Of a DNA stretch of 64,000 nucleotides, positions 1 to 64,000 are shown piece by piece. The position numbers and the translations under genes are program-made. This stretch comes from Pedococcus aerophilus (lineage in GTDB: Bacteria; Actinomycetota; Actinomycetes; Actinomycetales; Dermatophilaceae). Where the stretch lies: assembly GCF_039532215.1 (NCBI RefSeq), contig NZ_BAAARN010000001.1:2031942-2095941 (forward strand). Reading direction: 5' to 3'. Below the pieces are notes generated by a model. It saw only the letters and a program-made list of their open reading frames with translations. It ran no database searches and had not been told where the DNA came from. The first letter of the stretch is position 1; each line of letters begins with the position of its first letter.

Positions 1-798
1 GACGGTCTTGCGGACCCGGACGTAACCCAGCGCCTGCTTGCCGTTGACCTTGCTCTTGCCGGCGGGCAGCACGAGGTGGCTGTCCTCGTCGTTGATGGGG
101 TCGGGCGTGCAGACGGTCACGCCACCGAGGGCGTCGACCATCTTCTGGAAGCCGCGGAAGTCGATGACGACGAAGTGGTCGACGAAGATGCCCGTCAGGC
201 CCTCGAAGGTCCGGATCGTGCAGGCCGGGCCACCCAGGGTGAAGTTCTGGTTCCACTGACGCATGACGCCGTTCTCGACGTTGTCCTTGGGGTTCTTGCA
301 GTCACGCGGGGCCATGGTCATGGAGTCGCGCGGGATCGACACGACGATGGCGGACTTGCGGTCGGCCGACAGGTGGACGACGAGGTTGGTGTCGGAGCGG
401 GCACCCTCGAGTCCGTACTCCGTCTGCCCCTTGCCGAGGTTGGTCCCCTCGCGGCTGTCCGAACCCATCACCATGATGTTCACCGGCGCGAGGTTGGTCA
501 CGGCATCGGTCGTCGCAGCCGGCTCGGGGCGGTCACCGAGCGCGCTGCTGATGTCGAGTCGGCTGATGTTGCCGTTGAGCTTCACGTAGGCCGCGATCCC
601 GAGGACGAGGGCCACCACGAGCAGGGCAGCGACGCCGAACAACGAGCGGCGCAGCCACGGGTGACGGTGCGAGCTCCCTTGGTGGCGCTGCGACCTGCGC
701 CCGACACCGGCGTCGTCCTGTGGCGTGCCGCCCCCCGGGGCACTGGCGTCCTGGCCGGGCGTGCTGCCCTGCGCAGAGCCGTTGGTGGGCTCGCTCAC
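1..798 (-). CDS. LytR-CpsA-Psr (LCP) family cell-wall ligase, 3' end outside window
   Basis: The visible 266 codons give a GTG start, a Ser/Gly/Gln-rich cytoplasmic head (residues 1-50), one membrane segment (about 52-72) and then an extracytoplasmic LCP catalytic domain. Signature pieces are visible: MVMGSDSREG, the RSDT motif, SIPRDSM, and the later LGGVTVC and ALGYVRVRKT blocks. LCP proteins transfer undecaprenyl-pyrophosphate-linked glycopolymers onto peptidoglycan on the outer face of the membrane. GTG at 798 is chosen because a GAGAGG-like ribosome site lies just upstream and the frame is closed further up. The gene runs off the left edge, so any C-terminal LytR_C domain cannot be judged. 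It is divergent from the penicillin-binding protein gene, which fits a cell-envelope role. Confidence 0.93.
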   Translation of the reverse strand, partial: MSEPTNGSAQGSTPGQDASAPGGGTPQDDAGVGRRSQRHQGSSHRHPWLRRSLFGVAALLVVALVLGIAAYVKLNGNISRLDISSALGDRPEPAATTDAVTNLAPVNIMVMGSDSREGTNLGKGQTEYGLEGARSDTNLVVHLSADRKSAIVVSIPRDSMTMAPRDCKNPKDNVENGVMRQWNQNFTLGGPACTIRTFEGLTGIFVDHFVVIDFRGFQKMVDALGGVTVCTPDPINDEDSHLVLPAGKSKVNGKQALGYVRVRKTV

Positions 799-1045
799 GT
801 GGACCTCTCTGGCTCGACTGCACCGCCAGCGGGTGGGCGGGGCGACGCATCGTCTCGGCGAGTGTAAAGGCGAAACCTGAGCGTGCTGATGACAATGCGC
901 CTACTTCCCTGACGCCCCACATGGCCGATCGGTTGTCCCCGGCGGGGAACTCGTCGCCGCGAGGTCACTCGCCGCCGCGCACGGTCGGGCGGACCCGCGG
1001 ACAAATGGGACAAGGACTCCCAGCCCGGTGGGGTTTGATGGGGCC

Positions 1046-2959
1046 ATGAGCAAGCGAGCACTGGTGGGGGCCCTGACTGCAGCGGCCGTGGTGGCAGCTC
1101 TCGTGGGAGGCGGGCTGTGGTGGCGCCACACGAAGGCCGAGCGCGACGCCGACGAGCAGTCCGCGGCGGCTGTGGCAGCCTTCGCGAAGGGCTGGTCCCA
1201 GCGGTCCTTCCCGAAGGCGGGGGCGGCCTTCGTGGGCACGACCGCCCAGTCCGTCCAGGACGGCTTCACCAAGGCCACCAACGGTCTGGGCTCGGGTCCG
1301 GTCACCGTCAGCGCCGGTGACGTCGCCCGCGACGGGGACCGCGCCACCTCGACCCTGCGGACCACCTGGACCCTCGGCGGCGACGTGCCGTGGGCGTACG
1401 ACGTGCCGGTCACCGTGCAGCGCACCGGTGATCAGTGGGCCGTCGCGCCACCTGCATCCGGTTCGCTGTGGCACCCGGAGCTCCAGGCCGCCGACACCCT
1501 CACCGCCACCCGCACGTGGGGCCAGCGCGGCGATCTCCTCGACCGCGACGGCGAGCCCCTCATGCCGATCGGGAAGGTCTACCCCGTCCAGATCGACCCG
1601 GGCCGCGCCACCACGGCGACCGTCACGGCGCTGGAGAAGATCGTCGACGAGCCCGCCGGCTCGCTCGTGGCCAAGCTCGAGGCCGCCACCAAGGCCGGGA
1701 GCAAGGCCCCGATCGCCGTGATCACCTACCGCGAGGCCGACTTCCAGGAGCGACGGGCCGCCCTCGACGACCTCAAGGGCGTCATCTACCCGGCCCGCGA
1801 GCAGCCGCTCGCCCGCACCCGCACGTTCGGCCAGCCCCTGCTCGGCACGTATGGTGCCGTGAGCGCCGAGGGCGTCGCCAAGAGCGAGGGGCGTTACGTC
1901 GCAGGCGACTACGCCGGCGTGAGTGGCCTCCAAGGGCGCTACGACGTCCAGCTCGGCGGAACCCCCGGCATCGCGGTCACCTCCAGCGCGAACCCTGACA
2001 CGCCCCTGTTCAGCAAGGACGCCGTGGACGGCACGGACGTGAAGACGACGTTGTCGCCGGACGTGCAGACCGCGGCGGAGTCCGCCGTGGCAGGCACCGG
2101 CGAGGTGCCCTCGGCCCTCGTCGCCGTCGACGTGGAGACCGGCGACGTGCTGGCCTCGGCGAACTCCCCGGCGCTCGGCTTCGACCGGGCGCTCACGGGT
2201 CAGTACCCGCCCGGGTCGGCCTTCAAGATCGCCAGCACCTACGCCCTGCTCACGGGCGGCAAGGTCACGCCGAGCACCTCGGTCGACTGCCCCAAGACGT
2301 TCGCGGTCGACGGTCGCTCCTACAAGAACTACGAGGGTGAGTCGCTCGGCAACCCGGACTTCGCCACCGACTTCGCGCACTCCTGCAACACCGCGTTCGT
2401 GAAGCTCTCCACCGACCTCGGCGACGGCGACCTGTCCAAGGCGGCCGACGCCCTCGGCCTCACTGGCTGGGCCAGGACCCTCGGCGTCGGCAACGCGTTC
2501 GACGCGAGCATCCCCACCAACAACGGCAAGACCGACAAGGCCTCGGCGTCGATCGGGCAGGGTCGCAACCTCACCTCCCCGCTCGCCCTCGCGACGATGG
2601 TCGCGTCGGTGGCACGGGGCAGCGCCATACCGCCGGCGCTCGTGACCGAACCCGCGCCGACAGGTGCGGACCGCGCGCCCAAGGCGCTCGACGCCGACGC
2701 CGTCGGGCAGCTGCGCGAGCTCATGCGGCAGGTCGTCACCGACGGCACCGGCACGGTCCTCCGCGACGCCCCCGGTGGCGCGGTGCGCGGCAAGTCGGGC
2801 ACCGCGGAGTTCGGCTCGAAGAACCCGCCGGAGACGCATGCGTGGTTCGTCGGGTACCAGGACGGTGTGGCGTTCGCGGCGCTCGTCGAGAAGGGCAAGA
2901 GCGGCGGCACCGTAGCTGCACCGGTGGCCAAGGACTTCCTCACGGCGCTGGCGAGGTAG
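1046..2959 (+). CDS. Class B penicillin-binding protein with NTF2-like N-terminal domain
   Basis: 637-residue peptidoglycan transpeptidase. Order of parts: short N-terminal membrane anchor (about residues 6-25, no lipobox Cys), NTF2-like/MecA-N domain (about 35-145), dimerisation domain, then transpeptidase domain. The three active-site motifs are present: SAFK with nucleophile Ser391, SCN at 446-448 and KSGT from Lys583. This architecture matches actinobacterial PBPs of the Rv2864c type (family knowledge); cross-linking would take place outside the membrane. ATG 1046 is preferred because the hydrophobic anchor follows directly; a GTG at 1028 would add only six residues and the ribosome site is weak for both. 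Transcription ends at a perfect hairpin just downstream. Confidence 0.93.
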   Translation: MSKRALVGALTAAAVVAALVGGGLWWRHTKAERDADEQSAAAVAAFAKGWSQRSFPKAGAAFVGTTAQSVQDGFTKATNGLGSGPVTVSAGDVARDGDRATSTLRTTWTLGGDVPWAYDVPVTVQRTGDQWAVAPPASGSLWHPELQAADTLTATRTWGQRGDLLDRDGEPLMPIGKVYPVQIDPGRATTATVTALEKIVDEPAGSLVAKLEAATKAGSKAPIAVITYREADFQERRAALDDLKGVIYPAREQPLARTRTFGQPLLGTYGAVSAEGVAKSEGRYVAGDYAGVSGLQGRYDVQLGGTPGIAVTSSANPDTPLFSKDAVDGTDVKTTLSPDVQTAAESAVAGTGEVPSALVAVDVETGDVLASANSPALGFDRALTGQYPPGSAFKIASTYALLTGGKVTPSTSVDCPKTFAVDGRSYKNYEGESLGNPDFATDFAHSCNTAFVKLSTDLGDGDLSKAADALGLTGWARTLGVGNAFDASIPTNNGKTDKASASIGQGRNLTSPLALATMVASVARGSAIPPALVTEPAPTGADRAPKALDADAVGQLRELMRQVVTDGTGTVLRDAPGGAVRGKSGTAEFGSKNPPETHAWFVGYQDGVAFAALVEKGKSGGTVAAPVAKDFLTALAR

Positions 2960-2980
2960 CCGGGCACCGTTGGTGCAGAA

Positions 2981-3013
2981 CGAGGCCCCCACCGGGATCC
3001 GGTGGGGGCCTCG
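2981..3013. terminator. Bidirectional hairpin terminator between PBP and csp genes
   Basis: Perfect 15-bp inverted repeat (2981-2995 and 2999-3013) with a 3-nt loop, lying between two convergent genes. There is no clear T-run, as is usual in high-GC actinobacteria, but position and symmetry support a shared terminator. Confidence 0.8.
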
Positions 3014-3040
3014 CTGAAGACTGTGGTTGAGCAGTCCTCG

Positions 3041-3244
3041 TCAGATCGGGCGAACGGCGTCAGCCTGGGGACCCTTGGGTCCCTGGGTGACCTCGAACTC
3101 CACGCGCTGCGCCTCGTCCAGCGAGCGGTAGCCCGAGGAGTCGATCGCCGAGTAGTGGACGAACACGTCCGGGCCGCCGCCGTCCTGGGCGATGAAGCCG
3201 AAGCCCTTCTCAGCGTTGAACCACTTAACGGTTCCCTGTGCCAT
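3041..3244 (-). CDS. Cold-shock protein, CspA family
   Basis: 67-residue single-domain cold-shock protein that binds single-stranded RNA/DNA and acts as an RNA chaperone in the cytoplasm. The protein opens [18 protein letters not shown] and contains the RNP1-like (KGFGFI) and RNP2-like (DVFVHYSAI) motifs; the length is the family norm. ATG 3244 is preceded by a strong GAAGGAAAGAG ribosome site. The frame stays open upstream to 3412 but that extension lacks family similarity and is better read as a long 5' leader, which csp mRNAs commonly have. Confidence 0.95.
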
Positions 3245-3345
3245 GGGGTAACTCTTTCCTTCGTAGCCATTGGTGCCACGCACTTTGCGAAACACCAGGC
3301 TGCCGTACACAACCCCACCGACGAGACATGCCCGCCTCAGATGAG

Positions 3346-3376
3346 AAAAGCCCGCTCTGATGGTGCTAGGGCGGGC
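3346..3376 (-). terminator. Possible intrinsic terminator or leader hairpin (minus strand)
   Basis: On the minus strand, GCCCGC (3376-3371) pairs with GCGGGC (3355-3350) and is followed by TTTT (3349-3346). It lies between the folP2-like stop (3520) and the csp start (3244), so it may end folP2 transcription or act within the csp leader. The loop is 15 nt, which weakens the call. Confidence 0.45.
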
Positions 3377-3519
3377 ACTTCGTCGACCTTTGCGAGGAAC
3401 TGCTTGATGCAACCGCGACAGACGCTAGCACGCAGATTGCTGATCGTGGAGACCAACCAGAGTCAATTTCTCACCATGCGGGGCGCGGTCTCGTGGGTCC
3501 CTCAGGGGCTCGGTCGAGG

Positions 3520-4437
3520 TCACACCCCACGGATGGCGCGGACCGGCGGGCGGTCCCCGCGGATCGTCGCCACCATGTCCACGACGCGACGCGTGGCCCG
3601 CACGTCGTGGGCACGGAACACGGTCGCCCCCAGCCAGGCAGCGACCGCCGTCGCGGCGAGGGTCCCCTCGAGCCGGTCGTTCGCCTCCAGGCCGAGCGAC
3701 TCGCCCACGAAGTCCTTGCGGGACAACGCCTGCAGGATGGGGAAGCCCAGTCCGGCGAGGTCGGCGGTGTGCCGCAGCACGACCAGCGAGTGAGCCGTGG
3801 TCTTGCCGAAGTCCAGGGTCGGGTCGACGAGGACGCGCTCGGCCGGGATGCCGGCGTCGACCGCGGTCCGGGCGCCGTCGGCCAGCGTCCGGAGGACGTC
3901 GCGGACCACGTCCAGCGGGTCGGGGCCGTAGGTCACGTTCACCGGGTCGGTCCGCGGCGGCAGGCCCCCCGTGTGCGAGCAGACCACTCCTGCACCGATC
4001 TCGGCAGCCACGTGCACCAGCTGGGGGTCGTGGCCGGACCACGTGTCGTTGACGAGGTCGAGGCCGATGCGGCCGGCTTCGCGCGCGACCTCGCTGCGCC
4101 AGGTGTCGAGGCTGAGGACGAGCTCGGGGTAAGTGGTGCGGGCGTGCGCGAGGAACGGCAGGACGCGGTCCAGCTCCTGCTCGGCGGAGACCACCTCGCC
4201 GTCCTGACCCGCCCGCACCCCACCGACGTCGACGATGTCGGCACCTGCGTCGACCGCGTCGTCGAGGGCACGCTTGGCCGAATCGAGGTCGGCGTGCCGG
4301 TTGCCTGCGAAGAACGAGTCGTGCGTGCGGTTGATGATGCCCATCACCGCCGGGGTCGACGCGTCGAACGTCCGGCCGCGCAGCACCAGCGGCGGCGTGC
4401 GCGGGAGGTCGAACGGCTGCGGATCCGAACTGGTCAC
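3520..4437 (-). CDS. folP2: Dihydropteroate synthase-like protein, FolP2 type
   Basis: 305-residue TIM-barrel protein of the dihydropteroate synthase family. The usual pterin/pABA-site motifs are present but altered: MGIINRTHDSFF where active enzymes have a GI(L/V)NVTPDSF block, DTWRSEVA for the Asp-Thr-x-Arg block, NDTWSG for the NDVSG block, DPTLDFGKT for DPGxGFGKT, and SRKDFVG for the SRKSF loop. This pattern fits the actinobacterial FolP2 paralogue, which is generally regarded as not providing DHPS activity (family knowledge), so a true folate role is doubtful. GTG 4437 is chosen because GAGGAT precedes it and the family similarity begins there. The gene diverges from a membrane-protein gene. 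Confidence 0.82.
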   Translation of the reverse strand: MTSSDPQPFDLPRTPPLVLRGRTFDASTPAVMGIINRTHDSFFAGNRHADLDSAKRALDDAVDAGADIVDVGGVRAGQDGEVVSAEQELDRVLPFLAHARTTYPELVLSLDTWRSEVAREAGRIGLDLVNDTWSGHDPQLVHVAAEIGAGVVCSHTGGLPPRTDPVNVTYGPDPLDVVRDVLRTLADGARTAVDAGIPAERVLVDPTLDFGKTTAHSLVVLRHTADLAGLGFPILQALSRKDFVGESLGLEANDRLEGTLAATAVAAWLGATVFRAHDVRATRRVVDMVATIRGDRPPVRAIRGV

Positions 4438-4558
4438 CGCGTCATCCTCGCACCGCGGTGCCCGGCGCCGACGGCTCCCCTTGTACTCGCCTCCGCCGGC
4501 CCTCGGCAAGGGGCTGCATACCCGTGTGCGCGCGCCCACCCCGGTGGGACGATCAGCC

Positions 4559-5365
4559 ATGGCAACCCCTACCACCGCACCGATCCGCCGGTGGATCGTC
4601 CGCACCACCATCGGCTCGTTCTCGCTCGCAGCACTCATGGGCATCATCGCCCTCCTCGGCAGTGGCGACTTCGGTGAGTTCGAGGGCCGCATCCTGCTCA
4701 CCACACTCCTCGTCGGCGTCGTGAGCATCGCCGTCCTCTGCTACCTCGCCACCGCCGGCCGCCGCTCCCAGCCCGTCGGGGTGGCCGGTGGCGTCGTCGT
4801 CCTCGTGCCGTTGGTCTGCGCCCTGCTCATGATCTGGGGCGCCGACTGGGACCGCGGTCCCGGCGAGGGTCTGGCCCGCACCTTCGGCGTCGGGTCGATC
4901 TTCGCCGCCACCCTCGCCCAGGCCAGCCTGCTCCTCGCACTCTGCGACGGCGCCCGCGCGGTGGTGCGACGGCTGCTCACCGCCACCCTCGCGCTCGCCG
5001 GTCTGCTCGCCCTGCTCACGTGCCTGCTCGTCCTCGGCTACGAGCCCGACGAGGACACCTACTTCCGGGTGCTCGGGGTCGTCGCGATCCTCGACGTCCT
5101 CGGCACGGTCGTCGTCGCGGCACTGGTGAAGTTCGGCCCCTCGGCGAGCAACACCCAGCGGCGACGTCTCGACGGGGCCGAGGACGGTGGCGCTCCCGGC
5201 ACCTCGCTCCTCCCCGCAGACCTCGCCGCCGACACGGCCGCGTATGCAGCGGCGCACCAGATCACCTCCGAGCAGGTCGTGGTCCGTGCCGTGCGGGAGT
5301 TCCTGACCCACGAGTCGGGCTCCGACACTCCGCGTCCCCGAGCCGAGGAGGAGCCCGCTCGGTAG
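4559..5365 (+). CDS. Predicted polytopic membrane protein, function unknown
   Basis: 268 residues with about six hydrophobic segments between residues 15 and 195 and a hydrophilic, Arg/Glu-rich C-terminal tail. I do not recognise a catalytic family. The tail (about 215-268) has a stretch, AYAAAHQITSEQVVVRAVREF, shaped like a short ribbon-helix or CopG-like segment, which is only a resemblance. ATG 4559 is followed at once by a basic stretch and the first membrane segment. The stop is 9 bp before the acyl-CoA dehydrogenase start, so the genes may be co-transcribed. Confidence 0.8.
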   Translation: MATPTTAPIRRWIVRTTIGSFSLAALMGIIALLGSGDFGEFEGRILLTTLLVGVVSIAVLCYLATAGRRSQPVGVAGGVVVLVPLVCALLMIWGADWDRGPGEGLARTFGVGSIFAATLAQASLLLALCDGARAVVRRLLTATLALAGLLALLTCLLVLGYEPDEDTYFRVLGVVAILDVLGTVVVAALVKFGPSASNTQRRRLDGAEDGGAPGTSLLPADLAADTAAYAAAHQITSEQVVVRAVREFLTHESGSDTPRPRAEEEPAR

Positions 5366-5374
5366 TGTCGGGGA

Positions 5375-6580
5375 GTGGCCTTTGACTTCAGCATGAGCCC
5401 AGCCGTCGAGCAGCAACGCCGTCGGGTCGAGGAGTTCGTCGCGGCCGAGGTGGTGCCGCTCGAGCAGAAAGTGTTCACCGAGGGGATGACCGACGCCCTG
5501 CGCGTCGAGCTCCAGGCGAAGGCCAAGGCTGCCGGGGTCTTCGCGCCCCAGGCGCCGAAGGAGTTCGGCGGTGGCGGCTTCCGGTTCGACGAGTCGGCGG
5601 TGCTACTCGAAGAGGCTGGCTACTCGCTGCTCGGGCCGCTCGCCCTCAACTGCGCCGCCCCCGACGAGGGCAACATCCACCTCCTGCACGTCACCGGGTC
5701 GGCGATGCAGAAGGAGAAGTACCTCGAGCCGCTGGTCGCCGGCGAGGTGCGGTCCTGCTTCTCCATGACCGAGCCGCCCCCCGGCGCCGGCTCCGACCCG
5801 TCCGCCCTGCGGACGCGCGCCCGCCGGACCGACGGCGGTTGGCTGATCAACGGCGACAAGTGGCTCATCACCGGTGCCGACGGTGCGGCCTTCTCGATCG
5901 TCATGGCGCTCAACGAGGGTGACGACGTCCCGCAGGGCGCGACGATGTTCCTCGTCGATGCGGACAACCCCGGGTTCGTCGTGGGCGAGCACCTCAACAC
6001 CATCGACGCCACCGGGGTCGGCGGCCACTGCCGCGTCTCGCTGCGCGACTGCTTCGTCCCCGACGACCACGTGCTCGGCGAGGTGGGCAAGGGGTTCCAG
6101 AGCGCGCAGGTGCGGCTGGCGCCGGCGCGGCTGACGCACTGCATGCGCTGGCTCGGCGCGGCTCGGCGCGCCCACGACATCGCCGTCGAGCGGGCCGTCG
6201 GCCGCGAGCTGTTCGGCAGCACCCTGTCGGACCTCGGCATGGCCCAGGCCCTGATCGCCGAGAACGAGATCGACCTCGATGCCGCACGCTCGATGATCTG
6301 GCACGCCTCCTGGGCCATCGCCGAGGGGCAGCGCAGCAGCGAGCAGTCCTCGCGCACCAAGGTCTTCGCGAGCGAGGCCGCCTGCCGCGTCGTCGACCGC
6401 TCGGTCCAGCTGGCCGGTGGCATGGGCACGTCCGAGGAGCTCGTGCTCGGCCGGATCTACCGTGACATCAGGTCCTTCCGCATCTACGACGGTGCCACCG
6501 AGGTGCACAAGATGTCGATCGCCAAGCGCGCGGCCCGCAGGGCCGCGGAGCGCACCGCCGACCGTGAGGCGCGAGCATGA
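5375..6580 (+). CDS. Acyl-CoA dehydrogenase family protein
   Basis: 401-residue FAD enzyme of the acyl-CoA dehydrogenase family. N-terminal helical domain (about 1-120), central beta domain with SFSMTEPPPGAGSDPS and WLINGDKWLITGA, and C-terminal helical bundle with AGGMGTSEELVLGRIYRDI and the YDGATEVH block near the end. These are flavin and substrate-binding signatures. Start GTG 5375 is supported by the family beginning (VAFDFS...). The stop overlaps the next start in ATGA at 6577-6580, so this gene and the APH-like kinase are translationally coupled. That arrangement resembles a split ACAD10/ACAD11 or the LvaC-LvaA pair that handles 4-hydroxyacyl-CoA substrates; the specific substrate here is inference. 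Confidence 0.9.
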   Translation: MAFDFSMSPAVEQQRRRVEEFVAAEVVPLEQKVFTEGMTDALRVELQAKAKAAGVFAPQAPKEFGGGGFRFDESAVLLEEAGYSLLGPLALNCAAPDEGNIHLLHVTGSAMQKEKYLEPLVAGEVRSCFSMTEPPPGAGSDPSALRTRARRTDGGWLINGDKWLITGADGAAFSIVMALNEGDDVPQGATMFLVDADNPGFVVGEHLNTIDATGVGGHCRVSLRDCFVPDDHVLGEVGKGFQSAQVRLAPARLTHCMRWLGAARRAHDIAVERAVGRELFGSTLSDLGMAQALIAENEIDLDAARSMIWHASWAIAEGQRSSEQSSRTKVFASEAACRVVDRSVQLAGGMGTSEELVLGRIYRDIRSFRIYDGATEVHKMSIAKRAARRAAERTADREARA

Positions 6581-7650
6581 GTGCCGCGAGCGGCATACCG
6601 CAGGCCGCGGAGGCGAGCGGCGCAGGACGCGAGGAGGTCCCCGGCCTGCCCCGTGAGTCGTTCACGGCATGGGCGGCGGAGGCCGTGCCCGAGCTGGGCC
6701 CCGACTGGACCGCGGAGGTGATCTCCGGCGGGCTGTCCAACATCACGTACCGGGTGGCCGGGCCGACCGCGACGGTCATCGTCCGCCGACCCCCGATGGG
6801 CACGCTGCTGCCGAGCGCCCATGACATGGCTCGCGAGTCACGGGTGCTCTCCGCGCTGTGGCCGACCGCCGTGCCGGTCCCCGAGGTCCTCGCGACCACG
6901 ACCGACCGTGACGTCGTCGGGGCACCGTTCTACGTCATGGCCCTCGTCGACGGCACGGTCTACCGCGAGCCCGCCCAGACGGCTGAACTTGCTGTGGCGC
7001 AGCGGGATCAGCTCTCCGACTCCCTCGTCGAGGTGCTGGCCGCCGTCCACGCCGTCGACCTCGACGCGACCGGGCTGCGCGACTTCGGCAAGCCCGACGG
7101 GTACCTCGAGCGGCAGGTGCGCCGCTGGGGCGGGCAGTGGGACGCTAGCCGCACCCGCGACCTGCCGGCGATGGACGACCTGGTCCGGGCGCTCGACTCC
7201 CAGCGCCCCGACGGCGGCGAGGTGACGCTCGTGCACGGCGACTACCGGCTCGACAACACCCTGGTCACCGACGTCGGGGGCCGGCTCGAGGTCGCAGCCG
7301 TCGTCGACTGGGAGCTCAGCACCCTCGGCGACCCGCTCGCCGACCTCGCGACGTGGCTGACCTACTACTCCGGCCCCGGTGAGGACGGCAGTGCCGTGCC
7401 CGTCGCTGCCGGGCTGACCGCGCACGAGGGCTTCCCGACGACGGACGAGATCGCCGCGCGGTATGCCGCCGCGACCGGTCGCGACGTGTCCGGACTCGAC
7501 TACTACCGGGCCTTCACCGACTTCCGCCTCGCGGTCATCCTCGAAGGAGTTCACGCGCGCTTCCTCGCCGGGAAGTCCTTGGGCGAGGGGTACGACCGGG
7601 TGGGCGACTCCGTGCCGCTGCTCGTCGAGCGCGCACTGTCCCGGCTCTGA
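6577..7650 (+). CDS. APH-fold phosphotransferase, ACAD11/LvaA-like acyl-CoA kinase
   Basis: 357-residue protein of the aminoglycoside-phosphotransferase fold. Visible motifs: SGGLSNITYRV nucleotide loop, VIVRRPP with the ATP-binding basic residues, HGDYRLDN (220-227) as the Brenner catalytic loop, and VVDWELSTLGDP with the metal-binding Asp. The GLSN.T and WELSTLGDP wording is typical of the ACAD10/11 N-terminal kinase domain and of LvaA, which phosphorylates 4-hydroxyacyl-CoA, rather than of drug-resistance kinases (family knowledge). It overlaps the acyl-CoA dehydrogenase gene by 4 bp, so the two probably act in one pathway for hydroxylated acyl-CoAs. A resistance role is unlikely. Confidence 0.85.
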   Translation: MSAASGIPQAAEASGAGREEVPGLPRESFTAWAAEAVPELGPDWTAEVISGGLSNITYRVAGPTATVIVRRPPMGTLLPSAHDMARESRVLSALWPTAVPVPEVLATTTDRDVVGAPFYVMALVDGTVYREPAQTAELAVAQRDQLSDSLVEVLAAVHAVDLDATGLRDFGKPDGYLERQVRRWGGQWDASRTRDLPAMDDLVRALDSQRPDGGEVTLVHGDYRLDNTLVTDVGGRLEVAAVVDWELSTLGDPLADLATWLTYYSGPGEDGSAVPVAAGLTAHEGFPTTDEIAARYAAATGRDVSGLDYYRAFTDFRLAVILEGVHARFLAGKSLGEGYDRVGDSVPLLVERALSRL

Positions 7651-7693
7651 CAGCGCCCGGGCGCGGGCGGGACCACGGGCCGGGCAGACGTGA

Positions 7694-8467
7694 CTAGCTG
7701 CTCGGCAGGGTGAGGATCTCGGCGCCGTCCTCGGTGATGGCGATGGTGTGCTCGCTGTGGGCGGTCAGGCAGCCGGTGGCGCTGCGCAGGGTCCAGCCGT
7801 CGTCGTCGGTGACGAGCCGGTCGGTGTCGGCCATCACCCAGGGCTCGAGGGCCAGCAGCAACCCCGGTCGCAGCGGGAACCCGCGGCCGGGACGACCGCT
7901 GTTCGCCACGTGGGGGTCCTGGTGCATCGTCGACCCGACGCCGTGGCCGCCGAACTGGGTGTTGACCGTGTACCCGGCCGCCTGGAGCGTGGTGCCGATC
8001 GCGTGGGAGAGGTCACCGATGCGGGCGCCGGGCACGGCGGCAGTGATCCCGGCGGCCAGGGCCTGCTCGGTGGCTTCGATGAGCGCGAGGCTCTCGGCGG
8101 GCTGCGAATGCCCGACGACGAAGCTGATCGCCGAGTCGGCGACGACACCACCGAGGGAGATCGCGAGGTCGAGGGACACGAGGTCGCCGTCGGCAAGCGT
8201 GCGGTCGTGCGGGAGACCGTGCAGGACGGCGTCGTTGACCGATGTGCAGATGTAGTGGCCGAACGGTCCGCGCCCGAAGGAGGGGGCGTAGTCGACGTAG
8301 CAGGACTGCGCCCCGGCCTCGAGGATCATGGCCTTGGCCCAGCCGTCGATGTCGAGCAGGTTCGTGCCCACCGCACTGCGCTGCCGGAGCGACTGGAGGA
8401 TGTCGGCGACGAGGGCGCCGGTCTCCTTGCCCCGCGCGACCTCGGTGGGGCTCAGGATCTCGATCAC
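7694..8467 (-). CDS. map: Methionine aminopeptidase, type I
   Basis: 257-residue pita-bread metallopeptidase that removes the initiator Met from nascent proteins. The five metal ligands can be placed: Asp in VSLDLAI, Asp in VADSAISF, His in FGGHGVG, Glu in ALEPW, and Glu in SEHTIAI. The substrate His sits in FGHYICTSVND. Some contexts depart from the housekeeping enzyme (SLDLAI and VADSAISF where NID and GDTS are usual), so it may be a second, divergent MAP. GTG 8467 follows AAGGG at good spacing. It is convergent with the kinase gene. Confidence 0.9.
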   Translation of the reverse strand: MIEILSPTEVARGKETGALVADILQSLRQRSAVGTNLLDIDGWAKAMILEAGAQSCYVDYAPSFGRGPFGHYICTSVNDAVLHGLPHDRTLADGDLVSLDLAISLGGVVADSAISFVVGHSQPAESLALIEATEQALAAGITAAVPGARIGDLSHAIGTTLQAAGYTVNTQFGGHGVGSTMHQDPHVANSGRPGRGFPLRPGLLLALEPWVMADTDRLVTDDDGWTLRSATGCLTAHSEHTIAITEDGAEILTLPSS

Positions 8468-8558
8468 GGTCGTGCCCTTCGTCGGTGTGCCGGCCCGGTG
8501 TGGTCACGGGCAGGCGACCAAACTACCTCCGGAGCATCCGTGCCCGGTGCCCGCCTCC

Positions 8559-9980
8559 CTAGGAGTCGAAGCCCAGGCCGAGCCGGTCGAGGGTGCGCAG
8601 CCAGGCGTTGCGCTTGCCGTCGTTCTCGTCGGCGCGGGCCAGTGCCCACCGGGTGAGCTGGATGCCCGCGTAGGCGAACGGCTCCGGCGGGAACGGCAGC
8701 GGCTTCTCGCGCACCATCTGCAGGCGGGTGCGCTCGGTGTCGACGCCATCGAGCAGGTCGAGGGTGACCGCCGCCCCGAACCGCGACGCCCCGACGCCGA
8801 GACCCGTGTAGCCCAGCGCGTAGGCCACCCGCCCGTCGTGGGCCGACCCGTAGAACGCGCAGAAGCGGGTGCACGTGTCGATGGCTCCGCCCCAGCGGTG
8901 GCTGAACCGCAGGCCCTCGAGCTGGGGGAACGTCTCGAAGAAGTGCGCGGCGAGCCGCTCGAAGGTCTGGGGCCGCTGGTCCTTGGTCGGGCGGACCCGG
9001 CGGCCGAGGTGGTAGATCGCGTCGTAGCCGCCCCAGAGGATCCGGTTGTCCTCGGTGATCCGGTAGTAGTGGAACTGGTTGGCCATGTCGCCGACCCCCG
9101 CCCGACTCCTCCAGCCGATCGACGCCAGCTGCTGCTCCGAGAGCGGCTCGGTCATCAGGACGTAGTCGTAGACCGGCACCGTGTGCAGGCGGGTGCGCCG
9201 CAAGAGGGAGGGAAAAGCGTTGGTGCCCAGGGCCACCCGTGCGGCGCGCAGGTCGTGCCCACGATCGGTGCTGAGCCGCATACCGGCTCCGTCGCGCTCC
9301 AGACCGGTGACCTTGGTGCGTTCGACGATCCGGACACCCAGTGACTCCGCCGCCGCGGCGAGCCCCCACGCCAGACGGGCGGGGTCGACCATGGCTGTCT
9401 CGTCGGGCGTGTGCACCCCGGCGAGGTAGGTGGGCGAGTCGAGCTCGGCGCGCACGGCGTCGCGGTCGAGGAACGTGCCGGCGCCGAGGTCCTCGCGCAG
9501 CCACTCGACCTGGTGTGGCGCGGTGGCCACGGTGAGCTCGCCGGTGCGCTGGAAGTCGCAGTCGATCCCGTGGCGCTGCACGGTGTCCGCGATGGCGTCG
9601 AGGTTCGCGAGGCCCAGCCGGTGCAGCTGCTCGTATTCTGCCGGCCAGCGTTCGCGACCGTTGGCCTCACCGTGGGTGAGGCTCGCCGAGCAGAACCCAC
9701 CGTTGCGTCCCGAGGCCGCCCACCCGATGCGGCCCGCCTCGACGACGACCACGTCCCGGCGGGGGTTCGCCTCCTTGGCGAGCAGCGCGGTCCACAGGCC
9801 GGTGTAGCCACCACCCACGACGACGAGGTCGGCGGACTCGGCGGCGCCGATCGCCGGACGCGGCGCCGGGCGGTCCGGGCGGTCCAGCCAGAACACCGAG
9901 GGCGCTGCGTCGGCCAGTGCGTGGGCCACGGGAGCGCTGAGCGTCCCCGCCGACCCACCCGTCAGCGGGGACACGGGCAT
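8559..9980 (-). CDS. FAD-dependent amine/amino-acid oxidoreductase (DAO/PuuB-like)
   Basis: 473 residues. A Rossmann FAD site VVVGGGYTGLWTA is followed by the second-strand VVVVEAGRIGWAASGRNGG, which is the hallmark of the D-amino-acid oxidase/gamma-glutamylputrescine oxidase (PuuB) group. Further DAO signatures are WGGYDAIY and LGYTGLGVGASRFGA near the C terminus. It likely oxidises an amine or N-substituted amino acid in the cytoplasm. ATG 9980 is chosen because it lies 4 nt after the stop of the aminotransferase gene; a longer frame would overlap that gene. Together with the next two genes it resembles the bauB-bauA-bauC set of Pseudomonas beta-alanine/polyamine catabolism (inference). Confidence 0.87.
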   Translation of the reverse strand: MPVSPLTGGSAGTLSAPVAHALADAAPSVFWLDRPDRPAPRPAIGAAESADLVVVGGGYTGLWTALLAKEANPRRDVVVVEAGRIGWAASGRNGGFCSASLTHGEANGRERWPAEYEQLHRLGLANLDAIADTVQRHGIDCDFQRTGELTVATAPHQVEWLREDLGAGTFLDRDAVRAELDSPTYLAGVHTPDETAMVDPARLAWGLAAAAESLGVRIVERTKVTGLERDGAGMRLSTDRGHDLRAARVALGTNAFPSLLRRTRLHTVPVYDYVLMTEPLSEQQLASIGWRSRAGVGDMANQFHYYRITEDNRILWGGYDAIYHLGRRVRPTKDQRPQTFERLAAHFFETFPQLEGLRFSHRWGGAIDTCTRFCAFYGSAHDGRVAYALGYTGLGVGASRFGAAVTLDLLDGVDTERTRLQMVREKPLPFPPEPFAYAGIQLTRWALARADENDGKRNAWLRTLDRLGLGFDS

Positions 9981-9984
9981 CGGG

Positions 9985-11373
9985 TCAGGCGCCGGTCGTG
10001 TAGCGGTCGGCGACGTCGAGGGCCTCGTCGAGGATCGCCAGCCCCTCACGCACCTCGTCGGCCGTGGTCGTGCAGGGCGGCACGACGTGGGTCCGGTTGA
10101 AGTGGGTGAACGGCCAGAGGCCGCGCTCCTTGCAGGCTCCGGCGAAGTCGTTCATCGCCTTGGCGTCGGCGCCACCGGCGTTGAACGGCACGAGCGGCTC
10201 CCGGGTGTCGCGGTCGCGGACGAGCTCCAGGGCCCAGAACGTGCCGAGGCCGCGGACCTCGCCGATGCTCGGGTGCCGCTCGGCGAGCTCGTGCAGGCCG
10301 GGCCCGATGACGTCCTCGCCCAGGGCTCGGGCGTGCTCGACGATCCCCTCCTCCTTGAAGATGTTGATGGAGGCGACAGCCGAGGCGCAGGCCAGCGGGT
10401 GCCCGGAGTAGGTGAGGCCACCGGGGAAGGGCTTGGTGTCGAAGGACTGCGCGATGCGCTCGGAGATGATGACGCCGCCGAGCGGGACGTAGCCGCTGTT
10501 GACGCCCTTGGCGAAGGTGATGAGGTCGGGGGCGACGCCCCAGTGGTCGACGGCGAACCACTCGCCGCAGCGGGCGAACCCGGACATCACCTCGTCCGCG
10601 ATCATGACGATCCCGAACTCGTCGCACAGGTCGCGGACACCCTGGAGGTACCCCGGCGGCGGGACGAGGATGCCGTTGGTGCCGACGACGGACTCGAGGA
10701 TGATCGCGGCGACGGTGTGCGCGCCCTCGACCATGAGGATGTCGCGCAGGTGCTGCAGCGCACGCTGCGTCTCCTCCTCCTCCGTCGTCGCGTGGAACGC
10801 CGAGCGGTAGAGGTACGGCCCCCAGTACCGGACCACGCCCGGCATACCCGGCTCGGACGCCCACCGGCGCGGATCACCGGTCAGGGCGATGGATCCCGCG
10901 GTCGCCCCGTGGTAGCTGCGGTAGGCGGCGAGCACCTTGTGGCGGCCGGTGTGCAGGCGCGCCATACGGAGGGCGTTCTCGTTGGCCTCGGCCCCGCCGT
11001 TGGTGAAGAACACGCGGTTGAGGTCGCCGGGGGCGAGCTCGGTGATGAGGCGGGCGGCCTCGGACCGGGCGTCGTTGGCGAAGGCCGGGCTGATCGTCGT
11101 CAGGCGACCGGCCTGCTCCTGGATCGCGGCGACGAGCTTGGGGTGCTGGTAGCCGATGTTGACGTTGACGAGCTGGCTCGAGAAGTCGAGGTAGCGCTTG
11201 CCGCTGTAGTCGGTGAAGTACGAACCGAGGGCCGAGGCGATCGGCAACGGGTCGATCAGCCCCTGCGCCGACCACGAGTGGAACACGTGGCCACGGTCGT
11301 CACGGCGCACCTGCTCCTCGGTGGCACCGGTGACGGCGTCGAGCACGCCCTGCTGGACGGAGATGTCGGTCAT
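9985..11373 (-). CDS. Class III PLP aminotransferase (omega-amino acid:pyruvate type)
   Basis: 462-residue fold-type I aminotransferase. FFTNGGAEANENALRMAR, YRSYHGATAGSIALTGDPRR, DEVMSGFARCGEW and DLITFAKGVNSGYVPLGG are class III signatures, with Lys289 as the PLP-binding residue. Such enzymes move the terminal amino group of beta-alanine, GABA, taurine or related omega-amino acids to pyruvate or 2-oxoglutarate. The adjoining CoA-acylating semialdehyde dehydrogenase points to beta-alanine to malonate semialdehyde to acetyl-CoA, but GABA or taurine cannot be excluded. It is the middle gene of a minus-strand operon, 53 bp after mmsA and 4 bp before the oxidoreductase. Confidence 0.9.
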   Translation of the reverse strand: MTDISVQQGVLDAVTGATEEQVRRDDRGHVFHSWSAQGLIDPLPIASALGSYFTDYSGKRYLDFSSQLVNVNIGYQHPKLVAAIQEQAGRLTTISPAFANDARSEAARLITELAPGDLNRVFFTNGGAEANENALRMARLHTGRHKVLAAYRSYHGATAGSIALTGDPRRWASEPGMPGVVRYWGPYLYRSAFHATTEEEETQRALQHLRDILMVEGAHTVAAIILESVVGTNGILVPPPGYLQGVRDLCDEFGIVMIADEVMSGFARCGEWFAVDHWGVAPDLITFAKGVNSGYVPLGGVIISERIAQSFDTKPFPGGLTYSGHPLACASAVASINIFKEEGIVEHARALGEDVIGPGLHELAERHPSIGEVRGLGTFWALELVRDRDTREPLVPFNAGGADAKAMNDFAGACKERGLWPFTHFNRTHVVPPCTTTADEVREGLAILDEALDVADRYTTGA

Positions 11374-11426
11374 GGCTCTCTCTCGGAGGCTGGGGGTTGA
11401 GCGGGTGCGGACCGGTGGGCGGGTGG

Positions 11427-12917
11427 TCAGCGGGTGCGGGGGAAGCCGAGGTCGACGCTCGACGTGGCCGGGTCGGGCCAGCGCTGCGTGACGACCTTGC
11501 CGCGGGTGTAGAAGTTGATGCCCTCGGGCCCGTACATGTGGGTGTCACCGAAGAGCGAGTCCTTCCAGCCGCCGAAGGAGTAGTAGGCGACCGGGACCGG
11601 GATCGGGACGTTGATGCCGACCATGCCGACCTCGACGTCGAACTGGAACCGGCGGGCCGCGCCACCGTCGCGGGTGAAGATCGCGGTGCCGTTGGCGTAC
11701 TGGTTGGAGTTGATGAGCTCCAGGCCCTCCTCGTAGGTGTCCACGCGGACGACGGAGAGCACCGGGCCGAAGATCTCGTCGGTGTAGACGGTCATCTCCG
11801 GGGTGACGTGGTCGAGCAGCGTGGTGCCGAGGAAGAACCCGTCGGTCGGCAGGTCGCCCTCGCGGCCGTCGACGACCACCGTCGCTCCGGCCTCCTGGCC
11901 GGCGCCGACGTAACCGGCGACCTTGTCACGGTGCTCGGCGGTGATGAGCGGGCCCATGTCGGTGTCGGCGTCGGTGCCGTCGCCGACGGTGAGCTTGGGC
12001 AGGCGGGCCGCGATGGCGTCGACGAGCGGCTGGGCGACGTCGCCGACGGCCACGGCGACGGACAGGGCCATGCAGCGCTCACCGGCGGAGCCGTAGGCCG
12101 CGGAGACGACCGAGTCGGCGGCCATGTCGACATCGGCGTCGGGCAGGACGAGGGCGTGGTTCTTGGCGCCGCCGAGGGCCTGGACGCGCTTGCCGTTGGC
12201 GGTGCCGCGCTCGTAGATGTACTTGGCGATCGGGGTGGAGCCGACGAAGCTCACCGCGGCGATCCCGAGGTGGTCGAGCAGGCCGTCGACGGCGACCTTG
12301 TCACCGTGCAGGACGGTGAAGAGGCCGTCGGGCAGACCGGCCTCCTTCCACAGCTGGGCGAGGAACAGCGCCGCGGACGGGTCCTTCTCGGACGGCTTGA
12401 GGATGAACGCGTTCCCGCAGGCGATGGCGTTCGCGCACATCCACAGGGGCACCATCGCGGGGAAGTTGAACGGCGTCACGCCGGCGACGACGCCGAGCGG
12501 CTGGCGGATGTTGTAGACGTCGACGCCGGTGGCGGCCTGCTCGGTGAAGCCACCCTTGAGCAGGTTGGGGACGCCGGTGGCGAACTCGACGTTCTCGAGG
12601 CCGCGGGCGATCTCACCCGCGGCGTCGGAGAGCACCTTGCCGTGCTCGGACGTGATGATCGCCGCGAGCTCGGGCGTGCGCTGGTGCAGCAGCTCGCGGA
12701 ACGCGAACAGGACGGCGCTGCGGTGCGACAGGGAGGCGCTGCGCCACTCCTTCGCGGCGGCCGACGCACTCGCCACCGCGGTGTCGAGCTCCTCGAGGGA
12801 GGCCAGGTCGACCTCGCCGGTGACCGCACCGGTCGCCGGGTTGTAGACCGGGGAGGTGCGTCCGGAGGTGCCCTCGGTGAGGCGGCCGTCGATCCAGTGG
12901 GAGATGCGCGTCGTCAT
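11427..12917 (-). CDS. mmsA: CoA-acylating methylmalonate-semialdehyde dehydrogenase
   Basis: 496-residue aldehyde dehydrogenase. The MMSDH-type active site GSAGERCMALS holds catalytic Cys282; other family marks are GVVAGVTPFNFPAMVP, ILKPSEKDPSA and VGSTPIAKYIYERG. MMSDH lacks the Glu general base of ordinary ALDHs and transfers the acyl group to CoA, so malonate semialdehyde gives acetyl-CoA and methylmalonate semialdehyde gives propionyl-CoA. The first gene of the catabolic operon, it faces the MocR regulator. The start ATG 12917 sits 7 nt from a good -10 element with no ribosome site, so the mRNA is probably leaderless. Confidence 0.93.
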   Translation of the reverse strand: MTTRISHWIDGRLTEGTSGRTSPVYNPATGAVTGEVDLASLEELDTAVASASAAAKEWRSASLSHRSAVLFAFRELLHQRTPELAAIITSEHGKVLSDAAGEIARGLENVEFATGVPNLLKGGFTEQAATGVDVYNIRQPLGVVAGVTPFNFPAMVPLWMCANAIACGNAFILKPSEKDPSAALFLAQLWKEAGLPDGLFTVLHGDKVAVDGLLDHLGIAAVSFVGSTPIAKYIYERGTANGKRVQALGGAKNHALVLPDADVDMAADSVVSAAYGSAGERCMALSVAVAVGDVAQPLVDAIAARLPKLTVGDGTDADTDMGPLITAEHRDKVAGYVGAGQEAGATVVVDGREGDLPTDGFFLGTTLLDHVTPEMTVYTDEIFGPVLSVVRVDTYEEGLELINSNQYANGTAIFTRDGGAARRFQFDVEVGMVGINVPIPVPVAYYSFGGWKDSLFGDTHMYGPEGINFYTRGKVVTQRWPDPATSSVDLGFPRTR

Positions 12918-12977
12918 GCGTCACACCATACGATCCACTCACTGGTAACACAATAGAAGTATTGCTATGGTGCAAAG
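12918..12977. promoter_or_regulatory. Divergent, apparently leaderless mmsA/MocR promoters
   Basis: For mmsA (minus), TTGTGT at 12953-12948 and TATGGT at 12930-12925 are separated by 17 bp and the -10 ends 7 nt before the start codon. For the regulator (plus), TATGGT at 12966-12971 lies 6 nt before ATG 12978, with a weak TGGTAA at 12943-12948, also 17 bp away. The two -10 boxes form an inverted repeat (12924-12930 and 12966-12972). A second inverted repeat, CAATA at 12951-12955 and TATTG at 12960-12964, lies between them and could be an operator. Confidence 0.65.
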
Positions 12978-14342
12978 ATGCCGCACGCCACCCTCACGGC
13001 CCTCGAGGCACGCCTGGACTCGCCCTCGGCCAAGGGTCTGGCCCACGCGGTCTCCGCGACGATCCGCGACGGGCTGCTCGTCGCCGGCGACCGGCTGCCC
13101 CCGATCCGCACCGTCGCGGCCGAGCTCGCCCTGTCGCCCACCACGGTCAGCGCGGCCTGGGCCCTCCTGGCCCGCTCGGGCACGGTCGCGACCGACGGCC
13201 GGCGCGGCACCACGGTCCTGGACCACCGCGCCGGCGGCACCGTGCGCTACCGCGCTGCCCTCGACCGGCCCTCGACGTTCGACCACGACCTGTCGACCGG
13301 GGTCCCCGACCCGGCCCTGCTCCCCGACCTCGGCCGCGCGCTGGCCGGGCTGCGCACCGCGCCCACCACGGGCAGCTACCTCGACGACCCCGTGCTGCCG
13401 GCGCTCGCCGAGGCCCTCGTCGCGGACTGGCCGTTCGCCGTGGAGGAGGTCGCGGTCGTCGACGGGGCGATGGACGCGATGGACCTTTTCGTGCGGACCC
13501 AGCTGCGGTTCGGCGACCGGGTCGTGGTGGAGGACCCCGGGTTCCCGCCGCTGGTCGACCTGCTCGAGTCGGTCGGTGTCCAGCTCGTCGGCGTCGCCGT
13601 CGACGAGGAGGGCCTCGACCTCACCGCGCTGGGGGCCGCGCTGCGCGAACCCGTCGCCGCGATCTTCGTCCAGCCCCGCGCCCAGAACCCCACCGGCGTC
13701 ACCATGACCTCACGGCGGGCCGGTGCGATCGCCCGCCTGCTCGCCGACTCGGCCACGATCGTCGTCGAGGACGACTCCGCCGCCGGGCTGTCCCCCTCGC
13801 CACTGGTCAGCCTGGGGCAGTGGCGACCCGAGCAGACCGTCCACATCCGGTCGTTCTCGAAGTCCCACGGACCCGACCTGCGCCTCGCCGCGGTGAGCGC
13901 CCCCACCGCGGTCCGGGGTGCGGTCAACGGTCGTCGGCAGCTCGGCCAGGGCTGGTCGAGCCGACTGCTCCAGCAGGTTCTCCTCGGACTGCTCACCGAC
14001 GACGTCGCCACCGCACAGGTCCAGACCGCTGCCCGGACGTATGCCGCGCGGCGGGCCCGCGTCGTCGACCGCCTCCGCGAGCGCGGGGTCGAGGTCGGTG
14101 GAACCGAGGGGATCAACATCTGGGTGCCGGTGCAGGACGAGACCGCCGCGGTGGTCCGCCTGGCCAGCCAGGGCATCGGCGTCGCACCCGGGACACCGTT
14201 CCGGATCGGTCCCGGTGGCGAGGGCGGGCACATCCGGGTCACCGTCGGACTCGCCGCGGACGGTGACAGGGCCCTCGACGGACTGGCCGACGCGCTCGCC
14301 GACGCCGCACAGACCGCTGGCTGGAGCGGTCGCGCCCGCTGA
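12978..14342 (+). CDS. MocR/GabR-type transcriptional regulator (GntR HTH plus aminotransferase domain)
   Basis: 454 residues. An N-terminal winged helix-turn-helix of GntR type (about 18-85, including RLPPIRTVAAELALSPTTV) is followed by a fold-type I aminotransferase-like domain with YLDDP, QPRAQNPTG and SFSKSHGPDLR, where Lys295 should bind PLP. MocR proteins use the PLP domain to sense amino compounds or PLP and regulate neighbouring amino-acid or vitamin B6 genes (family knowledge). Its position head-to-head with mmsA and the aminotransferase suggests control of that operon. The ATG has no ribosome site and a -10 box 6 nt upstream, so leaderless translation is likely. Confidence 0.9.
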   Translation: MPHATLTALEARLDSPSAKGLAHAVSATIRDGLLVAGDRLPPIRTVAAELALSPTTVSAAWALLARSGTVATDGRRGTTVLDHRAGGTVRYRAALDRPSTFDHDLSTGVPDPALLPDLGRALAGLRTAPTTGSYLDDPVLPALAEALVADWPFAVEEVAVVDGAMDAMDLFVRTQLRFGDRVVVEDPGFPPLVDLLESVGVQLVGVAVDEEGLDLTALGAALREPVAAIFVQPRAQNPTGVTMTSRRAGAIARLLADSATIVVEDDSAAGLSPSPLVSLGQWRPEQTVHIRSFSKSHGPDLRLAAVSAPTAVRGAVNGRRQLGQGWSSRLLQQVLLGLLTDDVATAQVQTAARTYAARRARVVDRLRERGVEVGGTEGINIWVPVQDETAAVVRLASQGIGVAPGTPFRIGPGGEGGHIRVTVGLAADGDRALDGLADALADAAQTAGWSGRAR

Positions 14343-14804
14343 TCCCGCCGCCACTCCCCAACTCCCCGGTCTTTGAGTGATCTGCAGGGTCCCGACCCGT
14401 CCGATCCCTCAAAGACTCTGCAGACACCCCGCCTGCGCCCGCCCTGACCCTGACAGCGGCCCGGGCCCGGGCGGCACGAAGGCCGGGCTGCAGGGTTGCC
14501 CGGCCTCCGGCCCGCCGCCCGAAGGCGAACGCTCTTCCCCTCACGGGGTCGGCTCCCACGCTAGGCGCGGCCCCGCGTCGACAGGATCGTGCAATTCGCG
14601 TACTGCAAAGACCGCTTTCCCGCGTTCGCGTGGGCAAACCGCCCATCCCCGACACCCGGGGCTCCGAGGGCGCTTGGAGCTGAAGCAGCGTCGGCGGAGG
14701 GCGTGGGACTCCGCGGACCCGCTCGTCCCTCGCGAGTTCGCTCCCCTTCATCCCCCGCCCCGCGCCGAAGCTCCGAGGGCGCTCCGCGCCCAAGGAGCGT
14801 CGGC
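14343..14804. other. Non-coding spacer with inverted repeats and a partial copy of the tRNA 3' flank
   Basis: No convincing gene. It contains an 8-bp inverted repeat at 14370-14377/14408-14415 just after the regulator (possible terminator), a second hairpin at 14481-14488/14498-14505, and a 22-nt exact direct repeat (14687-14708 and 14796-14817) whose second copy runs into the tRNA-Ser 3' end. A related 14-nt block is repeated at 14671 and 14770. Confidence 0.6.
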
Positions 14805-14891
14805 GGAGGGCGTGGGATTCGAACCCACGATGACGTTGCCGCCATAGCGGTTTTCAAGACCGCCGCACTAGGCCACTATGCGAGCCCTCCA
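14805..14891 (-). tRNA. tRNA-Ser, anticodon UGA
   Basis: 87-nt class II tRNA on the minus strand. The acceptor arms GGAGGGC/GCCCTCC pair over 7 bp, the anticodon stem-loop reads GCGGT-CTTGAAA-ACCGC (anticodon TGA), there is a long variable arm typical of serine tRNAs, and the T-arm holds GTTCGAATC. CCA is not encoded. Confidence 0.96.
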
Positions 14892-14941
14892 GGCCTGGCG
14901 ACGCACCATCGCCGGACCGGGCCCAACGGTATCGTCACGCC

Positions 14942-15427
14942 GTGGACGGCTACCAACGCGACGGCGAAACCGAGGCCGAGCGCCTCGACCGCAACTGGGA
15001 CGAGCTGCTCCAGGAGCTGCGGGTCACCCAGACCGGTGTCCAGATCCTCACCGGGTTCCTGCTGACCCTGCCGATCCAACCGGCGTTCCAGGACATCAGC
15101 GACTTCGAGCGCAGCGCCTACATCGCCGCGATCAGCACGAGCATCCTCGCCACCTGCCTGCTCATCACCCCGGTCGCGATGCACCGCTGGTTGTTCCGGC
15201 AGCAGCGCAAGGCGACCTTGGTCCACGTCGCCCACCGGGTCGCCATCTCCGGCCTGTTCATCCTCGCCGCTGCGGTGGTGAGCGTGATGGCCCTGACCTT
15301 CTCCCTCGTCCTCGACCAGACGGCCGGCGTCGTCGCCGCGTGCCTCGGGGTGGTCCTGTTCGTCGCCGCCTGGGTGCTGCTCCCGCTGCGCCTGCGCCAT
15401 CGCCTGACTCGCCCGGAAGGCCCCTGA
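14942..15427 (+). CDS. DUF6328 family membrane protein
   Basis: 161 residues. The N-terminal block ERLDRNWDELLQELRVTQTG followed by QILTGFLLTLPIQ is the recognisable DUF6328 signature, and four membrane segments follow (about 38-60, 65-85, 103-123, 127-148). Function is unknown. The start is GTG 14942; TATCGT at 14931-14936 would place transcription at about the start codon, and there is no ribosome site, so it may be leaderless. It diverges from tRNA-Ser. Confidence 0.85.
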   Translation: MDGYQRDGETEAERLDRNWDELLQELRVTQTGVQILTGFLLTLPIQPAFQDISDFERSAYIAAISTSILATCLLITPVAMHRWLFRQQRKATLVHVAHRVAISGLFILAAAVVSVMALTFSLVLDQTAGVVAACLGVVLFVAAWVLLPLRLRHRLTRPEGP

Positions 15428-15473
15428 GCAGGGCTTTTGTTAGTGTCGACGGACATCGAACAAAGGATTCACC

Positions 15474-15827
15474 ATGGGCAAGCTGTCCTTCATCGCCGGC
15501 GTCGCCGCCGGTTACGTCCTCGGCGCCAAGGCAGGGCAGAAGCGCTACGAGCAGATCCGTGAGCGCGCGAGCCAGGTCTGGTCGAGCGACCCCGTCCAGA
15601 CCCGGGTCGACACCGTCAAGGAAGCCGTCAAGGAGCAGGCCCCCGTCCTCGGCGCCAAGCTCGGCGACGCGGCCAAGACGGCTGGATCCAGCGCGCTGAG
15701 CGCGGGCGCCCACTCCAAGGACCGCTTCACGGGCGAGGACCTCCCGGAGACCATCCACCGCGGTTCCGACGGCAAGCTGCACGCCGACACCTCGGGCTTC
15801 GGCCCCGGTGGCGACAAGCTGCCCTGA
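15474..15827 (+). CDS. Small YtxH-like membrane-associated protein
   Basis: 117 residues. A short Gly/Ala-rich N-terminal hydrophobic segment (LSFIAGVAAGYVLGAKAGQ, about 4-22) is followed by a charged amphipathic region (about 23-75) and a polar tail. Basic KRYEQIRERASQVW after the hydrophobic segment is typical of YtxH/general-stress-type small proteins in actinobacteria. No enzymatic motif is seen. An ACAAAGGA-type ribosome site precedes the ATG. Function unknown. Confidence 0.75.
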   Translation: MGKLSFIAGVAAGYVLGAKAGQKRYEQIRERASQVWSSDPVQTRVDTVKEAVKEQAPVLGAKLGDAAKTAGSSALSAGAHSKDRFTGEDLPETIHRGSDGKLHADTSGFGPGGDKLP

Positions 15828-15835
15828 CCGACCAC

Positions 15836-15952
15836 CCCGGGCCCACCGGACCCGGGTGCTCCCCACGCGGACGAGCCCCCCAACCCCGGCGGGTGACGAC
15901 GAGAGCCCGCGACGCGGCATACCTCATCCGTTTGCGTGTCGGGGGCTCTCGT
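15836..15952. terminator. Two consecutive hairpins after the YtxH-like gene
   Basis: CCCGGG pairs at 15836-15841/15851-15856, then a 15-bp stem with one mismatch at 15899-15913/15938-15952. They lie 9-125 bp after the stop at 15827 and are the likely transcription end of the preceding gene. No T-run is present. Confidence 0.55.
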
Positions 15953-16484
15953 GCACCCCCTGCGGCTCAGCCACTGCCGTTCACGGACGCCCCCGGGTGG
16001 CCCTGGTCGAACGTGTGCCGGAAACCCCTGACCAGCACCTGCTCAGACCGGGCCGACCCGGTGACGTGCCCCGAAGGGCAGACCAGCGACGCAATCCCCC
16101 GCGCCCCCGACCTCCACGCTGGCACCCCCGAGCCAGCGCCCCAGCCACACCGGAACGGCGCCGTCGGCGAGCGTCTTTCCGGCAGGGCATGAGGTCTCCT
16201 TTCCTTGCATCGGGCCCGTTCCCCCGATCGGGCCTGACACCGGAGAAGAGCGGCGGGCGTCGCTGCTGATACACCGTTCGTGAAAGTTTCTTGGGCTGCC
16301 CTTGACCAGCTCCTGGCCGACCCCGGGCGCCACGGGTGCCCGCGGGACGTCGGCTACGGCTTCCTGCGGGCCCGGACGTATCAGGAAGAACGCTGCGAAC
16401 TCCTGTGTGTGACGGACCTGCCTCACTACGCTGACCCCGGACGCACCCACACGCACCGGGTCGGCCCCGCCCTCAGGAGAGCCC
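15953..16484. other. Non-coding region upstream of the subtilase cassette
   Basis: I see no credible gene: frames here lack ribosome sites, are Arg/Pro-rich and match no family. It should hold the cassette promoter, but no convincing sigma-70 -35/-10 pair is visible. A short hairpin-like run surrounds 16208-16225. Confidence 0.5.
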
Positions 16485-18092
16485 ATGGCACACGCGACCC
16501 CCACGCCCAGCAGGGGACCCGGCCGCCGCATCCCGCGTCTCGCGGTGCCCGGCAGCGCGGTCCGCCGCCTCGGAGCCCGGGCCCTGGATCCGGCGACCTG
16601 CACCCGCCTCGGCGAGCAGCCCGCGCCCAGCCCGACCATCTACGTCGGCGACACCCTCCTCGTCCGAGGCCTGCTGGAGGGCCGCGCGGAAGGGCCGATC
16701 GCCGCGCTGCGCGAGCAGCTCAAGGGACGCTACTCGGTGCAGGAGCGCCGCGAGACAGGGCTCGGCGACGTGTTCCGCCGCCTCGAGCTCGGCGACGAGC
16801 TGGACCGGGCAGGCACGACCAGTGTGCTCATCTCCCCGCTGCGCGGCGAGTCCGTCCCGCCGCCCGACGCGTGGGCGATCCTGCAGGACTTCCGCAGCGC
16901 CCACCCGAAGCTCGCCTCCGCGGTCGAGCTGTGCCACGTCATGGTGGGCAGCGGCTACGGCGACGGTGTGGGCTACGGCGACGGCGTCGGGTATGGCGAC
17001 GGGGTCGGTTACGGGGACGGCGTCGGGTACGGCGACGGCGTGGGTTACGGCGACGGCGTCGGCCTCGCGGGCCTGCCGGGCGGTGGCCCCTCCGGACGTT
17101 CGCCCGTCACCTGGGCTGCCCCTGACCCGTGCCCCCCAGAGCTCCCGGACGGCCCGGTCGTGGCGCTGCTCGACACCGGCATCGGCACACACCCGTGGTT
17201 CGAGCGCGGGGTGATCAAGGACGTCGAGGTCGGGGGTGTCCCGGTCGGCCTGGTCTTCACCGCCGACGACGACCCCGAGGGCAGCGGCGTCACCATCGAC
17301 CGGGTCAACGGCGTCCTCGACCGGCTCGCCGGGCACGGCACGTTCGTCGCCGGGGTCGTCCGACAGCACTGCCCCGAGGCCACGATCATGGCGATCCCGG
17401 TGATGTACGGCGACGGCGTCGCCGACGAGGCCGACGTCATCGACGCCCTCCAGCTCCTCTACGCGCGCCAGCTGCTGGCCCTGCGCGATCCCGATACCCA
17501 CGGCCCGGCGATCGACGTGCTGTCGCTGTCGCTCGGCTACTACCACGAGACGCCGGGGACCTTCGAGGACGAGGGCGCCCTGGTCACGGCGCTGCGCGCC
17601 CTCAGCTCGACCGGGGTGGCCGTCGTCGCAGCAGCCGGCAACGGGTCCAGCGACGTCGAGTTCTTCCCGGCGGCCTTCGCCGCGGGAGCCGGGTTCGACG
17701 TGCCCCTGGTCAGCGTCGGCGCCCACAACCCCGGCGGGCTCAACCCCAGTGGGCCGACCGTCTCGGTCTACTCCAACACCGGGTCCTGGGTCACCGCCTA
17801 CCGCTGCGGCACCGCCGTCGTCAGCACGATGCCGACGACGTTCGACGGCAGCATCCGCAGCGTGCTCAACCTGCCCGGTTCGACCAACCCGACACGTGGC
17901 TCGATCGACCTCGACGACTACTCGGGCGGGTTCGGGCAGTGGAGCGGGACCTCGTTCGCCGCACCAGCCCTCGCGGGCGATGTCGCGGCCCGGCTGCTCG
18001 ACACCCGCGAGCAGGGACTGGCGACCGACCCCGCCGCTCGGACCAAGGCTGCCGCAGCTGCGGTGACCGCGACCCTGGAAGGTGGCTCGTGA
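16485..18092 (+). CDS. S8 family subtilisin-like serine protease, apparently intracellular
   Basis: 535 residues. No signal peptide or membrane segment is visible, so it is probably cytoplasmic. An N-terminal region (1-157) precedes six exact YGDGVG repeats (158-193), then the S8 domain with catalytic Asp230 (VALLDTGIG), His284 (GHGTFVAGV), oxyanion Asn386 (AAAGNGSS) and Ser490 (GTSFAAP). All four are intact, so it should be active. AGGAGAG precedes ATG 16485. The stop overlaps the sigma-factor start, making it the first gene of a four-gene coupled cassette with a CHAT protease. The N-terminal part may serve as recognition or autoinhibitory domain; that is inference. Confidence 0.9.
   Translation: MAHATPTPSRGPGRRIPRLAVPGSAVRRLGARALDPATCTRLGEQPAPSPTIYVGDTLLVRGLLEGRAEGPIAALREQLKGRYSVQERRETGLGDVFRRLELGDELDRAGTTSVLISPLRGESVPPPDAWAILQDFRSAHPKLASAVELCHVMVGSGYGDGVGYGDGVGYGDGVGYGDGVGYGDGVGYGDGVGLAGLPGGGPSGRSPVTWAAPDPCPPELPDGPVVALLDTGIGTHPWFERGVIKDVEVGGVPVGLVFTADDDPEGSGVTIDRVNGVLDRLAGHGTFVAGVVRQHCPEATIMAIPVMYGDGVADEADVIDALQLLYARQLLALRDPDTHGPAIDVLSLSLGYYHETPGTFEDEGALVTALRALSSTGVAVVAAAGNGSSDVEFFPAAFAAGAGFDVPLVSVGAHNPGGLNPSGPTVSVYSNTGSWVTAYRCGTAVVSTMPTTFDGSIRSVLNLPGSTNPTRGSIDLDDYSGGFGQWSGTSFAAPALAGDVAARLLDTREQGLATDPAARTKAAAAAVTATLEGGS
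16956..17063 (+). repeat. 18-nt tandem repeat, six copies, encoding YGDGVG
   Basis: Six in-frame 18-nt units inside the subtilase gene. Third codon positions vary between copies while the hexapeptide is constant, indicating selection on the protein. The core YGDGV occurs once more in the protease domain at 17406-17420 (residues 308-312). Confidence 0.95.
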
Positions 18093-18688
18093 TGCACACC
18101 GACGGCACCACCGGCGGACTGGCCGAGCGCGCGGCCCTCGCCTTCGCGGCATACCGCAGCGGTGACCCCGAGGCGATGTCCGACCTCGTGGACGCGACCA
18201 CGCCCCTGCTCTGGCACACCGCCCGCGCCCAGGGGCTGGGCAGCGCCGCGGCTGAGGACGTCGTGCAGTCGACGTGGTTGTCGCTGGTCCGGCACCAGGA
18301 CTCGATCCAGGACCCGCTCGCGGTCCTCAAGTGGCTCACGACGACGGCCCGACGGGAGGCGTGGACCGTCTCACGGCGCGCCCGCCGGGAGGACGCCCGC
18401 GATGAGGTCGGTGAGCTGCTGGAGGGCGCCCCGACCGAGGTGGACGGCCCCGAGCAGGTCCTCGTCCGCGGCCAGGAGCAGGTCGTGCTCTGGCGACACT
18501 TCGCCGCCCTGTCCGAACGCTGCCAGCAGCTGCTGCGGGTCGTGGCGCTCGCCGAGCGTCCCGACTACCACCACGTCGCCGAGGCGCTCGGCATGCCGGT
18601 CGGCAGCATCGGCCCGACCCGCGGTCGGTGTCTCGCCAAGCTCCGCGCCGCGCTCACCCACGACCCGGCCTGGGAGGTGGCGTCATGA
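18092..18688 (+). CDS. ECF-like RNA polymerase sigma factor
   Basis: 198 residues. Region 2 is recognisable in AEDVVQSTWLSLVRHQ and the following PLAVLKWLTTTARREAW (DNA melting and -10 binding), and region 4 in SERCQQLLRVVALAERPDY to GMPVGSIGPTRGRCLAKLRA (helix-turn-helix for -35). The two are joined by an acidic linker. ATG 18092 overlaps the protease stop by one base; a GTG at 18089 is an alternative. The factor probably drives its own cassette or a small regulon. No anti-sigma domain is obvious in the next gene, though its position would suit one. Ends in an ATGA overlap with the next gene. Confidence 0.88.
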   Translation: MHTDGTTGGLAERAALAFAAYRSGDPEAMSDLVDATTPLLWHTARAQGLGSAAAEDVVQSTWLSLVRHQDSIQDPLAVLKWLTTTARREAWTVSRRARREDARDEVGELLEGAPTEVDGPEQVLVRGQEQVVLWRHFAALSERCQQLLRVVALAERPDYHHVAEALGMPVGSIGPTRGRCLAKLRAALTHDPAWEVAS

Positions 18689-19203
18689 GCGGTTCCGCCG
18701 AACGCGAGTCCGACCCCGAGATCGACCGCCTCGCGGCCGAGCCCCTCGACGACCAGGACCTGCGGGCCCTCGCCACGGTGCGGAGCATCTTCGCGGCCAG
18801 CGACCCGGTGCCACCCGGCCTCGCCGATCGCGCCAAGTTCGCGATGACCGTCGCAGCCCTCGAGGCCGAGGTCGCCGAGATCATGCAGACCAGCGCCGAG
18901 GCCGTCGGGGTGCGGGCCAAGGTCTACGACCGCGCCGGGACGGTGACGTTCTCCACCGACGCGCTCAGCGCCATGATCACCATCGAGTCGATCGACGGTG
19001 CCCGGGCGAAGCTCAGCGGCTGGGTCAGCGACAGGCCCACGGCCGTCGAGCTGCGCGAACGTTCGCGGACGCAGACCACCGAGACCGACGCCGAGGGACG
19101 GTTCAGCTTCGCGGAGGTCGAACGCGGCCTGGTCCACCTGCTGTTCCGCCGAATCGACCAGCCCGACAGCCGCCCCGTCATCACCCCTGCCATCGAGATC
19201 TAG
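18685..19203 (+). CDS. Small cassette protein, carboxypeptidase-regulatory-like fold
   Basis: 172 residues, no membrane segment. The N-terminal third (about 1-70) is helical and acidic, with ADRAKFAMTVAALEAEVAEI; the rest is beta-rich, ending in TTETDAEGRFSFAEVERGLVHLLFRRI, the pattern of carboxypeptidase-regulatory/transthyretin-like domains (T.TDa.GrF.f..v..G...l). GGGAGG precedes ATG 18685, which overlaps the sigma gene by 4 bp. Its placement between a sigma factor and a CHAT protease suggests a regulator or adaptor, possibly a protease substrate, but nothing in the sequence proves it. Confidence 0.75.
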   Translation: MSGSAERESDPEIDRLAAEPLDDQDLRALATVRSIFAASDPVPPGLADRAKFAMTVAALEAEVAEIMQTSAEAVGVRAKVYDRAGTVTFSTDALSAMITIESIDGARAKLSGWVSDRPTAVELRERSRTQTTETDAEGRFSFAEVERGLVHLLFRRIDQPDSRPVITPAIEI

Positions 19204-19211
19204 GGGGCACC

Positions 19212-21770
19212 ATCGAGGTCGTCGACCCGGCGGTCGAGGAGCTGGTCCTGCACGCCCGCCACCTCAACGGGATCGGCCGCTTCCGTGACGCCGAGTCCGC
19301 GCTGCGTCGTGCGGATGCCCTCGCGACGGCGGGTGGCGCCGACCCCGCGACGGCTGCAGCGACTCGTTCGCGCATCCTCATCACCCTCGCCTGGACGACG
19401 GTCGCGCTGCACGGCAGGGACGAGGCACTGGCCCTGCTCGAGGAGGTCCGCACCCTCACCGACTCCCCCCGGCTGCACGCCCTGAGCAGGGTGCAGGAGG
19501 CCGTCGTCCACGTGTCGCTGTCCGACTGGCGGGCGGCGCTGGCCGCCCTCGCCCACGTCGACGACGCGTCGATGGACCTGCTCACCTCGCGCGAGCGCAC
19601 GTCGGCCCTGCTCAACGGGGGCCTGTCGCACCTCTCGCTCCTCGAGCTCGACGAGGCCCGCGCCCAGCTGCACGACGCCCTGGACATCGCCGTCGCCGAG
19701 AACGTGCCCGAGCAGGAGTTCAAGGCGCGGCACAACCTGGGGTGCCTGGAGTTCTACGCCGGCAACCTCCCCGAGGCGATCTCCCTGATGCGGGCGGCCG
19801 ACGAGGTGGACGCCCGGGTGGCTCGCGCCCGCGCCCGGCAGGACCTCGCCCAGGTGCTGCTGGAGTCCGGACTGCTCAGCCAGGCCAGGCAGACGCTGCA
19901 CGAGGCGCTCGACGAGGCGCGGTCGCAACGGCTCGCCCTGGAGGAGGCCGACATCCGGCTCGACCTCGCCGCCTGCGCCATCGTCGAGGACGACGCGGCC
20001 ACGGCCAGGAGCGAGCTCGGCACGGCCATCCGGGTCTACCGCGCCAGGGGCGCAGAGGGCCGCCAGCGCAGCACGTCGTTGCTGCGCGCCGCCGTCGACC
20101 TCGGCAACGGCCGGGTGCCGCGAGGAGTGGACGACCTGCTCGTCCCGTGGCTGGACACCGAGCGGCCCGTCACCGGAGAGGAGCGGCTCGCGGCCCGGGT
20201 CCGCGTCGAGACCCACCTCCTGCGCGGCGACGTCGGCGCTGCCACGTATGCCGCGCAGCGCCTGCGCGGCGCGGCCCGCCAGAGCCTCGCCGGGGACCTG
20301 CACGACCGGCTGCTGTTCGCGAAGGTGGCTGCGGCGCAAGGCGACTCGCGTACCGCGAGACGTGAGGTGCGCGCCTCCGCCCGCCGGCTGGGTCGCGCGC
20401 AGGCTCCGACGCAGAGCCTCGAGGTGCGGGCCGCCCTGGCGCTGCACGGCCGTCGGCTCAGCGAGTTCGACCTCGGTGACGCCCTGGCCAGCGGGTCCGC
20501 CCGACGGGTCTTCGACAGCATCGAGCGGTGGCGGGCCGTGTCGCACCGCCTCCCGCCGGTCTCCGCTCCCGCGGACCCCGAGACCGCCGAGCTGATGGCG
20601 CACCTGCGCCAGGCACGGCTACGCCTCGGCAGCACCGCTCCCGGGGAGGGTGAGTCGGCGGTGCGGTCGCAGATCGCCTCGCTCGAGGGGCGGATCGCCG
20701 CCCGCGACTGGTCGGCCACGGGCCGCACCCAGCCCGCGCGCTCAACTCCCGGCGCTGCGGCGCAGGTCGGGTCGGCTGCCGGCTTCTCCCACACGCGAAC
20801 CGCTCTCGGCCAGCGTCAGGAGGTCGCCCTGGTGCTCTTCGCGCACGCGGGCCAGCAGTACTCGCTGGAGGTCGGCGGCCACCGACGCAGCCGGCTGCGT
20901 CACCTCGGCACCGTCGCCGAGGTGACAGCGCTCGCCGACCGACTCGTGCGCGACCTGCGGGCGCACGCGTTCGCCGCCCTCAACCCTGCGCTGTCCACCG
21001 CGATCGGCCGGGCCGTCGACGTGTCGTTGACAGAGCTGGACCGGGTCGTCTTCGGCGACCTGACGATCCCCGACGGCTTCGGGCTGGTCGTGGCACCGAG
21101 CAGGGCGCTGGCCAGCGTCCCGTGGACCGCAATGCCGAGCGCCACCGGTCGTGCCGTCACCGTCGCCGTCTCCTTGACCCGGTGGGCCACCGCCGAGCCC
21201 CCCGCGGACGGGCCCACCACCGTCGCGTCCCTCGCAGGACCCAGCCTGCGTCGCGCGGTGTCCGAGGCCCAGGCCGTGGCCGCCATGTGGGGTGCGCGCA
21301 GCACCTCGACCCCCGACGGCACCGACGACAGCGCGCTGCTCGTCGCGGCTCTCGCCTGTGACACCGTGGTGCACGTGGCCGCGCACGGGACGCACGAACG
21401 GCAGAACCCCTTCTTCTCGTCGCTGCACCTGGCGGACGGTCCGGTGTTCGCCCACGAGCTGCCGAGGCCGCTGCGGTCACGCCACGTGGTGCTGTCGGCC
21501 TGCGACCTCGGCCAGTCCGACCTGCGTCCCGGCGACGAGCCCTTCGGCCTCACGGCGGCCCTGCTCTCGCTCGGCGCACGCTCTGTCGTGGCCGCGGTGG
21601 CGCCGGTGCCCGACGAGGTCGCTGCGCTCGCGATGGTCGACTACCACCGGCAGCTCAGCACCGGGGTGCCGGCAGCCCGAGCCCTCGCGGACACCGTCGC
21701 CGGTCACCCCGGGGCACGCGCCTTCTGCCTGTATGGCGCGGACTGGGCCACGCCGCACACCCACGCCTGA
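19212..21770 (+). CDS. TPR-CHAT (caspase-like) protease
   Basis: About 852 residues. The N-terminal two thirds is a helical repeat array of TPR type (for example ARHLNGIGRFRDAESALRRA, LNGGLSHLSLLELDEARAQL, RHNLGCLEFYAGNLPEAIS). The C-terminal third is a CHAT domain with the caspase-like dyad: His725 in VVHVAAHGTH and Cys764 in VVLSACDLG. CHAT proteases cleave protein partners when their TPR part senses a signal (family knowledge). The start is uncertain: no ATG, GTG or TTG exists in frame between the previous stop and about 19490. AGGGGGC lies 4 nt before an ATC at 19212, which is taken here as a non-canonical start. It is the last gene of the cassette. Confidence 0.85.
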   Translation: MEVVDPAVEELVLHARHLNGIGRFRDAESALRRADALATAGGADPATAAATRSRILITLAWTTVALHGRDEALALLEEVRTLTDSPRLHALSRVQEAVVHVSLSDWRAALAALAHVDDASMDLLTSRERTSALLNGGLSHLSLLELDEARAQLHDALDIAVAENVPEQEFKARHNLGCLEFYAGNLPEAISLMRAADEVDARVARARARQDLAQVLLESGLLSQARQTLHEALDEARSQRLALEEADIRLDLAACAIVEDDAATARSELGTAIRVYRARGAEGRQRSTSLLRAAVDLGNGRVPRGVDDLLVPWLDTERPVTGEERLAARVRVETHLLRGDVGAATYAAQRLRGAARQSLAGDLHDRLLFAKVAAAQGDSRTARREVRASARRLGRAQAPTQSLEVRAALALHGRRLSEFDLGDALASGSARRVFDSIERWRAVSHRLPPVSAPADPETAELMAHLRQARLRLGSTAPGEGESAVRSQIASLEGRIAARDWSATGRTQPARSTPGAAAQVGSAAGFSHTRTALGQRQEVALVLFAHAGQQYSLEVGGHRRSRLRHLGTVAEVTALADRLVRDLRAHAFAALNPALSTAIGRAVDVSLTELDRVVFGDLTIPDGFGLVVAPSRALASVPWTAMPSATGRAVTVAVSLTRWATAEPPADGPTTVASLAGPSLRRAVSEAQAVAAMWGARSTSTPDGTDDSALLVAALACDTVVHVAAHGTHERQNPFFSSLHLADGPVFAHELPRPLRSRHVVLSACDLGQSDLRPGDEPFGLTAALLSLGARSVVAAVAPVPDEVAALAMVDYHRQLSTGVPAARALADTVAGHPGARAFCLYGADWATPHTHA

Positions 21771-21801
21771 AGGGCGTTGCCACGCAACAGGCCACGGACG
21801 C

Positions 21802-22401
21802 TCAGATCCAGATCGCGGGATCCTTGAACATCGCCTCGTAGGGGTCCTCGCGGCCCTCGGGGAACCGGATGACGGCGGGGATGCCCGTCGCGATGGCACC
21901 GGCGGGGACGTCCTTGACGACGACCGAGTTGGCGCCGATCTGGACGTCGTTGCCGATGTCGACGGGCCCGAGGACCCGCGCCCCGGCACCGATGGTGACG
22001 CGGTTGCCGACGGTCGGGTGCCGCTTGACCTTCTGCAGCGAACGACCGCCCAGGGTGACCCCGTGGTAGAGCATCACGTCGTCACCGACCTCGGCGGTCT
22101 CGCCGATGACGACGCCCATGCCGTGGTCGATGAAGAACCGGCGGCCGATCGTCGCGCCGGGGTGGATCTCCACCCCGGTCAGCGACCGGGCGACCGTCGA
22201 CAGCAGGCGGGCGACCGGCTTGGCCGCACCCCCTCGCGCCCAGAGCCGGTGCGCCGCGCGGTACACCCAGATGGCGTGCAGACCGGGCGAGTTGAGCGCC
22301 AGGTCGAGCCGGGATGCGGCTGCGGGGTCGCGCGCGATGGCCGCGTCGAGGTCGTCGACGATGCGGCTCCGCGCGCGACGCGCATACAGGGCAAGGGTCA
22401 C
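21802..22401 (-). CDS. cysE: Serine O-acetyltransferase
   Basis: 199 residues, the short EpsC-like form. An N-terminal helical domain (1-60) precedes a left-handed beta-helix with hexapeptide repeats ([59 protein letters not shown]). It acetylates L-serine with acetyl-CoA to give O-acetylserine, the substrate of the adjacent cysK product. GTG 22401 lies 17 nt after the cysK stop, so the two form an operon and may assemble as the cysteine synthase complex through the C-terminal Ile (ends PAIWI). Confidence 0.94.
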
Positions 22402-22418
22402 GAGGGGTGCGCCGCCGG

Positions 22419-23345
22419 TCAGTCGAGGAGGTCGGAGAAGAGGATGGTCGACAGGTAGCGCTCACCGAACGACGGGATGATCACGACGATCGTCTTGCCG
22501 GCGTTCTCGGGGCGACGGGCCACCTGGTCGGCGGCGGCGAGTGCCGCACCTGAGGAGAGGCCGACGAGCAGGCCCTCCTCGCGGGCGGCCCGGCGGGCCC
22601 ACTCGACCGAGGTCTCGGCGTTGACGTCGATGACCTCGTCGTAGATCTCGCGGTCGAGGATGTCGGGCACGAAGTTCGCGCCGATGCCCTGGATCTTGTG
22701 CGGGCCGGGCTGGCCGCCGTTGAGGATGGGCGACTCCTCGGGCTCCACGGCGATCATCTGCAGCCCGGGCTTGCGGGGCTTGAGGACCTGGCCGATGCCG
22801 GTGATCGTGCCACCGGTGCCGATGCCGGCGATGACGATGTCGACCTCGCCGTCGGTGTCCTTCCAGATCTCCTCGGCCGTGGTCTTGCGGTGGATCTCCG
22901 GGTTGGCCTCGTTCGCGAACTGGCGCGCCAGGACGCCGCCGCGCTCGGCCGCGATCTCCTCGGACTTGGTGACCGCACCCTTCATGCCGAGGGCCCCCTC
23001 GGTGAGGACGAGCTCGGCGCCGTAGGCACGCAGCAGCGCGCGGCGCTCCTTCGACATCGTCTCCGGCATGGTCAGCACAACGTTGTAGCCGCGGGCAGCG
23101 CCGACCATGGCGAGCGCGATGCCGGTGTTGCCGGACGTCGCCTCGACGATGGTGCCGCCGGGCTTCAGCTGGCCGGACGCCTCGGCGGCGTTGATGATCG
23201 AGACGCCGATGCGGTCCTTGACCGACGAGGCCGGGTTGTAGAACTCCAGCTTCGCGACGACGGTCGCGTCGCTCTCGATGAGGCGGTTGATGCGGACCAG
23301 CGGGGTGTTGCCGATGAGCTGGGTCACGTCGTCGTGGATCGGCAT
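22419..23345 (-). CDS. cysK: Cysteine synthase (O-acetylserine sulfhydrylase)
   Basis: 308-residue fold-type II PLP enzyme that converts O-acetylserine and sulfide to cysteine. Visible marks: [11 protein letters not shown] at the N terminus, SSVKDRIG with PLP-binding Lys43, the substrate loop [10 protein letters not shown], and the phosphate-binding [10 protein letters not shown]. Length and motif order match CysK rather than CysM or cystathionine beta-synthase (no CBS domains). It is the first gene of the cysK-cysE operon and diverges from the Fe-S protein gene. A direct repeat of CGTTATG (23434-23440 and 23456-23462) upstream may be regulatory. Confidence 0.95.
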
Positions 23346-23433
23346 GCGCCTCTACTTTCGGTATGCCGCGGGCTCACCTCGAGCGCGGACGTTGGGCAGG
23401 CAGTCGTGTCTTCACCCAAGCAAGCGAAGAACG

Positions 23434-23462
23434 CGTTATGGATATTCCAACAGATCGTTATG
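23434..23462. promoter_or_regulatory. Direct repeat upstream of cysK
   Basis: CGTTATG occurs at 23434-23440 and 23456-23462, 22 bp apart (about two helical turns), about 90-115 bp upstream of cysK. This is a candidate activator or repressor site; no regulator can be named. Confidence 0.3.
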
Positions 23463-23537
23463 TCGGGTGCAACGGAGGTCCGCGACGCGACCCGTGGGTC
23501 GGTACGACGCCACGCGGTTGAGCAGGGTCACAAACCG

Positions 23538-23553
23538 GTAAGCGGACGCTTAC
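23538..23553. promoter_or_regulatory. Palindromic operator candidate before the Fe-S reductase gene
   Basis: GTAAGCG-GA-CGCTTAC is a perfect 7-bp inverted repeat with 2-bp spacer, extendable with one mismatch to CCGG...CCCG. It ends 11 bp before the ATG at 23565, a typical place for a TetR/GntR-type repressor site. Confidence 0.45.
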
Positions 23554-23564
23554 CCGCGGGTAGC

Positions 23565-25901
<2,337 letters not shown>

Positions 25902-25910
25902 CCCCTGCGC

Positions 25911-26690
25911 TCAGCCGCGGCGTCGGCCGGCGTCGGCCTTGAGGCGCGCTTCCTCGTCGAGGAGGCGCGCCTCGTGCATTGCGGGGGCGCCGCCTCCGCG
26001 CGAGGCCGGCCACCACCAGGCGGTATGCGGCTCGGCCGGCTTCTGCGGGTACGTGTCGATGAGCTCGTCGACCATCGACACGAGCACCGTGTGCACCCGC
26101 GTCGTCAGGGCGTCGGCGTCCTCCCCCGGCAACGGGTGGATGGGTTCGCCGACGAGCACCTGGACCGCGGTGCCACGCCGGAGGCTGTAGCGGCCGTCGA
26201 CGGTGAAGATGCGGTGAACCCCCCAGTGGGCGACCGGGACGATGGGCGCACCCGTCCGCAGGGCCAGGTAGGCGGCTCCGCGCTTGACGTCGGCCCGGTC
26301 CTTGACGACGAACGCACGACCGATGGTGGCCTCCGGGTAGACGCCCACCACCTCACCGGCCCGCAGTGCGCGGTACGCAGAACGCGCGGCAGTCTCCCCG
26401 TGCGCGCGGTCGACGGGGATGTGGTGCATGCCGCGCAGCAGCGGCCCGGACACGGGCGCGTCGAACACCGACTGCTTGGCCATGAACCGCACCAGCCGCC
26501 CCTGCGAGCGCGCTGCCTCCCCCACGAACATGAAGTCGATGAAGCTGCTGTGGTTGGCCGCCACCACCACCGGCCCGGTCGACGGCAGCCGGTCGGCGCC
26601 GACGATGGAGATCCGCAGCCCCAGCGCCCGGAACAGGACGTGGCAGGCGCGGATGACGAGGCGGTACGTGAGGTCGTGCACGGCAGTCAT
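25911..26690 (-). CDS. Lysophospholipid acyltransferase, PlsC family
   Basis: 259 residues. Acyltransferase motif I NHSSFID (His47, Asp52), motif II-like GRLVRFMAKQSVF, motif III GVYPEATIGR in place of the usual EGTRS, and motif IV GAPIVPVAHWG are in the expected order. It probably acylates lysophosphatidic acid or a related glycolipid at the membrane. The unusual motif III (PEATIGR) marks the actinobacterial subgroup rather than canonical PlsC. The C-terminal 40 residues are polar. It is convergent with the Fe-S reductase gene, with 9 bp between stops. Confidence 0.87.
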   Translation of the reverse strand: MTAVHDLTYRLVIRACHVLFRALGLRISIVGADRLPSTGPVVVAANHSSFIDFMFVGEAARSQGRLVRFMAKQSVFDAPVSGPLLRGMHHIPVDRAHGETAARSAYRALRAGEVVGVYPEATIGRAFVVKDRADVKRGAAYLALRTGAPIVPVAHWGVHRIFTVDGRYSLRRGTAVQVLVGEPIHPLPGEDADALTTRVHTVLVSMVDELIDTYPQKPAEPHTAWWWPASRGGGAPAMHEARLLDEEARLKADAGRRRG

Positions 26691-26721
26691 TCGGAGCGGC
26701 GCCCGGTCGCGGTTGGAGGCC

Positions 26722-29148
26722 TCACGCCACCTCGGCCATCAGGGCCGCGAGCTTGGCGCGGGTGCTGATCTCGAGCTTGCGGAAGATGTGCGAGAGGTGC
26801 GCGTCCACCGTCCGCGGCGAGACGAACAGCTGCTCGGCGATCTGTCGGCTCGTGAGGCCCTCGGCCACCAGCTCGGCGACCGCGCGCTCCGCCTTGGTCA
26901 GCACGCCCAGCGGCGAGGTGACCTCGGGCTCCTCGCCGGGGGCGAGGGCGGTCACCGCCGCAAGCCCTTCGCGGGTGAGGTGTCCGGAGGCGACCCAGGT
27001 GGGCGGGCAGTCGCGAGGCGAGCCCGCGGCATACGGGACCCCCGGGCGGGACCGGCCCACGGCGGCGCGGGGCACCCGCAGCGCTGCCGCTGCCCCCGTG
27101 AGCTGCCGGTATGCCGCCGTGCCCGGCTCCGCGGACGCGGCCAGGCCGTCGAGCGCGTCGGCGGCCCGCAGCGGCATCGGGACCTCACCGGCACGACGCA
27201 GCGCGGACAGGTAGGACGGCCGGGCCTGCGTCGGGTCACCCATGGCCATCAGTGAGTCGGCCACGAGCAGCCGCCCTTCGACGCCGTCGCGACCGAGCTT
27301 GGCGCTGTCGGCGAGCACCACCGTGTCGGCAGCCCGGCCGGCGGCCCGGGTGAGCTCGCCCGCAGCCAGCAGGTCGCGCGCGTCCTGCAGCTGGACGCAG
27401 ACGCGGACCGCCCAGGGCAGGCTCTCGATGTCCACGTCGAGGGGCTCGCCGGGACGCCGGGTGACCAGCCGGACCACGACGTCGGCGAGCAACGCGATGC
27501 GGTCCTCGCGCAGCTCCTTGGCCTTCGCCAGGGCATACAGGGCAAGGGATTCCGCCTCCACGAGCCGGCCCTGCTCCCACGCCGCCTTGGCCTGGAGGGT
27601 GCGCGCCGACAAGGCGATCCACAGCTCGTCGGCCGGAGGGGCGTCGACGATGAGGGCGCCGAGCCGCTCTGCCTCGGCGAGGTCACCGCTGGAGACGCAC
27701 ACGTCCATGAGGGTGCGCCGCACCTGGCGCACGACGTACGGGTCGCGCTGGCCGAGCAGCAGGGTGCGCTCGGCGTCGGACCTCGCCTGTGCGAGGTTGC
27801 CGGCGTCGAGGTGCATCTCCGCGCGGATGGCCGCATTGCGGGCGAACTCGAGGCTGCGGGCGCCGTCGTCCAGACCCGACGCGTGCTGCTCGGCGCGGTC
27901 CAGGAGGCGCAGACCCTCGTAGGTGCCGCGGACCTCGGAGGCGCAAATCCCCGCTCGGCGGGCCAGCTGGGAGCCGATGCCCGCGGGTCCGTCGCCGCTG
28001 TCGAGCACCGCCTCGAGCAGGTCCACCGCGTCCCTGGCCCGCATGGCGGTGTAGAGCGCTGAGAAGGCGCGGTTGGCCAGGTCGTACGCCTCGGGGCGTC
28101 GCTCGTCGTGAGCGGCAGCGTGGCGGACCGCTGCGGCGACGAGCTGCACCTCTGCCAGCCAGGCGGCGTCGCCGGCCCCGGTGAAGTAGCCGGCAGGGAT
28201 GGTGCGGTCCACCCAGCGCAGCAGCCCCTCCATCGCGCCGGTCTCGTCGACCGTGCCTCTGGCGAGCTCGCGGCCGACCTCGCGCAGCGGCGGGAGCATG
28301 TCGAACCGACCGTCGGACTGCACCTCGACGAGGCTGCGGCGCGCGAGGGCCGAGGCGAGCTGCACCGCGGCGGGCCGCGACACCTCGCAGATGTCGGCGA
28401 GGGCGTCGAGGCCGACGGGACGACCGACCACGGCCAACCGGCGGAAGCACCGGCGCTGGTCCTCGTCGAGCAGGTCGTAGGAGCCGCGCACCGCCTGCGC
28501 CATCGTGCCGACCGGTGCCACGTCGCTCACCCCGATGAGGGCGATCTGGACCGCGAGCTGCTCGATGAGGGACGGCAGCCCGCCGCTGGCCCGCAGGAGG
28601 CGGCGCAGGGTGTGGTCGTGCTGGGCGATGTCGACGGTGTGGCCACCGGCGGCGGCCACCCGGGCGAGGAGCAGCTCGACCGCGGGCCCCTCGAGCGGCA
28701 TCGCTGCGGTCGGGACCGGCAAGGGGTGCAGCCGCAGGACGTTCTCGTGGGATCGGCCGGCGACGGTCGTGGCCGTGCACAGCAACCGGAAGGTCTCCGC
28801 GTCCTCGACCACCTCGTCGAGGATCTCCCCGAGGCCGTCGATCGAGTCGACGCCGTCGAGGACGAGGAGCAGGTCGCGGCCGTCGAGGGCCCGCTTGAGC
28901 GCCGAGGTCGTCGAGTCGCCCGGGGCGACCTCGGCGCCGAGGGCGTCGAGGCAGGCGGTGACGAGGATCGCGGCGGTGGGGTGTGCGTGACCGGTGACCC
29001 AGACCGTGGTCGAGGCCGCCGCCACGTGCCGGGCGACGAGCGTCTTCCCGCAGCCGGGGGCGCCGGTCAGCGTCACCCACCGGTGGCTCCCGAGGAGCAG
29101 CCGGAGGCGTTCGAGAACGTCGTCGCGCCCCACACACGGTGTCAGCAC
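26722..29148 (-). CDS. Large LuxR-family regulator with N-terminal ATPase
   Basis: 808 residues. The Walker A LTGAPGCGKT (29-36) and Walker B LLLVLDGVD mark a STAND/AAA-type ATPase at the N terminus; the long middle is helical and repeat-like (about 330-700); the C terminus is a LuxR helix-turn-helix (LTKAERAVAELVAEGLTSRQIAEQLFVSPRTVDAHLSHI split over about 745-790). Such proteins act as ATP-dependent activators that respond to an inducer. The neighbouring genes give no clear target. The GTG start lacks a strong ribosome site; an inverted repeat at 29180-29197 upstream may be an operator. Confidence 0.88.
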   Translation of the reverse strand: MLTPCVGRDDVLERLRLLLGSHRWVTLTGAPGCGKTLVARHVAAASTTVWVTGHAHPTAAILVTACLDALGAEVAPGDSTTSALKRALDGRDLLLVLDGVDSIDGLGEILDEVVEDAETFRLLCTATTVAGRSHENVLRLHPLPVPTAAMPLEGPAVELLLARVAAAGGHTVDIAQHDHTLRRLLRASGGLPSLIEQLAVQIALIGVSDVAPVGTMAQAVRGSYDLLDEDQRRCFRRLAVVGRPVGLDALADICEVSRPAAVQLASALARRSLVEVQSDGRFDMLPPLREVGRELARGTVDETGAMEGLLRWVDRTIPAGYFTGAGDAAWLAEVQLVAAAVRHAAAHDERRPEAYDLANRAFSALYTAMRARDAVDLLEAVLDSGDGPAGIGSQLARRAGICASEVRGTYEGLRLLDRAEQHASGLDDGARSLEFARNAAIRAEMHLDAGNLAQARSDAERTLLLGQRDPYVVRQVRRTLMDVCVSSGDLAEAERLGALIVDAPPADELWIALSARTLQAKAAWEQGRLVEAESLALYALAKAKELREDRIALLADVVVRLVTRRPGEPLDVDIESLPWAVRVCVQLQDARDLLAAGELTRAAGRAADTVVLADSAKLGRDGVEGRLLVADSLMAMGDPTQARPSYLSALRRAGEVPMPLRAADALDGLAASAEPGTAAYRQLTGAAAALRVPRAAVGRSRPGVPYAAGSPRDCPPTWVASGHLTREGLAAVTALAPGEEPEVTSPLGVLTKAERAVAELVAEGLTSRQIAEQLFVSPRTVDAHLSHIFRKLEISTRAKLAALMAEVA

Positions 29149-29179
29149 CGAATCAGGCTACCCAGACACTCAGGTCAAT

Positions 29180-29197
29180 ATCGGTGGTTTCACCGAT
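29180..29197. promoter_or_regulatory. Inverted repeat upstream of the LuxR regulator gene
   Basis: ATCGGTG (29180-29186) and CACCGAT (29191-29197) separated by 4 bp, about 32 bp upstream of the GTG. Possible operator; no family assignment. Confidence 0.3.
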
Positions 29198-29390
29198 GCC
29201 CTGTCCGCGGCGCCCCGACAGTCTGAGTTCCGACACGAGCAGGACCTGTGGCCGCGGGAGACGTGGAGGGGCGTGTCCCGCAGCCACGGATCCCGCGCTT
29301 GTCGGCCGGGGGGCCACGACCGAGGCCGGGTGCAGATCCAGGGGGACGCACCCGGCCTCCGTTGCGCGCAGCGCCCGGTGGCCCGATCAA

Positions 29391-29430
29391 CGACAGCGGC
29401 ACCCCGGCTCGAGCCGGGGTGCCGCTGTCG
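29391..29430. terminator. Perfect 40-bp palindrome, likely terminator of the opuC operon
   Basis: Two 20-bp arms (29391-29410 and 29411-29430) are exact reverse complements with no spacer. It sits 20 bp beyond the stop of the last opuC gene (29451). No T-run beyond TT, so it may work by structure alone. Confidence 0.7.
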
Positions 29431-29450
29431 TGGTGCGAGGTCTTCGACGG

Positions 29451-30380
29451 TCAGCCGAGGCCGTTCTTGGACAGGAAGTCCTTGGCGACGGTGTCGGCGT
29501 CCTTCTTGTCGGAGACGACCTCCTTGAGCAGCGCGGACAGCGTGGCGGTGTCGAGCTTGGCCGACACCGCGTTGAGTGCACCCTCGATGGTCGGGTTGCT
29601 CTTGCTCTTGGTGATCAGCGGGACGACGTTCTGCGCCGCGTACATGTTCTCCGGGTCCTCGAGCGCGATGAGGTCGTTCTCCGCGATGCTCGGGTCGGTG
29701 GTGAACAGGTCACCGGCGTCGATCTGGCCGTTCTTCAGCGCCTGCAGGGTGAGCGGGCCACCGGCGTCGAGCGGACGGAACTGCTTGAACTCCAGCCCGT
29801 AGAACTTCTTGAAGCCGGGGATGCCGGTGAGGCGGGTCTTCCACTCCGGCGGGCCGCCGATGACGAGGTCCTGGCTCTTGCCCTTGAGGTCGGCGATCGA
29901 CTTCACGCCGAGCTCGTCGGCGCGGGACTTCTTCATGACGAGCGCGTCCTTGTCCTCGGCCGCGGACTTGTCGAGCACGGCGAGGGTGTCGGGGACGGCT
30001 GCCTTGAGCTCGGTGTAGACGCCCTCGGAGTCGGTCGCCTTGGCGTCCTTGTTGAAGTACTGCGTCAGCACACCGGTGTACTCGGGGATCAGGTCGATCG
30101 AGCCGTCCTGGAGGGCCGGGATGTAGGCCTCGCGGGCACCGATGTTGAGCTTCTTGGTGACCTTGACGCCCTTGGCCTCGAGGGCACCGGCGTAGATCTC
30201 GGCGAGCAGGGCGCTCTCGGGGAAGTCGGCCGAGCCGACGATGATGCCGCCGGCGGCAGCGCTGCCCGAACCGGAAGTGCTGCTGGGGGCGAGCGGGTCG
30301 CCCCCGGAGTTGCCGCACGCCGCGGTGGCCAGCAGGGCCGCAGCGGTGGCGATGGTCAGGGTGATGCGACTCAGCTTCAC
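29451..30380 (-). CDS. Glycine betaine/osmoprotectant ABC transporter, substrate-binding lipoprotein
   Basis: 309 residues of the OpuAC/OsmX family. The N terminus VKLSRITLTIATAAALLAT ends in a lipobox with Cys22 (TAAC), then a Ser/Gly linker and the binding domain beginning IIVGSADFPESALLAEIYA. DLIPEYTGVLTQYF and the GLEFKQFRPLDAGGP block are typical of quaternary-amine binding proteins. GTG 30380 is chosen because AGGAGCAGGACC precedes it and the lipoprotein signal starts there. It is the last gene of the opuC-type operon and sits on the outer face of the membrane to deliver betaine, choline or carnitine-like solutes. Confidence 0.92.
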   Translation of the reverse strand: MKLSRITLTIATAAALLATAACGNSGGDPLAPSSTSGSGSAAAGGIIVGSADFPESALLAEIYAGALEAKGVKVTKKLNIGAREAYIPALQDGSIDLIPEYTGVLTQYFNKDAKATDSEGVYTELKAAVPDTLAVLDKSAAEDKDALVMKKSRADELGVKSIADLKGKSQDLVIGGPPEWKTRLTGIPGFKKFYGLEFKQFRPLDAGGPLTLQALKNGQIDAGDLFTTDPSIAENDLIALEDPENMYAAQNVVPLITKSKSNPTIEGALNAVSAKLDTATLSALLKEVVSDKKDADTVAKDFLSKNGLG

Positions 30381-30429
30381 GGTCCTGCTCCTCAGTGTGG
30401 TGACGATGACGTTCATGGATGACTGGGTG

Positions 30430-31245
30430 TCAACGGGCCGGGGCGTCAACGGTACGCCCGCTGGAGTCAATCTCTACATCGACAGGGGTATTCCCGGAAG
30501 TGCCCGTCCGTGCTGCGGCTCCGGCCCCTGCGCGGCCGCGGGACGAACCGCGGCGTCCGCTGCCCCGTCCGCCGCCGAGCCCGGGCGAGACGACCGTGCG
30601 CTGGACGATGGACAGGATGAGGTCGAGCAGCAGGGCCAGACCACCCACGAGCAGCGCGCCGGCCGCCATCTGCTCGTAGTCCGAGAGCTTCTGGCCGTCG
30701 ATGAGGTAGCGGCCCAGACCGCCGGTGCCGGCGACGGCGGCGATCGTGGCCGTCGAGACCACCTGGAGGGTGGCCGAGCGCAGGCCGGAGAAGATCAGCG
30801 GCGCGGCGCACGGCACCTCGACCTGGCGCAGCACCTGCATGCCGGTCATGCCCATACCCTTGGCGGCGTCGCGCGCGGCAGGCTCGACGCCTTCCACACC
30901 GGCGTAGGCACCGGCCATGATCGGCGGGATCGCCAGGACGATGAGCACGATGATCGACGGCACGACGAGGGCGGAGTCGCCGGCCAGCTTGGGGAAGAGC
31001 CACAGCACCATGAGGTAGAGCAGGCCCAGGCTGGGGATGGCTCTGGCCGCTCCGGCGATGTTGATGGCCAGGAACCGCCCTCGGCCGGTGTGACCGATGG
31101 CGAGCCCGACGGGGATGGCGATGAGGGCGGCCACGAGGAGTGAGACGGCGGTGTAGCCGAGGTGCTGGAGGAGTCGGTGGGGGACGCCGCTCTCACCGGA
31201 CCAGTTGGCCGGGTCGGCGAACCAGCTGAGGATGTCGTTGATCAT
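30430..31245 (-). CDS. Osmoprotectant ABC transporter permease (OpuCD/ProZ-like)
   Basis: 271 residues with five or six membrane segments and the inner-membrane ABC permease signature around MAGAYAGVEGVEPAARDAAKGMGMTG, where EAA-loop residues contact the ATPase. An Arg/Gly-rich cytoplasmic tail of about 50 residues is added after the last membrane segment and is absent from most relatives. Its ATG overlaps the stop of the other permease (ATGA at 31242-31245), so the two permeases are co-translated and probably form a heterodimer. Confidence 0.9.
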   Translation of the reverse strand: MINDILSWFADPANWSGESGVPHRLLQHLGYTAVSLLVAALIAIPVGLAIGHTGRGRFLAINIAGAARAIPSLGLLYLMVLWLFPKLAGDSALVVPSIIVLIVLAIPPIMAGAYAGVEGVEPAARDAAKGMGMTGMQVLRQVEVPCAAPLIFSGLRSATLQVVSTATIAAVAGTGGLGRYLIDGQKLSDYEQMAAGALLVGGLALLLDLILSIVQRTVVSPGLGGGRGSGRRGSSRGRAGAGAAARTGTSGNTPVDVEIDSSGRTVDAPAR

Positions 31246-31889
31246 GCGCGCGCTCCCGTCGCCCGGAGCCAGGGTGTGAACGCGCGGGTCGCCGCCACGA
31301 TGACCCCGTCGAAGAGGAGGGCGAGGACGACGCAGGCCACGATGCCGACCACGAGGGGGTCGTAGAACTGGCGGTTGAAGCCATCGGTGAAGAAGAGCCC
31401 GAGCTGGGGGATCCCGAGCACGCTGGCCACGCTGACGATGCTGACGTTGCTGACCGCAGCGACCCGCAGTCCGGCCGAGATCACCGGCACCGCCAACGGG
31501 AGCTCGATGGCGAAGAACCGCTTGACCCTCGTGTAGCCCATGGCCGTGGCGGCCTGCTGCACGTCGTCCGGGACCGAGCCGAGGCCGTCGGCCACGGTGC
31601 GGACCAGCAGCGCGACGGTGTAGAGCGTCAGGCCGACGACGACGTTCTCCCGGTCGAGGATCTTGGTCCCGATGATGGGCGGGAGCAGGACGAACAGCGC
31701 GAGGCTGGGGATCGTGTAGAGCAGGCCGAAACCGGCGGTAAAGGGGACGTAGAGCCGCGGGAAGCGCCGCGCCAGCCAGCCCAGGGGCAGGGCCAGCAGC
31801 AGGCCGATGAGCAGGGGCAGGCCCGCGAGGTAGATGTGCTGCAGTGTCCGGGCCTGCACGTCGTCCAGGTGGTCGAGGAACCAGGTCAT
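31242..31889 (-). CDS. Osmoprotectant ABC transporter permease (OpuCB/ProW-like)
   Basis: 215 residues, five to six membrane segments, the shorter permease of the pair. The EAA-type loop is GLGSVPDDVQQAATAMGYTRVKRFFAIELPLAVPVI. It starts 9 bp after the ATPase stop. Together with the neighbouring permease, ATPase and lipoprotein it makes a complete OpuC-type importer. Confidence 0.9.
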   Translation of the reverse strand: MTWFLDHLDDVQARTLQHIYLAGLPLLIGLLLALPLGWLARRFPRLYVPFTAGFGLLYTIPSLALFVLLPPIIGTKILDRENVVVGLTLYTVALLVRTVADGLGSVPDDVQQAATAMGYTRVKRFFAIELPLAVPVISAGLRVAAVSNVSIVSVASVLGIPQLGLFFTDGFNRQFYDPLVVGIVACVVLALLFDGVIVAATRAFTPWLRATGARA

Positions 31890-31898
31890 GACGACTCC

Positions 31899-33044
31899 TC
31901 AGGCACCTGACGACTCGTGGCTGGCCCGGGCGGCCCCGGGACGCTGGGGGTCCTCGAGCTCGGGGCGATCGGTCTCCTCGATGGCGGTGAGCACCTCGTG
32001 GGCGCGCACCGTGCCGACCAGGGCGCCGGCGTCGTCGACGATGACGCCGCGTCGGCTGGGGCTCGACAGCGCTGCGTCGAGGGCAGCGCGCAGCGGCCCG
32101 CTGGCACGGGCGACGGTGCCGCCGCGGTGCAGCACCTCGCTGGTCACCTCGCCACTGATGCGGCGGGGCTCGACCCAGCCGAGCGGACGGTTGCCCTCGT
32201 CCACGACGAGGACCCAGTCGGAGTCGACGCCGCTGACGGTCTCCCCCATGGCGACGGTGCGCTCCGACGCGAGGGGCAGGCGCGGGGTCTTCTGGAAGGA
32301 CAGGGCACGGTACCCACGATCACGACCGACGAAGTCGGCGATGAAGTCGTCGACGGGGTGCGAGAGCAGGTAGGCGGGCTCGGCGATCTGGGCCAGCTTG
32401 CCGCCGACCCGCAGCACGGCCACCTGGTCGCCGAGCTTGATGGCCTCGTCGATGTCGTGGGTGACGAAGACGATCGTCTTGCCGAGCTCGCTCTGCAGGC
32501 GCAGGAACTCGTCCTGGAGCTGCTCGCGGACCACGGGGTCGACGGCACTGAACGGCTCGTCCATGAGCATCACGGGCGGGTCCGCGGCGAGGGCACGGGC
32601 GACACCGACGCGCTGCTGCTGGCCGCCGGAGAGCTGGGCGGGGTAGCGCTTGGCGAAGGCCGGGTCGAGGCCGACGCGCTCGAGCAGCTCCATCGAGCGC
32701 TTCTCGGTCTCGCGGCGGTCCATGCCGAGCAGTCGGGGCACCGTGCCGACGTTGTCGAGGACGGTGCGGTGCGGGAACAGCCCGGCGTGCTGGATGACGT
32801 AGCCGATGCCGCGGCGCAGCTCGGCCTCCTTCATCCGCTTGGTGTCCTTGCCGTCCAGCGTGATCGTGCCGGAGGTGGGGGTGATCATCCGGTTGATCAT
32901 GCGCAGCGAGGTCGTCTTGCCACAGCCCGAGGGGCCGACGAGGACCGTGATCTGCCCGGTGGGCGCCTCGAGGCTCAGCTCGTCGACGGCCACGGTGCCA
33001 TCCGGGTACTGCTTGGTCACACCGTCGAAGACGATCATGCGCAT
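31899..33044 (-). CDS. Osmoprotectant ABC transporter ATP-binding protein with CBS domains
   Basis: 381 residues. Walker A GPSGCGKTT, Q-loop YVIQHAGLFPH, signature LSGGQQQRVGVARAL, Walker B VMLMDEPFSAVD and switch His in VTHD are intact, and two CBS domains occupy the C-terminal third (about 255-365, with SDWVLVVDEGNRPLGWV and RGVIVDDAGALVGTV). CBS modules in OpuA/OpuC ATPases sense ionic strength or nucleotides (family knowledge). ATG 33044 is used; ATG 33038 is a close alternative. First gene of the operon, divergent from the lyase gene. Confidence 0.93.
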   Translation of the reverse strand: MRMIVFDGVTKQYPDGTVAVDELSLEAPTGQITVLVGPSGCGKTTSLRMINRMITPTSGTITLDGKDTKRMKEAELRRGIGYVIQHAGLFPHRTVLDNVGTVPRLLGMDRRETEKRSMELLERVGLDPAFAKRYPAQLSGGQQQRVGVARALAADPPVMLMDEPFSAVDPVVREQLQDEFLRLQSELGKTIVFVTHDIDEAIKLGDQVAVLRVGGKLAQIAEPAYLLSHPVDDFIADFVGRDRGYRALSFQKTPRLPLASERTVAMGETVSGVDSDWVLVVDEGNRPLGWVEPRRISGEVTSEVLHRGGTVARASGPLRAALDAALSSPSRRGVIVDDAGALVGTVRAHEVLTAIEETDRPELEDPQRPGAARASHESSGA

Positions 33045-33126
33045 CAACCTAATGCAGCGCACTGACCAGCGCAGTCCCGCTGAGACCGGACCGAGACCTC
33101 CCGGTCGGGAGCGCGATACTGGCGCC

Positions 33127-34584
33127 GTGGACCACTCCCTGCGGCTGGACGGCAGCAGCCTCGACCTCGACGGACTCCTCCTGGCAGCAGCGGGTGCCCC
33201 CACCTCCACCGACCCCGAGGCCCTTGCCAGGGCTGAGGCCTCGCACCGGCTCGCCGCCACGATCAGCGCCGAGCGCCCTGTCTACGGGCGCACCACCGGT
33301 GTCGGTGCGGCGCGCGAGGAGAGCACCGACTCGACCGTCGACCACGGCCTGCGGCTGCTGCGGTCGCACGCCGCCGGCTGGGGTGCCGTGGTCCCCGACC
33401 ACGTCGTGCGGGCGGCCCTGGCCGTCCGGGCGAACCAACTCCTCGCCGGTGGCAGCGGCGCCAGTCCCGAGCTGGCGAGCGCCCTGGCCGCACTCGTCGG
33501 TGCGCCGTCCGCCGACCTCCCGGTCGTCCACCGGTACGGGTCCCTCGGCACCGGCGACCTGACCTCCCTGGCCGAGGTCGGCCTCGCCCTCATCGGCGAG
33601 CGCGACCGGGTCGGCGGCCACCGCAGCGCCGACCTCGCCCTCAGCTCGGCCGACGCGCTCCCCCTCATGTCGTCGAATGCGTTCGCCATCGCCGAGACCG
33701 GGCTGCACGCAGCCTCCCTGCACGCCCTCGCCCGCGCGGCCGACACGGTCTGCGCGCTGAGCTTCGTCGCCCTGCGCGGCAATGCCGAGGCGGTCAGCAC
33801 GACGGCCGCCGACGCCACGCCCTTCCACGGTGCCCGCGAGGTCGCCCGCGTGCTGCGCGAGCTGCTCGACGGCCAACCCGGCGAGCCGGCGCACCTCCAG
33901 GACTTCTTCGGCCTGCGCACCTGGCCTCAGGTCCACGGTCCGGTCCTCGACACGGTCACCGACCTCAAGGCCGTCGTCGAGACCGCCGCCAACACCGCCT
34001 CGGAGAACCCGCTCTTCACCGTCAGCGAGGACGGCGGGCGGGTCACCCACCACGGCGGTTTCCACGCTGCATACCTCGTCCTGGCGGTGGACTCGACGCT
34101 CCTGGCCCTCACGCGCTCGGCGCAGGCGGTGCAGTCACGGGTGAGCCACGTGCTCACCGACTCGGCGAGCGGGTTGCCGCTGTTCCTCTCGGACGCGACG
34201 GCGGGCTCGTCGGGGGTGCTCATCGCCGAATACGTTGCGGCGTCGGCGCTCTCGACGATCCGCGGTCACGCGTCGACCCCGTCGAGCGTCCAGACCGCGG
34301 GGGTGTCGGCGGGCATCGAGGACGACGCGTCGTTCGCCGGGATGGCGGCGGTACGGCTCGGCGAGGCCACGGCGGCCTACCGCCGGATGCTCGCGGTCGA
34401 GCTCGTGTGCGCCGTGCGGGCCCTGCGCATGCGCGGGGTCGCCCCGGTGGGTGAGCTCGCCGTGGCGCTGGCGCGGTGCGAGGGCCTGCCGTCCGGCTTC
34501 GAGGACCGCGACCTGTCCCCCGAGCTCGTCATCGCCGAGCGCATCGTCGAGGGGTATGCCGTGAGCACCCCTCAGGAGCGCTAG
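33127..34584 (+). CDS. Aromatic amino acid ammonia-lyase/HutH homologue with altered MIO triad
   Basis: 485 residues, the length of histidine ammonia-lyases. The family fold is recognisable: VYGRTTGVGAAREES, LLRSHAAGWG, PLMSSNAFAIAETGL, RTWPQVHGPVLDTV and TASENPLF. The loop that normally reads GSVGASGDLAPL, whose Ala-Ser-Gly cyclises to the electrophilic MIO cofactor, here reads GSLGTGDLTSL, so the triad at 141-143 is Gly-Thr-Gly. Standard MIO formation is therefore doubtful and the reaction may differ from histidine deamination. No hut genes are nearby. GATACT at 33115-33120 sits 6 nt before GTG 33127, so the gene may be leaderless. The stop shares CTAG with the convergent hydrolase gene. 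Confidence 0.85.
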   Translation: MDHSLRLDGSSLDLDGLLLAAAGAPTSTDPEALARAEASHRLAATISAERPVYGRTTGVGAAREESTDSTVDHGLRLLRSHAAGWGAVVPDHVVRAALAVRANQLLAGGSGASPELASALAALVGAPSADLPVVHRYGSLGTGDLTSLAEVGLALIGERDRVGGHRSADLALSSADALPLMSSNAFAIAETGLHAASLHALARAADTVCALSFVALRGNAEAVSTTAADATPFHGAREVARVLRELLDGQPGEPAHLQDFFGLRTWPQVHGPVLDTVTDLKAVVETAANTASENPLFTVSEDGGRVTHHGGFHAAYLVLAVDSTLLALTRSAQAVQSRVSHVLTDSASGLPLFLSDATAGSSGVLIAEYVAASALSTIRGHASTPSSVQTAGVSAGIEDDASFAGMAAVRLGEATAAYRRMLAVELVCAVRALRMRGVAPVGELAVALARCEGLPSGFEDRDLSPELVIAERIVEGYAVSTPQER

Positions 34585-35261
34585 CGGGACCGGCGCTCAT
34601 CCCGAGAGACGCGCACGTCGGCCTGGTGGCCGGCGTCATAGGGCTCGACCAGCAGGTGCTGGACGAGGTAGTCGGCGGAGCGCTCGTGCCAGTAGCCGGC
34701 CCGGCGCAGCATGGCGTGGGTGTCGTTCTCCACGCGCTCGTAGGTGACGTCCGCGCCCAGTCGCTCCATGGCGGTGGCCATCGCCCGGGACGCCTTGGCC
34801 GACGTCATCCGGTCCAGCGAACCGTGCAGGACGAGCAGGTGCAGGTCGGGGTGCCAGCGCGGCTGATCCGGGCCCTCGACCCACGGGGCCAGCGCGACGA
34901 TGGCGTGGATCCGCTCGTCGTCGGCGAGGTGCAGGGCGACGCGGCCACCCATCGAGTGGCCGAGCAGGCCGATCGGGACGCCTGGGTACTTCGCCGCGAT
35001 CTGCTCCAGCGCAAGGCGCGTGTCGGCGAGCGGGCTGGCCTCGGCACCGTTCCATCCGCGCACGGCGTAGCGGAGCTCGGCGACGGCCACCTCCCCTTCA
35101 CCGGCGCGACCCACGGCCTTGGCGAAGGGCGCCATACGCAGCACCGCTCCCTGCCACGGACGCACCGGACCACGACCCTTGGACCGACCACCGTGCAGGA
35201 CGAGGACGATCGCGCGGGGGTTCTCGACCTCGGTGGGCCAGAGCAGGCGGGCGGCGGGCAT
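34581..35261 (-). CDS. Alpha/beta hydrolase
   Basis: 226 residues. The nucleophile elbow GLLGHSMGGRVAL gives the catalytic Ser; VLVLHGGRSKGRG holds the oxyanion-hole HG; an Asp in VLHGSLDRMT and the His in VENDTHAML complete a plausible triad. It resembles dienelactone-hydrolase or lysophospholipase-like enzymes but the substrate cannot be told. ATG 35261 is chosen because AGGAGAACC lies 7 nt upstream. Its stop codon TAG and that of the convergent lyase gene share the palindrome CTAG at 34581-34584, so there is no room for a terminator between them. Confidence 0.85.
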   Translation of the reverse strand: MPAARLLWPTEVENPRAIVLVLHGGRSKGRGPVRPWQGAVLRMAPFAKAVGRAGEGEVAVAELRYAVRGWNGAEASPLADTRLALEQIAAKYPGVPIGLLGHSMGGRVALHLADDERIHAIVALAPWVEGPDQPRWHPDLHLLVLHGSLDRMTSAKASRAMATAMERLGADVTYERVENDTHAMLRRAGYWHERSADYLVQHLLVEPYDAGHQADVRVSRDERRSR

Positions 35262-35413
35262 GCGGGGTTCTCCTCGTGCAGGGGCGACGTCTGGTGTTCG
35301 ACGCCGGGGGCGCACCCGGATGGCTCGGCGCGTCACCCGGTCCAACGCCCGGGCCTGCGCAGCTATGCCGTGAGGTGCGCCTCAGCACACCTCCGCCCTC
35401 GGAGCGGGTGGGG

Positions 35414-35989
35414 TCAGACGTCGGTGGCGCGGAAGCTCTGGAACGAGCGGCTCGCCGTCGGGCCACGCTGGCCCTGGTAGTGCGAGCCGTACTTGGCGCT
35501 GCCGTAGGGGTTCTCGACCGGGGAGGAGAGGCGGAAGAAGCAGAGCTGGCCGACCTTCATGCCCGGCCACAGCTTGATCGGGAGGGTGGCGACGTTGCTC
35601 AGCTCGAGGGTGACGTGGCCGGTGAACCCGGGGTCGACGAAGCCGGCGGTCGCGTGGGTCAACAGGCCGAGGCGACCGAGGCTGGACTTGCCCTCGACGC
35701 GAGCCGCGACGTCGTCGGGGAGGGTGACGGCCTCGTAGATCGACCCGAGGACGAACTCCCCCGGGTGCAGCACGAACGGTTCGCCCCTCTCCACCTCGAC
35801 GAGGCGGGTCAGGTCGGGCTGGTCCTCGGCGGGGTCGATGTAGGGGTACTTGTGGTTGTCGAACAGCCGGAAGAACCGGTCGAGTCGCACGTCCACGCTC
35901 GACGGCTGGACCATCTCGGGGTCCCACGGGTCGAGGACGACCCGTCCGGCGTCGATCTCGGCCTTGATGTCACGGTCGCTGAGCAGCAC
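35414..35989 (-). CDS. dcd: dCTP deaminase (actinobacterial bifunctional dCTP deaminase/dUTPase type)
   Basis: 191 residues. [16 protein letters not shown]-like opening, [47 protein letters not shown] and [14 protein letters not shown] are highly conserved. The homologue in mycobacteria converts dCTP directly to dUMP in one active site (family knowledge), and this length and motif set match it. It provides dTMP precursors in the cytoplasm. GTG 35989 is the family start. The gene stands alone on the minus strand. Confidence 0.94.
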
Positions 35990-36063
35990 GGGGAGAGACT
36001 AACGCCCGAGGTGTGCCGCGTGACCGGCTTCGCCGCCCCGTGGCCGCTGACCGGTCAGGTGGG

Positions 36064-37317
36064 TCAGGTCGCGGCTCCGGCGAGTCGCCGTTGGGCGACC
36101 ACGACGTGCTGGGCGACTGCGCCGGCCATGGCGAGGCCGATGAGCAGCACGGCCAGCGGCATGTCGAGACCGAGGGCAGCGACGAGGAGCACGGCGACCG
36201 AGAGGGCCACGGCGGGGACCGCCGTCCTGGGGTCGCGGTCAGCAGCGGCGTGCAGGGCTGCGAGCACCAGGGCGTAGACCGCGACGGGCACCGCGAGCGC
36301 GAAGGCGATGGCTCGCGACGACGCCACGGCGTCGTGCTGCACCACGTCGACGGCAGCGGCCAGCCCCGCCCCGACGGCTGCCACTGCGGCGAAGACGAGC
36401 ACGTGCGCGTACGAGTAGACCCAGGTCATCGTCCGCCCCTGGCCGATGAGGTCGACGTGGTCCCGCTTGAAGTACAGCCACCACAGCGAGAACACGATGA
36501 GCAGGCCGCCGACTGCCAGCAGGACCAGGCCGGGGGTGAGTCCCGACCCACCGCCGCCCTCGGCCGCCGGGAGCACTCCGTGCCCTGCGTTGCTGCCCGC
36601 GGCGGCCGGCTCGGCCAGGACGCCCTGGATGGCCTGGACGCTGGCGAGGATGACCTCACCGAGGACGATGATCGTGAACAGGCCGTAGCGCTCGGCGATG
36701 TGGTGGGGGTGGAACGGCGTCGCTCCGCCGCGCTGCTCCGCGACCACGGGGACGGCGACCTCGGCGAGGACGAGCAGCCCGAACGTCGCGTACAGCACGC
36801 CGTCGCCGTGCAGGGCCAGCCGCGCGATCCAGAGGACCTGCACCACGGTGATGCCGACGGCATAGGTCATCGCGGTCGTGCGGTGGGGGGTGTCTCCCCG
36901 GGCCACACGGAGCCAGAGGGCGACCATCGCGAGGCGCATCACGGCATACCCGGTCACGACGGCGATGGACTGGCCGTCGTCGAACAGGTCCGGCACCCCG
37001 GCCGCGAGCAGGAGCGAACCGGCCATGATCGCGAAGGTCAGCAGGCGGTAGACGACGTCGTCGCAGTCGTAGGCGGACGCGAACCACGCGTAGTTCATCC
37101 ACGCCCACCAGATGGCGAAGAAGACCAACGAGAAGCCGAGGATCGCCTCGTAGTGCGCCGCCGACAGGCCGTGGTGCAGCTCGGCGGCTGCACTCGCGAT
37201 GGCGACGACGAAGACGAGGTCGAAGAACAGCTCGAGGGGCGAGGCGACGCGGTGCGCCTCGTGCGGGTCGCGCGGGCCCATGCGCCGGACGAGCGGGATG
37301 AGGTTGAGGGCGCTCAC
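36064..37317 (-). CDS. Low temperature requirement protein A (LtrA) family membrane protein
   Basis: 417 residues with about 10-12 membrane segments. The LtrA signature is plain: SPLELFFDLVFVVAIASAA near the N terminus, ILGFSLVFFAIWWAWMNYAWF, and HHIAERYGLFTIIVLGEVI. LtrA was linked to growth of Listeria at low temperature, but the biochemical role is unknown (family knowledge). Start GTG 37317; ATG further in would remove residues before the conserved block. It is divergent from tRNA-Gly, 94 bp away. Confidence 0.9.
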   Translation of the reverse strand: MSALNLIPLVRRMGPRDPHEAHRVASPLELFFDLVFVVAIASAAAELHHGLSAAHYEAILGFSLVFFAIWWAWMNYAWFASAYDCDDVVYRLLTFAIMAGSLLLAAGVPDLFDDGQSIAVVTGYAVMRLAMVALWLRVARGDTPHRTTAMTYAVGITVVQVLWIARLALHGDGVLYATFGLLVLAEVAVPVVAEQRGGATPFHPHHIAERYGLFTIIVLGEVILASVQAIQGVLAEPAAAGSNAGHGVLPAAEGGGGSGLTPGLVLLAVGGLLIVFSLWWLYFKRDHVDLIGQGRTMTWVYSYAHVLVFAAVAAVGAGLAAAVDVVQHDAVASSRAIAFALAVPVAVYALVLAALHAAADRDPRTAVPAVALSVAVLLVAALGLDMPLAVLLIGLAMAGAVAQHVVVAQRRLAGAAT

Positions 37318-37411
37318 GAGTGGAGCGTACGACCCCCGGCGACGGGGTGTCCGGTATGCCGCGTGGCGTCGGTTAGACTGCCTGCCGCGTCGCCCTTTCG
37401 GGGCGGCGTGC

Positions 37412-37482
37412 GCCGGTGTAGCTCAATGGTAGAGCGCCAGCTTCCCAAGCTGGACACGCGAGTTCGATTCTCGTCACCGGCT
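37412..37482 (+). tRNA. tRNA-Gly, anticodon CCC
   Basis: 71-nt tRNA. The acceptor stem GCCGGTG/CACCGGC is perfect, the anticodon stem-loop is CCAGC-TTCCCAA-GCTGG (anticodon CCC), and the T-arm carries GTTCGATTC. CCA is not encoded in frame with the discriminator. It marks the left edge of the accessory island that follows. Confidence 0.96.
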
Positions 37483-37546
37483 CCCACGAGGGATTCACCG
37501 AAATGGCCGAAACAGTCCCCCGAAATGGGGCCGGACCTACGGTGGA

Positions 37547-37590
37547 CATGACGAAGGGGCCCGACCAACAGGTCGGGCCCCTTCGTCATG
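37547..37590. terminator. Strong bidirectional hairpin between tRNA-Gly and the mobile module
   Basis: 20-bp perfect arms (37547-37566 and 37571-37590) with an AACA loop, ending 1 bp before the stop of the DDE-like gene. Suits a terminator for both the tRNA and the minus-strand operon. Confidence 0.85.
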
Positions 37591-37591
37591 C

Positions 37592-39364
37592 TCATGCCGC
37601 GCGCTGCTCTCCGTAGGCTGCATCCACGTCATCTGCTTGCTGGCGAGTCAGCATCGTCAACCCATCCACCCACTGTGTGCTGGCCAGCAGCGGGTGTTCG
37701 GCGTCGCCGAGTCCGGTCCGCTCATGCCAGTTGTTGAGCTCTCGAATGTTGTAGGAGGCGACCGCCGCGGCCATCGCGAGCGTGACCATCGGCAGACCGG
37801 TGAACTGGAAGAAGCCGCGGTGGATGTTCTCGGTGTTCGGATTCTTGAGGTTGCCGTAGACGCCCTCGACGTAGGTGCGCCTATCCCACGAGGGTTCCCA
37901 GCGTCCATCTCCCCAGTACTCCTCTTGGGCGTACTTCATGTGTCGCCCCGGTGGAATCTGCACGGTGGTCTGCTTGCAGAAGGGAGTCTTGGCCGCGGGT
38001 GGCACCACGATCGGCTGTCCGGTCTCCCGGGCGACCTCCACGGTTCCATCGATGAAGGGGCAGCCCACCTTGCCGTTGAGCGCGGGACAGCCCCATCGGC
38101 TCTTCCCGTCTCCCAGGACCGTCTTGTGACGGCGCATCGCGAACTTGAAGCGCTCGTCGATCTGGCTGCGGAAGGTGTCGATCTCTGCTTTCGTACCGGT
38201 TGACCCAGGCCGCAGCAAAACCTCGAGGTGGCTCGGCGTGCCGGGGCAGTGTGGCCAACCTGCGATGATCTTGCTGCCCTCGTAGTCGACTGCTCCGTGG
38301 TCGTCCTTGCGAAGATCGTGGACCAGCCGCACACCCCGTTTCCAAAGCGGCAGGGCCCAGCGTTCGGCCTTCTTGTACGAGTAGTGGCGGTCCCCGATGA
38401 GGTCGCCAACCTCCACGCCGGCCGCGAGGACGTCGTCGATCATGCCCACGGTGACATCCACGATGTCGGTGCTCGCTGGCGTCAGGCGAAACCGTTCCAC
38501 AAAGAGCGGCTCGGCACTGGCGTCCTTGGTCTGACCGACATCGGGGATGCGGACGAGCGTGTGCAGGGCGTATCCGAAGTAGCTGGTCCGTCCACCGTCC
38601 TTGTGCGTCTTGACACCCCACTTGGCGTCGGGGTCGAACCGCCGCGCCTTCGACGCAGGCGCCTCGACCCGGGCTTCGGATGGCCCACGTGAGTCCGAAG
38701 CGACCGTGGGCACTTCCTTGACGTAGTCCTCGTCCACGGGCTCGTGGTCAAGCGCCTCGACGGGCACAGAACCCTCGACGGCAGAGGCGGCCAAGGGTCG
38801 GCCTGACCTCTGCTCGTCCTCGTCAGACGGATGGACGGGAGGCGCGTCGACGGGCTTCCGTCGTCCGCGTGTCCACGCCCACACCCCCGACTCGTCAACG
38901 GCAAGGGCCGACCCCGATCTGGCCACGACGTGAGTCGTGACCGTGAGGGCATCCGCGATCGCCGCCACCACCCGTTCCCGCCGCAGGCACTCCTCCTCGG
39001 AGAGGGAGGATGCGAGGGGGCCAGTCCACGCAAGGTGCTTGTTCAGCGCACTGCCCATGTCGTACAGCTGCTTGGGGGTCAGCTGGGCGACGGTGTTCCC
39101 GTCCTTGCGAAGCACGCCCAGTTCCCACTGGAGACCCCGCGGGAGCTGACCGGTGGCGATCTCCCACATGCGCTGGATGGTGGCGCGTCCCTGCATCGCA
39201 GCGGCGATGAGCAGGATCATGAAGAGGCGTCCGTCCAACCCTTCGCGCTTTCGGCCACGGTTGCTTCGTCGACTGTTGGCATCGAGAAGGGCACCGATCC
39301 CAGCCTTGTCGACCACCCATCGCGCGTGCTCGACATCGGTGATTGTCTGCTCGACCGTCTTCAT
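37592..39364 (-). CDS. DDE transposase-like protein of a three-gene mobile module
   Basis: 590 residues. The layout follows large IS1182/IS5-type transposases: an N-terminal helical region (LLDANSRRSNRGRKREG), catalytic Asp157 (LAVDESGVWAW), a variable acidic insert (about 190-255), Asp325 in IGDRHYSYKKAERW, a cysteine-bearing region (CPALNGKVGCPF) and Glu500 in RTYVEGVYGNLKN followed by RGFFQFTGLP...ASYNIREL. All three acidic residues are present. Its ATG overlaps the stop of the recombinase-like gene upstream (ATGA), so it is translated with it. No flanking terminal inverted repeats were recognised, and the pairing with recombinase-like genes is unusual for an insertion sequence. Confidence 0.75.
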   Translation of the reverse strand: MKTVEQTITDVEHARWVVDKAGIGALLDANSRRSNRGRKREGLDGRLFMILLIAAAMQGRATIQRMWEIATGQLPRGLQWELGVLRKDGNTVAQLTPKQLYDMGSALNKHLAWTGPLASSLSEEECLRRERVVAAIADALTVTTHVVARSGSALAVDESGVWAWTRGRRKPVDAPPVHPSDEDEQRSGRPLAASAVEGSVPVEALDHEPVDEDYVKEVPTVASDSRGPSEARVEAPASKARRFDPDAKWGVKTHKDGGRTSYFGYALHTLVRIPDVGQTKDASAEPLFVERFRLTPASTDIVDVTVGMIDDVLAAGVEVGDLIGDRHYSYKKAERWALPLWKRGVRLVHDLRKDDHGAVDYEGSKIIAGWPHCPGTPSHLEVLLRPGSTGTKAEIDTFRSQIDERFKFAMRRHKTVLGDGKSRWGCPALNGKVGCPFIDGTVEVARETGQPIVVPPAAKTPFCKQTTVQIPPGRHMKYAQEEYWGDGRWEPSWDRRTYVEGVYGNLKNPNTENIHRGFFQFTGLPMVTLAMAAAVASYNIRELNNWHERTGLGDAEHPLLASTQWVDGLTMLTRQQADDVDAAYGEQRAA

Positions 39365-40353
39365 CGGGTGCTCCCGTCGACGAGGTTCTGAGCGGCATCG
39401 AGGTAGGGCACCAGCTCAACGAGGGTGCCGGCGGTGCGCACCCCTGCGGCGTCCATGAGGACCGCAAGGGGGACGGGCCGCGTCATCAAGGTAGCCATCC
39501 AGGTTGAGCGCAGACGGCTCTGTTCGAGGTGGGGGACGCTCCCCAAGAGCGTGGCCCGCGCGAAGACATCGGAGGCCACGTTGTGACGGTTCGACAGTCG
39601 GCCCAGAAGTAGGGCGCTGCCGGTCAGTCCCTTGAGTCCTTCACGCAGCAGGTCCTCGTACTCGCGGAGAACAGTCACCTTGCGCGCACGCGGGCCGGGC
39701 ACGCAGAGGGCGATCCCACACTCTCCCTCGTCAAGCACGTGGTCTCGTTGGAGGAGTTTCAGCTCGGGTGAGTCGATGCCGGCCCCGGCCCCCATGGCGA
39801 CGCAGAGGCACATCTTCCGACGCATCTCGGCGGTCGGCTGCACTTTGGCGACCCTGCAGATCTTGTCGATCTCGTCTTGGGTGTAGGGCGGTCGGATCCC
39901 GGCTCGACTGATGCTCACGCCCTTGAAGGGGACATCCGCGGGGTTGTGGTGGTCCGCCAGGCCGCGGAGGCGGGAGCGCCGGTCAGAGCGGGACTTCTCC
40001 TTGCAGTTGGGCATGCCGACCCGGGTGTACTCGTCGACGTTGGACCGCGTCAGGGTCGTGCGGCAGTCGGCGGGGTGCCCGTGCTTGAGCGCCCAGACCC
40101 AGAAGTGGCCGACATGGGTGACGTGCTGCTTGAGGCTCTTGGTCCCGGTGACGTTGGATCCCAGCAGGCTGAGTAGGACGAGGGGCCGCACCTGCTCCCA
40201 GCGGGGGACCACTGGGCCTCGCGGCTTGTAAACGTTCTCGACGTAGTGCACGAAGTCCGCCGGGAGCGGCGTGGGCGCCCCGGCCTTCTGCTCCAAGAGC
40301 TCTTGACGACGCCGCTTGGCCTGGGCGGCACTGACCTTGCCTGTTCGATTCAT
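39361..40353 (-). CDS. Degenerate tyrosine recombinase-like protein
   Basis: 330 residues. N-terminal core-binding-like region (FVHYVENVYKPRG to KLKHGHPADC area) with SLKQHVTHVGHFWVWALKHG, as in phage-integrase SAM-like domains. The C-terminal part resembles the catalytic domain: GAGAGIDSPELKLLQRDHV corresponds to the usual GLR.SEL box but the first Arg is replaced, LRSTWMATLM matches the second Arg box, and VPYLDAAQ may hold the Tyr. The loss of one key Arg suggests altered or structural activity. ATG 40353 has an excellent ACGGAGG site; a longer frame is not needed. Coupled to the DDE-like gene and 96 bp after the next recombinase-like gene. Confidence 0.6.
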   Translation of the reverse strand: MNRTGKVSAAQAKRRRQELLEQKAGAPTPLPADFVHYVENVYKPRGPVVPRWEQVRPLVLLSLLGSNVTGTKSLKQHVTHVGHFWVWALKHGHPADCRTTLTRSNVDEYTRVGMPNCKEKSRSDRRSRLRGLADHHNPADVPFKGVSISRAGIRPPYTQDEIDKICRVAKVQPTAEMRRKMCLCVAMGAGAGIDSPELKLLQRDHVLDEGECGIALCVPGPRARKVTVLREYEDLLREGLKGLTGSALLLGRLSNRHNVASDVFARATLLGSVPHLEQSRLRSTWMATLMTRPVPLAVLMDAAGVRTAGTLVELVPYLDAAQNLVDGSTR

Positions 40354-40449
40354 TGCTGCCTCCGTTGGTGAGGGGCCGCCCAGTTCGGGCGGTGTCAGGG
40401 ACGGTGCCGGGCAGGTCTGCTTGCGCAATGGCCCGCTTCGCTTCTTTGG

Positions 40450-41277
40450 TCAGCCGCGAAGGAGGGCCTGGACGTCGCTCTCGGAGGGTCGTGGGAGATG
40501 CGGAAGGATGCGGTCGAGCGCGGTCTGCGTCAGCCCGCCGGAGGCGATCGCCGCGTGCGTGGTGCCCCAACGCTCAAGCGTGTTGACGATGCTGGTGGCG
40601 CGAAGACGATCGAAGCGAACTTGGACGTCCGTTGGTGCGGCCTCGCGACGCGCAGCGTCGAGGTTCCCGATAGGTGCCGCCTTGAGCGCGCCGCGGCCGC
40701 TCACGGTCTCGAGGATCGACGCCAAGGGGCCCTCGGGTGCAGCGGCAGCCTGCAGCGAGGCCAGTTCAGATGCGGCGTACGGCGCCGGACCCTCACCTCG
40801 TGGTTGCCGCCGAGTGCACGACGAGTGCCCCTCGATCGCTCGCAAGAGCCGGCGCAGGATCTCGCGCTGCTTGGCGAGCGTCCCCGCCCCCAACTGGTGC
40901 GGGTTGGTTCGGCAGTACCGCTCGATCCATTCGGTGGTTATGACCGTGACGATGTCGAGAGTGCCTGCGCGCTGGAGCACCCACACCAGGAACCTGGACG
41001 TGTGGCTCAGACAGACCCTCGCGTCGTTGCGGCTGGGCGGCGCGGTGGCGATGACGAGGTCGCGGGCCGTTGCCCCGATCACCGTCCACTGCTGAGCCGG
41101 GAGGGTGGGCGTGTAGTTGGCGATGTACCGGGCTACCTGTTCGCTGACCTGAGCGGACGGCGACTGCGTATCGGTGTTCATGGGGCTCACAGTCCAGGGT
41201 CGAGGCTGGTCGGCGATGCGGGTGAGCGGACTCCGCGCCTTGCCATACAGGTGATCCCCTTCGTGCTGGTCGCTCAT
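40450..41277 (-). CDS. Recombinase N-terminal-domain-like protein of the mobile module
   Basis: 275 residues. The stretch ATARDLVIATAPPSRNDARV to FLVWVLQRAG, TEWIERYCRTNPHQLGAGTL and KQREILRRLLRAIEG looks like the core-binding (SAM-like) domain of tyrosine recombinases. No complete Arg-His-Arg-Tyr catalytic set is visible, so it may bind DNA without cutting it. The start ATG 41277 overlaps the stop of the 56-residue gene (ATGA at 41274-41277). A second Met 35 codons in is an alternative start. Function is inferred from position between small leader gene and the two module proteins. Confidence 0.5.
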   Translation of the reverse strand: MSDQHEGDHLYGKARSPLTRIADQPRPWTVSPMNTDTQSPSAQVSEQVARYIANYTPTLPAQQWTVIGATARDLVIATAPPSRNDARVCLSHTSRFLVWVLQRAGTLDIVTVITTEWIERYCRTNPHQLGAGTLAKQREILRRLLRAIEGHSSCTRRQPRGEGPAPYAASELASLQAAAAPEGPLASILETVSGRGALKAAPIGNLDAARREAAPTDVQVRFDRLRATSIVNTLERWGTTHAAIASGGLTQTALDRILPHLPRPSESDVQALLRG

Positions 41278-41444
41278 GCCGTCGTGAGGCGGACAGACGC
41301 GCCCGCGACGACGACCCGCCGGCCGTGGGACGTTGCGAGCCGACCAAGGCTTCGCCCGGCCGTGTCGTAGCTGATGAACATGCCGTTGCCCCGTCGGGGC
41401 TGGCTGTGCGAGTGGTGGGTGCCGTGCGGCCGCTCGTGGGTCAT
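41274..41444 (-). CDS. 56-residue protein leading the mobile-module operon
   Basis: A His/Arg/Ser-rich N terminus (MTHERPHGTHHSHSQPRRG) is followed by a short beta-like C terminus. A very strong AGGAGAAGGAC ribosome site precedes ATG 41444, and the stop overlaps the next start by 4 bp, which supports real translation. No family is recognised; it may act in coupling or as a small DNA-binding peptide. Confidence 0.6.
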   Translation of the reverse strand: MTHERPHGTHHSHSQPRRGNGMFISYDTAGRSLGRLATSHGRRVVVAGASVRLTTA

Positions 41445-41637
41445 GTCCTTCTCCTGAGTCGGGCTCTCACGTGGTCCGCGAGCGCGTTCCCTCACAGGTC
41501 CGGCGTCCCGAGGAGTCGGCAATCCCGCTCTTTGGCCGGGCCTCCGGACGGCGCCCTTGCCTCTAGGAAGCGGATCATCGAGTCCGACCAGCGCCGGCCT
41601 TCTCCCATCCCCGCGCAGGCTGACGCTTAAGACACCG

Positions 41638-41668
41638 CGGAGGCGGGACCGCTGTGGTCCCGCCTCCG
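41638..41668. terminator. Hairpin terminator after the 121-residue gene
   Basis: 13-bp perfect arms (41638-41650 and 41656-41668) with a GCTGT loop, 40 bp beyond the stop at 41709 on the minus strand. It separates that gene from the mobile-module operon. Confidence 0.8.
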
Positions 41669-41708
41669 GTATGTATGGGCGCTCGGCCCGTGGTCCAGCT
41701 CGAGGCTG

Positions 41709-42074
41709 TTACGCAGCCTCGGGTGGGGTGAGATTGACTCCGCTTCGGGACGCGATTGCCTGGCAGATGCCGCACTCGGCTGACATCTGCGGCGGTTGGT
41801 GCTCCAGCTCGGCTTCTTGTCGAGCCCAGTCTCCGAGCCGCTCGACGTAGATGTCCGGGAACTCCTCGCTGAGTGCGATCTCGACTGCGAGCTGCTGCCC
41901 GAAGGTGTCGTTGGCATCGTCGAGGCCGTGCGATCGGCGCTCCACAGCCAAGGTGGCGAGCCGCCATCGCAGATCGAGCAGGTGCTCAAGTCGGCGACGC
42001 CGGCGACGCTCATCGAGCAGCCCGGTAGTGCTGTTGGTGGTGGGGGGCTGCTGAGGGGTGTGAGTTGTAGTCAC
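41709..42074 (-). CDS. Hypothetical protein, 121 residues
   Basis: Thr/Pro-rich start, then a helical, charged middle (LLDERRRRRRLEHLLDLRWR, and NDTFGQQLAVEIALSEEFPD) and a C-terminal CGIC pair that could bind metal. No family recognised. The start is uncertain: GTG 42074 is chosen because composition becomes protein-like there; the frame continues upstream to 42221 without clear similarity. It lies upstream of, and probably separate from, the mobile module. Confidence 0.55.
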   Translation of the reverse strand: MTTTHTPQQPPTTNSTTGLLDERRRRRRLEHLLDLRWRLATLAVERRSHGLDDANDTFGQQLAVEIALSEEFPDIYVERLGDWARQEAELEHQPPQMSAECGICQAIASRSGVNLTPPEAA

Positions 42075-42595
42075 GGTTGGTGGCCTTTGGCCTTGGTGTC
42101 CGTGCCGGCCCGGTGCCGGGAACGTGACACGGAACGCGTCCTCTCGGTTGCGTTCGAGGACACCCGTCGGCGCGTCGGAGTAGCCCACAAGGGGGCCATC
42201 CCACCAACTTCCCCGAGACACCCCGCGAGCGTTGTCTCAGCACCTCATTGCGCAGTGCCCGTCGGACCGAACGATCACAAGTCCCCGAGCGAGCGAGACC
42301 TCTCGCACGGCCCGGGCGGACACGAACGTTGACAAGTCCACAGAGGAATGACGACGCACGGGGCCACAGCGGCCGGGAGCGGGCAGAAAGGAGGTGATCT
42401 ACGCCCCCGCTGGCCGGCTGCGTTCTCCGGCGGCCTGTCGTTCATCGTTGCCGGGCGGAGGAGTCCCAGAGGAGGTGTGACACAACTCCACCGCAGTGGC
42501 AACGGTGCGGTAGTCCCGTTCCTGCGACGACCACCCAGCGGGGTCGCGGCGCAGGGACAACCTGTCTTCGCCAAGACGTAAGTTTCTGCGCTCGG
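42075..42595. other. Non-coding region with a 15-nt complement of the 16S 3' end
   Basis: No convincing gene. At 42385-42399 the plus strand matches the reverse complement of the 3' end of 16S rRNA over 15 nt (an extended Shine-Dalgarno sequence), yet no ATG or TTG lies at a usable distance; a GTG inside it would open only 28 codons. Confidence 0.5.
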
Positions 42596-43354
42596 TCAGA
42601 GCGCCGCGAGCGCCCACTGCCTTTGCAGATCAACCAAGTCGTCGGGATAGGGGCTCAGGGTGGCGTGCAGCAGTCGATGGCAAGTAGCACACAGGACGAG
42701 CAGGTCATCAACATTGGTCTCAACCATGCCGGTGCCGCGCTCGCTCAAGGGGACTATGTGATGGGCGTCCAGCCCTCGGTCGCCGCGGAGACCGAACAAG
42801 TCCCGAAGGTTTCGTCGACATCCTTGGCATTCGCCATCTACTTTGTCGATGGCCGCGCCCCGATTCGTTGTTGACCGCGCACGACAGCTCTTCATCTGAC
42901 GCTCGCCCTCGGTCTCTGAGGTGTCACGGACTCCCTCGATGAGCCTTGCCAGCGCTTCGACTAGAGCGTCGCCATCATCACCTGCGAACTGCCCTCGGCC
43001 CGTGGCATCGAGGCCCGCTTCGCTCAACAGCGCTTGCCACGACACTCGCGGCTTGATCATCACATCGGTTTTGGCCGACCAGACGGCGTCACCGCTCTTG
43101 ACTTGCTCGACCCTGCACAGGCTGACGACCATCCGGGCACGACCCCGACCGACGGTGCTGAGCAGGAGGTCCTTCTGGCGCACCGTGTGGGCCAGGTGCC
43201 AACCAGGCTGGTCACCCCCTCGCCAGTACTGCTCGAGCTCGTCAAGGTTGCCGTCGCACCGCACCACGCGGGAGCCGGACAGCGCTGCGATGCGGCGCAC
43301 CTCGGCCGCTTGGTCCGCAGGGCTGAGAGAGCGGCGAAGGTTGGTCCCCGTCAT
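42596..43354 (-). CDS. HNH endonuclease
   Basis: 252 residues. The C-terminal HNH domain contains a CQGC pair, LDAHHIVPLSERG (His198, His199), NVDDLLVLCATCHRLLHA with Asn and final His, so both metal and zinc-type cysteines are present. The N-terminal 130 residues are unassigned. ATG 43354 overlaps the stop of the type ISP gene (ATGA at 43351-43354), so it is made together with that enzyme. It may be an accessory nuclease of the restriction system, or an independent methyl- or phage-DNA-targeting enzyme. Confidence 0.85.
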   Translation of the reverse strand: MTGTNLRRSLSPADQAAEVRRIAALSGSRVVRCDGNLDELEQYWRGGDQPGWHLAHTVRQKDLLLSTVGRGRARMVVSLCRVEQVKSGDAVWSAKTDVMIKPRVSWQALLSEAGLDATGRGQFAGDDGDALVEALARLIEGVRDTSETEGERQMKSCRARSTTNRGAAIDKVDGECQGCRRNLRDLFGLRGDRGLDAHHIVPLSERGTGMVETNVDDLLVLCATCHRLLHATLSPYPDDLVDLQRQWALAAL

Positions 43355-46300
43355 CCCTGGTCCGGCCGGATGTCCAGGGCTGGGAGTGCGTCCACGATCT
43401 TCATGGTCTCGACACTGACGGTGACGATGCGAGCGAGGAGATCGAGGATGTAGCGCGGATCCCCCACCTCTCGCGACCAGTCGTTGGGGTTGTTGACGAT
43501 TCCCGACGCCTTGTCGATCTTGATGTAGTAGCGGTCGATGATCCACTCGATGGCAGAGCGGGAACCGAGCATGTAGCGGTACGCCTCGTCCGGGATGGCC
43601 CGCAGGCTGATGTTGCTGTTGTAGACGATTGTGGTGCGGTCCCGCTTCTCGCCGGCTGCCTTCTGCTCGGCGGTCGGTTTGCCAAAGGCCATCTTCTTGT
43701 CGCCTACGGCGTAGAACTCGTATGGATCACGCTCCATCGGCGCGTTCGTGCCGAGCCCGTCGAGTGGGTACGGAGTCACAGTCTCGTAGCCCAGGTGCAG
43801 TTCCGAGAGCAGGCGCCCGGCGTCGATGAACGGCTGCGCATCCTGCACCAGCGGGATGCGCGGCAGCATCTTCTTCAGGTCTGCCGCGTAGGTCTCGCGG
43901 AACTCGGAAGAGTGCAGCAGACCGTAGACGTAGAAGAAGACGTCGTCCTTGGTGACAGCGGGACCGTACGCTGCGTGGAAACGCTCGAGCGCTTCGTCCG
44001 CAATGTTGTCGATCCGCCGGTATCCATTCACAACGTCGCCGTCCACTGACGCGTCGAAGGTCATCATCCCGTCGTCCGAGTTGACCTGTTCGTACCTCCA
44101 CCGCGCGAAGAACTGGCCACCTTCTGAGCCGTAGAAGTTGAGATCCGGGAGATGCGCGACCATCAAGGCCGCGAACGGCTTGAGAGCGCCGACAGCAACT
44201 TGGTAGAAGCCGTAGTTGGGATGGTCGGGGGTGGGGAAGAGGTCGTTCAGCCGGTAGACCATGTCGTTGAGTGCACGGTCGAAGCAGACATGCTCTCGCG
44301 TGAAAGGCCGATATCCCGCGGGCCGCACAGCAGCTGCGTCGAAGACTCGTCGGCGGCCTCGATCGAGGTCTCCCAACAGACCTCGGCTCCAGCTGATAAG
44401 TGCTGGATCGCTGTTCACGCTCTTACTGGTTCGCCCGGCCGCCCGCTCACTCTCGTACGTGGCAACTAGTCGATCCATGTTTGCTGCGACGGCAGCCGCC
44501 GAGAAGTTGTAGCACCAAGCGTCGCGCGCAGTTGCAAGCCCCCGCGAGAACAAATCGAACGCTGCGTGGCCCTGCTCCTTGTCTCCGATGGCGAGGTAGG
44601 CGCTGAAATCGTCGCGCCGTTGGTGGAGCCAGTCGCCGTAGGCGTTGGGGGTCAGGTGAGTGACAGGCTCAAGCCTCGTCACCCCCTCAACATCCTTAAC
44701 CTTCGCGAGCTTTGCCTCGCGCGTGAGGTAGTCGCCGATGTCGGTGTAGTGGACACGCGCAGGACCCTCATGCGCAGGGTCCTTCACGAGGATCGTGATG
44801 GCGACAGTTGCTCGAGATCCGCCGCCGAAGACCTTGCCGCCTTCCCTGAGTGCTTGGTCACCTGCGGTGCGCTGGTTCCCGCGCAGGTTCAGGATGTGAA
44901 TGTCGCTGAACTCCTCGGCGAGCGTGAGGCGCATGCCATCTGCCGTCGTGGAGTCCAGCCAACCGCCATTGGTGACAAAGGCGATAACGCCCCGATCGGT
45001 GATCCGGAGCGTGGCCCACTTGATCGCGCGGATGTAGGAGTCGTAGAGCGAGTTCTTGTTCGTGGCGGTAGACCGTGCGGCGTAGGTGTCGCGAATAGCG
45101 CTATCAAGGTCGGGGTACTTCTCGTTGGCGTTGTTGTCGTTGGCAGAGTCCTGACCGGAGGAGTACGGAGGGTTGCCGATGATGACTTGGATGTCGAGGG
45201 CCTTGAGCTTTTCGAGCCGTTCGTTGTTCTGGACGAAAACCGTGGTGTCCAGCCGGTCGTCGTTCTCCCAGGACTGCAACGTGTCGGTCAGGACGAGTCC
45301 GGGGAACGGTTCGTAGGCAGCGGTCTCCCCGAGGTGACCGCGTAGGTCCTGGTAGGTCGTCTCGATGTTGACGGCGGCGATGTAGTACGCGAGCAGCAGG
45401 ATCTCGTTGGCGTGCAACTCGCGGGCGTACTTGCGGCGGAGGTCCTGCGGTTCGATGAGTCCGATCTGCAGCAGCCGAGTGATGAACGTGCCGGTGCCGG
45501 TGAAGCCGTCGAGGACGTGTACGCCCTCGTCAGTGAGGCCCTGGCCGAAGTGGCGCCGTAGGACGTCGTCGGCGGATCGGAGGATGAAGTCGACGATCTC
45601 AACGGGGGTGTAGACGATGCCGAGCTTGTCGACGGTCTTCTTGAACGCGGTGGCGAAGAAGGTGTCGTAGAGCTTGACGATGAGCTTCTGTCGCCCGTCG
45701 GCGGTGTCGACTCCCGTCACTCGCATGCGGACCGAGTCGTAAAACTTCTCCAACGAGTGGTTCTCGTCGTCTAGGCGGTGCTCGTCAAGGGCTCCGAGCA
45801 TGCGCTCCATGGTTTGGGCGACTGGGTTATGGGCGGCGAAGTCGTAGCCGCCGAACAGGGCGTCGAACACCGGCCGGGTGATGAGGTGCTGGGCGAGCAT
45901 CTCGACGGCATCGGCGCGGGTGATGCCGTCGTTGAGGTTGCCGCGGAGCCCTTCAAGAAACTTGTCGAACTCCTCCGTGACGACCGGGTCGCCACCGTCG
46001 AGTAGTGAAGTGATCCTGGTGATGTGACGCTGGGCGATGTCAGCGATGTCTTTGGCCCAGTCTTCCCAGTAGGTCCGGGAACCCACCTTGGCCACGACCT
46101 TGGCGTAGATGGCCTCGCGCCACTCGTCCAGCCACGTCAGGGCGAGGGCGCCTTGAGTCCCGGTGCCGTCACCCGACCGGTCGCCGTCGCCGGGGCGCGG
46201 GACACCGATGACATTGACCTTGTCGTCGCGCTTCTTGACCAGCTCGATGCGGTTAACCATCGCGTTGAACCGCTCGTCGTGAGCACGAAGGGCTTGGAGC

Positions 46301-48180
46301 ACTTCCCAGACCGCGGCATACCGCTTGTTGTCCTTTAGCGCCTGCTCGGGCGTCATGCCGGCCGGGATGCCGATGGGCAGGATGATGTAGCCGTACTCCT
46401 TGCGCCCCTTCGGATCCGTGCGCATGACGCGCCCGACCGACTGGACGATGTCGACCACTGACTTGCGCGGCGACAGGAACATCACCGCATCGAGGTTGGG
46501 GACGTCCACTCCCTCGGAGAGGCAGCGGGAGTTGGTGAGGATGCGGCAGGTGCCGTCCGGAATGTCTGCGCGCAGCCAGTCGAGGCGGGTGTTGCGCTCC
46601 AGCGCGTTGAAGGTGCCGTCGACGTGCTGGATCTCGCAGGTCAGGACCGGGTCGCCCGCCTCGTCCTCGAGGTCGTGGGCGGCGGCGTACTGGGCCACGG
46701 TCTGCCCGAACAGGGACTCGATCTGCTTGGAGTCCTTGATGGTGCCGGCGAAGGCGACTGCACGACGCATCGGCGCGGGATCTGCCGCGAAGGAGTGCTC
46801 GGCGTCGCCGCGCTTCGCCAGTCCGTTCCAGCAGCCCACGATCTTGGCGGCGTCATCCAGCCGTAGTTCGTTGCCTTCGTCAGCGAGCTGGAGCTGGAAC
46901 GTGCGGGAGACGCTGGTCTCGTCGACCGCGAGGACAAGCACCTTGTAGTCGACGAGTAAACGGCGGGTGACGGCTTCGCCAAAGCCGAGCCTGTGAAGCT
47001 CGGGTCCGAACAGGTCCTCGTTGTCCATGGACGCGAGGATCGCGTCGGCGTCGCCGGCCTTGGCCTTGGAGGAGTCGTCGTAGATGCGCGGTGTGGCGGT
47101 CATGTAGAGCCGCTTGGCCCCGCGGATGTGGTCGTTGTTGTGCACCCGGACGAAGGCGGATTCGTCCTCCCCGGCCAGGGTGGTGCCGGTGGTGCGGTGC
47201 GCCTCGTCGCAGATGATGAGGTCGAATGCCGGGAGATCGCCCTGCTTCTGCGCCTGCGCGACGACGTCAATGGACTGGTAGGTGGAGAAGACGACCGTCA
47301 TGGAGTCGGACTCGCCAAGAGCTTGGGTCAGGCGGGACTCAAGGACGGCGACGTTCGTCGTGGACGGCAGGGCGAGATCCACCGCGGAGATGTCCTCGTT
47401 GACTGCCTTGGACCGTGCGGTGGCCTTGCGGTCGGAGCAGACGGCCAGTGGGGCGAGAGGCACCTCAGCCTCGGTGGCCCACTCACGCAACGTCTGGGAC
47501 AGGAGGCTGATGGACGGCATGAGGAAGAGGACACTGCCGCCGGCACCCACGAGCTGCTCGGCTAGTCGCAGGCTGGTGAAGGTCTTGCCGGTACCGCAGG
47601 CCATGATCAACTTGCCGCGGTCATGTGTGGCAAAACCCGCCGTGACCGCCTCCACGGCCTCCAGTTGGTGTGCGCGGAGCTTCTTCTTGTCACTGACCGG
47701 GAGCACCTGCGGCCTGGCCCAGTCGAAGGCATCCCAGTCGACGACGGAAGCTTCCAGGTCGGCCATGCCGATCCGGCGGACCGGGATCTGCTGCGCCTGG
47801 ATGGCGTCCTCAGCGTGGCCGTTCCACCTGTCCGTGGTCGAGACGATGATCCGCTGTGCAAAGCCCTCCTTGCCCGACGCGGACAAGAACGAGTCGATGT
47901 CGTTCTTGCCGATTGTTGACCCGGGTGCGTAGAACTTGCACTGGATGGCGACGTTTGCACCGGTCAGGCGGTCGACGGCGACGAGGTCGATGCCGGTGTC
48001 GTGCTTCCCGTCGCGGCCGGGCCATTCCTGCCAGAGGTAGACCTCGCTGAACTGCTCGGCGTACACCGGGTCAGTTCGCAGGAACTGAGCCATCAACTCC
48101 TCGAGCTTGCTGCCCTTGTCGGCCTCCGACGTGGACTGCCCCCGTAGTTCGTCCAGGACCTCGTAGATCGACGTTGACAT
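43351..48180 (-). CDS. Type ISP restriction-modification enzyme (nuclease-helicase-methyltransferase)
   Basis: 1609 residues in one chain. Mrr-like nuclease at the N terminus with Asp65 and QCK (80-82); superfamily 2 helicase with ACGTGKT (194-200), DEAH (325-328) and TATPR; a coupler; N6-adenine methyltransferase with motif I DGFTGTGTF near residue 891 and NPPY (1003-1006); then a target-recognition region. This is the order of LlaGI/LlaBIII-type enzymes, which methylate one strand of an asymmetric site and cleave after head-to-head translocation (family knowledge). No separate methylase or specificity gene is needed. ATG 48180 is used; a Met at 48219 is an in-frame alternative. An inverted repeat lies just upstream. 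Confidence 0.93.
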   Translation of the reverse strand: MSTSIYEVLDELRGQSTSEADKGSKLEELMAQFLRTDPVYAEQFSEVYLWQEWPGRDGKHDTGIDLVAVDRLTGANVAIQCKFYAPGSTIGKNDIDSFLSASGKEGFAQRIIVSTTDRWNGHAEDAIQAQQIPVRRIGMADLEASVVDWDAFDWARPQVLPVSDKKKLRAHQLEAVEAVTAGFATHDRGKLIMACGTGKTFTSLRLAEQLVGAGGSVLFLMPSISLLSQTLREWATEAEVPLAPLAVCSDRKATARSKAVNEDISAVDLALPSTTNVAVLESRLTQALGESDSMTVVFSTYQSIDVVAQAQKQGDLPAFDLIICDEAHRTTGTTLAGEDESAFVRVHNNDHIRGAKRLYMTATPRIYDDSSKAKAGDADAILASMDNEDLFGPELHRLGFGEAVTRRLLVDYKVLVLAVDETSVSRTFQLQLADEGNELRLDDAAKIVGCWNGLAKRGDAEHSFAADPAPMRRAVAFAGTIKDSKQIESLFGQTVAQYAAAHDLEDEAGDPVLTCEIQHVDGTFNALERNTRLDWLRADIPDGTCRILTNSRCLSEGVDVPNLDAVMFLSPRKSVVDIVQSVGRVMRTDPKGRKEYGYIILPIGIPAGMTPEQALKDNKRYAAVWEVLQALRAHDERFNAMVNRIELVKKRDDKVNVIGVPRPGDGDRSGDGTGTQGALALTWLDEWREAIYAKVVAKVGSRTYWEDWAKDIADIAQRHITRITSLLDGGDPVVTEEFDKFLEGLRGNLNDGITRADAVEMLAQHLITRPVFDALFGGYDFAAHNPVAQTMERMLGALDEHRLDDENHSLEKFYDSVRMRVTGVDTADGRQKLIVKLYDTFFATAFKKTVDKLGIVYTPVEIVDFILRSADDVLRRHFGQGLTDEGVHVLDGFTGTGTFITRLLQIGLIEPQDLRRKYARELHANEILLLAYYIAAVNIETTYQDLRGHLGETAAYEPFPGLVLTDTLQSWENDDRLDTTVFVQNNERLEKLKALDIQVIIGNPPYSSGQDSANDNNANEKYPDLDSAIRDTYAARSTATNKNSLYDSYIRAIKWATLRITDRGVIAFVTNGGWLDSTTADGMRLTLAEEFSDIHILNLRGNQRTAGDQALREGGKVFGGGSRATVAITILVKDPAHEGPARVHYTDIGDYLTREAKLAKVKDVEGVTRLEPVTHLTPNAYGDWLHQRRDDFSAYLAIGDKEQGHAAFDLFSRGLATARDAWCYNFSAAAVAANMDRLVATYESERAAGRTSKSVNSDPALISWSRGLLGDLDRGRRRVFDAAAVRPAGYRPFTREHVCFDRALNDMVYRLNDLFPTPDHPNYGFYQVAVGALKPFAALMVAHLPDLNFYGSEGGQFFARWRYEQVNSDDGMMTFDASVDGDVVNGYRRIDNIADEALERFHAAYGPAVTKDDVFFYVYGLLHSSEFRETYAADLKKMLPRIPLVQDAQPFIDAGRLLSELHLGYETVTPYPLDGLGTNAPMERDPYEFYAVGDKKMAFGKPTAEQKAAGEKRDRTTIVYNSNISLRAIPDEAYRYMLGSRSAIEWIIDRYYIKIDKASGIVNNPNDWSREVGDPRYILDLLARIVTVSVETMKIVDALPALDIRPDQG

Positions 48181-48190
48181 GCCCGCATCC

Positions 48191-48218
48191 TGCCTCACCC
48201 ACGGCTCGACGTGAGGCA
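48191..48218. promoter_or_regulatory. Inverted repeat upstream of the type ISP gene
   Basis: TGCCTCAC (48191-48198) and GTGAGGCA (48211-48218) form an 8-bp perfect inverted repeat with a 12-bp spacer, 10 bp upstream of ATG 48180. Candidate operator or mRNA hairpin controlling the restriction gene. Confidence 0.45.
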
Positions 48219-48350
48219 TGGCCCGCCAACTCGCGCCGATGAGCGGCCATGCCGTCTGGCCGGGTGCGCGAGCCTCAGCCCCCTGCGTGTGGTCCGGCCG
48301 GGATGTCGGTCATGTCCCGTATGGTTCAGCCGCAAAGCGAGGGGGATCTC

Positions 48351-49988
48351 ATGGCACGCAAGCCAAGTCCGGTCACTGCCGTGACCCTGTACCAGTTGCA
48401 TGGCCCGCCGTCACTGGGTCGGCACATTCGAGAGCGCTACCGCGAGTCCGACGACTTCGAGACGCGAGAGGTGGTGGTCGGCGGTCGCCGGGGGATCCTT
48501 TTGCTCGGGGCGACGCCAGCGAAGACACCGGCCTGGGTCTCGACCCTCAACGGTTGGCTTCCTACAGACGACCTTCCGGAGCTAACGAACCAGAACGCCG
48601 CCGCATGCCTTCTCCTGCCCCGCCGCGACGGCACCGACACCTGGGCGATCTGCTTCGGTCTTGGGTTCCACCTTCTGGAGGCCGCACGCATCGTCCCCGG
48701 CATGGGCCGCAGCCTGGCGATCCGAACGGCCGACCCTATTCACCTGAAGTCTCTGACTCACTCACGATTGGACTCCCGCGCCTACGTCGCCCGCACGTCC
48801 ATGCCAGGAGGGGACGACCTGGACGCCTTCGGGATTGGCGGCGTGGCCGACCTCGTGACACGGATGGTTGCACCCGCCCGCCTCCCCGGCACCACTTCGG
48901 CCGAGGACACCAGCCGCACTCACGAGGTGCGGGGAGCGGACTCCGTGAAGCTGCCTCTTGCGAACACGCAGTCGGCCCTCATCAGGGACTTGGACGTCGT
49001 CGAGGACCTTCTCGCGCTTGACCCAGTAAGCGAGTTGGCCGAGATCGAACAGCTCTCGGAGCTCAAGCCCAAGGACCCTCGACTGTCCCAGCTCGAGGAG
49101 CTTCTCGATGGGGCCCTCGGAGATGCTTCGGACGACCGCGTTGGACTCGCTTGGCCAACGGAGGCAGCGGACATCGCCGTTCCCATCCACCACCTCATCG
49201 TGGAAGGGGCGCCGCGCGGACATACCGGGGACCGTGAGCGCCCAGCCATACTCGAAACCATCATCGGCCCCGTGCGCGACCTGCCCTCCGGCCACCGAGT
49301 TCGGCGACTCCGCTCGATGCGCGTCATGGCATTCACCGACATCGACGATGCTGCGAGCAGCCTCGTGCCAGCCCGGCGCTGGATCGTCGCCGAGTTCGAG
49401 CACGAGGGACACCGCTACTGCCTGCACGATGGCCGGTGGTTCGAGGTCGATCAGCGACTCACTGACCGCATCAGTGCCCGACTCACGCGCCTGTTCGACG
49501 TACAGAGTCAGCTTGACGCCCTACCGGCATGGTCGACCGGGGACGAAGCGGAGTACAACCAAGCGCTTGCCGAGACTCTCGGGGGCGTCTGCCTCGACCG
49601 GCAACTGGTGCGAACTGACCAGCACAGCAGGGGGTTCGAAGCCTGCGACGTGCTGACGCGCGAAGGAGTGCTGCTCCACGTCAAGAAGGTCGACCGCTCC
49701 ACACCCGCTAGCCACCTGTTCGCGCAGGCAGCCGTCTCGACAGAGGCGCTGCTCACGGACCACCAGGCGCGCGGTCGGCTTCGAGAGCTGGTGACAGCCA
49801 ACGGCGGAGACCCTTCATGGGTACGGGAGCGACCGACCGAAGTCGCACTGGTGATGGCCAGGCCACGAAAGATCACACCGGAGGACTTCTTCTCGTTCAG
49901 CCGCGTCAGACTCGCTCGACTCGCAGACGAGGCCGATCGACTTGGCGTGCCCCTCACCGTCCACTGGGTCCCTCTGGAGGCAAAGTGA
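48351..49988 (+). CDS. TIGR04141/DUF6119 family protein
   Basis: 545 residues. Features of the sporadically distributed TIGR04141 family are visible: DDFETREVV.GGRRGILLLG, AAACLLLPRRDGTDTWAICFG, the central RRWIVAEFEHEGHRYCLHDGRWFEVD, and C-terminal EAEYNQALAE, CLDRQLV, GFEACDVLTREGVLLHVKK, STPASHLFAQAAVSTEALL. The HVKK...SHLF part suggests a nucleic-acid or nuclease-like site but no role is established. GAGGGGG precedes ATG 48351. It overlaps the next gene in GTGA at 49985-49988, so it is the first gene of the three-gene operon and is divergent from the type ISP gene. Confidence 0.82.
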   Translation: MARKPSPVTAVTLYQLHGPPSLGRHIRERYRESDDFETREVVVGGRRGILLLGATPAKTPAWVSTLNGWLPTDDLPELTNQNAAACLLLPRRDGTDTWAICFGLGFHLLEAARIVPGMGRSLAIRTADPIHLKSLTHSRLDSRAYVARTSMPGGDDLDAFGIGGVADLVTRMVAPARLPGTTSAEDTSRTHEVRGADSVKLPLANTQSALIRDLDVVEDLLALDPVSELAEIEQLSELKPKDPRLSQLEELLDGALGDASDDRVGLAWPTEAADIAVPIHHLIVEGAPRGHTGDRERPAILETIIGPVRDLPSGHRVRRLRSMRVMAFTDIDDAASSLVPARRWIVAEFEHEGHRYCLHDGRWFEVDQRLTDRISARLTRLFDVQSQLDALPAWSTGDEAEYNQALAETLGGVCLDRQLVRTDQHSRGFEACDVLTREGVLLHVKKVDRSTPASHLFAQAAVSTEALLTDHQARGRLRELVTANGGDPSWVRERPTEVALVMARPRKITPEDFFSFSRVRLARLADEADRLGVPLTVHWVPLEAK

Positions 49989-51007
49989 GCTCCGCGGCTG
50001 ACGATCAGATGGGACGCGATATGCCCGGGGACCAGGATGCGAAGGCAATCGCAGATGCGGTGATTCGCGCTAGCGGACCCATCGGTCAGTGGGCCCAGCC
50101 CGCGGGCTACCCGACCTCCTTGGCCTTGTGCATCATCGACTCGATCCAGTCCGTCGGCGTCCGGTACAAGACAGTCGAGAATGTCGTCGACCGCTACCGC
50201 AACCTGCGAGGGACCGAGGTCGCAAATACGGACGGCGCACCCGAACTGGCGGCGGTCTTCGACGACATCGGCGTCGACGGATTCATCGCAACCGTCGGGA
50301 ACCGGAACAGGACCTCGACCCAACCCGGAGCCGCGCTCAAGGCAGAGGTGATCCAGAAGGCTGCCGCCCTCCTGTCACTCGACGCGCCTACAGCTGGCGA
50401 CCTGCGAGGACGTGCCACAGATCTCGACCTCGAAGCCCGATGGAGAGACCTTCCCGGCCAGCGCTCCGGAATCACGTGGCGGTACCTGCTGATGCTGGCG
50501 AACGTCCCTAGCGTCAAACCCGACCGCATGGTGCGACGCTTCGTCTCCCGGTCCGTCGGCCGGCCCGAGACCTCCTTCACTACAAACGAACTCGTACGAC
50601 TCGTGACACTGGCCTCCCAGCACCTCGGCGTGAGCCCCACCCTCACCGACCACCTCATCTGGAGGACAGCGTCTGGACGAGGTCCCCGCCCGATCACCCC
50701 ACCCTCGCCGGGGGCCGAACTCGCGGGGACCCACCTTCACACGCCGCACGAGGGTCAGCGCGTCCATGGAATCGTGAGCCTCGGAGAGATCGACCGACGG
50801 CAGACACGAGCTGGATACCCCTGGGGGATCATCGCGGCCAGTTGGAACGAGCGCCCCATCAAGCTCATCCTCTTCCCGATGGCATGGGACCGCTACGCAG
50901 CATTGTTGGGTTCCCCAGCCGTGCGAGTCGTGGGGGACCTCACTCGCACCGAGGACGGCACCTCCGGGCTGAGCGTGCTCGACATGCACCTTGAGCATGG
51001 TGGCTAG
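49985..51007 (+). CDS. Predicted HhH-GPD-like plus OB-fold protein, function unknown
   Basis: 340 residues. The N-terminal 200 residues match the plan of the HhH-GPD/endonuclease III fold: SLALCIIDSIQSVGVRYKTV, then GVDGFIATVGNRN, then LPGQRSGITWRYLLMLANV and KPDRMVRRFV, which parallel the LPGVGxKTA and VDTHVxRV blocks. The catalytic Lys position seems changed and the Asp kept, so glycosylase activity is uncertain. The C terminus (about 250-340), GQRVHGIVSLGEIDRRQTRAG to VRVVGDLTRTEDG, resembles the OB fold at the end of DnaE-type polymerases. GGAGG precedes GTG 49985, which overlaps the upstream gene. The assignments are by eye and not proven. Confidence 0.6.
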   Translation: MSSAADDQMGRDMPGDQDAKAIADAVIRASGPIGQWAQPAGYPTSLALCIIDSIQSVGVRYKTVENVVDRYRNLRGTEVANTDGAPELAAVFDDIGVDGFIATVGNRNRTSTQPGAALKAEVIQKAAALLSLDAPTAGDLRGRATDLDLEARWRDLPGQRSGITWRYLLMLANVPSVKPDRMVRRFVSRSVGRPETSFTTNELVRLVTLASQHLGVSPTLTDHLIWRTASGRGPRPITPPSPGAELAGTHLHTPHEGQRVHGIVSLGEIDRRQTRAGYPWGIIAASWNERPIKLILFPMAWDRYAALLGSPAVRVVGDLTRTEDGTSGLSVLDMHLEHGG

Positions 51008-51216
51008 GTCGTACTCTTCGACTGCACATGCTCACGCACGGCGCGGCGCCACGAGCGGCACAAAGTCCGCTCATGACGAGACGAGGATTTCTGGAATGAA
51101 CGCCTGGAGCCAACGCCTCGCGTTGACGCATCACGGTGCGACAGTTCTTGAGCGCCGACGCGGCGAATCACCATGACAGCGGATCCAGGACTCACGCAAG
51201 CCGCGAGGCTAGAGCC

Positions 51217-52908
51217 ATGATGGGTGCGCAGCCAGAAATGGAGATCGGGCCCTACCGGCTGATCCGGGAGCTAGGTCACGGTGGATTCGGTACGGTCTGG
51301 CTGGCTCAGAGCGAGAGGTCGCCTGCCCACCAAGCCGCCGTCAAGATCCTCACCCCGATCTCGTGGGACCACCACGATGCGGTGGCGCGCTTTGGCCGGG
51401 AGTGGACTGCGAGTTCCAAGGTGCGAAGCCGGAACATCGCACGCCCCCAGCACTGCGACCTTGATGCGCGACCCCCATGGATCGCGTACGAGTACATCGA
51501 CGGTCGCACCCTTCGCGAACAGCTCGCGGACGGACCGCTCACACCGTTCGATGCAGCCACCATCTTCCTCGGAGTAGCCAACGGACTGAAGGCACTGGCC
51601 TACCGCGACATCGTGCATCGGGACTTGAGCTTGGACAACATCATGGTCCGCTCCGATCCAGCGAGAGGACTGGATGGGGTGATCATCGACTGTGGCATCG
51701 CCAGCCTGGGCGAGGGCACTCATTACACAAGGGATGCCGTCGGCAGGATGGAGTTCCAGGCACCGGAGCAACTTCAGGGCGTGACCCTCGGCCCTGCGGT
51801 GGATGTTTGGCAGTTCGCAGTAGTTCTCGTGAAGTCGCTCACCGGGCACCTGCCCTTCGCCGGGAAGGACCTGGGTTGGCGGATGCGAGAAGCCATCGAG
51901 GGCGGCCCGGACCTTCGCGGCCTCCCGGAGCCCTTCATCCCCCTTGTCAGGCAGAGCCTCTCCCTGTCCCCCAAGGACCGCCCGACAGCCACGCAGCTCA
52001 TCCAGAGCCTGGAACTCATCAAGCAGCAGGTGACGCCGCTGGTACAAGGCCGCCTTGAACGCCTTGAGACGCAGCTAGCTCACAACGGCGAGATCCGACT
52101 CTACGGCGTCGTCAAGGTTCCCCGTGACGGGGCAAAGCGCACCATCAACCTGTATGAGCGCGACCTGCGTGACGGGGCATTGATGCTCGGCGACGAGGTC
52201 TCCATCGCAGAGGACTTGCCCGGAGCACCTAGGCGTTCGATCTTGCAGATGGCCAACGCCGCTGAACGGAGCGGTCGCGAACGGCCGATCAAGCTTCCGA
52301 CGACTTGCCCGTCGTGCGGCACACCACTGCCTAAGTCCGACGACGGAGGCGTGGTGCCGAGGTGCCCACGGCCCCGCTGGTGTCCTAGTCCACTCCGAGC
52401 CAGGATGCGCTGGGTCGCGCGTCGACTGAGTCTGCCCCTCGAGGATGAAGACATCGAAACGCTCCTGACCAGTGGCCTCGTTCACGACGAAAGCGAGCTC
52501 TTCTCACTGACCAGAACAACGTTGGGATCCATAGCACGGTTCAGCGCCTCCACCGCGGACGGCCGAACCTCGTTGACCCCGAATGGCGAGCGACTGCTGG
52601 CAGCCATCGAGGCCAACATGAACATGTCCATGGAGGTCGCGTTGAGTGCCGTTGGATTCGCACCGAACTTCCTAACGCACGTCTACTTCACGATCGACGA
52701 GTTCCTCCAGGCCATGCGCGAGGATCCACAAGAACTTGCGCGCGTCGCCTCCAACCTCCATCTCCCTGACCTTGTCATGGAGCCACACGCAGACGACCTC
52801 TGGCGGTGCAGAGTCCTTGACGTCTGGCTTTCAGCGGGCGTTCGCATTGAGTCCCGCTACGAGCCGACTCCGGTACGTGCACGACGACCGTCCACGCCTG
52901 ATCACTAG
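51217..52908 (+). CDS. Ser/Thr protein kinase fused to LigA-like OB, zinc-finger and HhH domains
   Basis: 563 residues. Kinase domain at 13-275: glycine loop GHGGFG (20-25), Lys in AAVKIL, VHRDLSLDN with Asp136 (the usual Lys of HRDLK is Ser), Asp158 in IDCGIAS in place of DFG, FQAPEQ and DVWQFAVVL. The rest parallels NAD-dependent DNA ligase: an OB part (YERDLRDGALMLGDEVSIAE), a zinc finger with Cys364, Cys367, Cys383 and Cys389 (CPSCGTPLP...RCPRPRWCPS), and the HhH part (LPLEDEDIETLLTSGLVHD, ARFSASTADGRTSLTPNGER, LLAAIEANMNMSMEVALSAVGF). Adenylation and BRCT domains are missing, so it cannot seal nicks. The ligase parts would bind DNA and control the kinase. ATG 51217 follows GCGAGG; it lies 209 bp after the previous gene. 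Confidence 0.85.
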   Translation: MMGAQPEMEIGPYRLIRELGHGGFGTVWLAQSERSPAHQAAVKILTPISWDHHDAVARFGREWTASSKVRSRNIARPQHCDLDARPPWIAYEYIDGRTLREQLADGPLTPFDAATIFLGVANGLKALAYRDIVHRDLSLDNIMVRSDPARGLDGVIIDCGIASLGEGTHYTRDAVGRMEFQAPEQLQGVTLGPAVDVWQFAVVLVKSLTGHLPFAGKDLGWRMREAIEGGPDLRGLPEPFIPLVRQSLSLSPKDRPTATQLIQSLELIKQQVTPLVQGRLERLETQLAHNGEIRLYGVVKVPRDGAKRTINLYERDLRDGALMLGDEVSIAEDLPGAPRRSILQMANAAERSGRERPIKLPTTCPSCGTPLPKSDDGGVVPRCPRPRWCPSPLRARMRWVARRLSLPLEDEDIETLLTSGLVHDESELFSLTRTTLGSIARFSASTADGRTSLTPNGERLLAAIEANMNMSMEVALSAVGFAPNFLTHVYFTIDEFLQAMREDPQELARVASNLHLPDLVMEPHADDLWRCRVLDVWLSAGVRIESRYEPTPVRARRPSTPDH

Positions 52909-53074
52909 CAGCGCGGCGAGGCGCGAGCACGAGGCCAGCACTCACAGGCCGTGTGCACACTCCGGGAATCTGGTGTGGAGACGTCTCGAGCCGAGATGCC
53001 GACTACCTCCTGACCAGCGCGTTTGCATTTCGGTGAACACCCCTCCCACCGCGAGATCTGGTAGCCATGACCTC

Positions 53075-53197
53075 ATGAGGATCGGGAACACGCAGGTCCG
53101 CCCGCTCGGCGGCGCCCCGGGATGTCTGACGATGATCCTGGTCTCGGCGGTGCTGTCGGTCGCGCTCACCGTCCTGCTCAACCTCGTCCTGCGCTGA
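53075..53197 (+). CDS. 40-residue single-pass membrane peptide
   Basis: A short polar head (MRIGNTQVRPLGGAPG) followed by one hydrophobic segment (LTMILVSAVLSVALTVLLNLVL). No clear ribosome site. The composition is that of a real small membrane protein rather than random high-GC sequence, but evidence is limited. It marks the right side of the accessory island. Confidence 0.5.
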   Translation: MRIGNTQVRPLGGAPGCLTMILVSAVLSVALTVLLNLVLR

Positions 53198-53228
53198 CGG
53201 GAGTCGAGAAGGCCCCGGGGCTTCGACC

Positions 53229-53987
53229 TCAGCCGTGGATGACGAGGTCGCCGGGGGCGACGGACCCGGCTTCCCGGACGCGAGCATCGACACCGAACAC
53301 CGGCGAGCCGGCAGCGTCGACGAAGCCGAGTGGTCCGAGCGCGGTGAGGATCCCTGGGCGGCGGTTGCCTCCGACCGGGTCGGCGTCGATCACGGCGCAG
53401 CGGTCGATCGGACCGACCACCTCGACCACCGCTGACCCCACGCGCAGGCGCTGACCGGAAGACGGGTCGGACTCGGCCTCCAGCACCACAGAGGCCCTGA
53501 ACCGCTCGGCCAGGTCACGCGGCACGTCGATCCCCTCCAACCGCAGCCCCGCCTCGAGCCGGGCGAGTGTCCCTGTCGTCAGCATCGAGACGGACGCACC
53601 CCACACCGCCACACCAGGGTCGACAGCGACGACGACAGCAGGTCGCCCCAGGAAGGCGGACACCGCGCCGTCGAGCGTCCCGTCGAGCGGGTGCAGAGCC
53701 GCCTCGCGCCCCCAGTAGTCGCCGGTCACCGGGGGGCCGGTGCGCTCCGTCGACCCCCTGACCTCGGTCCCGTCAGGCATCCGCAGGCAGAGCCGGTCAC
53801 CGGCGACCTCCGCCTCGACGCGACCCAGCGCGGGATGCTGGACGGTCCGCAGCACCTGGCCCGTCGACGGGTCGGCCACGGCGTACGCCCGGTCGCCCTC
53901 CACTCCCCCAGTGGTGACACGGATCGAGCCACGGGTCAGGTGACGGGTCCCCTTGACGGCGGCGAAACCCACTCGTGCGACCCGCAT
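53229..53987 (-). CDS. MOSC domain protein
   Basis: 252 residues. The N-terminal beta-barrel part (MRVARVGFAAVKGTRHLT, VEGDRAYAVAD) and the MOSC core with GASVSMLTTGTLARLEA, RFRASVVLE and the conserved Cys in VGPIDRCAVIDADP match the MOSC family, which carries sulfur from pyridoxal-dependent NifS-like proteins or acts in molybdenum-dependent reductases such as YcbX/mARC. The conserved Cys is present. It stands next to the island on the right. Stop codon lies 31 bp from the small peptide stop. Confidence 0.88.
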   Translation of the reverse strand: MRVARVGFAAVKGTRHLTRGSIRVTTGGVEGDRAYAVADPSTGQVLRTVQHPALGRVEAEVAGDRLCLRMPDGTEVRGSTERTGPPVTGDYWGREAALHPLDGTLDGAVSAFLGRPAVVVAVDPGVAVWGASVSMLTTGTLARLEAGLRLEGIDVPRDLAERFRASVVLEAESDPSSGQRLRVGSAVVEVVGPIDRCAVIDADPVGGNRRPGILTALGPLGFVDAAGSPVFGVDARVREAGSVAPGDLVIHG

Positions 53988-54011
53988 CCGACGATGCTCG
54001 CACGCCCTCGA

Positions 54012-54388
54012 TCAGGTGACGAACACGTTCCAGCAGATGTCGCTGCGGCGGTCCTGGTCCTCGACCCAGCTCCCGGACCTCCGGTGGCAGCTGTTGGCGC
54101 TGCCACGCGCACTCGCGGCGCCCCGCCCGCTCGGCCTCGGCGGACGGCACGGAGGCCCGAACGGCTTTGATGGCGTAGGCCGCTGCACCCAGGCCGTGCT
54201 CGGCGACGTGGGCGACGACGCCCGCCTGCCCCGCTGCATACGCGGCGAACCTCGGTGCACCGAGCAGGTCTCTCTCGGCCCCCATCGCGTGGCCGTCGGC
54301 CGCGCGAGAGCTCGTGGTGCTCGTCGGTCAGGGTCCCGCCTCGCCGGATGGTGACGAGGCGGGGGTCCCTGACCGACGGGAGGATCAC
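54012..54388 (-). pseudogene. Decayed putative immunity-protein-like gene
   Basis: Three fragments in different frames match one family of actinobacterial 'putative immunity' proteins. Frame 1 gives the N terminus (ILPSVRDPRLVTIRRGGTLTDE). Frame 2 gives AAYAAGQAGVVAHVAEHGLG and AAAYAIKAVR with QRQQLPPEVREL. Frame 3 gives the C terminus VEDQDRRSDICWNVFVT. The change between frames 2 and 3 is explained by one extra G (CTGGGTCGAG); the first change removes a large middle part. The start is 1 bp downstream of the ALDH stop. Family assignment is from memory of conserved wording and is moderately sure. Confidence 0.6.
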
Positions 54389-54389
54389 G

Positions 54390-55784
54390 TCAGTCGGCGA
54401 CGTAGAACATCCGCTTGTTGACGAACTCGTCCATGCCGAGTGGGCCGAGCTCGCGGCCGAAGCCGCTGCGCTTCACGCCACCGAAAGGCACCTCGGCGCC
54501 CTCACCGGCGGGGGTGTTGACGTTGGACATGCCGACCTCGAGGCGCTGGGCGATCTTGGTCGCGCGCTCGGTGTCGGTGCTGAACACCGCTCCACCGAGG
54601 CCGTACTGCGTGTCGTTGGCCAGCTCGAGCGCCTCGTCGTCGTTGGTGACCTTGTAGACGACGGCGACAGGTCCGAACAGCTCTTCGCGGTAGGCGCGCA
54701 TCTCCTTGGTGATGCCGGTGAGGACGGCCGGCGAGTAGTACGCCGCGGGTCCGTCACCCAGGACACCACCGGCATGCAGGGTCGCGCCCTTGTCGACGGC
54801 GTCCTTGACCTGCTCGGCCAGGGTCTCGGCGGCCTTGCGCGACGAGAGCGGGGCGAAGGTGCCCTCCTCCTCGGCGGCCGGGTCACCGGGGCGCAGGTCC
54901 TTGGCCTGCTCGACCAGGCGCGCCACGAAGTCGTCGAACACGTCGTCCATGACGATCATCCGCTTGTTGGAGTTGCAGGCCTGGCCCGTGTTGGAGATGC
55001 GGGTCTCCCACGCGGTGTCGGCCGCCGCCTTGGCGTCATCGGTGTCGAGGATGACGTACGGGTCGGAGCCGCCGAGCTCGAGCACGCACTTCTTGAGGTT
55101 CTTGCCGGCGAGCGCCGCGACGACCGCACCCGCGCGCTCCGACCCGGTCAGGGAGACACCGGCGATGCGCGGGTCGGCGATGATCGTCTCGATCTGGTCG
55201 TGCGTCGCGAACACGTTGACGTACGCGCCCTCCGGCACTCCCGCGTCCTTCATGATCTGCTCGACCGCGAGCGCTGAGCCGGGCACCGACTCGGCGTGCT
55301 TGAGGACGATCGTGTTGCCCAGCATGAGGTTCGGGGCCGCGAAACGGGCGATCTGGTAGAAGGGGTAGTTCCACGGCATGATCCCGAGCAGCGCACCGAT
55401 GGGCAGCTTCTGCACCATGGCCTTGCCGCCGGAGAAGGTCTTGATCGGCTGGTCCGCGGCCAGCGTCGGGCCCTCGTTCGCGAAGTAGTCGAAGATCTCG
55501 CCGCAGAACTCCGCCTCGCCGACGGCCTCGCTCAGCGGCTTGCCCATCTCGCGGGTCGCGATCGCGCCCAGCTCGTCCTTGCGCTCGACGAACAGCTCCG
55601 CGATGCGGTGGACGACCTTGGCCCGCTCCTCGATCGGCACGTCCTTCCACGACGTGTATGCCGCGTGCGCGCCGGCGAGGGCGGCCTCCACCTGCTCGTC
55701 GGTGGCGGGGTCGAACGTCTTCTCCACCTCACCCGTCGCGGGGTTGGTGATCGCGTAGGTGGGGGAGGTCTTGGTCTCGCTCAT
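54390..55784 (-). CDS. gabD: NAD(P)-dependent succinate-semialdehyde dehydrogenase
   Basis: 464-residue aldehyde dehydrogenase. Rossmann and active-site marks: GIMPWNYPFYQIARFAAPNL, LTGSERAGAVVAALAGKNLK, LELGGSDPYVIL with the general-base Glu, NTGQACNSNKRM with nucleophile Cys270, and EELFGPVAVVYKV. This wording fits the SSADH/GabD1-type group of actinobacteria, converting succinate semialdehyde to succinate. GGAGATG precedes ATG 55784. Nothing beside it indicates the substrate, so 'aldehyde dehydrogenase' is the safe name. The remnant immunity-like gene follows 1 bp later. Confidence 0.9.
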   Translation of the reverse strand: MSETKTSPTYAITNPATGEVEKTFDPATDEQVEAALAGAHAAYTSWKDVPIEERAKVVHRIAELFVERKDELGAIATREMGKPLSEAVGEAEFCGEIFDYFANEGPTLAADQPIKTFSGGKAMVQKLPIGALLGIMPWNYPFYQIARFAAPNLMLGNTIVLKHAESVPGSALAVEQIMKDAGVPEGAYVNVFATHDQIETIIADPRIAGVSLTGSERAGAVVAALAGKNLKKCVLELGGSDPYVILDTDDAKAAADTAWETRISNTGQACNSNKRMIVMDDVFDDFVARLVEQAKDLRPGDPAAEEEGTFAPLSSRKAAETLAEQVKDAVDKGATLHAGGVLGDGPAAYYSPAVLTGITKEMRAYREELFGPVAVVYKVTNDDEALELANDTQYGLGGAVFSTDTERATKIAQRLEVGMSNVNTPAGEGAEVPFGGVKRSGFGRELGPLGMDEFVNKRMFYVAD

Positions 55785-55863
55785 CGCACATCTCCTGTGG
55801 CTCGGGACTTCTCCTCCCGAAACTATCCCGTCGGCGTTCGAGCGGCGAGACCGGGAGATGCCC

Positions 55864-56616
55864 TCACACGGCAAACCGCTCGGGTGCCAGTCGCGCGAGC
55901 CGGTGACCCAGCAGGGCACCCACGCCGGCACCGATCAGTGAGCCGAACCAACCGTAGGTCCGCAGAGCCGCTTCGATGAAGGAACCGACCAGCTTGAACG
56001 GCCCCGGCAGCGTGGAGGCCGCGAGGTCGAGCTCGAGCACCCCTTTGCCCAGAAGTGTCGCCACGGCCAGGGCCGCGACGAAGCAGAGCGTCACGGCGAA
56101 GACCATCGGGTAACCGAGAAGGCCGGATCGCTCTGACACGATCACCGCGCCCATGCAGCCGAGGGTCCACGTGAGTGTGGCAAAGAAGACCGCCAGCCAT
56201 CCGCCGTCCAGGGCGTCGCGGACCTCGGGGCTGATGGCTGCACTGGTCACGGGCACCCCCAGGTAGCCCAGCACGAGCAGGATGGTGTCGACCCCGTCGA
56301 GGCCCTTGTCCATCTTCGTGCCGTCCTGCTTGATCTGCTGATGGACCTCCCCCAACGTCGGCGGCCGATCGACCTGCGCGGCGATCACCGGGATTGCACT
56401 CCTGACACCCTCGACGAACCGCTCGTACTCGAGGTCGCCGTTCGCCAGGTGAACCCGTAGCCGCCCACCACCCGGGAGGCCTCGCAGGTCTGCCCTGGCG
56501 CGTTCGACCGCCAGCGCCTTGGTCTGAGCCGTATGGCTCGAGGGTCCCGTGTCGCTCTCGGCGACAGACCAGCCGACCCCGCTCGACTCTCGTCGGACGA
56601 CACGCATTCCGGCCAT
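55864..56616 (-). CDS. DUF2188-like N-terminal domain fused to four-pass membrane protein
   Basis: 250 residues. The first 70 residues (MRVVRRESSGVGWSVAESDTG, then TKALAVERARADLRGL and LRVHLANGDLEYE) follow the DUF2188 pattern of a small beta-rich domain. Four membrane segments follow (about 118-140, 145-165, 172-195, 222-242). GAGAGGGG precedes ATG 56616. Function is unknown and the fusion itself is unusual. Confidence 0.7.
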   Translation of the reverse strand: MAGMRVVRRESSGVGWSVAESDTGPSSHTAQTKALAVERARADLRGLPGGGRLRVHLANGDLEYERFVEGVRSAIPVIAAQVDRPPTLGEVHQQIKQDGTKMDKGLDGVDTILLVLGYLGVPVTSAAISPEVRDALDGGWLAVFFATLTWTLGCMGAVIVSERSGLLGYPMVFAVTLCFVAALAVATLLGKGVLELDLAASTLPGPFKLVGSFIEAALRTYGWFGSLIGAGVGALLGHRLARLAPERFAV

Positions 56617-56813
56617 CTCTGCCCCTCTCCACCTGCCGCAGCCACCGGTGTTGGGTGGCGGCGATGACGGACGCGTTCAGCCCATGGTGGCCGCACGGAC
56701 ATTCAGGGTCGATAGCCCATGCTGACTACATCTCGTGGCGAACCGCACGATCACGCCCGTCCGGTTCGCCGCATCCTCGCGCGCGGGACCGGCCGCGTGG
56801 CAGGCTCCCTGCC

Positions 56814-57674
56814 GTGACCGAACTGTCGACCTGGGCCGCGGCCGCCGTCGCCCATGTCGAGCGCTCGGCCACGGGCGGGCCGCTCGCCGACGACCTCCGG
56901 GTCACCCTCAACTTCCACCCGGACCGCGACTTCCGCGGCACACCCATCCTGCGAGCGATGGCGGCCGCCCGCACCTATCGCTCCCAGTTCGAGACGGGTA
57001 CCGGCAACGGTGGGCTCACCGCCCACCCCGGTGGCGCCCGCTGGCTGTGGGAGCAACGCATCTTCGGTGGGGCGTATGACGAGGCACCAGATCGCGAGCG
57101 ACCCAAGTACGGGGCGCTGAACCACCGCGGGCGACAGGTGGGTGCCGCGCCCCGATTCGGCTCGGCGCACATCCGCCTGGCGCGGGAAGCGTTGCAGCGC
57201 AGCACCTTCTGCTACCCGGACTCGTTCCTCGAGCCGGACCACTTCGCGACGGCGCACCACTTCGACCTGACGACGATGGCAGATCGTGAACTCCACAGCG
57301 GCGCCGTCGACGACCTGGACAGCTACGTCGAGGCGCACGTCCACGGGGTCGTCGACCTGGCGCGGGACGTCGAGGCGATCGTGCTCGATCCGTGCTTCCG
57401 CGGCACCGATGTCGAGGCCGCCGCCCACGACCTGCCGTGCGCGGTCGAGTGGCACGACGGGTTCCGGCTCCACCTCGACACGGTTCGCGCCCACCCCGAC
57501 TACCGCGGTGAACACGTGGTCGAGCTGGCAGAGCTGGTGGCCGTCGACGGGTGGCTCACCCCGGACGTCATCGGTCACGCTGCGGCCACCAGGGACCACG
57601 AACGCCAGACGCTCAAGCAGGTGTGGCACCACCTGGCGAGGTTCGGCGCACCCGACTCGTCAGTCGAGCGCTGA
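56814..57674 (+). CDS. DUF3626 domain protein
   Basis: 286 residues. PLADDLRVTLNFHPDR at the N terminus, YRSQFETGTGNGG, GARWLWEQRIFGGAYD, RPKYGALN, FCYPDSFLEPDHFATA and VEAHVHGVVDLARDVEAIVLDPCF form the DUF3626 signature; the repeated His/Asp suggest a metal-dependent or ADP-ribosyl-type enzyme but activity is unknown. GTG 56814 is where the family begins. Its end overlaps the convergent kinase gene by 15 bp. Confidence 0.83.
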   Translation: MTELSTWAAAAVAHVERSATGGPLADDLRVTLNFHPDRDFRGTPILRAMAAARTYRSQFETGTGNGGLTAHPGGARWLWEQRIFGGAYDEAPDRERPKYGALNHRGRQVGAAPRFGSAHIRLAREALQRSTFCYPDSFLEPDHFATAHHFDLTTMADRELHSGAVDDLDSYVEAHVHGVVDLARDVEAIVLDPCFRGTDVEAAAHDLPCAVEWHDGFRLHLDTVRAHPDYRGEHVVELAELVAVDGWLTPDVIGHAAATRDHERQTLKQVWHHLARFGAPDSSVER

Positions 57675-58367
57675 CTCGACGAGCAGGGGGCGTTCGAGGT
57701 CGCTGTTGTCGATCACGAGGTCGGCGCGTTCCCACGGTGAGCGTTCGGCGAAGTACCGCTTCTGCGCCTCGACGTACCGGCGGAGATCCGGGTGGGTGGG
57801 ATCGGGGGGCGAGCCGTCGCGCACGGCCATCCGCGCGGCCGACACCTCGAACGGCACCTCCACGAAGATCGTGAAGTCGAACGCACCCTCGAGCTCCGCG
57901 CGGTGCAGGAACAACCCGTCGATCACGACCACTGCTCCGGCCGGGGCCGTCTCGAGCGGCTCGTGGAGCACCTCGTCGGTCACGACGTCGTGGCCCGCCA
58001 CCCGGTAGCGACGAGATCCGTTCGGTCCCAACGGCTCCAGCACCTCGTCGAGGAGCCGGTCGTAGTCGAATGAGTCGAGCCAGAAGCCCTCGGGAGACCG
58101 TGCTCCGCGGGCGTAGCGCTCGGCCCGCACCCGGTGCCAGCCGTCCACGGACAGCTCCACGACCGGTCGACCGATCTCACGCAGGGCCGCGGCCAGCTCG
58201 GCGGCGAACACCGTCTTCCCCGCACCGTCGACCCCGTCCACCCCCACACGGACGCAGTCCTCCCCCACCGGTGCCGGCACGAGGGAGGCGACCTTCGCAA
58301 CCAAGGCCGCCCGGGCACCATACGAGTCCTCGGGACCGGTCCGGTCGATGTCGCGGGCCTCGGTCAC
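57660..58367 (-). CDS. P-loop nucleoside/uridine-kinase-like protein
   Basis: 235 residues. Walker A RVGVDGVDGAGKTVFAAEL, a lid-like SVDGWHRVRAERYARG, FDYDRLLDEVLEPL and VVVIDGLFLHRAEL match the uridine kinase/phosphoribulokinase-like family. It probably phosphorylates a nucleoside or sugar; the exact substrate is unknown. GTG 58367 overlaps the stop of the DUF6584 gene (GTGA at 58364-58367), so both are translated from one mRNA. Confidence 0.85.
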   Translation of the reverse strand: MTEARDIDRTGPEDSYGARAALVAKVASLVPAPVGEDCVRVGVDGVDGAGKTVFAAELAAALREIGRPVVELSVDGWHRVRAERYARGARSPEGFWLDSFDYDRLLDEVLEPLGPNGSRRYRVAGHDVVTDEVLHEPLETAPAGAVVVIDGLFLHRAELEGAFDFTIFVEVPFEVSAARMAVRDGSPPDPTHPDLRRYVEAQKRYFAERSPWERADLVIDNSDLERPLLVESALD

Positions 58368-58891
58368 AGGCCGGGGATGAGCCAGCCGAGCAGCGTGACG
58401 AACCCGATCACCGCGCAGGCGAGGAGCAGGATCCCGACCGCGACCGCGATGATCACCGCGGCGTCGACACCACCCTCGCCGTCACCCTCGGCGGCGTCGA
58501 TGCCCACCGCCGGCTGGTCCTTCTCGACCCGGCGGCGCAGGGCGTCCACGCGCTTGTTGCCCTCGTGCTCGCGCACGGAGCGCGGCAGGCTGTGCCACAT
58601 CTGGACGAAGTTGTCGGCGTGCCGGTCGCGCCAGGCGTCCACGGCGTCGTCGACGTCGGAGCCGCGACGGTTCGTGCCGAACCACGCCGCACCCGCGGAA
58701 GGCAGGTCGCGCATGGTCGCGTGCACCTCGCCGAGCAGTCCGAGAGCCTCCTGGTCGTAGGTCGAGGCGACGTGGGCCACGAGCCGGTCCCGCGCCTTCC
58801 ACTCGCGTCCTGCGGCGAGGTCGGCGCGGGCCTGGGTCACGACACCGTCGAGGGCGCTGGTGCGGCTGTCGGTCGGCGTCTTCTCGGTCAC
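58364..58891 (-). CDS. DUF6584-like protein with C-terminal membrane anchor
   Basis: 175 residues. A TPR-like helical N-terminal part (AREWKARDRLVAHVASTYDQ region, LGLLGEVHATMRDLPSAGAA) resembles DUF6584 proteins; a charged linker follows and the last 25 residues (AAVIIAVAVGILLLACAVIG) form a membrane anchor. GTG 58891 is used. Function unknown; coupled with the downstream kinase. Confidence 0.72.
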   Translation of the reverse strand: MTEKTPTDSRTSALDGVVTQARADLAAGREWKARDRLVAHVASTYDQEALGLLGEVHATMRDLPSAGAAWFGTNRRGSDVDDAVDAWRDRHADNFVQMWHSLPRSVREHEGNKRVDALRRRVEKDQPAVGIDAAEGDGEGGVDAAVIIAVAVGILLLACAVIGFVTLLGWLIPGL

Positions 58892-58958
58892 ACCGCGAGT
58901 ATGCCGCGTCCGGCGGATCGTCCGTTCTGGTGGGGTTGGCCACGGGGGCTTGCATTCA

Positions 58959-58996
58959 TTACCCGCCAGTAGCACCATTGAAGTTACCGGCCAGTA
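58959..58996. promoter_or_regulatory. Tandem operator-like boxes upstream of fadE5-like gene
   Basis: Two 13-nt boxes, TTACCCGCCAGTA (58959-58971) and TTACCGGCCAGTA (58984-58996), differ at one position and lie 25 bp apart. Each approximates the palindrome TTACTGGCCAGTAA. They are 46-83 bp upstream of the ATG and probably bind a TetR-family lipid regulator (inference). Confidence 0.55.
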
Positions 58997-59041
58997 CGGA
59001 TCGGTGCCAACGATGTCTGAACACGTGCGGAGGTGCCCGCG

Positions 59042-60919
59042 ATGGGCCACTACAAGAGCAACCTGCGAGACCTGGAGTTCAACCTCTTCGAGGTCTTCGG
59101 CCGTCAGGACGTGCTGGGCCACGGTCCGTACGCCGAGGTCGACGAGGACACCGCGCGCGAGATGCTCAAGGAGGTCTCCCGCCTGTCGGAGAACGAGCTC
59201 GCCGCCTCCTTCGCCGACGCGGACCGCACCCCGCCGGTCTACGACCCGAAGACCTTCTCGGTGACCATGCCCGAGAGCTTCAAGAAGTCCTACGCCGCAT
59301 ACACCGAGTCCGGCTTCTGGGCCGTCGACGTGCCCGGCGAGCTCGACGGCACCGTCGCCCCGCCGTCGCTCAAGTGGGCGATGAACGAGATGGTGCTCGG
59401 CGCCAACCCGGCGATCGCGATGTTCGCCGCCTCGTACTCCTTCGCCAAGCTCCTCTACATCCTCGGCAACGACGAGCAGAAGAAGCTCGCGAAGTGGATC
59501 GTCGAGAAGGGCTGGCACTGCACGATGGTGCTGACCGAGCCCGACGCCGGCTCCGACGTGGGCGCCGGTCGCACCAAGGCCACCGACAACGGCGACGGCA
59601 CGTGGAACGTCACCGGCGTCAAGCGCTTCATCACTTCGGCCGAGTCCGACATGGTCGACAACGTCATCCACTTCGTCCTCGCCCGCCCCGAGGGCGCCGG
59701 CCCCGGCACCAAGGGCCTGAGCCTGTTCATCGTCCCCAAGTTCCACGTCGACCTCGAGACCGGCGAGCTCGGCGAGCGCAACGGCGCCTACGTCACCAAC
59801 CTCGAGCACAAGATGGGCCTCAAGGTCTCCACCACGTGCGAGGTCACCTTCGGCGAGAAGGAGCCGGCGGTCGGCACCCTCACCGGCGACATCCACGACG
59901 GCATCGCCCAGATGTTCCGCGTCATCGAGCACGCCCGGATGATGGTCGGCACCAAGGCGATCTCCACGCTCTCGACGGCCTACCTCAACGCCCTCGACTA
60001 CGCCAAGCAGCGCGTCCAGGGCGCTGACCTCACCCAGCAGGCCGACAAGACCGCGCCGCGCGTGACGATCACCCACCACCCGGACGTGCGCCGCTCGCTC
60101 ATGACGCAGAAGGCGTATGCCGAGGGCCTGCGCGCGCTGGTCGTCTACACCTCCACCCAGCAGGACATCGTCGACCAGGCGTTCCTCGAGAGTGGTTCGG
60201 AGGAGATCACCCCCGGTTCGCCGGCGGATCTCGCGAGCCGGGTGAACGACCTGCTGCTGCCGATCGTCAAGGGCGTCGGGTCGGAGCGCGCCTGGGTGCT
60301 GCTCGGCACCGAGTCGCTGCAGACCCTCGGCGGGTCCGGCTTCCTCCAGGACTACCCGATCGAGCAGTACATCCGGGACGCGAAGATCGACACCCTCTAC
60401 GAGGGCACGACGGCGATCCAGGGCCTCGACTTCTTCTTCCGCAAGATCATCAAGGACAAGGCGCAGGCCCTGACGCACCTGTCGATGCAGATCCAGGAGT
60501 TCGCCAAGGACCTCGGGAGCACCGGCGGCACCCTCGACCGCGAGCGTGAGCTGCTGGGCAAGGGCCTCGAGGACGTCCAGGGCATCCTCGGGTTCATGGT
60601 CGGCGAGCTGATGAAGTCCGACCCGCGCCAGGACGGCGGTGAGCTCACCAACCTCTACAAGGTGGGCCAGAACACCTCGCGCCTGCTCCTCGCCGCCGGC
60701 GACCTAGTCATCGGCTGGCTCCTCCTCCGCCAGGCCGAGGTCGCGCAGAAGGCGCTCGAGTCCGGGACCGCGTCGGCCAAGGACGTCGACTTCTACCAGG
60801 GCAAGATCGCGGCGGCCTCCTTCTTCGCCCGCACGATCCTGCCGAAGATCGCCGCCGAGCGGGCGATCGCCGAGGCGACCGACAACGCCCTCATGGACGT
60901 GCCCGAGTCGGCCTTCTGA
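59042..60919 (+). CDS. fadE5: Acyl-CoA dehydrogenase, FadE5/DmdC-like long form
   Basis: 625 residues, longer than ordinary acyl-CoA dehydrogenases, with an N-terminal extra domain (1-60) and a C-terminal extension (about 470-625) as in FadE5 of mycobacteria and DmdC. Flavin-site motifs: [34 protein letters not shown]-type [15 protein letters not shown], and [20 protein letters not shown] followed by [16 protein letters not shown] with the catalytic Glu. FadE5 acts on a wide range of saturated acyl-CoAs (family knowledge). GGAGG lies 8 nt before ATG 59042. Upstream boxes indicate repressor control. No fadA/fadB genes adjoin it. Confidence 0.92.
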
Positions 60920-60943
60920 CCGACGGGCCCCGAGAGGGCCCCA

Positions 60944-61195
60944 CCGGGAGCGGACGGGTATGCCGCCCGCTCCCGGCGCGCACGAAGGGCTGGCCTCCCC
61001 CTGCGGATGCCAGCCCTTCGTCGTCCCCACGACCGTGGTTGCGACCCCCATGTGCAGGCAACCACAGCCTCTGAACATGGATTCGGCGCCCGAGGCGGAC
61101 CGGATTGGTCGGTGCGCACACTTTCTGAGGGCCGGTGATGAGGGGCCGGGGCGGACACGACTGAGGGCGGCCCGCGTCGGGCCGCCCTCAGTCGT
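60944..61195. terminator. Cluster of four hairpins between convergent genes
   Basis: Perfect inverted repeats at 60944-60953/60967-60976 (10 bp), 60982-60994/61009-61021 (13 bp), 61035-61042/61058-61065 (8 bp) and 61157-61173/61179-61195 (17 bp). They fill the 316-bp gap between fadE5 (+) and the DUF6458 gene (-); the first two suit fadE5, the last the minus-strand gene. No gene is seen in this gap. Confidence 0.75.
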
Positions 61196-61235
61196 CGTAG
61201 TGGTGCTGCAGTGGCGCTGTGGTGGCGCCGCGCTC

Positions 61236-61493
61236 TCAGCGGTCGCGGTCGACATCCACCTCGTCGACGCGGGTTCCCGTGGCGGGGTCGGTGTGGCTGA
61301 CGCGACGGGCGGAGTAGCCGCCACCAGTCGTGGTGCGGCGCGTGACGACGAGGGACAGCAGGATGGCGAGAACGCCGGCAGCCATGCAGATCCACCCGAT
61401 CATGCCGAGGTTGACGGCGTCGACGGAGGCATTGAGGGCGAACGTCAGGACGGCGCCGACGACGATGAGGAAGATGCCCAGTCCGATGTACAT
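61236..61493 (-). CDS. DUF6458 family small membrane protein
   Basis: 85 residues. Two membrane segments (MYIGLGIFLIVVGAVLTFAL and GMIGWICMAAGVLAILLSLV) and a cytoplasmic Arg/Thr-rich tail. The VNLGMIGWICMAAGV block between helices is the family mark. AGGAG precedes ATG 61493. Function unknown. Confidence 0.82.
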   Translation of the reverse strand: MYIGLGIFLIVVGAVLTFALNASVDAVNLGMIGWICMAAGVLAILLSLVVTRRTTTGGGYSARRVSHTDPATGTRVDEVDVDRDR

Positions 61494-61604
61494 GCTCACT
61501 CCTGGAGAGGTCGCGGGTGCAGGCTGACCCGGTGGCACGACTGTAGACCCGGTGCAGTTGACCTGCAGGAATGGCGCGCAGGAACAGCCGAACGCCCGAT
61601 CCCG

Positions 61605-61781
61605 TCAAGAGCCGCCGAAGCCTCCGGATGTGCCACCGCCACCGCCGGGGATCCGGTGCTCCTCAGCAGAACGCCCCTCGTAGGTGTTGCCGCCCTTCTT
61701 CCCGAACGACGCTCCCCGGCGGTTCATCAGGTACGCGAGCACCGCGATCACGATCACCAGCAGCACGATGAGCTTCAGCAT
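61605..61781 (-). CDS. Small membrane protein with glycine-rich tail
   Basis: 58 residues: one N-terminal membrane segment (MLKLIVLLVIVIAVLAYLM), a basic charged part and a Gly/Ser-rich tail (PGGGGGTSGGFGGS). A GGAGAGAGG ribosome site precedes ATG 61781. No family assignment; likely a membrane-anchored peptide. Confidence 0.65.
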   Translation of the reverse strand: MLKLIVLLVIVIAVLAYLMNRRGASFGKKGGNTYEGRSAEEHRIPGGGGGTSGGFGGS

Positions 61782-61895
61782 CGCTACACCTCTCTCCAGC
61801 TTGGGCGCAGGCACCGACCGGGGCCTCCACCTCGAGAGTAGGCCTCTCCCGCCGCAGTCAGGCCAATCGGATTCCCCCTGTTCAACCCTTGTCGT

Positions 61896-61911
61896 TCGAA
61901 CACCCGTTCGA
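61896..61911. promoter_or_regulatory. LexA (SOS) box within promoter of the DUF222/HNH gene
   Basis: TCGAAC-ACCC-GTTCGA is a perfect match to the actinobacterial LexA consensus TCGAAC-N4-GTTCGA. It sits between TTGTCG (61889-61894) and TAGAAT (61913-61918); the -10 ends 5 nt before ATG 61924, so the mRNA is probably leaderless and repressed by LexA until DNA damage. Confidence 0.9.
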
Positions 61912-61923
61912 ATAGAATAGGGC

Positions 61924-63311
61924 ATGGTCGCAGACGCTGCTCTTGGGATCGTCCCGGTGGGGACGGTTCAGGTGCTGCGTGAGATCGGCGCACTGGTGGA
62001 TCGAGTGCAGACCGGGGACGTGGTCGGTGGTGCCGCGGCGGGCGTGGCGCTGGGTGAAGTGGACCGGGTGATCGCGCGGTTGCAGGCGGTGCGGTTGGCG
62101 TTGCTGGCCGAGGCGGACCGGTCCCAGGTTGCGGTGGGCGCGGGGTTGACGGGGACGTCGGCGTGGTTGGCGGCCAGGACCAGGCGTGAGGGTGGCCAGG
62201 CGGCGCGGGACGTGCGGTTGGCCACGGCCCTGGACGACGGGTTGCCCGCGACACGGGAGGCGTTGGCAGCCGGTGACCTCTCGACCGAGCACGCGCAGGT
62301 CATCGCCACGGCCACTGCGGCATTGCCGGCGGATGTGTCCTGGTCCGACCGTGCGCTCATCGAGACACAGTTGGTGCGCCGAGCCCGGCTGGTCGACCCC
62401 GGGACATTGCGCCGCGAAGGACGCCGGGCGCTGGCCATCGCGCAGCGGACCCGCGCCGAGGTCGACGCGCACGAGGACACGGTGCTGCGGTCCGAGGAGG
62501 ACGCCGCGTTGGCCAGGACGCGGTTGACGTGGCACCACAACGGTGATGGCACCACGACGGGTCACTTCACGGTCCTGACGTTGGCGGCCTCAATCCTGGC
62601 CAAGGCCGTGCAGCAGATCGCCCCACCCCGACGGTTCGCCCACCGAGCAGCCACCGCCGCCAAGACCGCGGGCGGCGCCATGGGCGCCGCGACCTCGGTT
62701 GGCGTGGCGGGACCGGTCGGCGGCAGCAGCGCCTCGGGTGCCGCGGCTTGTGGTGTTCGAGAGGCGACGTGGGAGGCGTTCCGGGCCGCGGACGGGGACT
62801 GGGCCCACCGGTACGGTGCCGCGTTCGTCGAGCTGCTCGAGCACCTGCCCACCGACACCCTGTCCGGCAAGGTCGCCGCGACCGTGGTCGTCACGATGGA
62901 CCTGGACCAGCTCCGGGCCGGGGTCGGCGCAGCCCACCTCGACACCGGCCACGACCTGTCCGCCGGACAAGCGCGCAGGTTGGCGTGCAACGCCGGGATC
63001 GTGCCCGCCGTCCTGGGCGGCCGGTCGGTGCCGTTGGACCTCGGACGACAGGAACGGTTCTTCACCGGGGCCCAACGCACCGCCCTGGCCACGACCTACG
63101 ACACCTGCGCCGCGACCGGGTGCGACCGGCCCTATGCCTGGTCCGAGCGCACCACCAGGACCCGTGGTCCAAGGGAGGGCGCACCGACCTGGCCGACGCG
63201 GTCCCGTTGTGCGTATACCACCACCGACGAGCCCACGACCCGACCTTCACCCACCACATCGACACCACACCGACCGGGAAGAAGACCGTCACCTACACCC
63301 GGCGCACGTAG
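61924..63311 (+). pseudogene. DUF222/13E12 HNH endonuclease gene, frameshifted in the HNH domain
   Basis: The first reading frame gives a DUF222 (REP13E12) protein: SAWLAARTRREGGQAARDV, LSTEHAQVIATATAALP, a low-complexity Ala/Gly insert and CAATGCDRPYAW. After GAG at 63145-63147 the frame is lost; the matching HNH continuation (AHHQDPWSKGGRTDLADAV, PLCVYHHRRAHD, TGKKTVTYTRRT) is in another frame and ends at 63311. One missing G (expected GAG-GCG-CAC) explains it. Read straight, the product ends at 63348 with a non-HNH tail. Either a true pseudogene or a sequence error; the upstream LexA box shows the gene was SOS-controlled, as known for mycobacterial 13E12 members. Confidence 0.88.
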
Positions 63312-63322
63312 CTGGGCGGTGT

Positions 63323-64000
63323 TCAGGTGCCGCGGAGGTCGAGGGTGAGCTCGGCGGGGGCGTCGTCGACGAGGACGACAGGGATGCCCCAGTCCTGCTG
63401 GTAGAGGTGGCAGGCAGCATGCTCGGGCACCTCGCCGGTGACGGGGTCGCCGTCGCAGGAGGCTGCCTGCACCGAGATGTGCAGGACGCCGTCGCCGACC
63501 GAGGGGTCGAGGTCCAGGATGCGGGTCAGGCCTTGGGCACTGCCGCCGCCGGAGCGCAGCAGGTGCTCAGGAGTCGCCGAGACCATGAGCCGTGTCGGGT
63601 CGCCCCAGCGGTGGTCGAGCTTCTGGCCCGTCGGCGGGAAGAAGGTGACCTCGAGCCGTACCTCGCCCGCCGCGATGCTGGTCCGGGGCCGCTGCGTCTG
63701 GCGGGCGAGCCCGTCGACCCGGGTCGCCCGGTCGGGCAGGGGCACCCGCACGAGCTGGTGGGCCGCGGACTCCACGACGACGAGCTGGGTCGACGACGAT
63801 CCGGTGCGGTCCTCTCCAGAGGGACCGGAGGTCTCGACCACGGCGTCGGACGGCTCGCGCAGGCCGCTGGCGAGGGTGCTGACCTCACGCGTGACCGGGT
63901 CGAACCGGCGGATGGCACCGTTGTAGGTGTCGGAGATCGCCACCGAGCCGTCGGGCAGCACCGTGACACCGATCGGGTGCTGGAGCAGCGCTTGGTCGGC
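63323..64000 (-). CDS. NHL-repeat protein, C-terminal part (5' end outside window)
   Basis: About 225 residues are visible. NHL-type propeller pieces, IGVTVLPDGSVAISDTYNGAIRRFDP and EPSDAVVE, are followed by a C-terminal beta-sandwich-like domain with DHRWGDPTRLMVSATP and CHLYQQDWGIPVVL. In actinobacteria this combination usually belongs to NHL-containing thioredoxin-family proteins with an N-terminal TlpA-like domain, which would be beyond the right edge. It is convergent with the DUF222 gene, 11 bp after its frame-2 stop. Confidence 0.8.
   Translation of the reverse strand, partial: ADQALLQHPIGVTVLPDGSVAISDTYNGAIRRFDPVTREVSTLASGLREPSDAVVETSGPSGEDRTGSSSTQLVVVESAAHQLVRVPLPDRATRVDGLARQTQRPRTSIAAGEVRLEVTFFPPTGQKLDHRWGDPTRLMVSATPEHLLRSGGGSAQGLTRILDLDPSVGDGVLHISVQAASCDGDPVTGEVPEHAACHLYQQDWGIPVVLVDDAPAELTLDLRGT

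What the first reader, a model, noticed from the sequence alone, without database searches (positions are those of the whole stretch)
51217..52908. Protein kinase fused to the DNA-reading half of NAD-dependent DNA ligase
Residues 13-275 form a Ser/Thr kinase and residues about 285-500 follow the LigA order OB fold, Cys4 zinc finger, HhH array, with no adenylation or BRCT domain. The ligase parts recognise nicked or bent duplex DNA, so the protein could be a DNA-state sensor that signals by phosphorylation. I know of no described kinase of this make-up.
Basis: partly seen in the sequence, partly recalled or inferred. Interest (0 to 1): 0.92.

Follow-up and report, generated by a model that had tools for sequence, protein, structure and literature searches.

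The report
Protein kinase with repurposed DNA-ligase tail
A gene on a mobile DNA island joins a signalling enzyme (a protein kinase) to the back half of a DNA ligase; the ligase half keeps its zinc-held scaffold but seems to have lost the residues that grip broken DNA, so it looks like a rare, repurposed sensing or targeting part whose trigger is unknown.

Summary
ORF 51217-52908 (563 aa) is a Hanks-type kinase (13-264, Pfam 6.8e-31) followed by a module homologous to the back of DNA ligase LigA (322-545; PDB 3sgi 1.4e-17), with no adenylation or BRCT domain. AlphaFold2 of 270-563 gives pLDDT 87; Foldseek's seven best PDB hits are NAD ligases. Zinc finger and helical part are supported by sequence; the OB part only by position and by a model built with LigA rows.

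Of seven residues recalled as nick-DNA contacts in E. coli LigA, none is kept in alignment (one glycine arguable); 82 LigAs keep 4-7, 69 of them all 7. The module looks like a stripped scaffold, not an evident nick reader. The kinase keeps ATP/Mg/catalytic residues but is odd on the substrate side.

The gene is the last of a 15.7-kb island at a tRNA-Gly, absent from a sister species, with a type ISP restriction enzyme, a DUF6119 protein and a glycosylase-fold protein. No second fusion was found in the samples searched, and the neighbours were not found together elsewhere. A defence role is inferred from context only.

The parts
51217..52908 (+). kinase-LigA fusion gene, 563 aa ('KinLig')
   Evidence: ORF; GC by codon position 0.68/0.47/0.79 in the kinase part, 0.72/0.44/0.71 and 0.64/0.52/0.71 in the ligase parts, coding-like throughout
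51253..52011 (+). kinase domain, residues 13-265: G-loop GHGGFG 20-25, Lys43, Glu62, HRD 134-136 followed by Leu-Ser, Asn141, Asp158 (DCG), GR 176-177, APE 182-184
   Evidence: Pfam Pkinase 6.8e-31; alignment with 5 kinases of the same genome; motif positions
52042..52281 (+). OB-like segment, residues 276-355
   Evidence: position and AlphaFold2/Foldseek only; not detectable by sequence
52306..52383 (+). LigA-type Cys4 zinc finger, Cys 364, 367, 383, 389
   Evidence: aligned with E. coli LigA Cys408, 411, 426, 432, Cys in all 82 LigA rows; segment 27.7 bits
52402..52860 (+). helical (HhH-domain-like) segment, residues 396-548, with hairpin glycines largely lost
   Evidence: 23.6 bits against LigA profile, shuffles at most 1.0; helices in the model; residue comparison
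49985..51007 (+). gene 2: HhH-GPD DNA-glycosylase-like fold plus a ~105-residue C-terminal part not seen in its relatives; GTG start overlaps the DUF6119 stop by GTGA
   Evidence: sequence; AlphaFold2 good for about 12-234, poor for 235-340; Foldseek best 1.5e-3, OGG1, then EndoIII and MutY among the best, none under 0.001
48249..49988 (+). DUF6119 / TIGR04141 family protein
   Evidence: Pfam 4.1e-96, TIGR04141 3.4e-87
43351..48219 (-). type ISP restriction-modification enzyme, divergent from the DUF6119 gene
   Evidence: Pfam Type_ISP_C 3.3e-96, ISP_coupler 2.6e-52, Mrr_cat_2 2.1e-47
37412..37484 (+). tRNA-Gly(CCC) at the left edge of the island
   Evidence: ARAGORN
37485..53228 (.). genomic island, about 15.7 kb; KinLig is its last large gene
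   Evidence: sister genome G235 matches the window up to 37484 (86%) and again from 53376 rightward (72%, 91%); there the MOSC gene ends just before the tRNA-Gly. No direct repeat of 12 or more bases of the tRNA was found in the window

Best explanation
An island-borne Hanks-type protein kinase whose C-terminal half is a LigA-derived OB-zinc-HhH scaffold that has been turned from nick sealing to regulation or targeting. Shown: the domain make-up, the zinc scaffold, the loss of the conserved nick-contact residues, the mobile-island setting beside a restriction enzyme. Inferred: the scaffold binds some ligand (nucleic acid in a way unlike LigA, or a protein that normally meets the ligase) and thereby brings the kinase to, or switches it on at, a host or phage target, as part of the island's defence cargo. 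Ligand and target are unknown.
For: Kinase ATP/Mg/catalytic residues present (Lys43, Glu62, Asp136, Asn141, Asp158). LigA homology well above chance and LigA fold in the model. 4 of 4 zinc Cys kept while 0 of 7 conserved contact residues are kept in alignment: selection or descent kept the scaffold and not the nick-binding face. Coding-like GC along the whole ORF. The gene lies in an island absent from a sister species with a type ISP enzyme. The GC3 of DUF6119, gene 2 and KinLig (0.71-0.79) is alike and lower than that of most neighbouring host genes.
Against: No second copy of the fusion, so no conservation shows that it works. Neighbours are not conserved with it: 0 of 13 other DUF6119 loci, 0 of 20 other type ISP loci and 0 of 10 other gene 2 loci carry the fusion (one DUF6119 locus, L036, has a weak kinase-only match, E 7e-5). 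The kinase lacks the usual catalytic-loop Lys (HRDLS; Lys in 5 of 5 same-genome kinases, and 15 of 15 viral kinases). Two recalled functional positions are kept: Arg446 as Arg403, and Arg487 as Arg441, though the latter is Arg in only 3 of 31 LigAs. High PADLOC scores do not mark it as a defence kinase: 5 of the 6 housekeeping kinases tested from the same genome score clearly higher on PD-T4-6 models and the sixth about equally.
Confidence: 0.45

Rival explanations
1. Nick or DNA-damage sensor: the module binds nicked or bent duplex and activates the kinase, perhaps on ends made by the type ISP enzyme or abasic sites made by gene 2.
For: LigA-derived fold; in LigA the OB, zinc and HhH domains belong to the DNA-bound clamp (passages of PMC10504179); DNA-cutting and glycosylase-fold neighbours; Arg403 kept, and the Gly of AVGFAPN (478-484) could stand in for the third hairpin if realigned.
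Against: 0 of 7 conserved contact residues kept in alignment; net charge of the helical part -10 against -7 (own LigA) and -5 (E. coli); neighbours not conserved with it.
Confidence: 0.2
2. Protein-binding decoy or docking module: the LigA scaffold is used because partners of LigA (host replication, repair or transcription proteins, or phage proteins that act on the ligase) bind it; binding directs or fires the kinase.
For: Scaffold kept with the DNA face changed; a LigA-RNA polymerase complex is modelled in PDB 9a6z, the best Foldseek hit.
Against: No partner shown; 31% identity to the genome's own LigA is no higher than to other actinobacterial LigAs (26-38% among the listed matches), so it is not a fresh copy of the host ligase.
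Confidence: 0.15
3. A chance gene fusion drifting on a mobile island, with weak or no function.
For: Found once in the samples searched; unusual kinase motifs; OB part unrecognisable by sequence.
Against: Intact 563-aa frame with coding-like GC; ATP-site and all four zinc residues kept, unlikely in a long-dead gene at ~31% identity.
Confidence: 0.18

Closest known systems
NAD+-dependent DNA ligase LigA
   Same: order and fold of OB, Cys4 zinc finger and HhH domain; zinc Cys spacing
   Different: no adenylation or BRCT domain; OB signature and most hairpin glycines lost; fused to a kinase
Actinobacterial Hanks-type Ser/Thr kinases (PknB-like)
   Same: kinase fold and ATP/Mg/catalytic residues; 28-32% identity to five in the same genome
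   Different: HRDLS, DCG and GR in place of HRDxK, DFG and GT; LigA module in place of PASTA or other sensor parts
Anti-phage kinases in PADLOC (PD-T4-6, MAD6)
   Same: kinase domain matches their profiles (5e-42, 4.9e-44)
   Different: the match is not specific: same-genome housekeeping kinases match PD-T4-6 models at up to 8.7e-116; no match outside the kinase domain was listed
[quoted passage not shown]
   Same: active kinase fused to a zinc-binding, beta-rich part in actinobacterial conflict systems
   Different: described with PP2C phosphatase and vWA genes; none was among the Pfam hits of the island proteins scanned. Identity of the fused domains there was not compared

Membership tests
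NAD+-dependent DNA ligase (LigA) | sequence homology over zinc finger and HhH region | tested here: met
   3sgi 1.4e-17; 27.7 and 23.6 bits
NAD+-dependent DNA ligase (LigA) | adenylation domain with KxDG and NAD-binding part | tested here: not met
   residues 1-275 are a kinase; no such hit at E<=1
NAD+-dependent DNA ligase (LigA) | OB signature and hairpin glycines that contact nicked DNA (roles recalled) | tested here: not met
   0 of 7 kept in three alignment settings, Gly521 arguable; LigAs keep 4-7
NAD+-dependent DNA ligase (LigA) | C-terminal BRCT domain | tested here: not met
   no hit at E<=1; ORF ends at residue 563
Hanks-type protein kinase | Pkinase fold with G-loop, VAIK Lys, C-helix Glu, HRD Asp, Asn, DxG Asp, APE | tested here: met
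Hanks-type protein kinase | Ser/Thr-type catalytic-loop Lys (HRDxK) | tested here: not met
   Ser138; Lys in 5 of 5 and 15 of 15 kinases compared
Anti-phage defence kinase (PD-T4-6 or MADS type) | profile match better than that of housekeeping kinases | tested here: not met
   5 of 6 same-genome kinases score clearly higher, L008 about equally
Anti-phage defence kinase (PD-T4-6 or MADS type) | protection against phage | not testable with these tools
   needs a phage challenge

The most novel reading that the evidence does not exclude
A signalling kinase that uses a ligase shell, stripped of its nick-binding face, as bait or gauge: it fires when a phage or damage-response protein engages what looks like the host ligase, or when the glycosylase-fold neighbour leaves abasic DNA. 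It would be an integrated decoy built from an essential repair enzyme.
Probability: 0.12. Interest if true: 0.85.

Novelty: new variant of a known kind. Interest (0 to 1): 0.5.

Why it matters
If it works, it shows that the DNA-clamping half of an essential ligase can be cut away and reused as a regulatory part of a protein kinase, linking phosphorylation to repair-type structures or proteins in a mobile island. The contrast (scaffold kept, nick contacts lost) gives a precise test of what the reused part binds.

Tried and rejected
Search for other fusions. Full-length query at E<=1e-38: 297 genomes of the order gave the window's own gene and G135, whose match covers only the kinase, residues 8-281; 396 of the phylum gave only the own gene. 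C-terminal query at E<=1e-22: only the own gene in 186 of the family. C-terminal query at E<=1e-15 in 394 of the class: 177 genomes match, the match list was cut short; the four listed frames under 650 aa were fetched. In 71 loci examined (29, 28, 14; some genomes twice) 0 have a kinase match and 68 have the adenylation domain; the other 3 (two genomes) have BRCT and sit at contig ends. The samples overlap. A divergent fusion below these thresholds would be missed. Two scans of 84,980 species genomes used exact 8-residue patterns and reach close relatives only: none and one PASTA-type kinase, L147, without LigA segment. Plasmids: 126 records, none covering 80% of the query; C-terminal query, one LigA. 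Phages: 23 records, none covering 80%, the 15 listed all kinase-only. Viral contigs: none. None of the viral kinase loci L148-L167, nor L147, L009, L017, L036, holds a LigA-like segment.

'Known defence kinase by PADLOC' was rejected after the same-genome control. 'Part of a conserved operon' was rejected: 0 of 13 DUF6119 loci (of 14 other genomes with a match; G239 was not fetched), 0 of 20 type ISP loci (of 30 other genomes with a match; several cut by contig ends), 0 of 10 gene 2 loci carry the fusion. Type ISP and gene 2 do lie side by side on a Dermacoccus plasmid. No promoter- or terminator-like site was found before the gene. A full-length alignment for structure prediction put LigA rows on the kinase and was not used. 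The pdb_via library was not available. Brig1, a defence glycosylase, is of the uracil-glycosylase superfamily (abstract and passages of PMC11078745), so it is not the type of gene 2.

Literature: 10 searches. None of the listings shows a kinase-LigA fusion; TIGR04141 gave 0 papers and DUF6119 one unrelated wheat paper. I saw listings, passages of PMC7159879, PMC5512222, PMC10504179 and PMC11078745, and the abstract of the last; no whole paper.

Full report
What is there. The ORF at 51217-52908 encodes 563 residues. Residues 13-264 are a protein kinase (Pfam 6.8e-31). Residues 322-545 match DNA ligase LigA (PDB 3sgi, 1.4e-17; NCBIfam 7.6e-15; own-genome LigA 3e-20). No adenylation or BRCT domain is found at E<=1.

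How far each part is supported. Against a profile of 31 LigAs the zinc segment scores 27.7 bits and the helical segment 23.6 bits, with shuffles of the latter at most 1.0; the OB segment scores -2.8 bits, no better than its shuffles. AlphaFold2 of residues 270-563, with 51 of the 64 viral LigA segments that I had extracted, gives pLDDT 87.1 and pTM 0.80. Foldseek in PDB lists seven matches with E<=0.001, all NAD+ ligases; in viral models the named hits among the best are NAD ligases. As LigA rows were in the alignment, the model agrees with the homology and does not prove the OB fold by itself.

The residue test. E. coli K-12 LigA was taken from NC_000913. The recalled functional residues fit its letters. 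The four zinc Cys are kept. At Arg333, Thr334, Val383, Ile384, Gly455, Gly521 and Gly553 the protein has H, N, G, A, gap, gap, A in three MAFFT settings, while 82 LigAs (31 found by homology, 51 viral) keep 4 to 7 of the seven, 69 of them all seven. The viral rows were fetched by patterns one of which includes Val383 and Ile384, so they are biased there; in the 31 others the seven are kept in 30 or 31. Arg379 is Glu here (Arg or Lys in all 31). Gly489 is Ser, but only 44 of 82 LigAs have Gly. Arg446 and Arg487 are kept as Arg403 and Arg441. Gly521 is arguable: the stretch AVGFAPN (478-484) could be aligned to the LigA hairpin by moving a gap. The helical part is more acidic (-10) than that of the own (-7) or E. 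coli LigA (-5). So the scaffold is kept and the face that grips a nick is largely gone. In LigA the OB domain binds the template strand, the zinc finger bridges OB and HhH, and HhH contacts the minor groove (passages of PMC10504179).

The kinase. Lys43, Glu62, Asp136, Asn141, Asp158 and APE are in place; the catalytic-loop Lys is Ser138, DFG is DCG and the GT of the P+1 loop is GR, unlike the five same-genome kinases aligned and, for the Lys, 15 viral kinases. I read it as probably active with unusual substrate choice; this is inference. PADLOC's PD-T4-6 and MAD6 models match it, but 5 of 6 other kinases of the same genome match PD-T4-6 models clearly better and the sixth about equally, so these matches say nothing about defence.

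The setting. A sister genome, G235, matches the window up to the end of tRNA-Gly at 37484 and again from 53376; there the MOSC gene ends just before the tRNA-Gly. The window thus holds an island of about 15.7 kb, 37485-53228. It carries a type ISP restriction enzyme, a DUF6119/TIGR04141 protein, gene 2 and the fusion, plus three ORFs next to the tRNA without Pfam match. Gene 2 overlaps DUF6119 by GTGA; its first ~230 residues model as an HhH-GPD glycosylase fold (best Foldseek 1.5e-3, OGG1) and Asp180, invariant in the relatives aligned, sits where I recall the catalytic Asp of that superfamily. Its last ~105 residues are absent from the relatives aligned and modelled poorly. The fusion starts 209 bases after gene 2, with no promoter- or terminator-like site found.

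Is the grouping conserved? No. The fusion is in 0 of 13 other DUF6119 loci, 0 of 20 other type ISP loci and 0 of 10 other gene 2 loci; type ISP and gene 2 are side by side in one, a Dermacoccus plasmid.

How rare is it? No second kinase-LigA fusion came up in overlapping samples of 297, 396, 186 and 394 genomes, in 71 LigA loci examined, or in plasmids, phages, viral contigs and two pattern scans of species genomes. The limits of each are in Tried and rejected.

Mechanism. Best supported: a kinase with a ligase-derived scaffold used as a regulatory or targeting part, carried on a mobile island that also carries restriction (0.45). A true nick sensor (0.2), a protein-binding decoy (0.15) and a drifting chance fusion (0.18) remain. 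What is shown is anatomy and residue loss; ligand, target and any defence role are inferred.

Novelty. Kinases with varied sensor parts are a known kind; a ligase-derived part is new to me and to the papers searched. I score 0.5: a clear, testable oddity, without conservation or mechanism.

Noticed in passing
window 49985-51007: Glycosylase-fold protein (HhH-GPD-like) with a C-terminal ~105-residue part absent from the relatives aligned; relatives on plasmids and in phage-like contigs.
   Followed up: partly
window 48249-49988: DUF6119/TIGR04141 protein of unknown function; 15 of 297 genomes of the order, own included, have one at E<=1e-12.
   Followed up: partly
window 37592-41277: Three minus-strand ORFs between the tRNA-Gly and the type ISP gene without Pfam or PHROG match; the first has a weak IS1182 transposase match (0.0055). 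Possibly the island's mobility genes.
   Followed up: partly
window 51047-51078: Inverted repeat (12-nt arms, 83% complementary, 8-nt loop) in the gap before the fusion gene.
   Followed up: no
L002-L008 (same genome): PADLOC PD-T4-6 models match ordinary actinobacterial kinases at up to 8.7e-116, a likely source of false defence calls.
   Followed up: partly
L022: Dermacoccus plasmid with a type ISP enzyme (68% identical) divergent from a gene 2 relative.
   Followed up: partly
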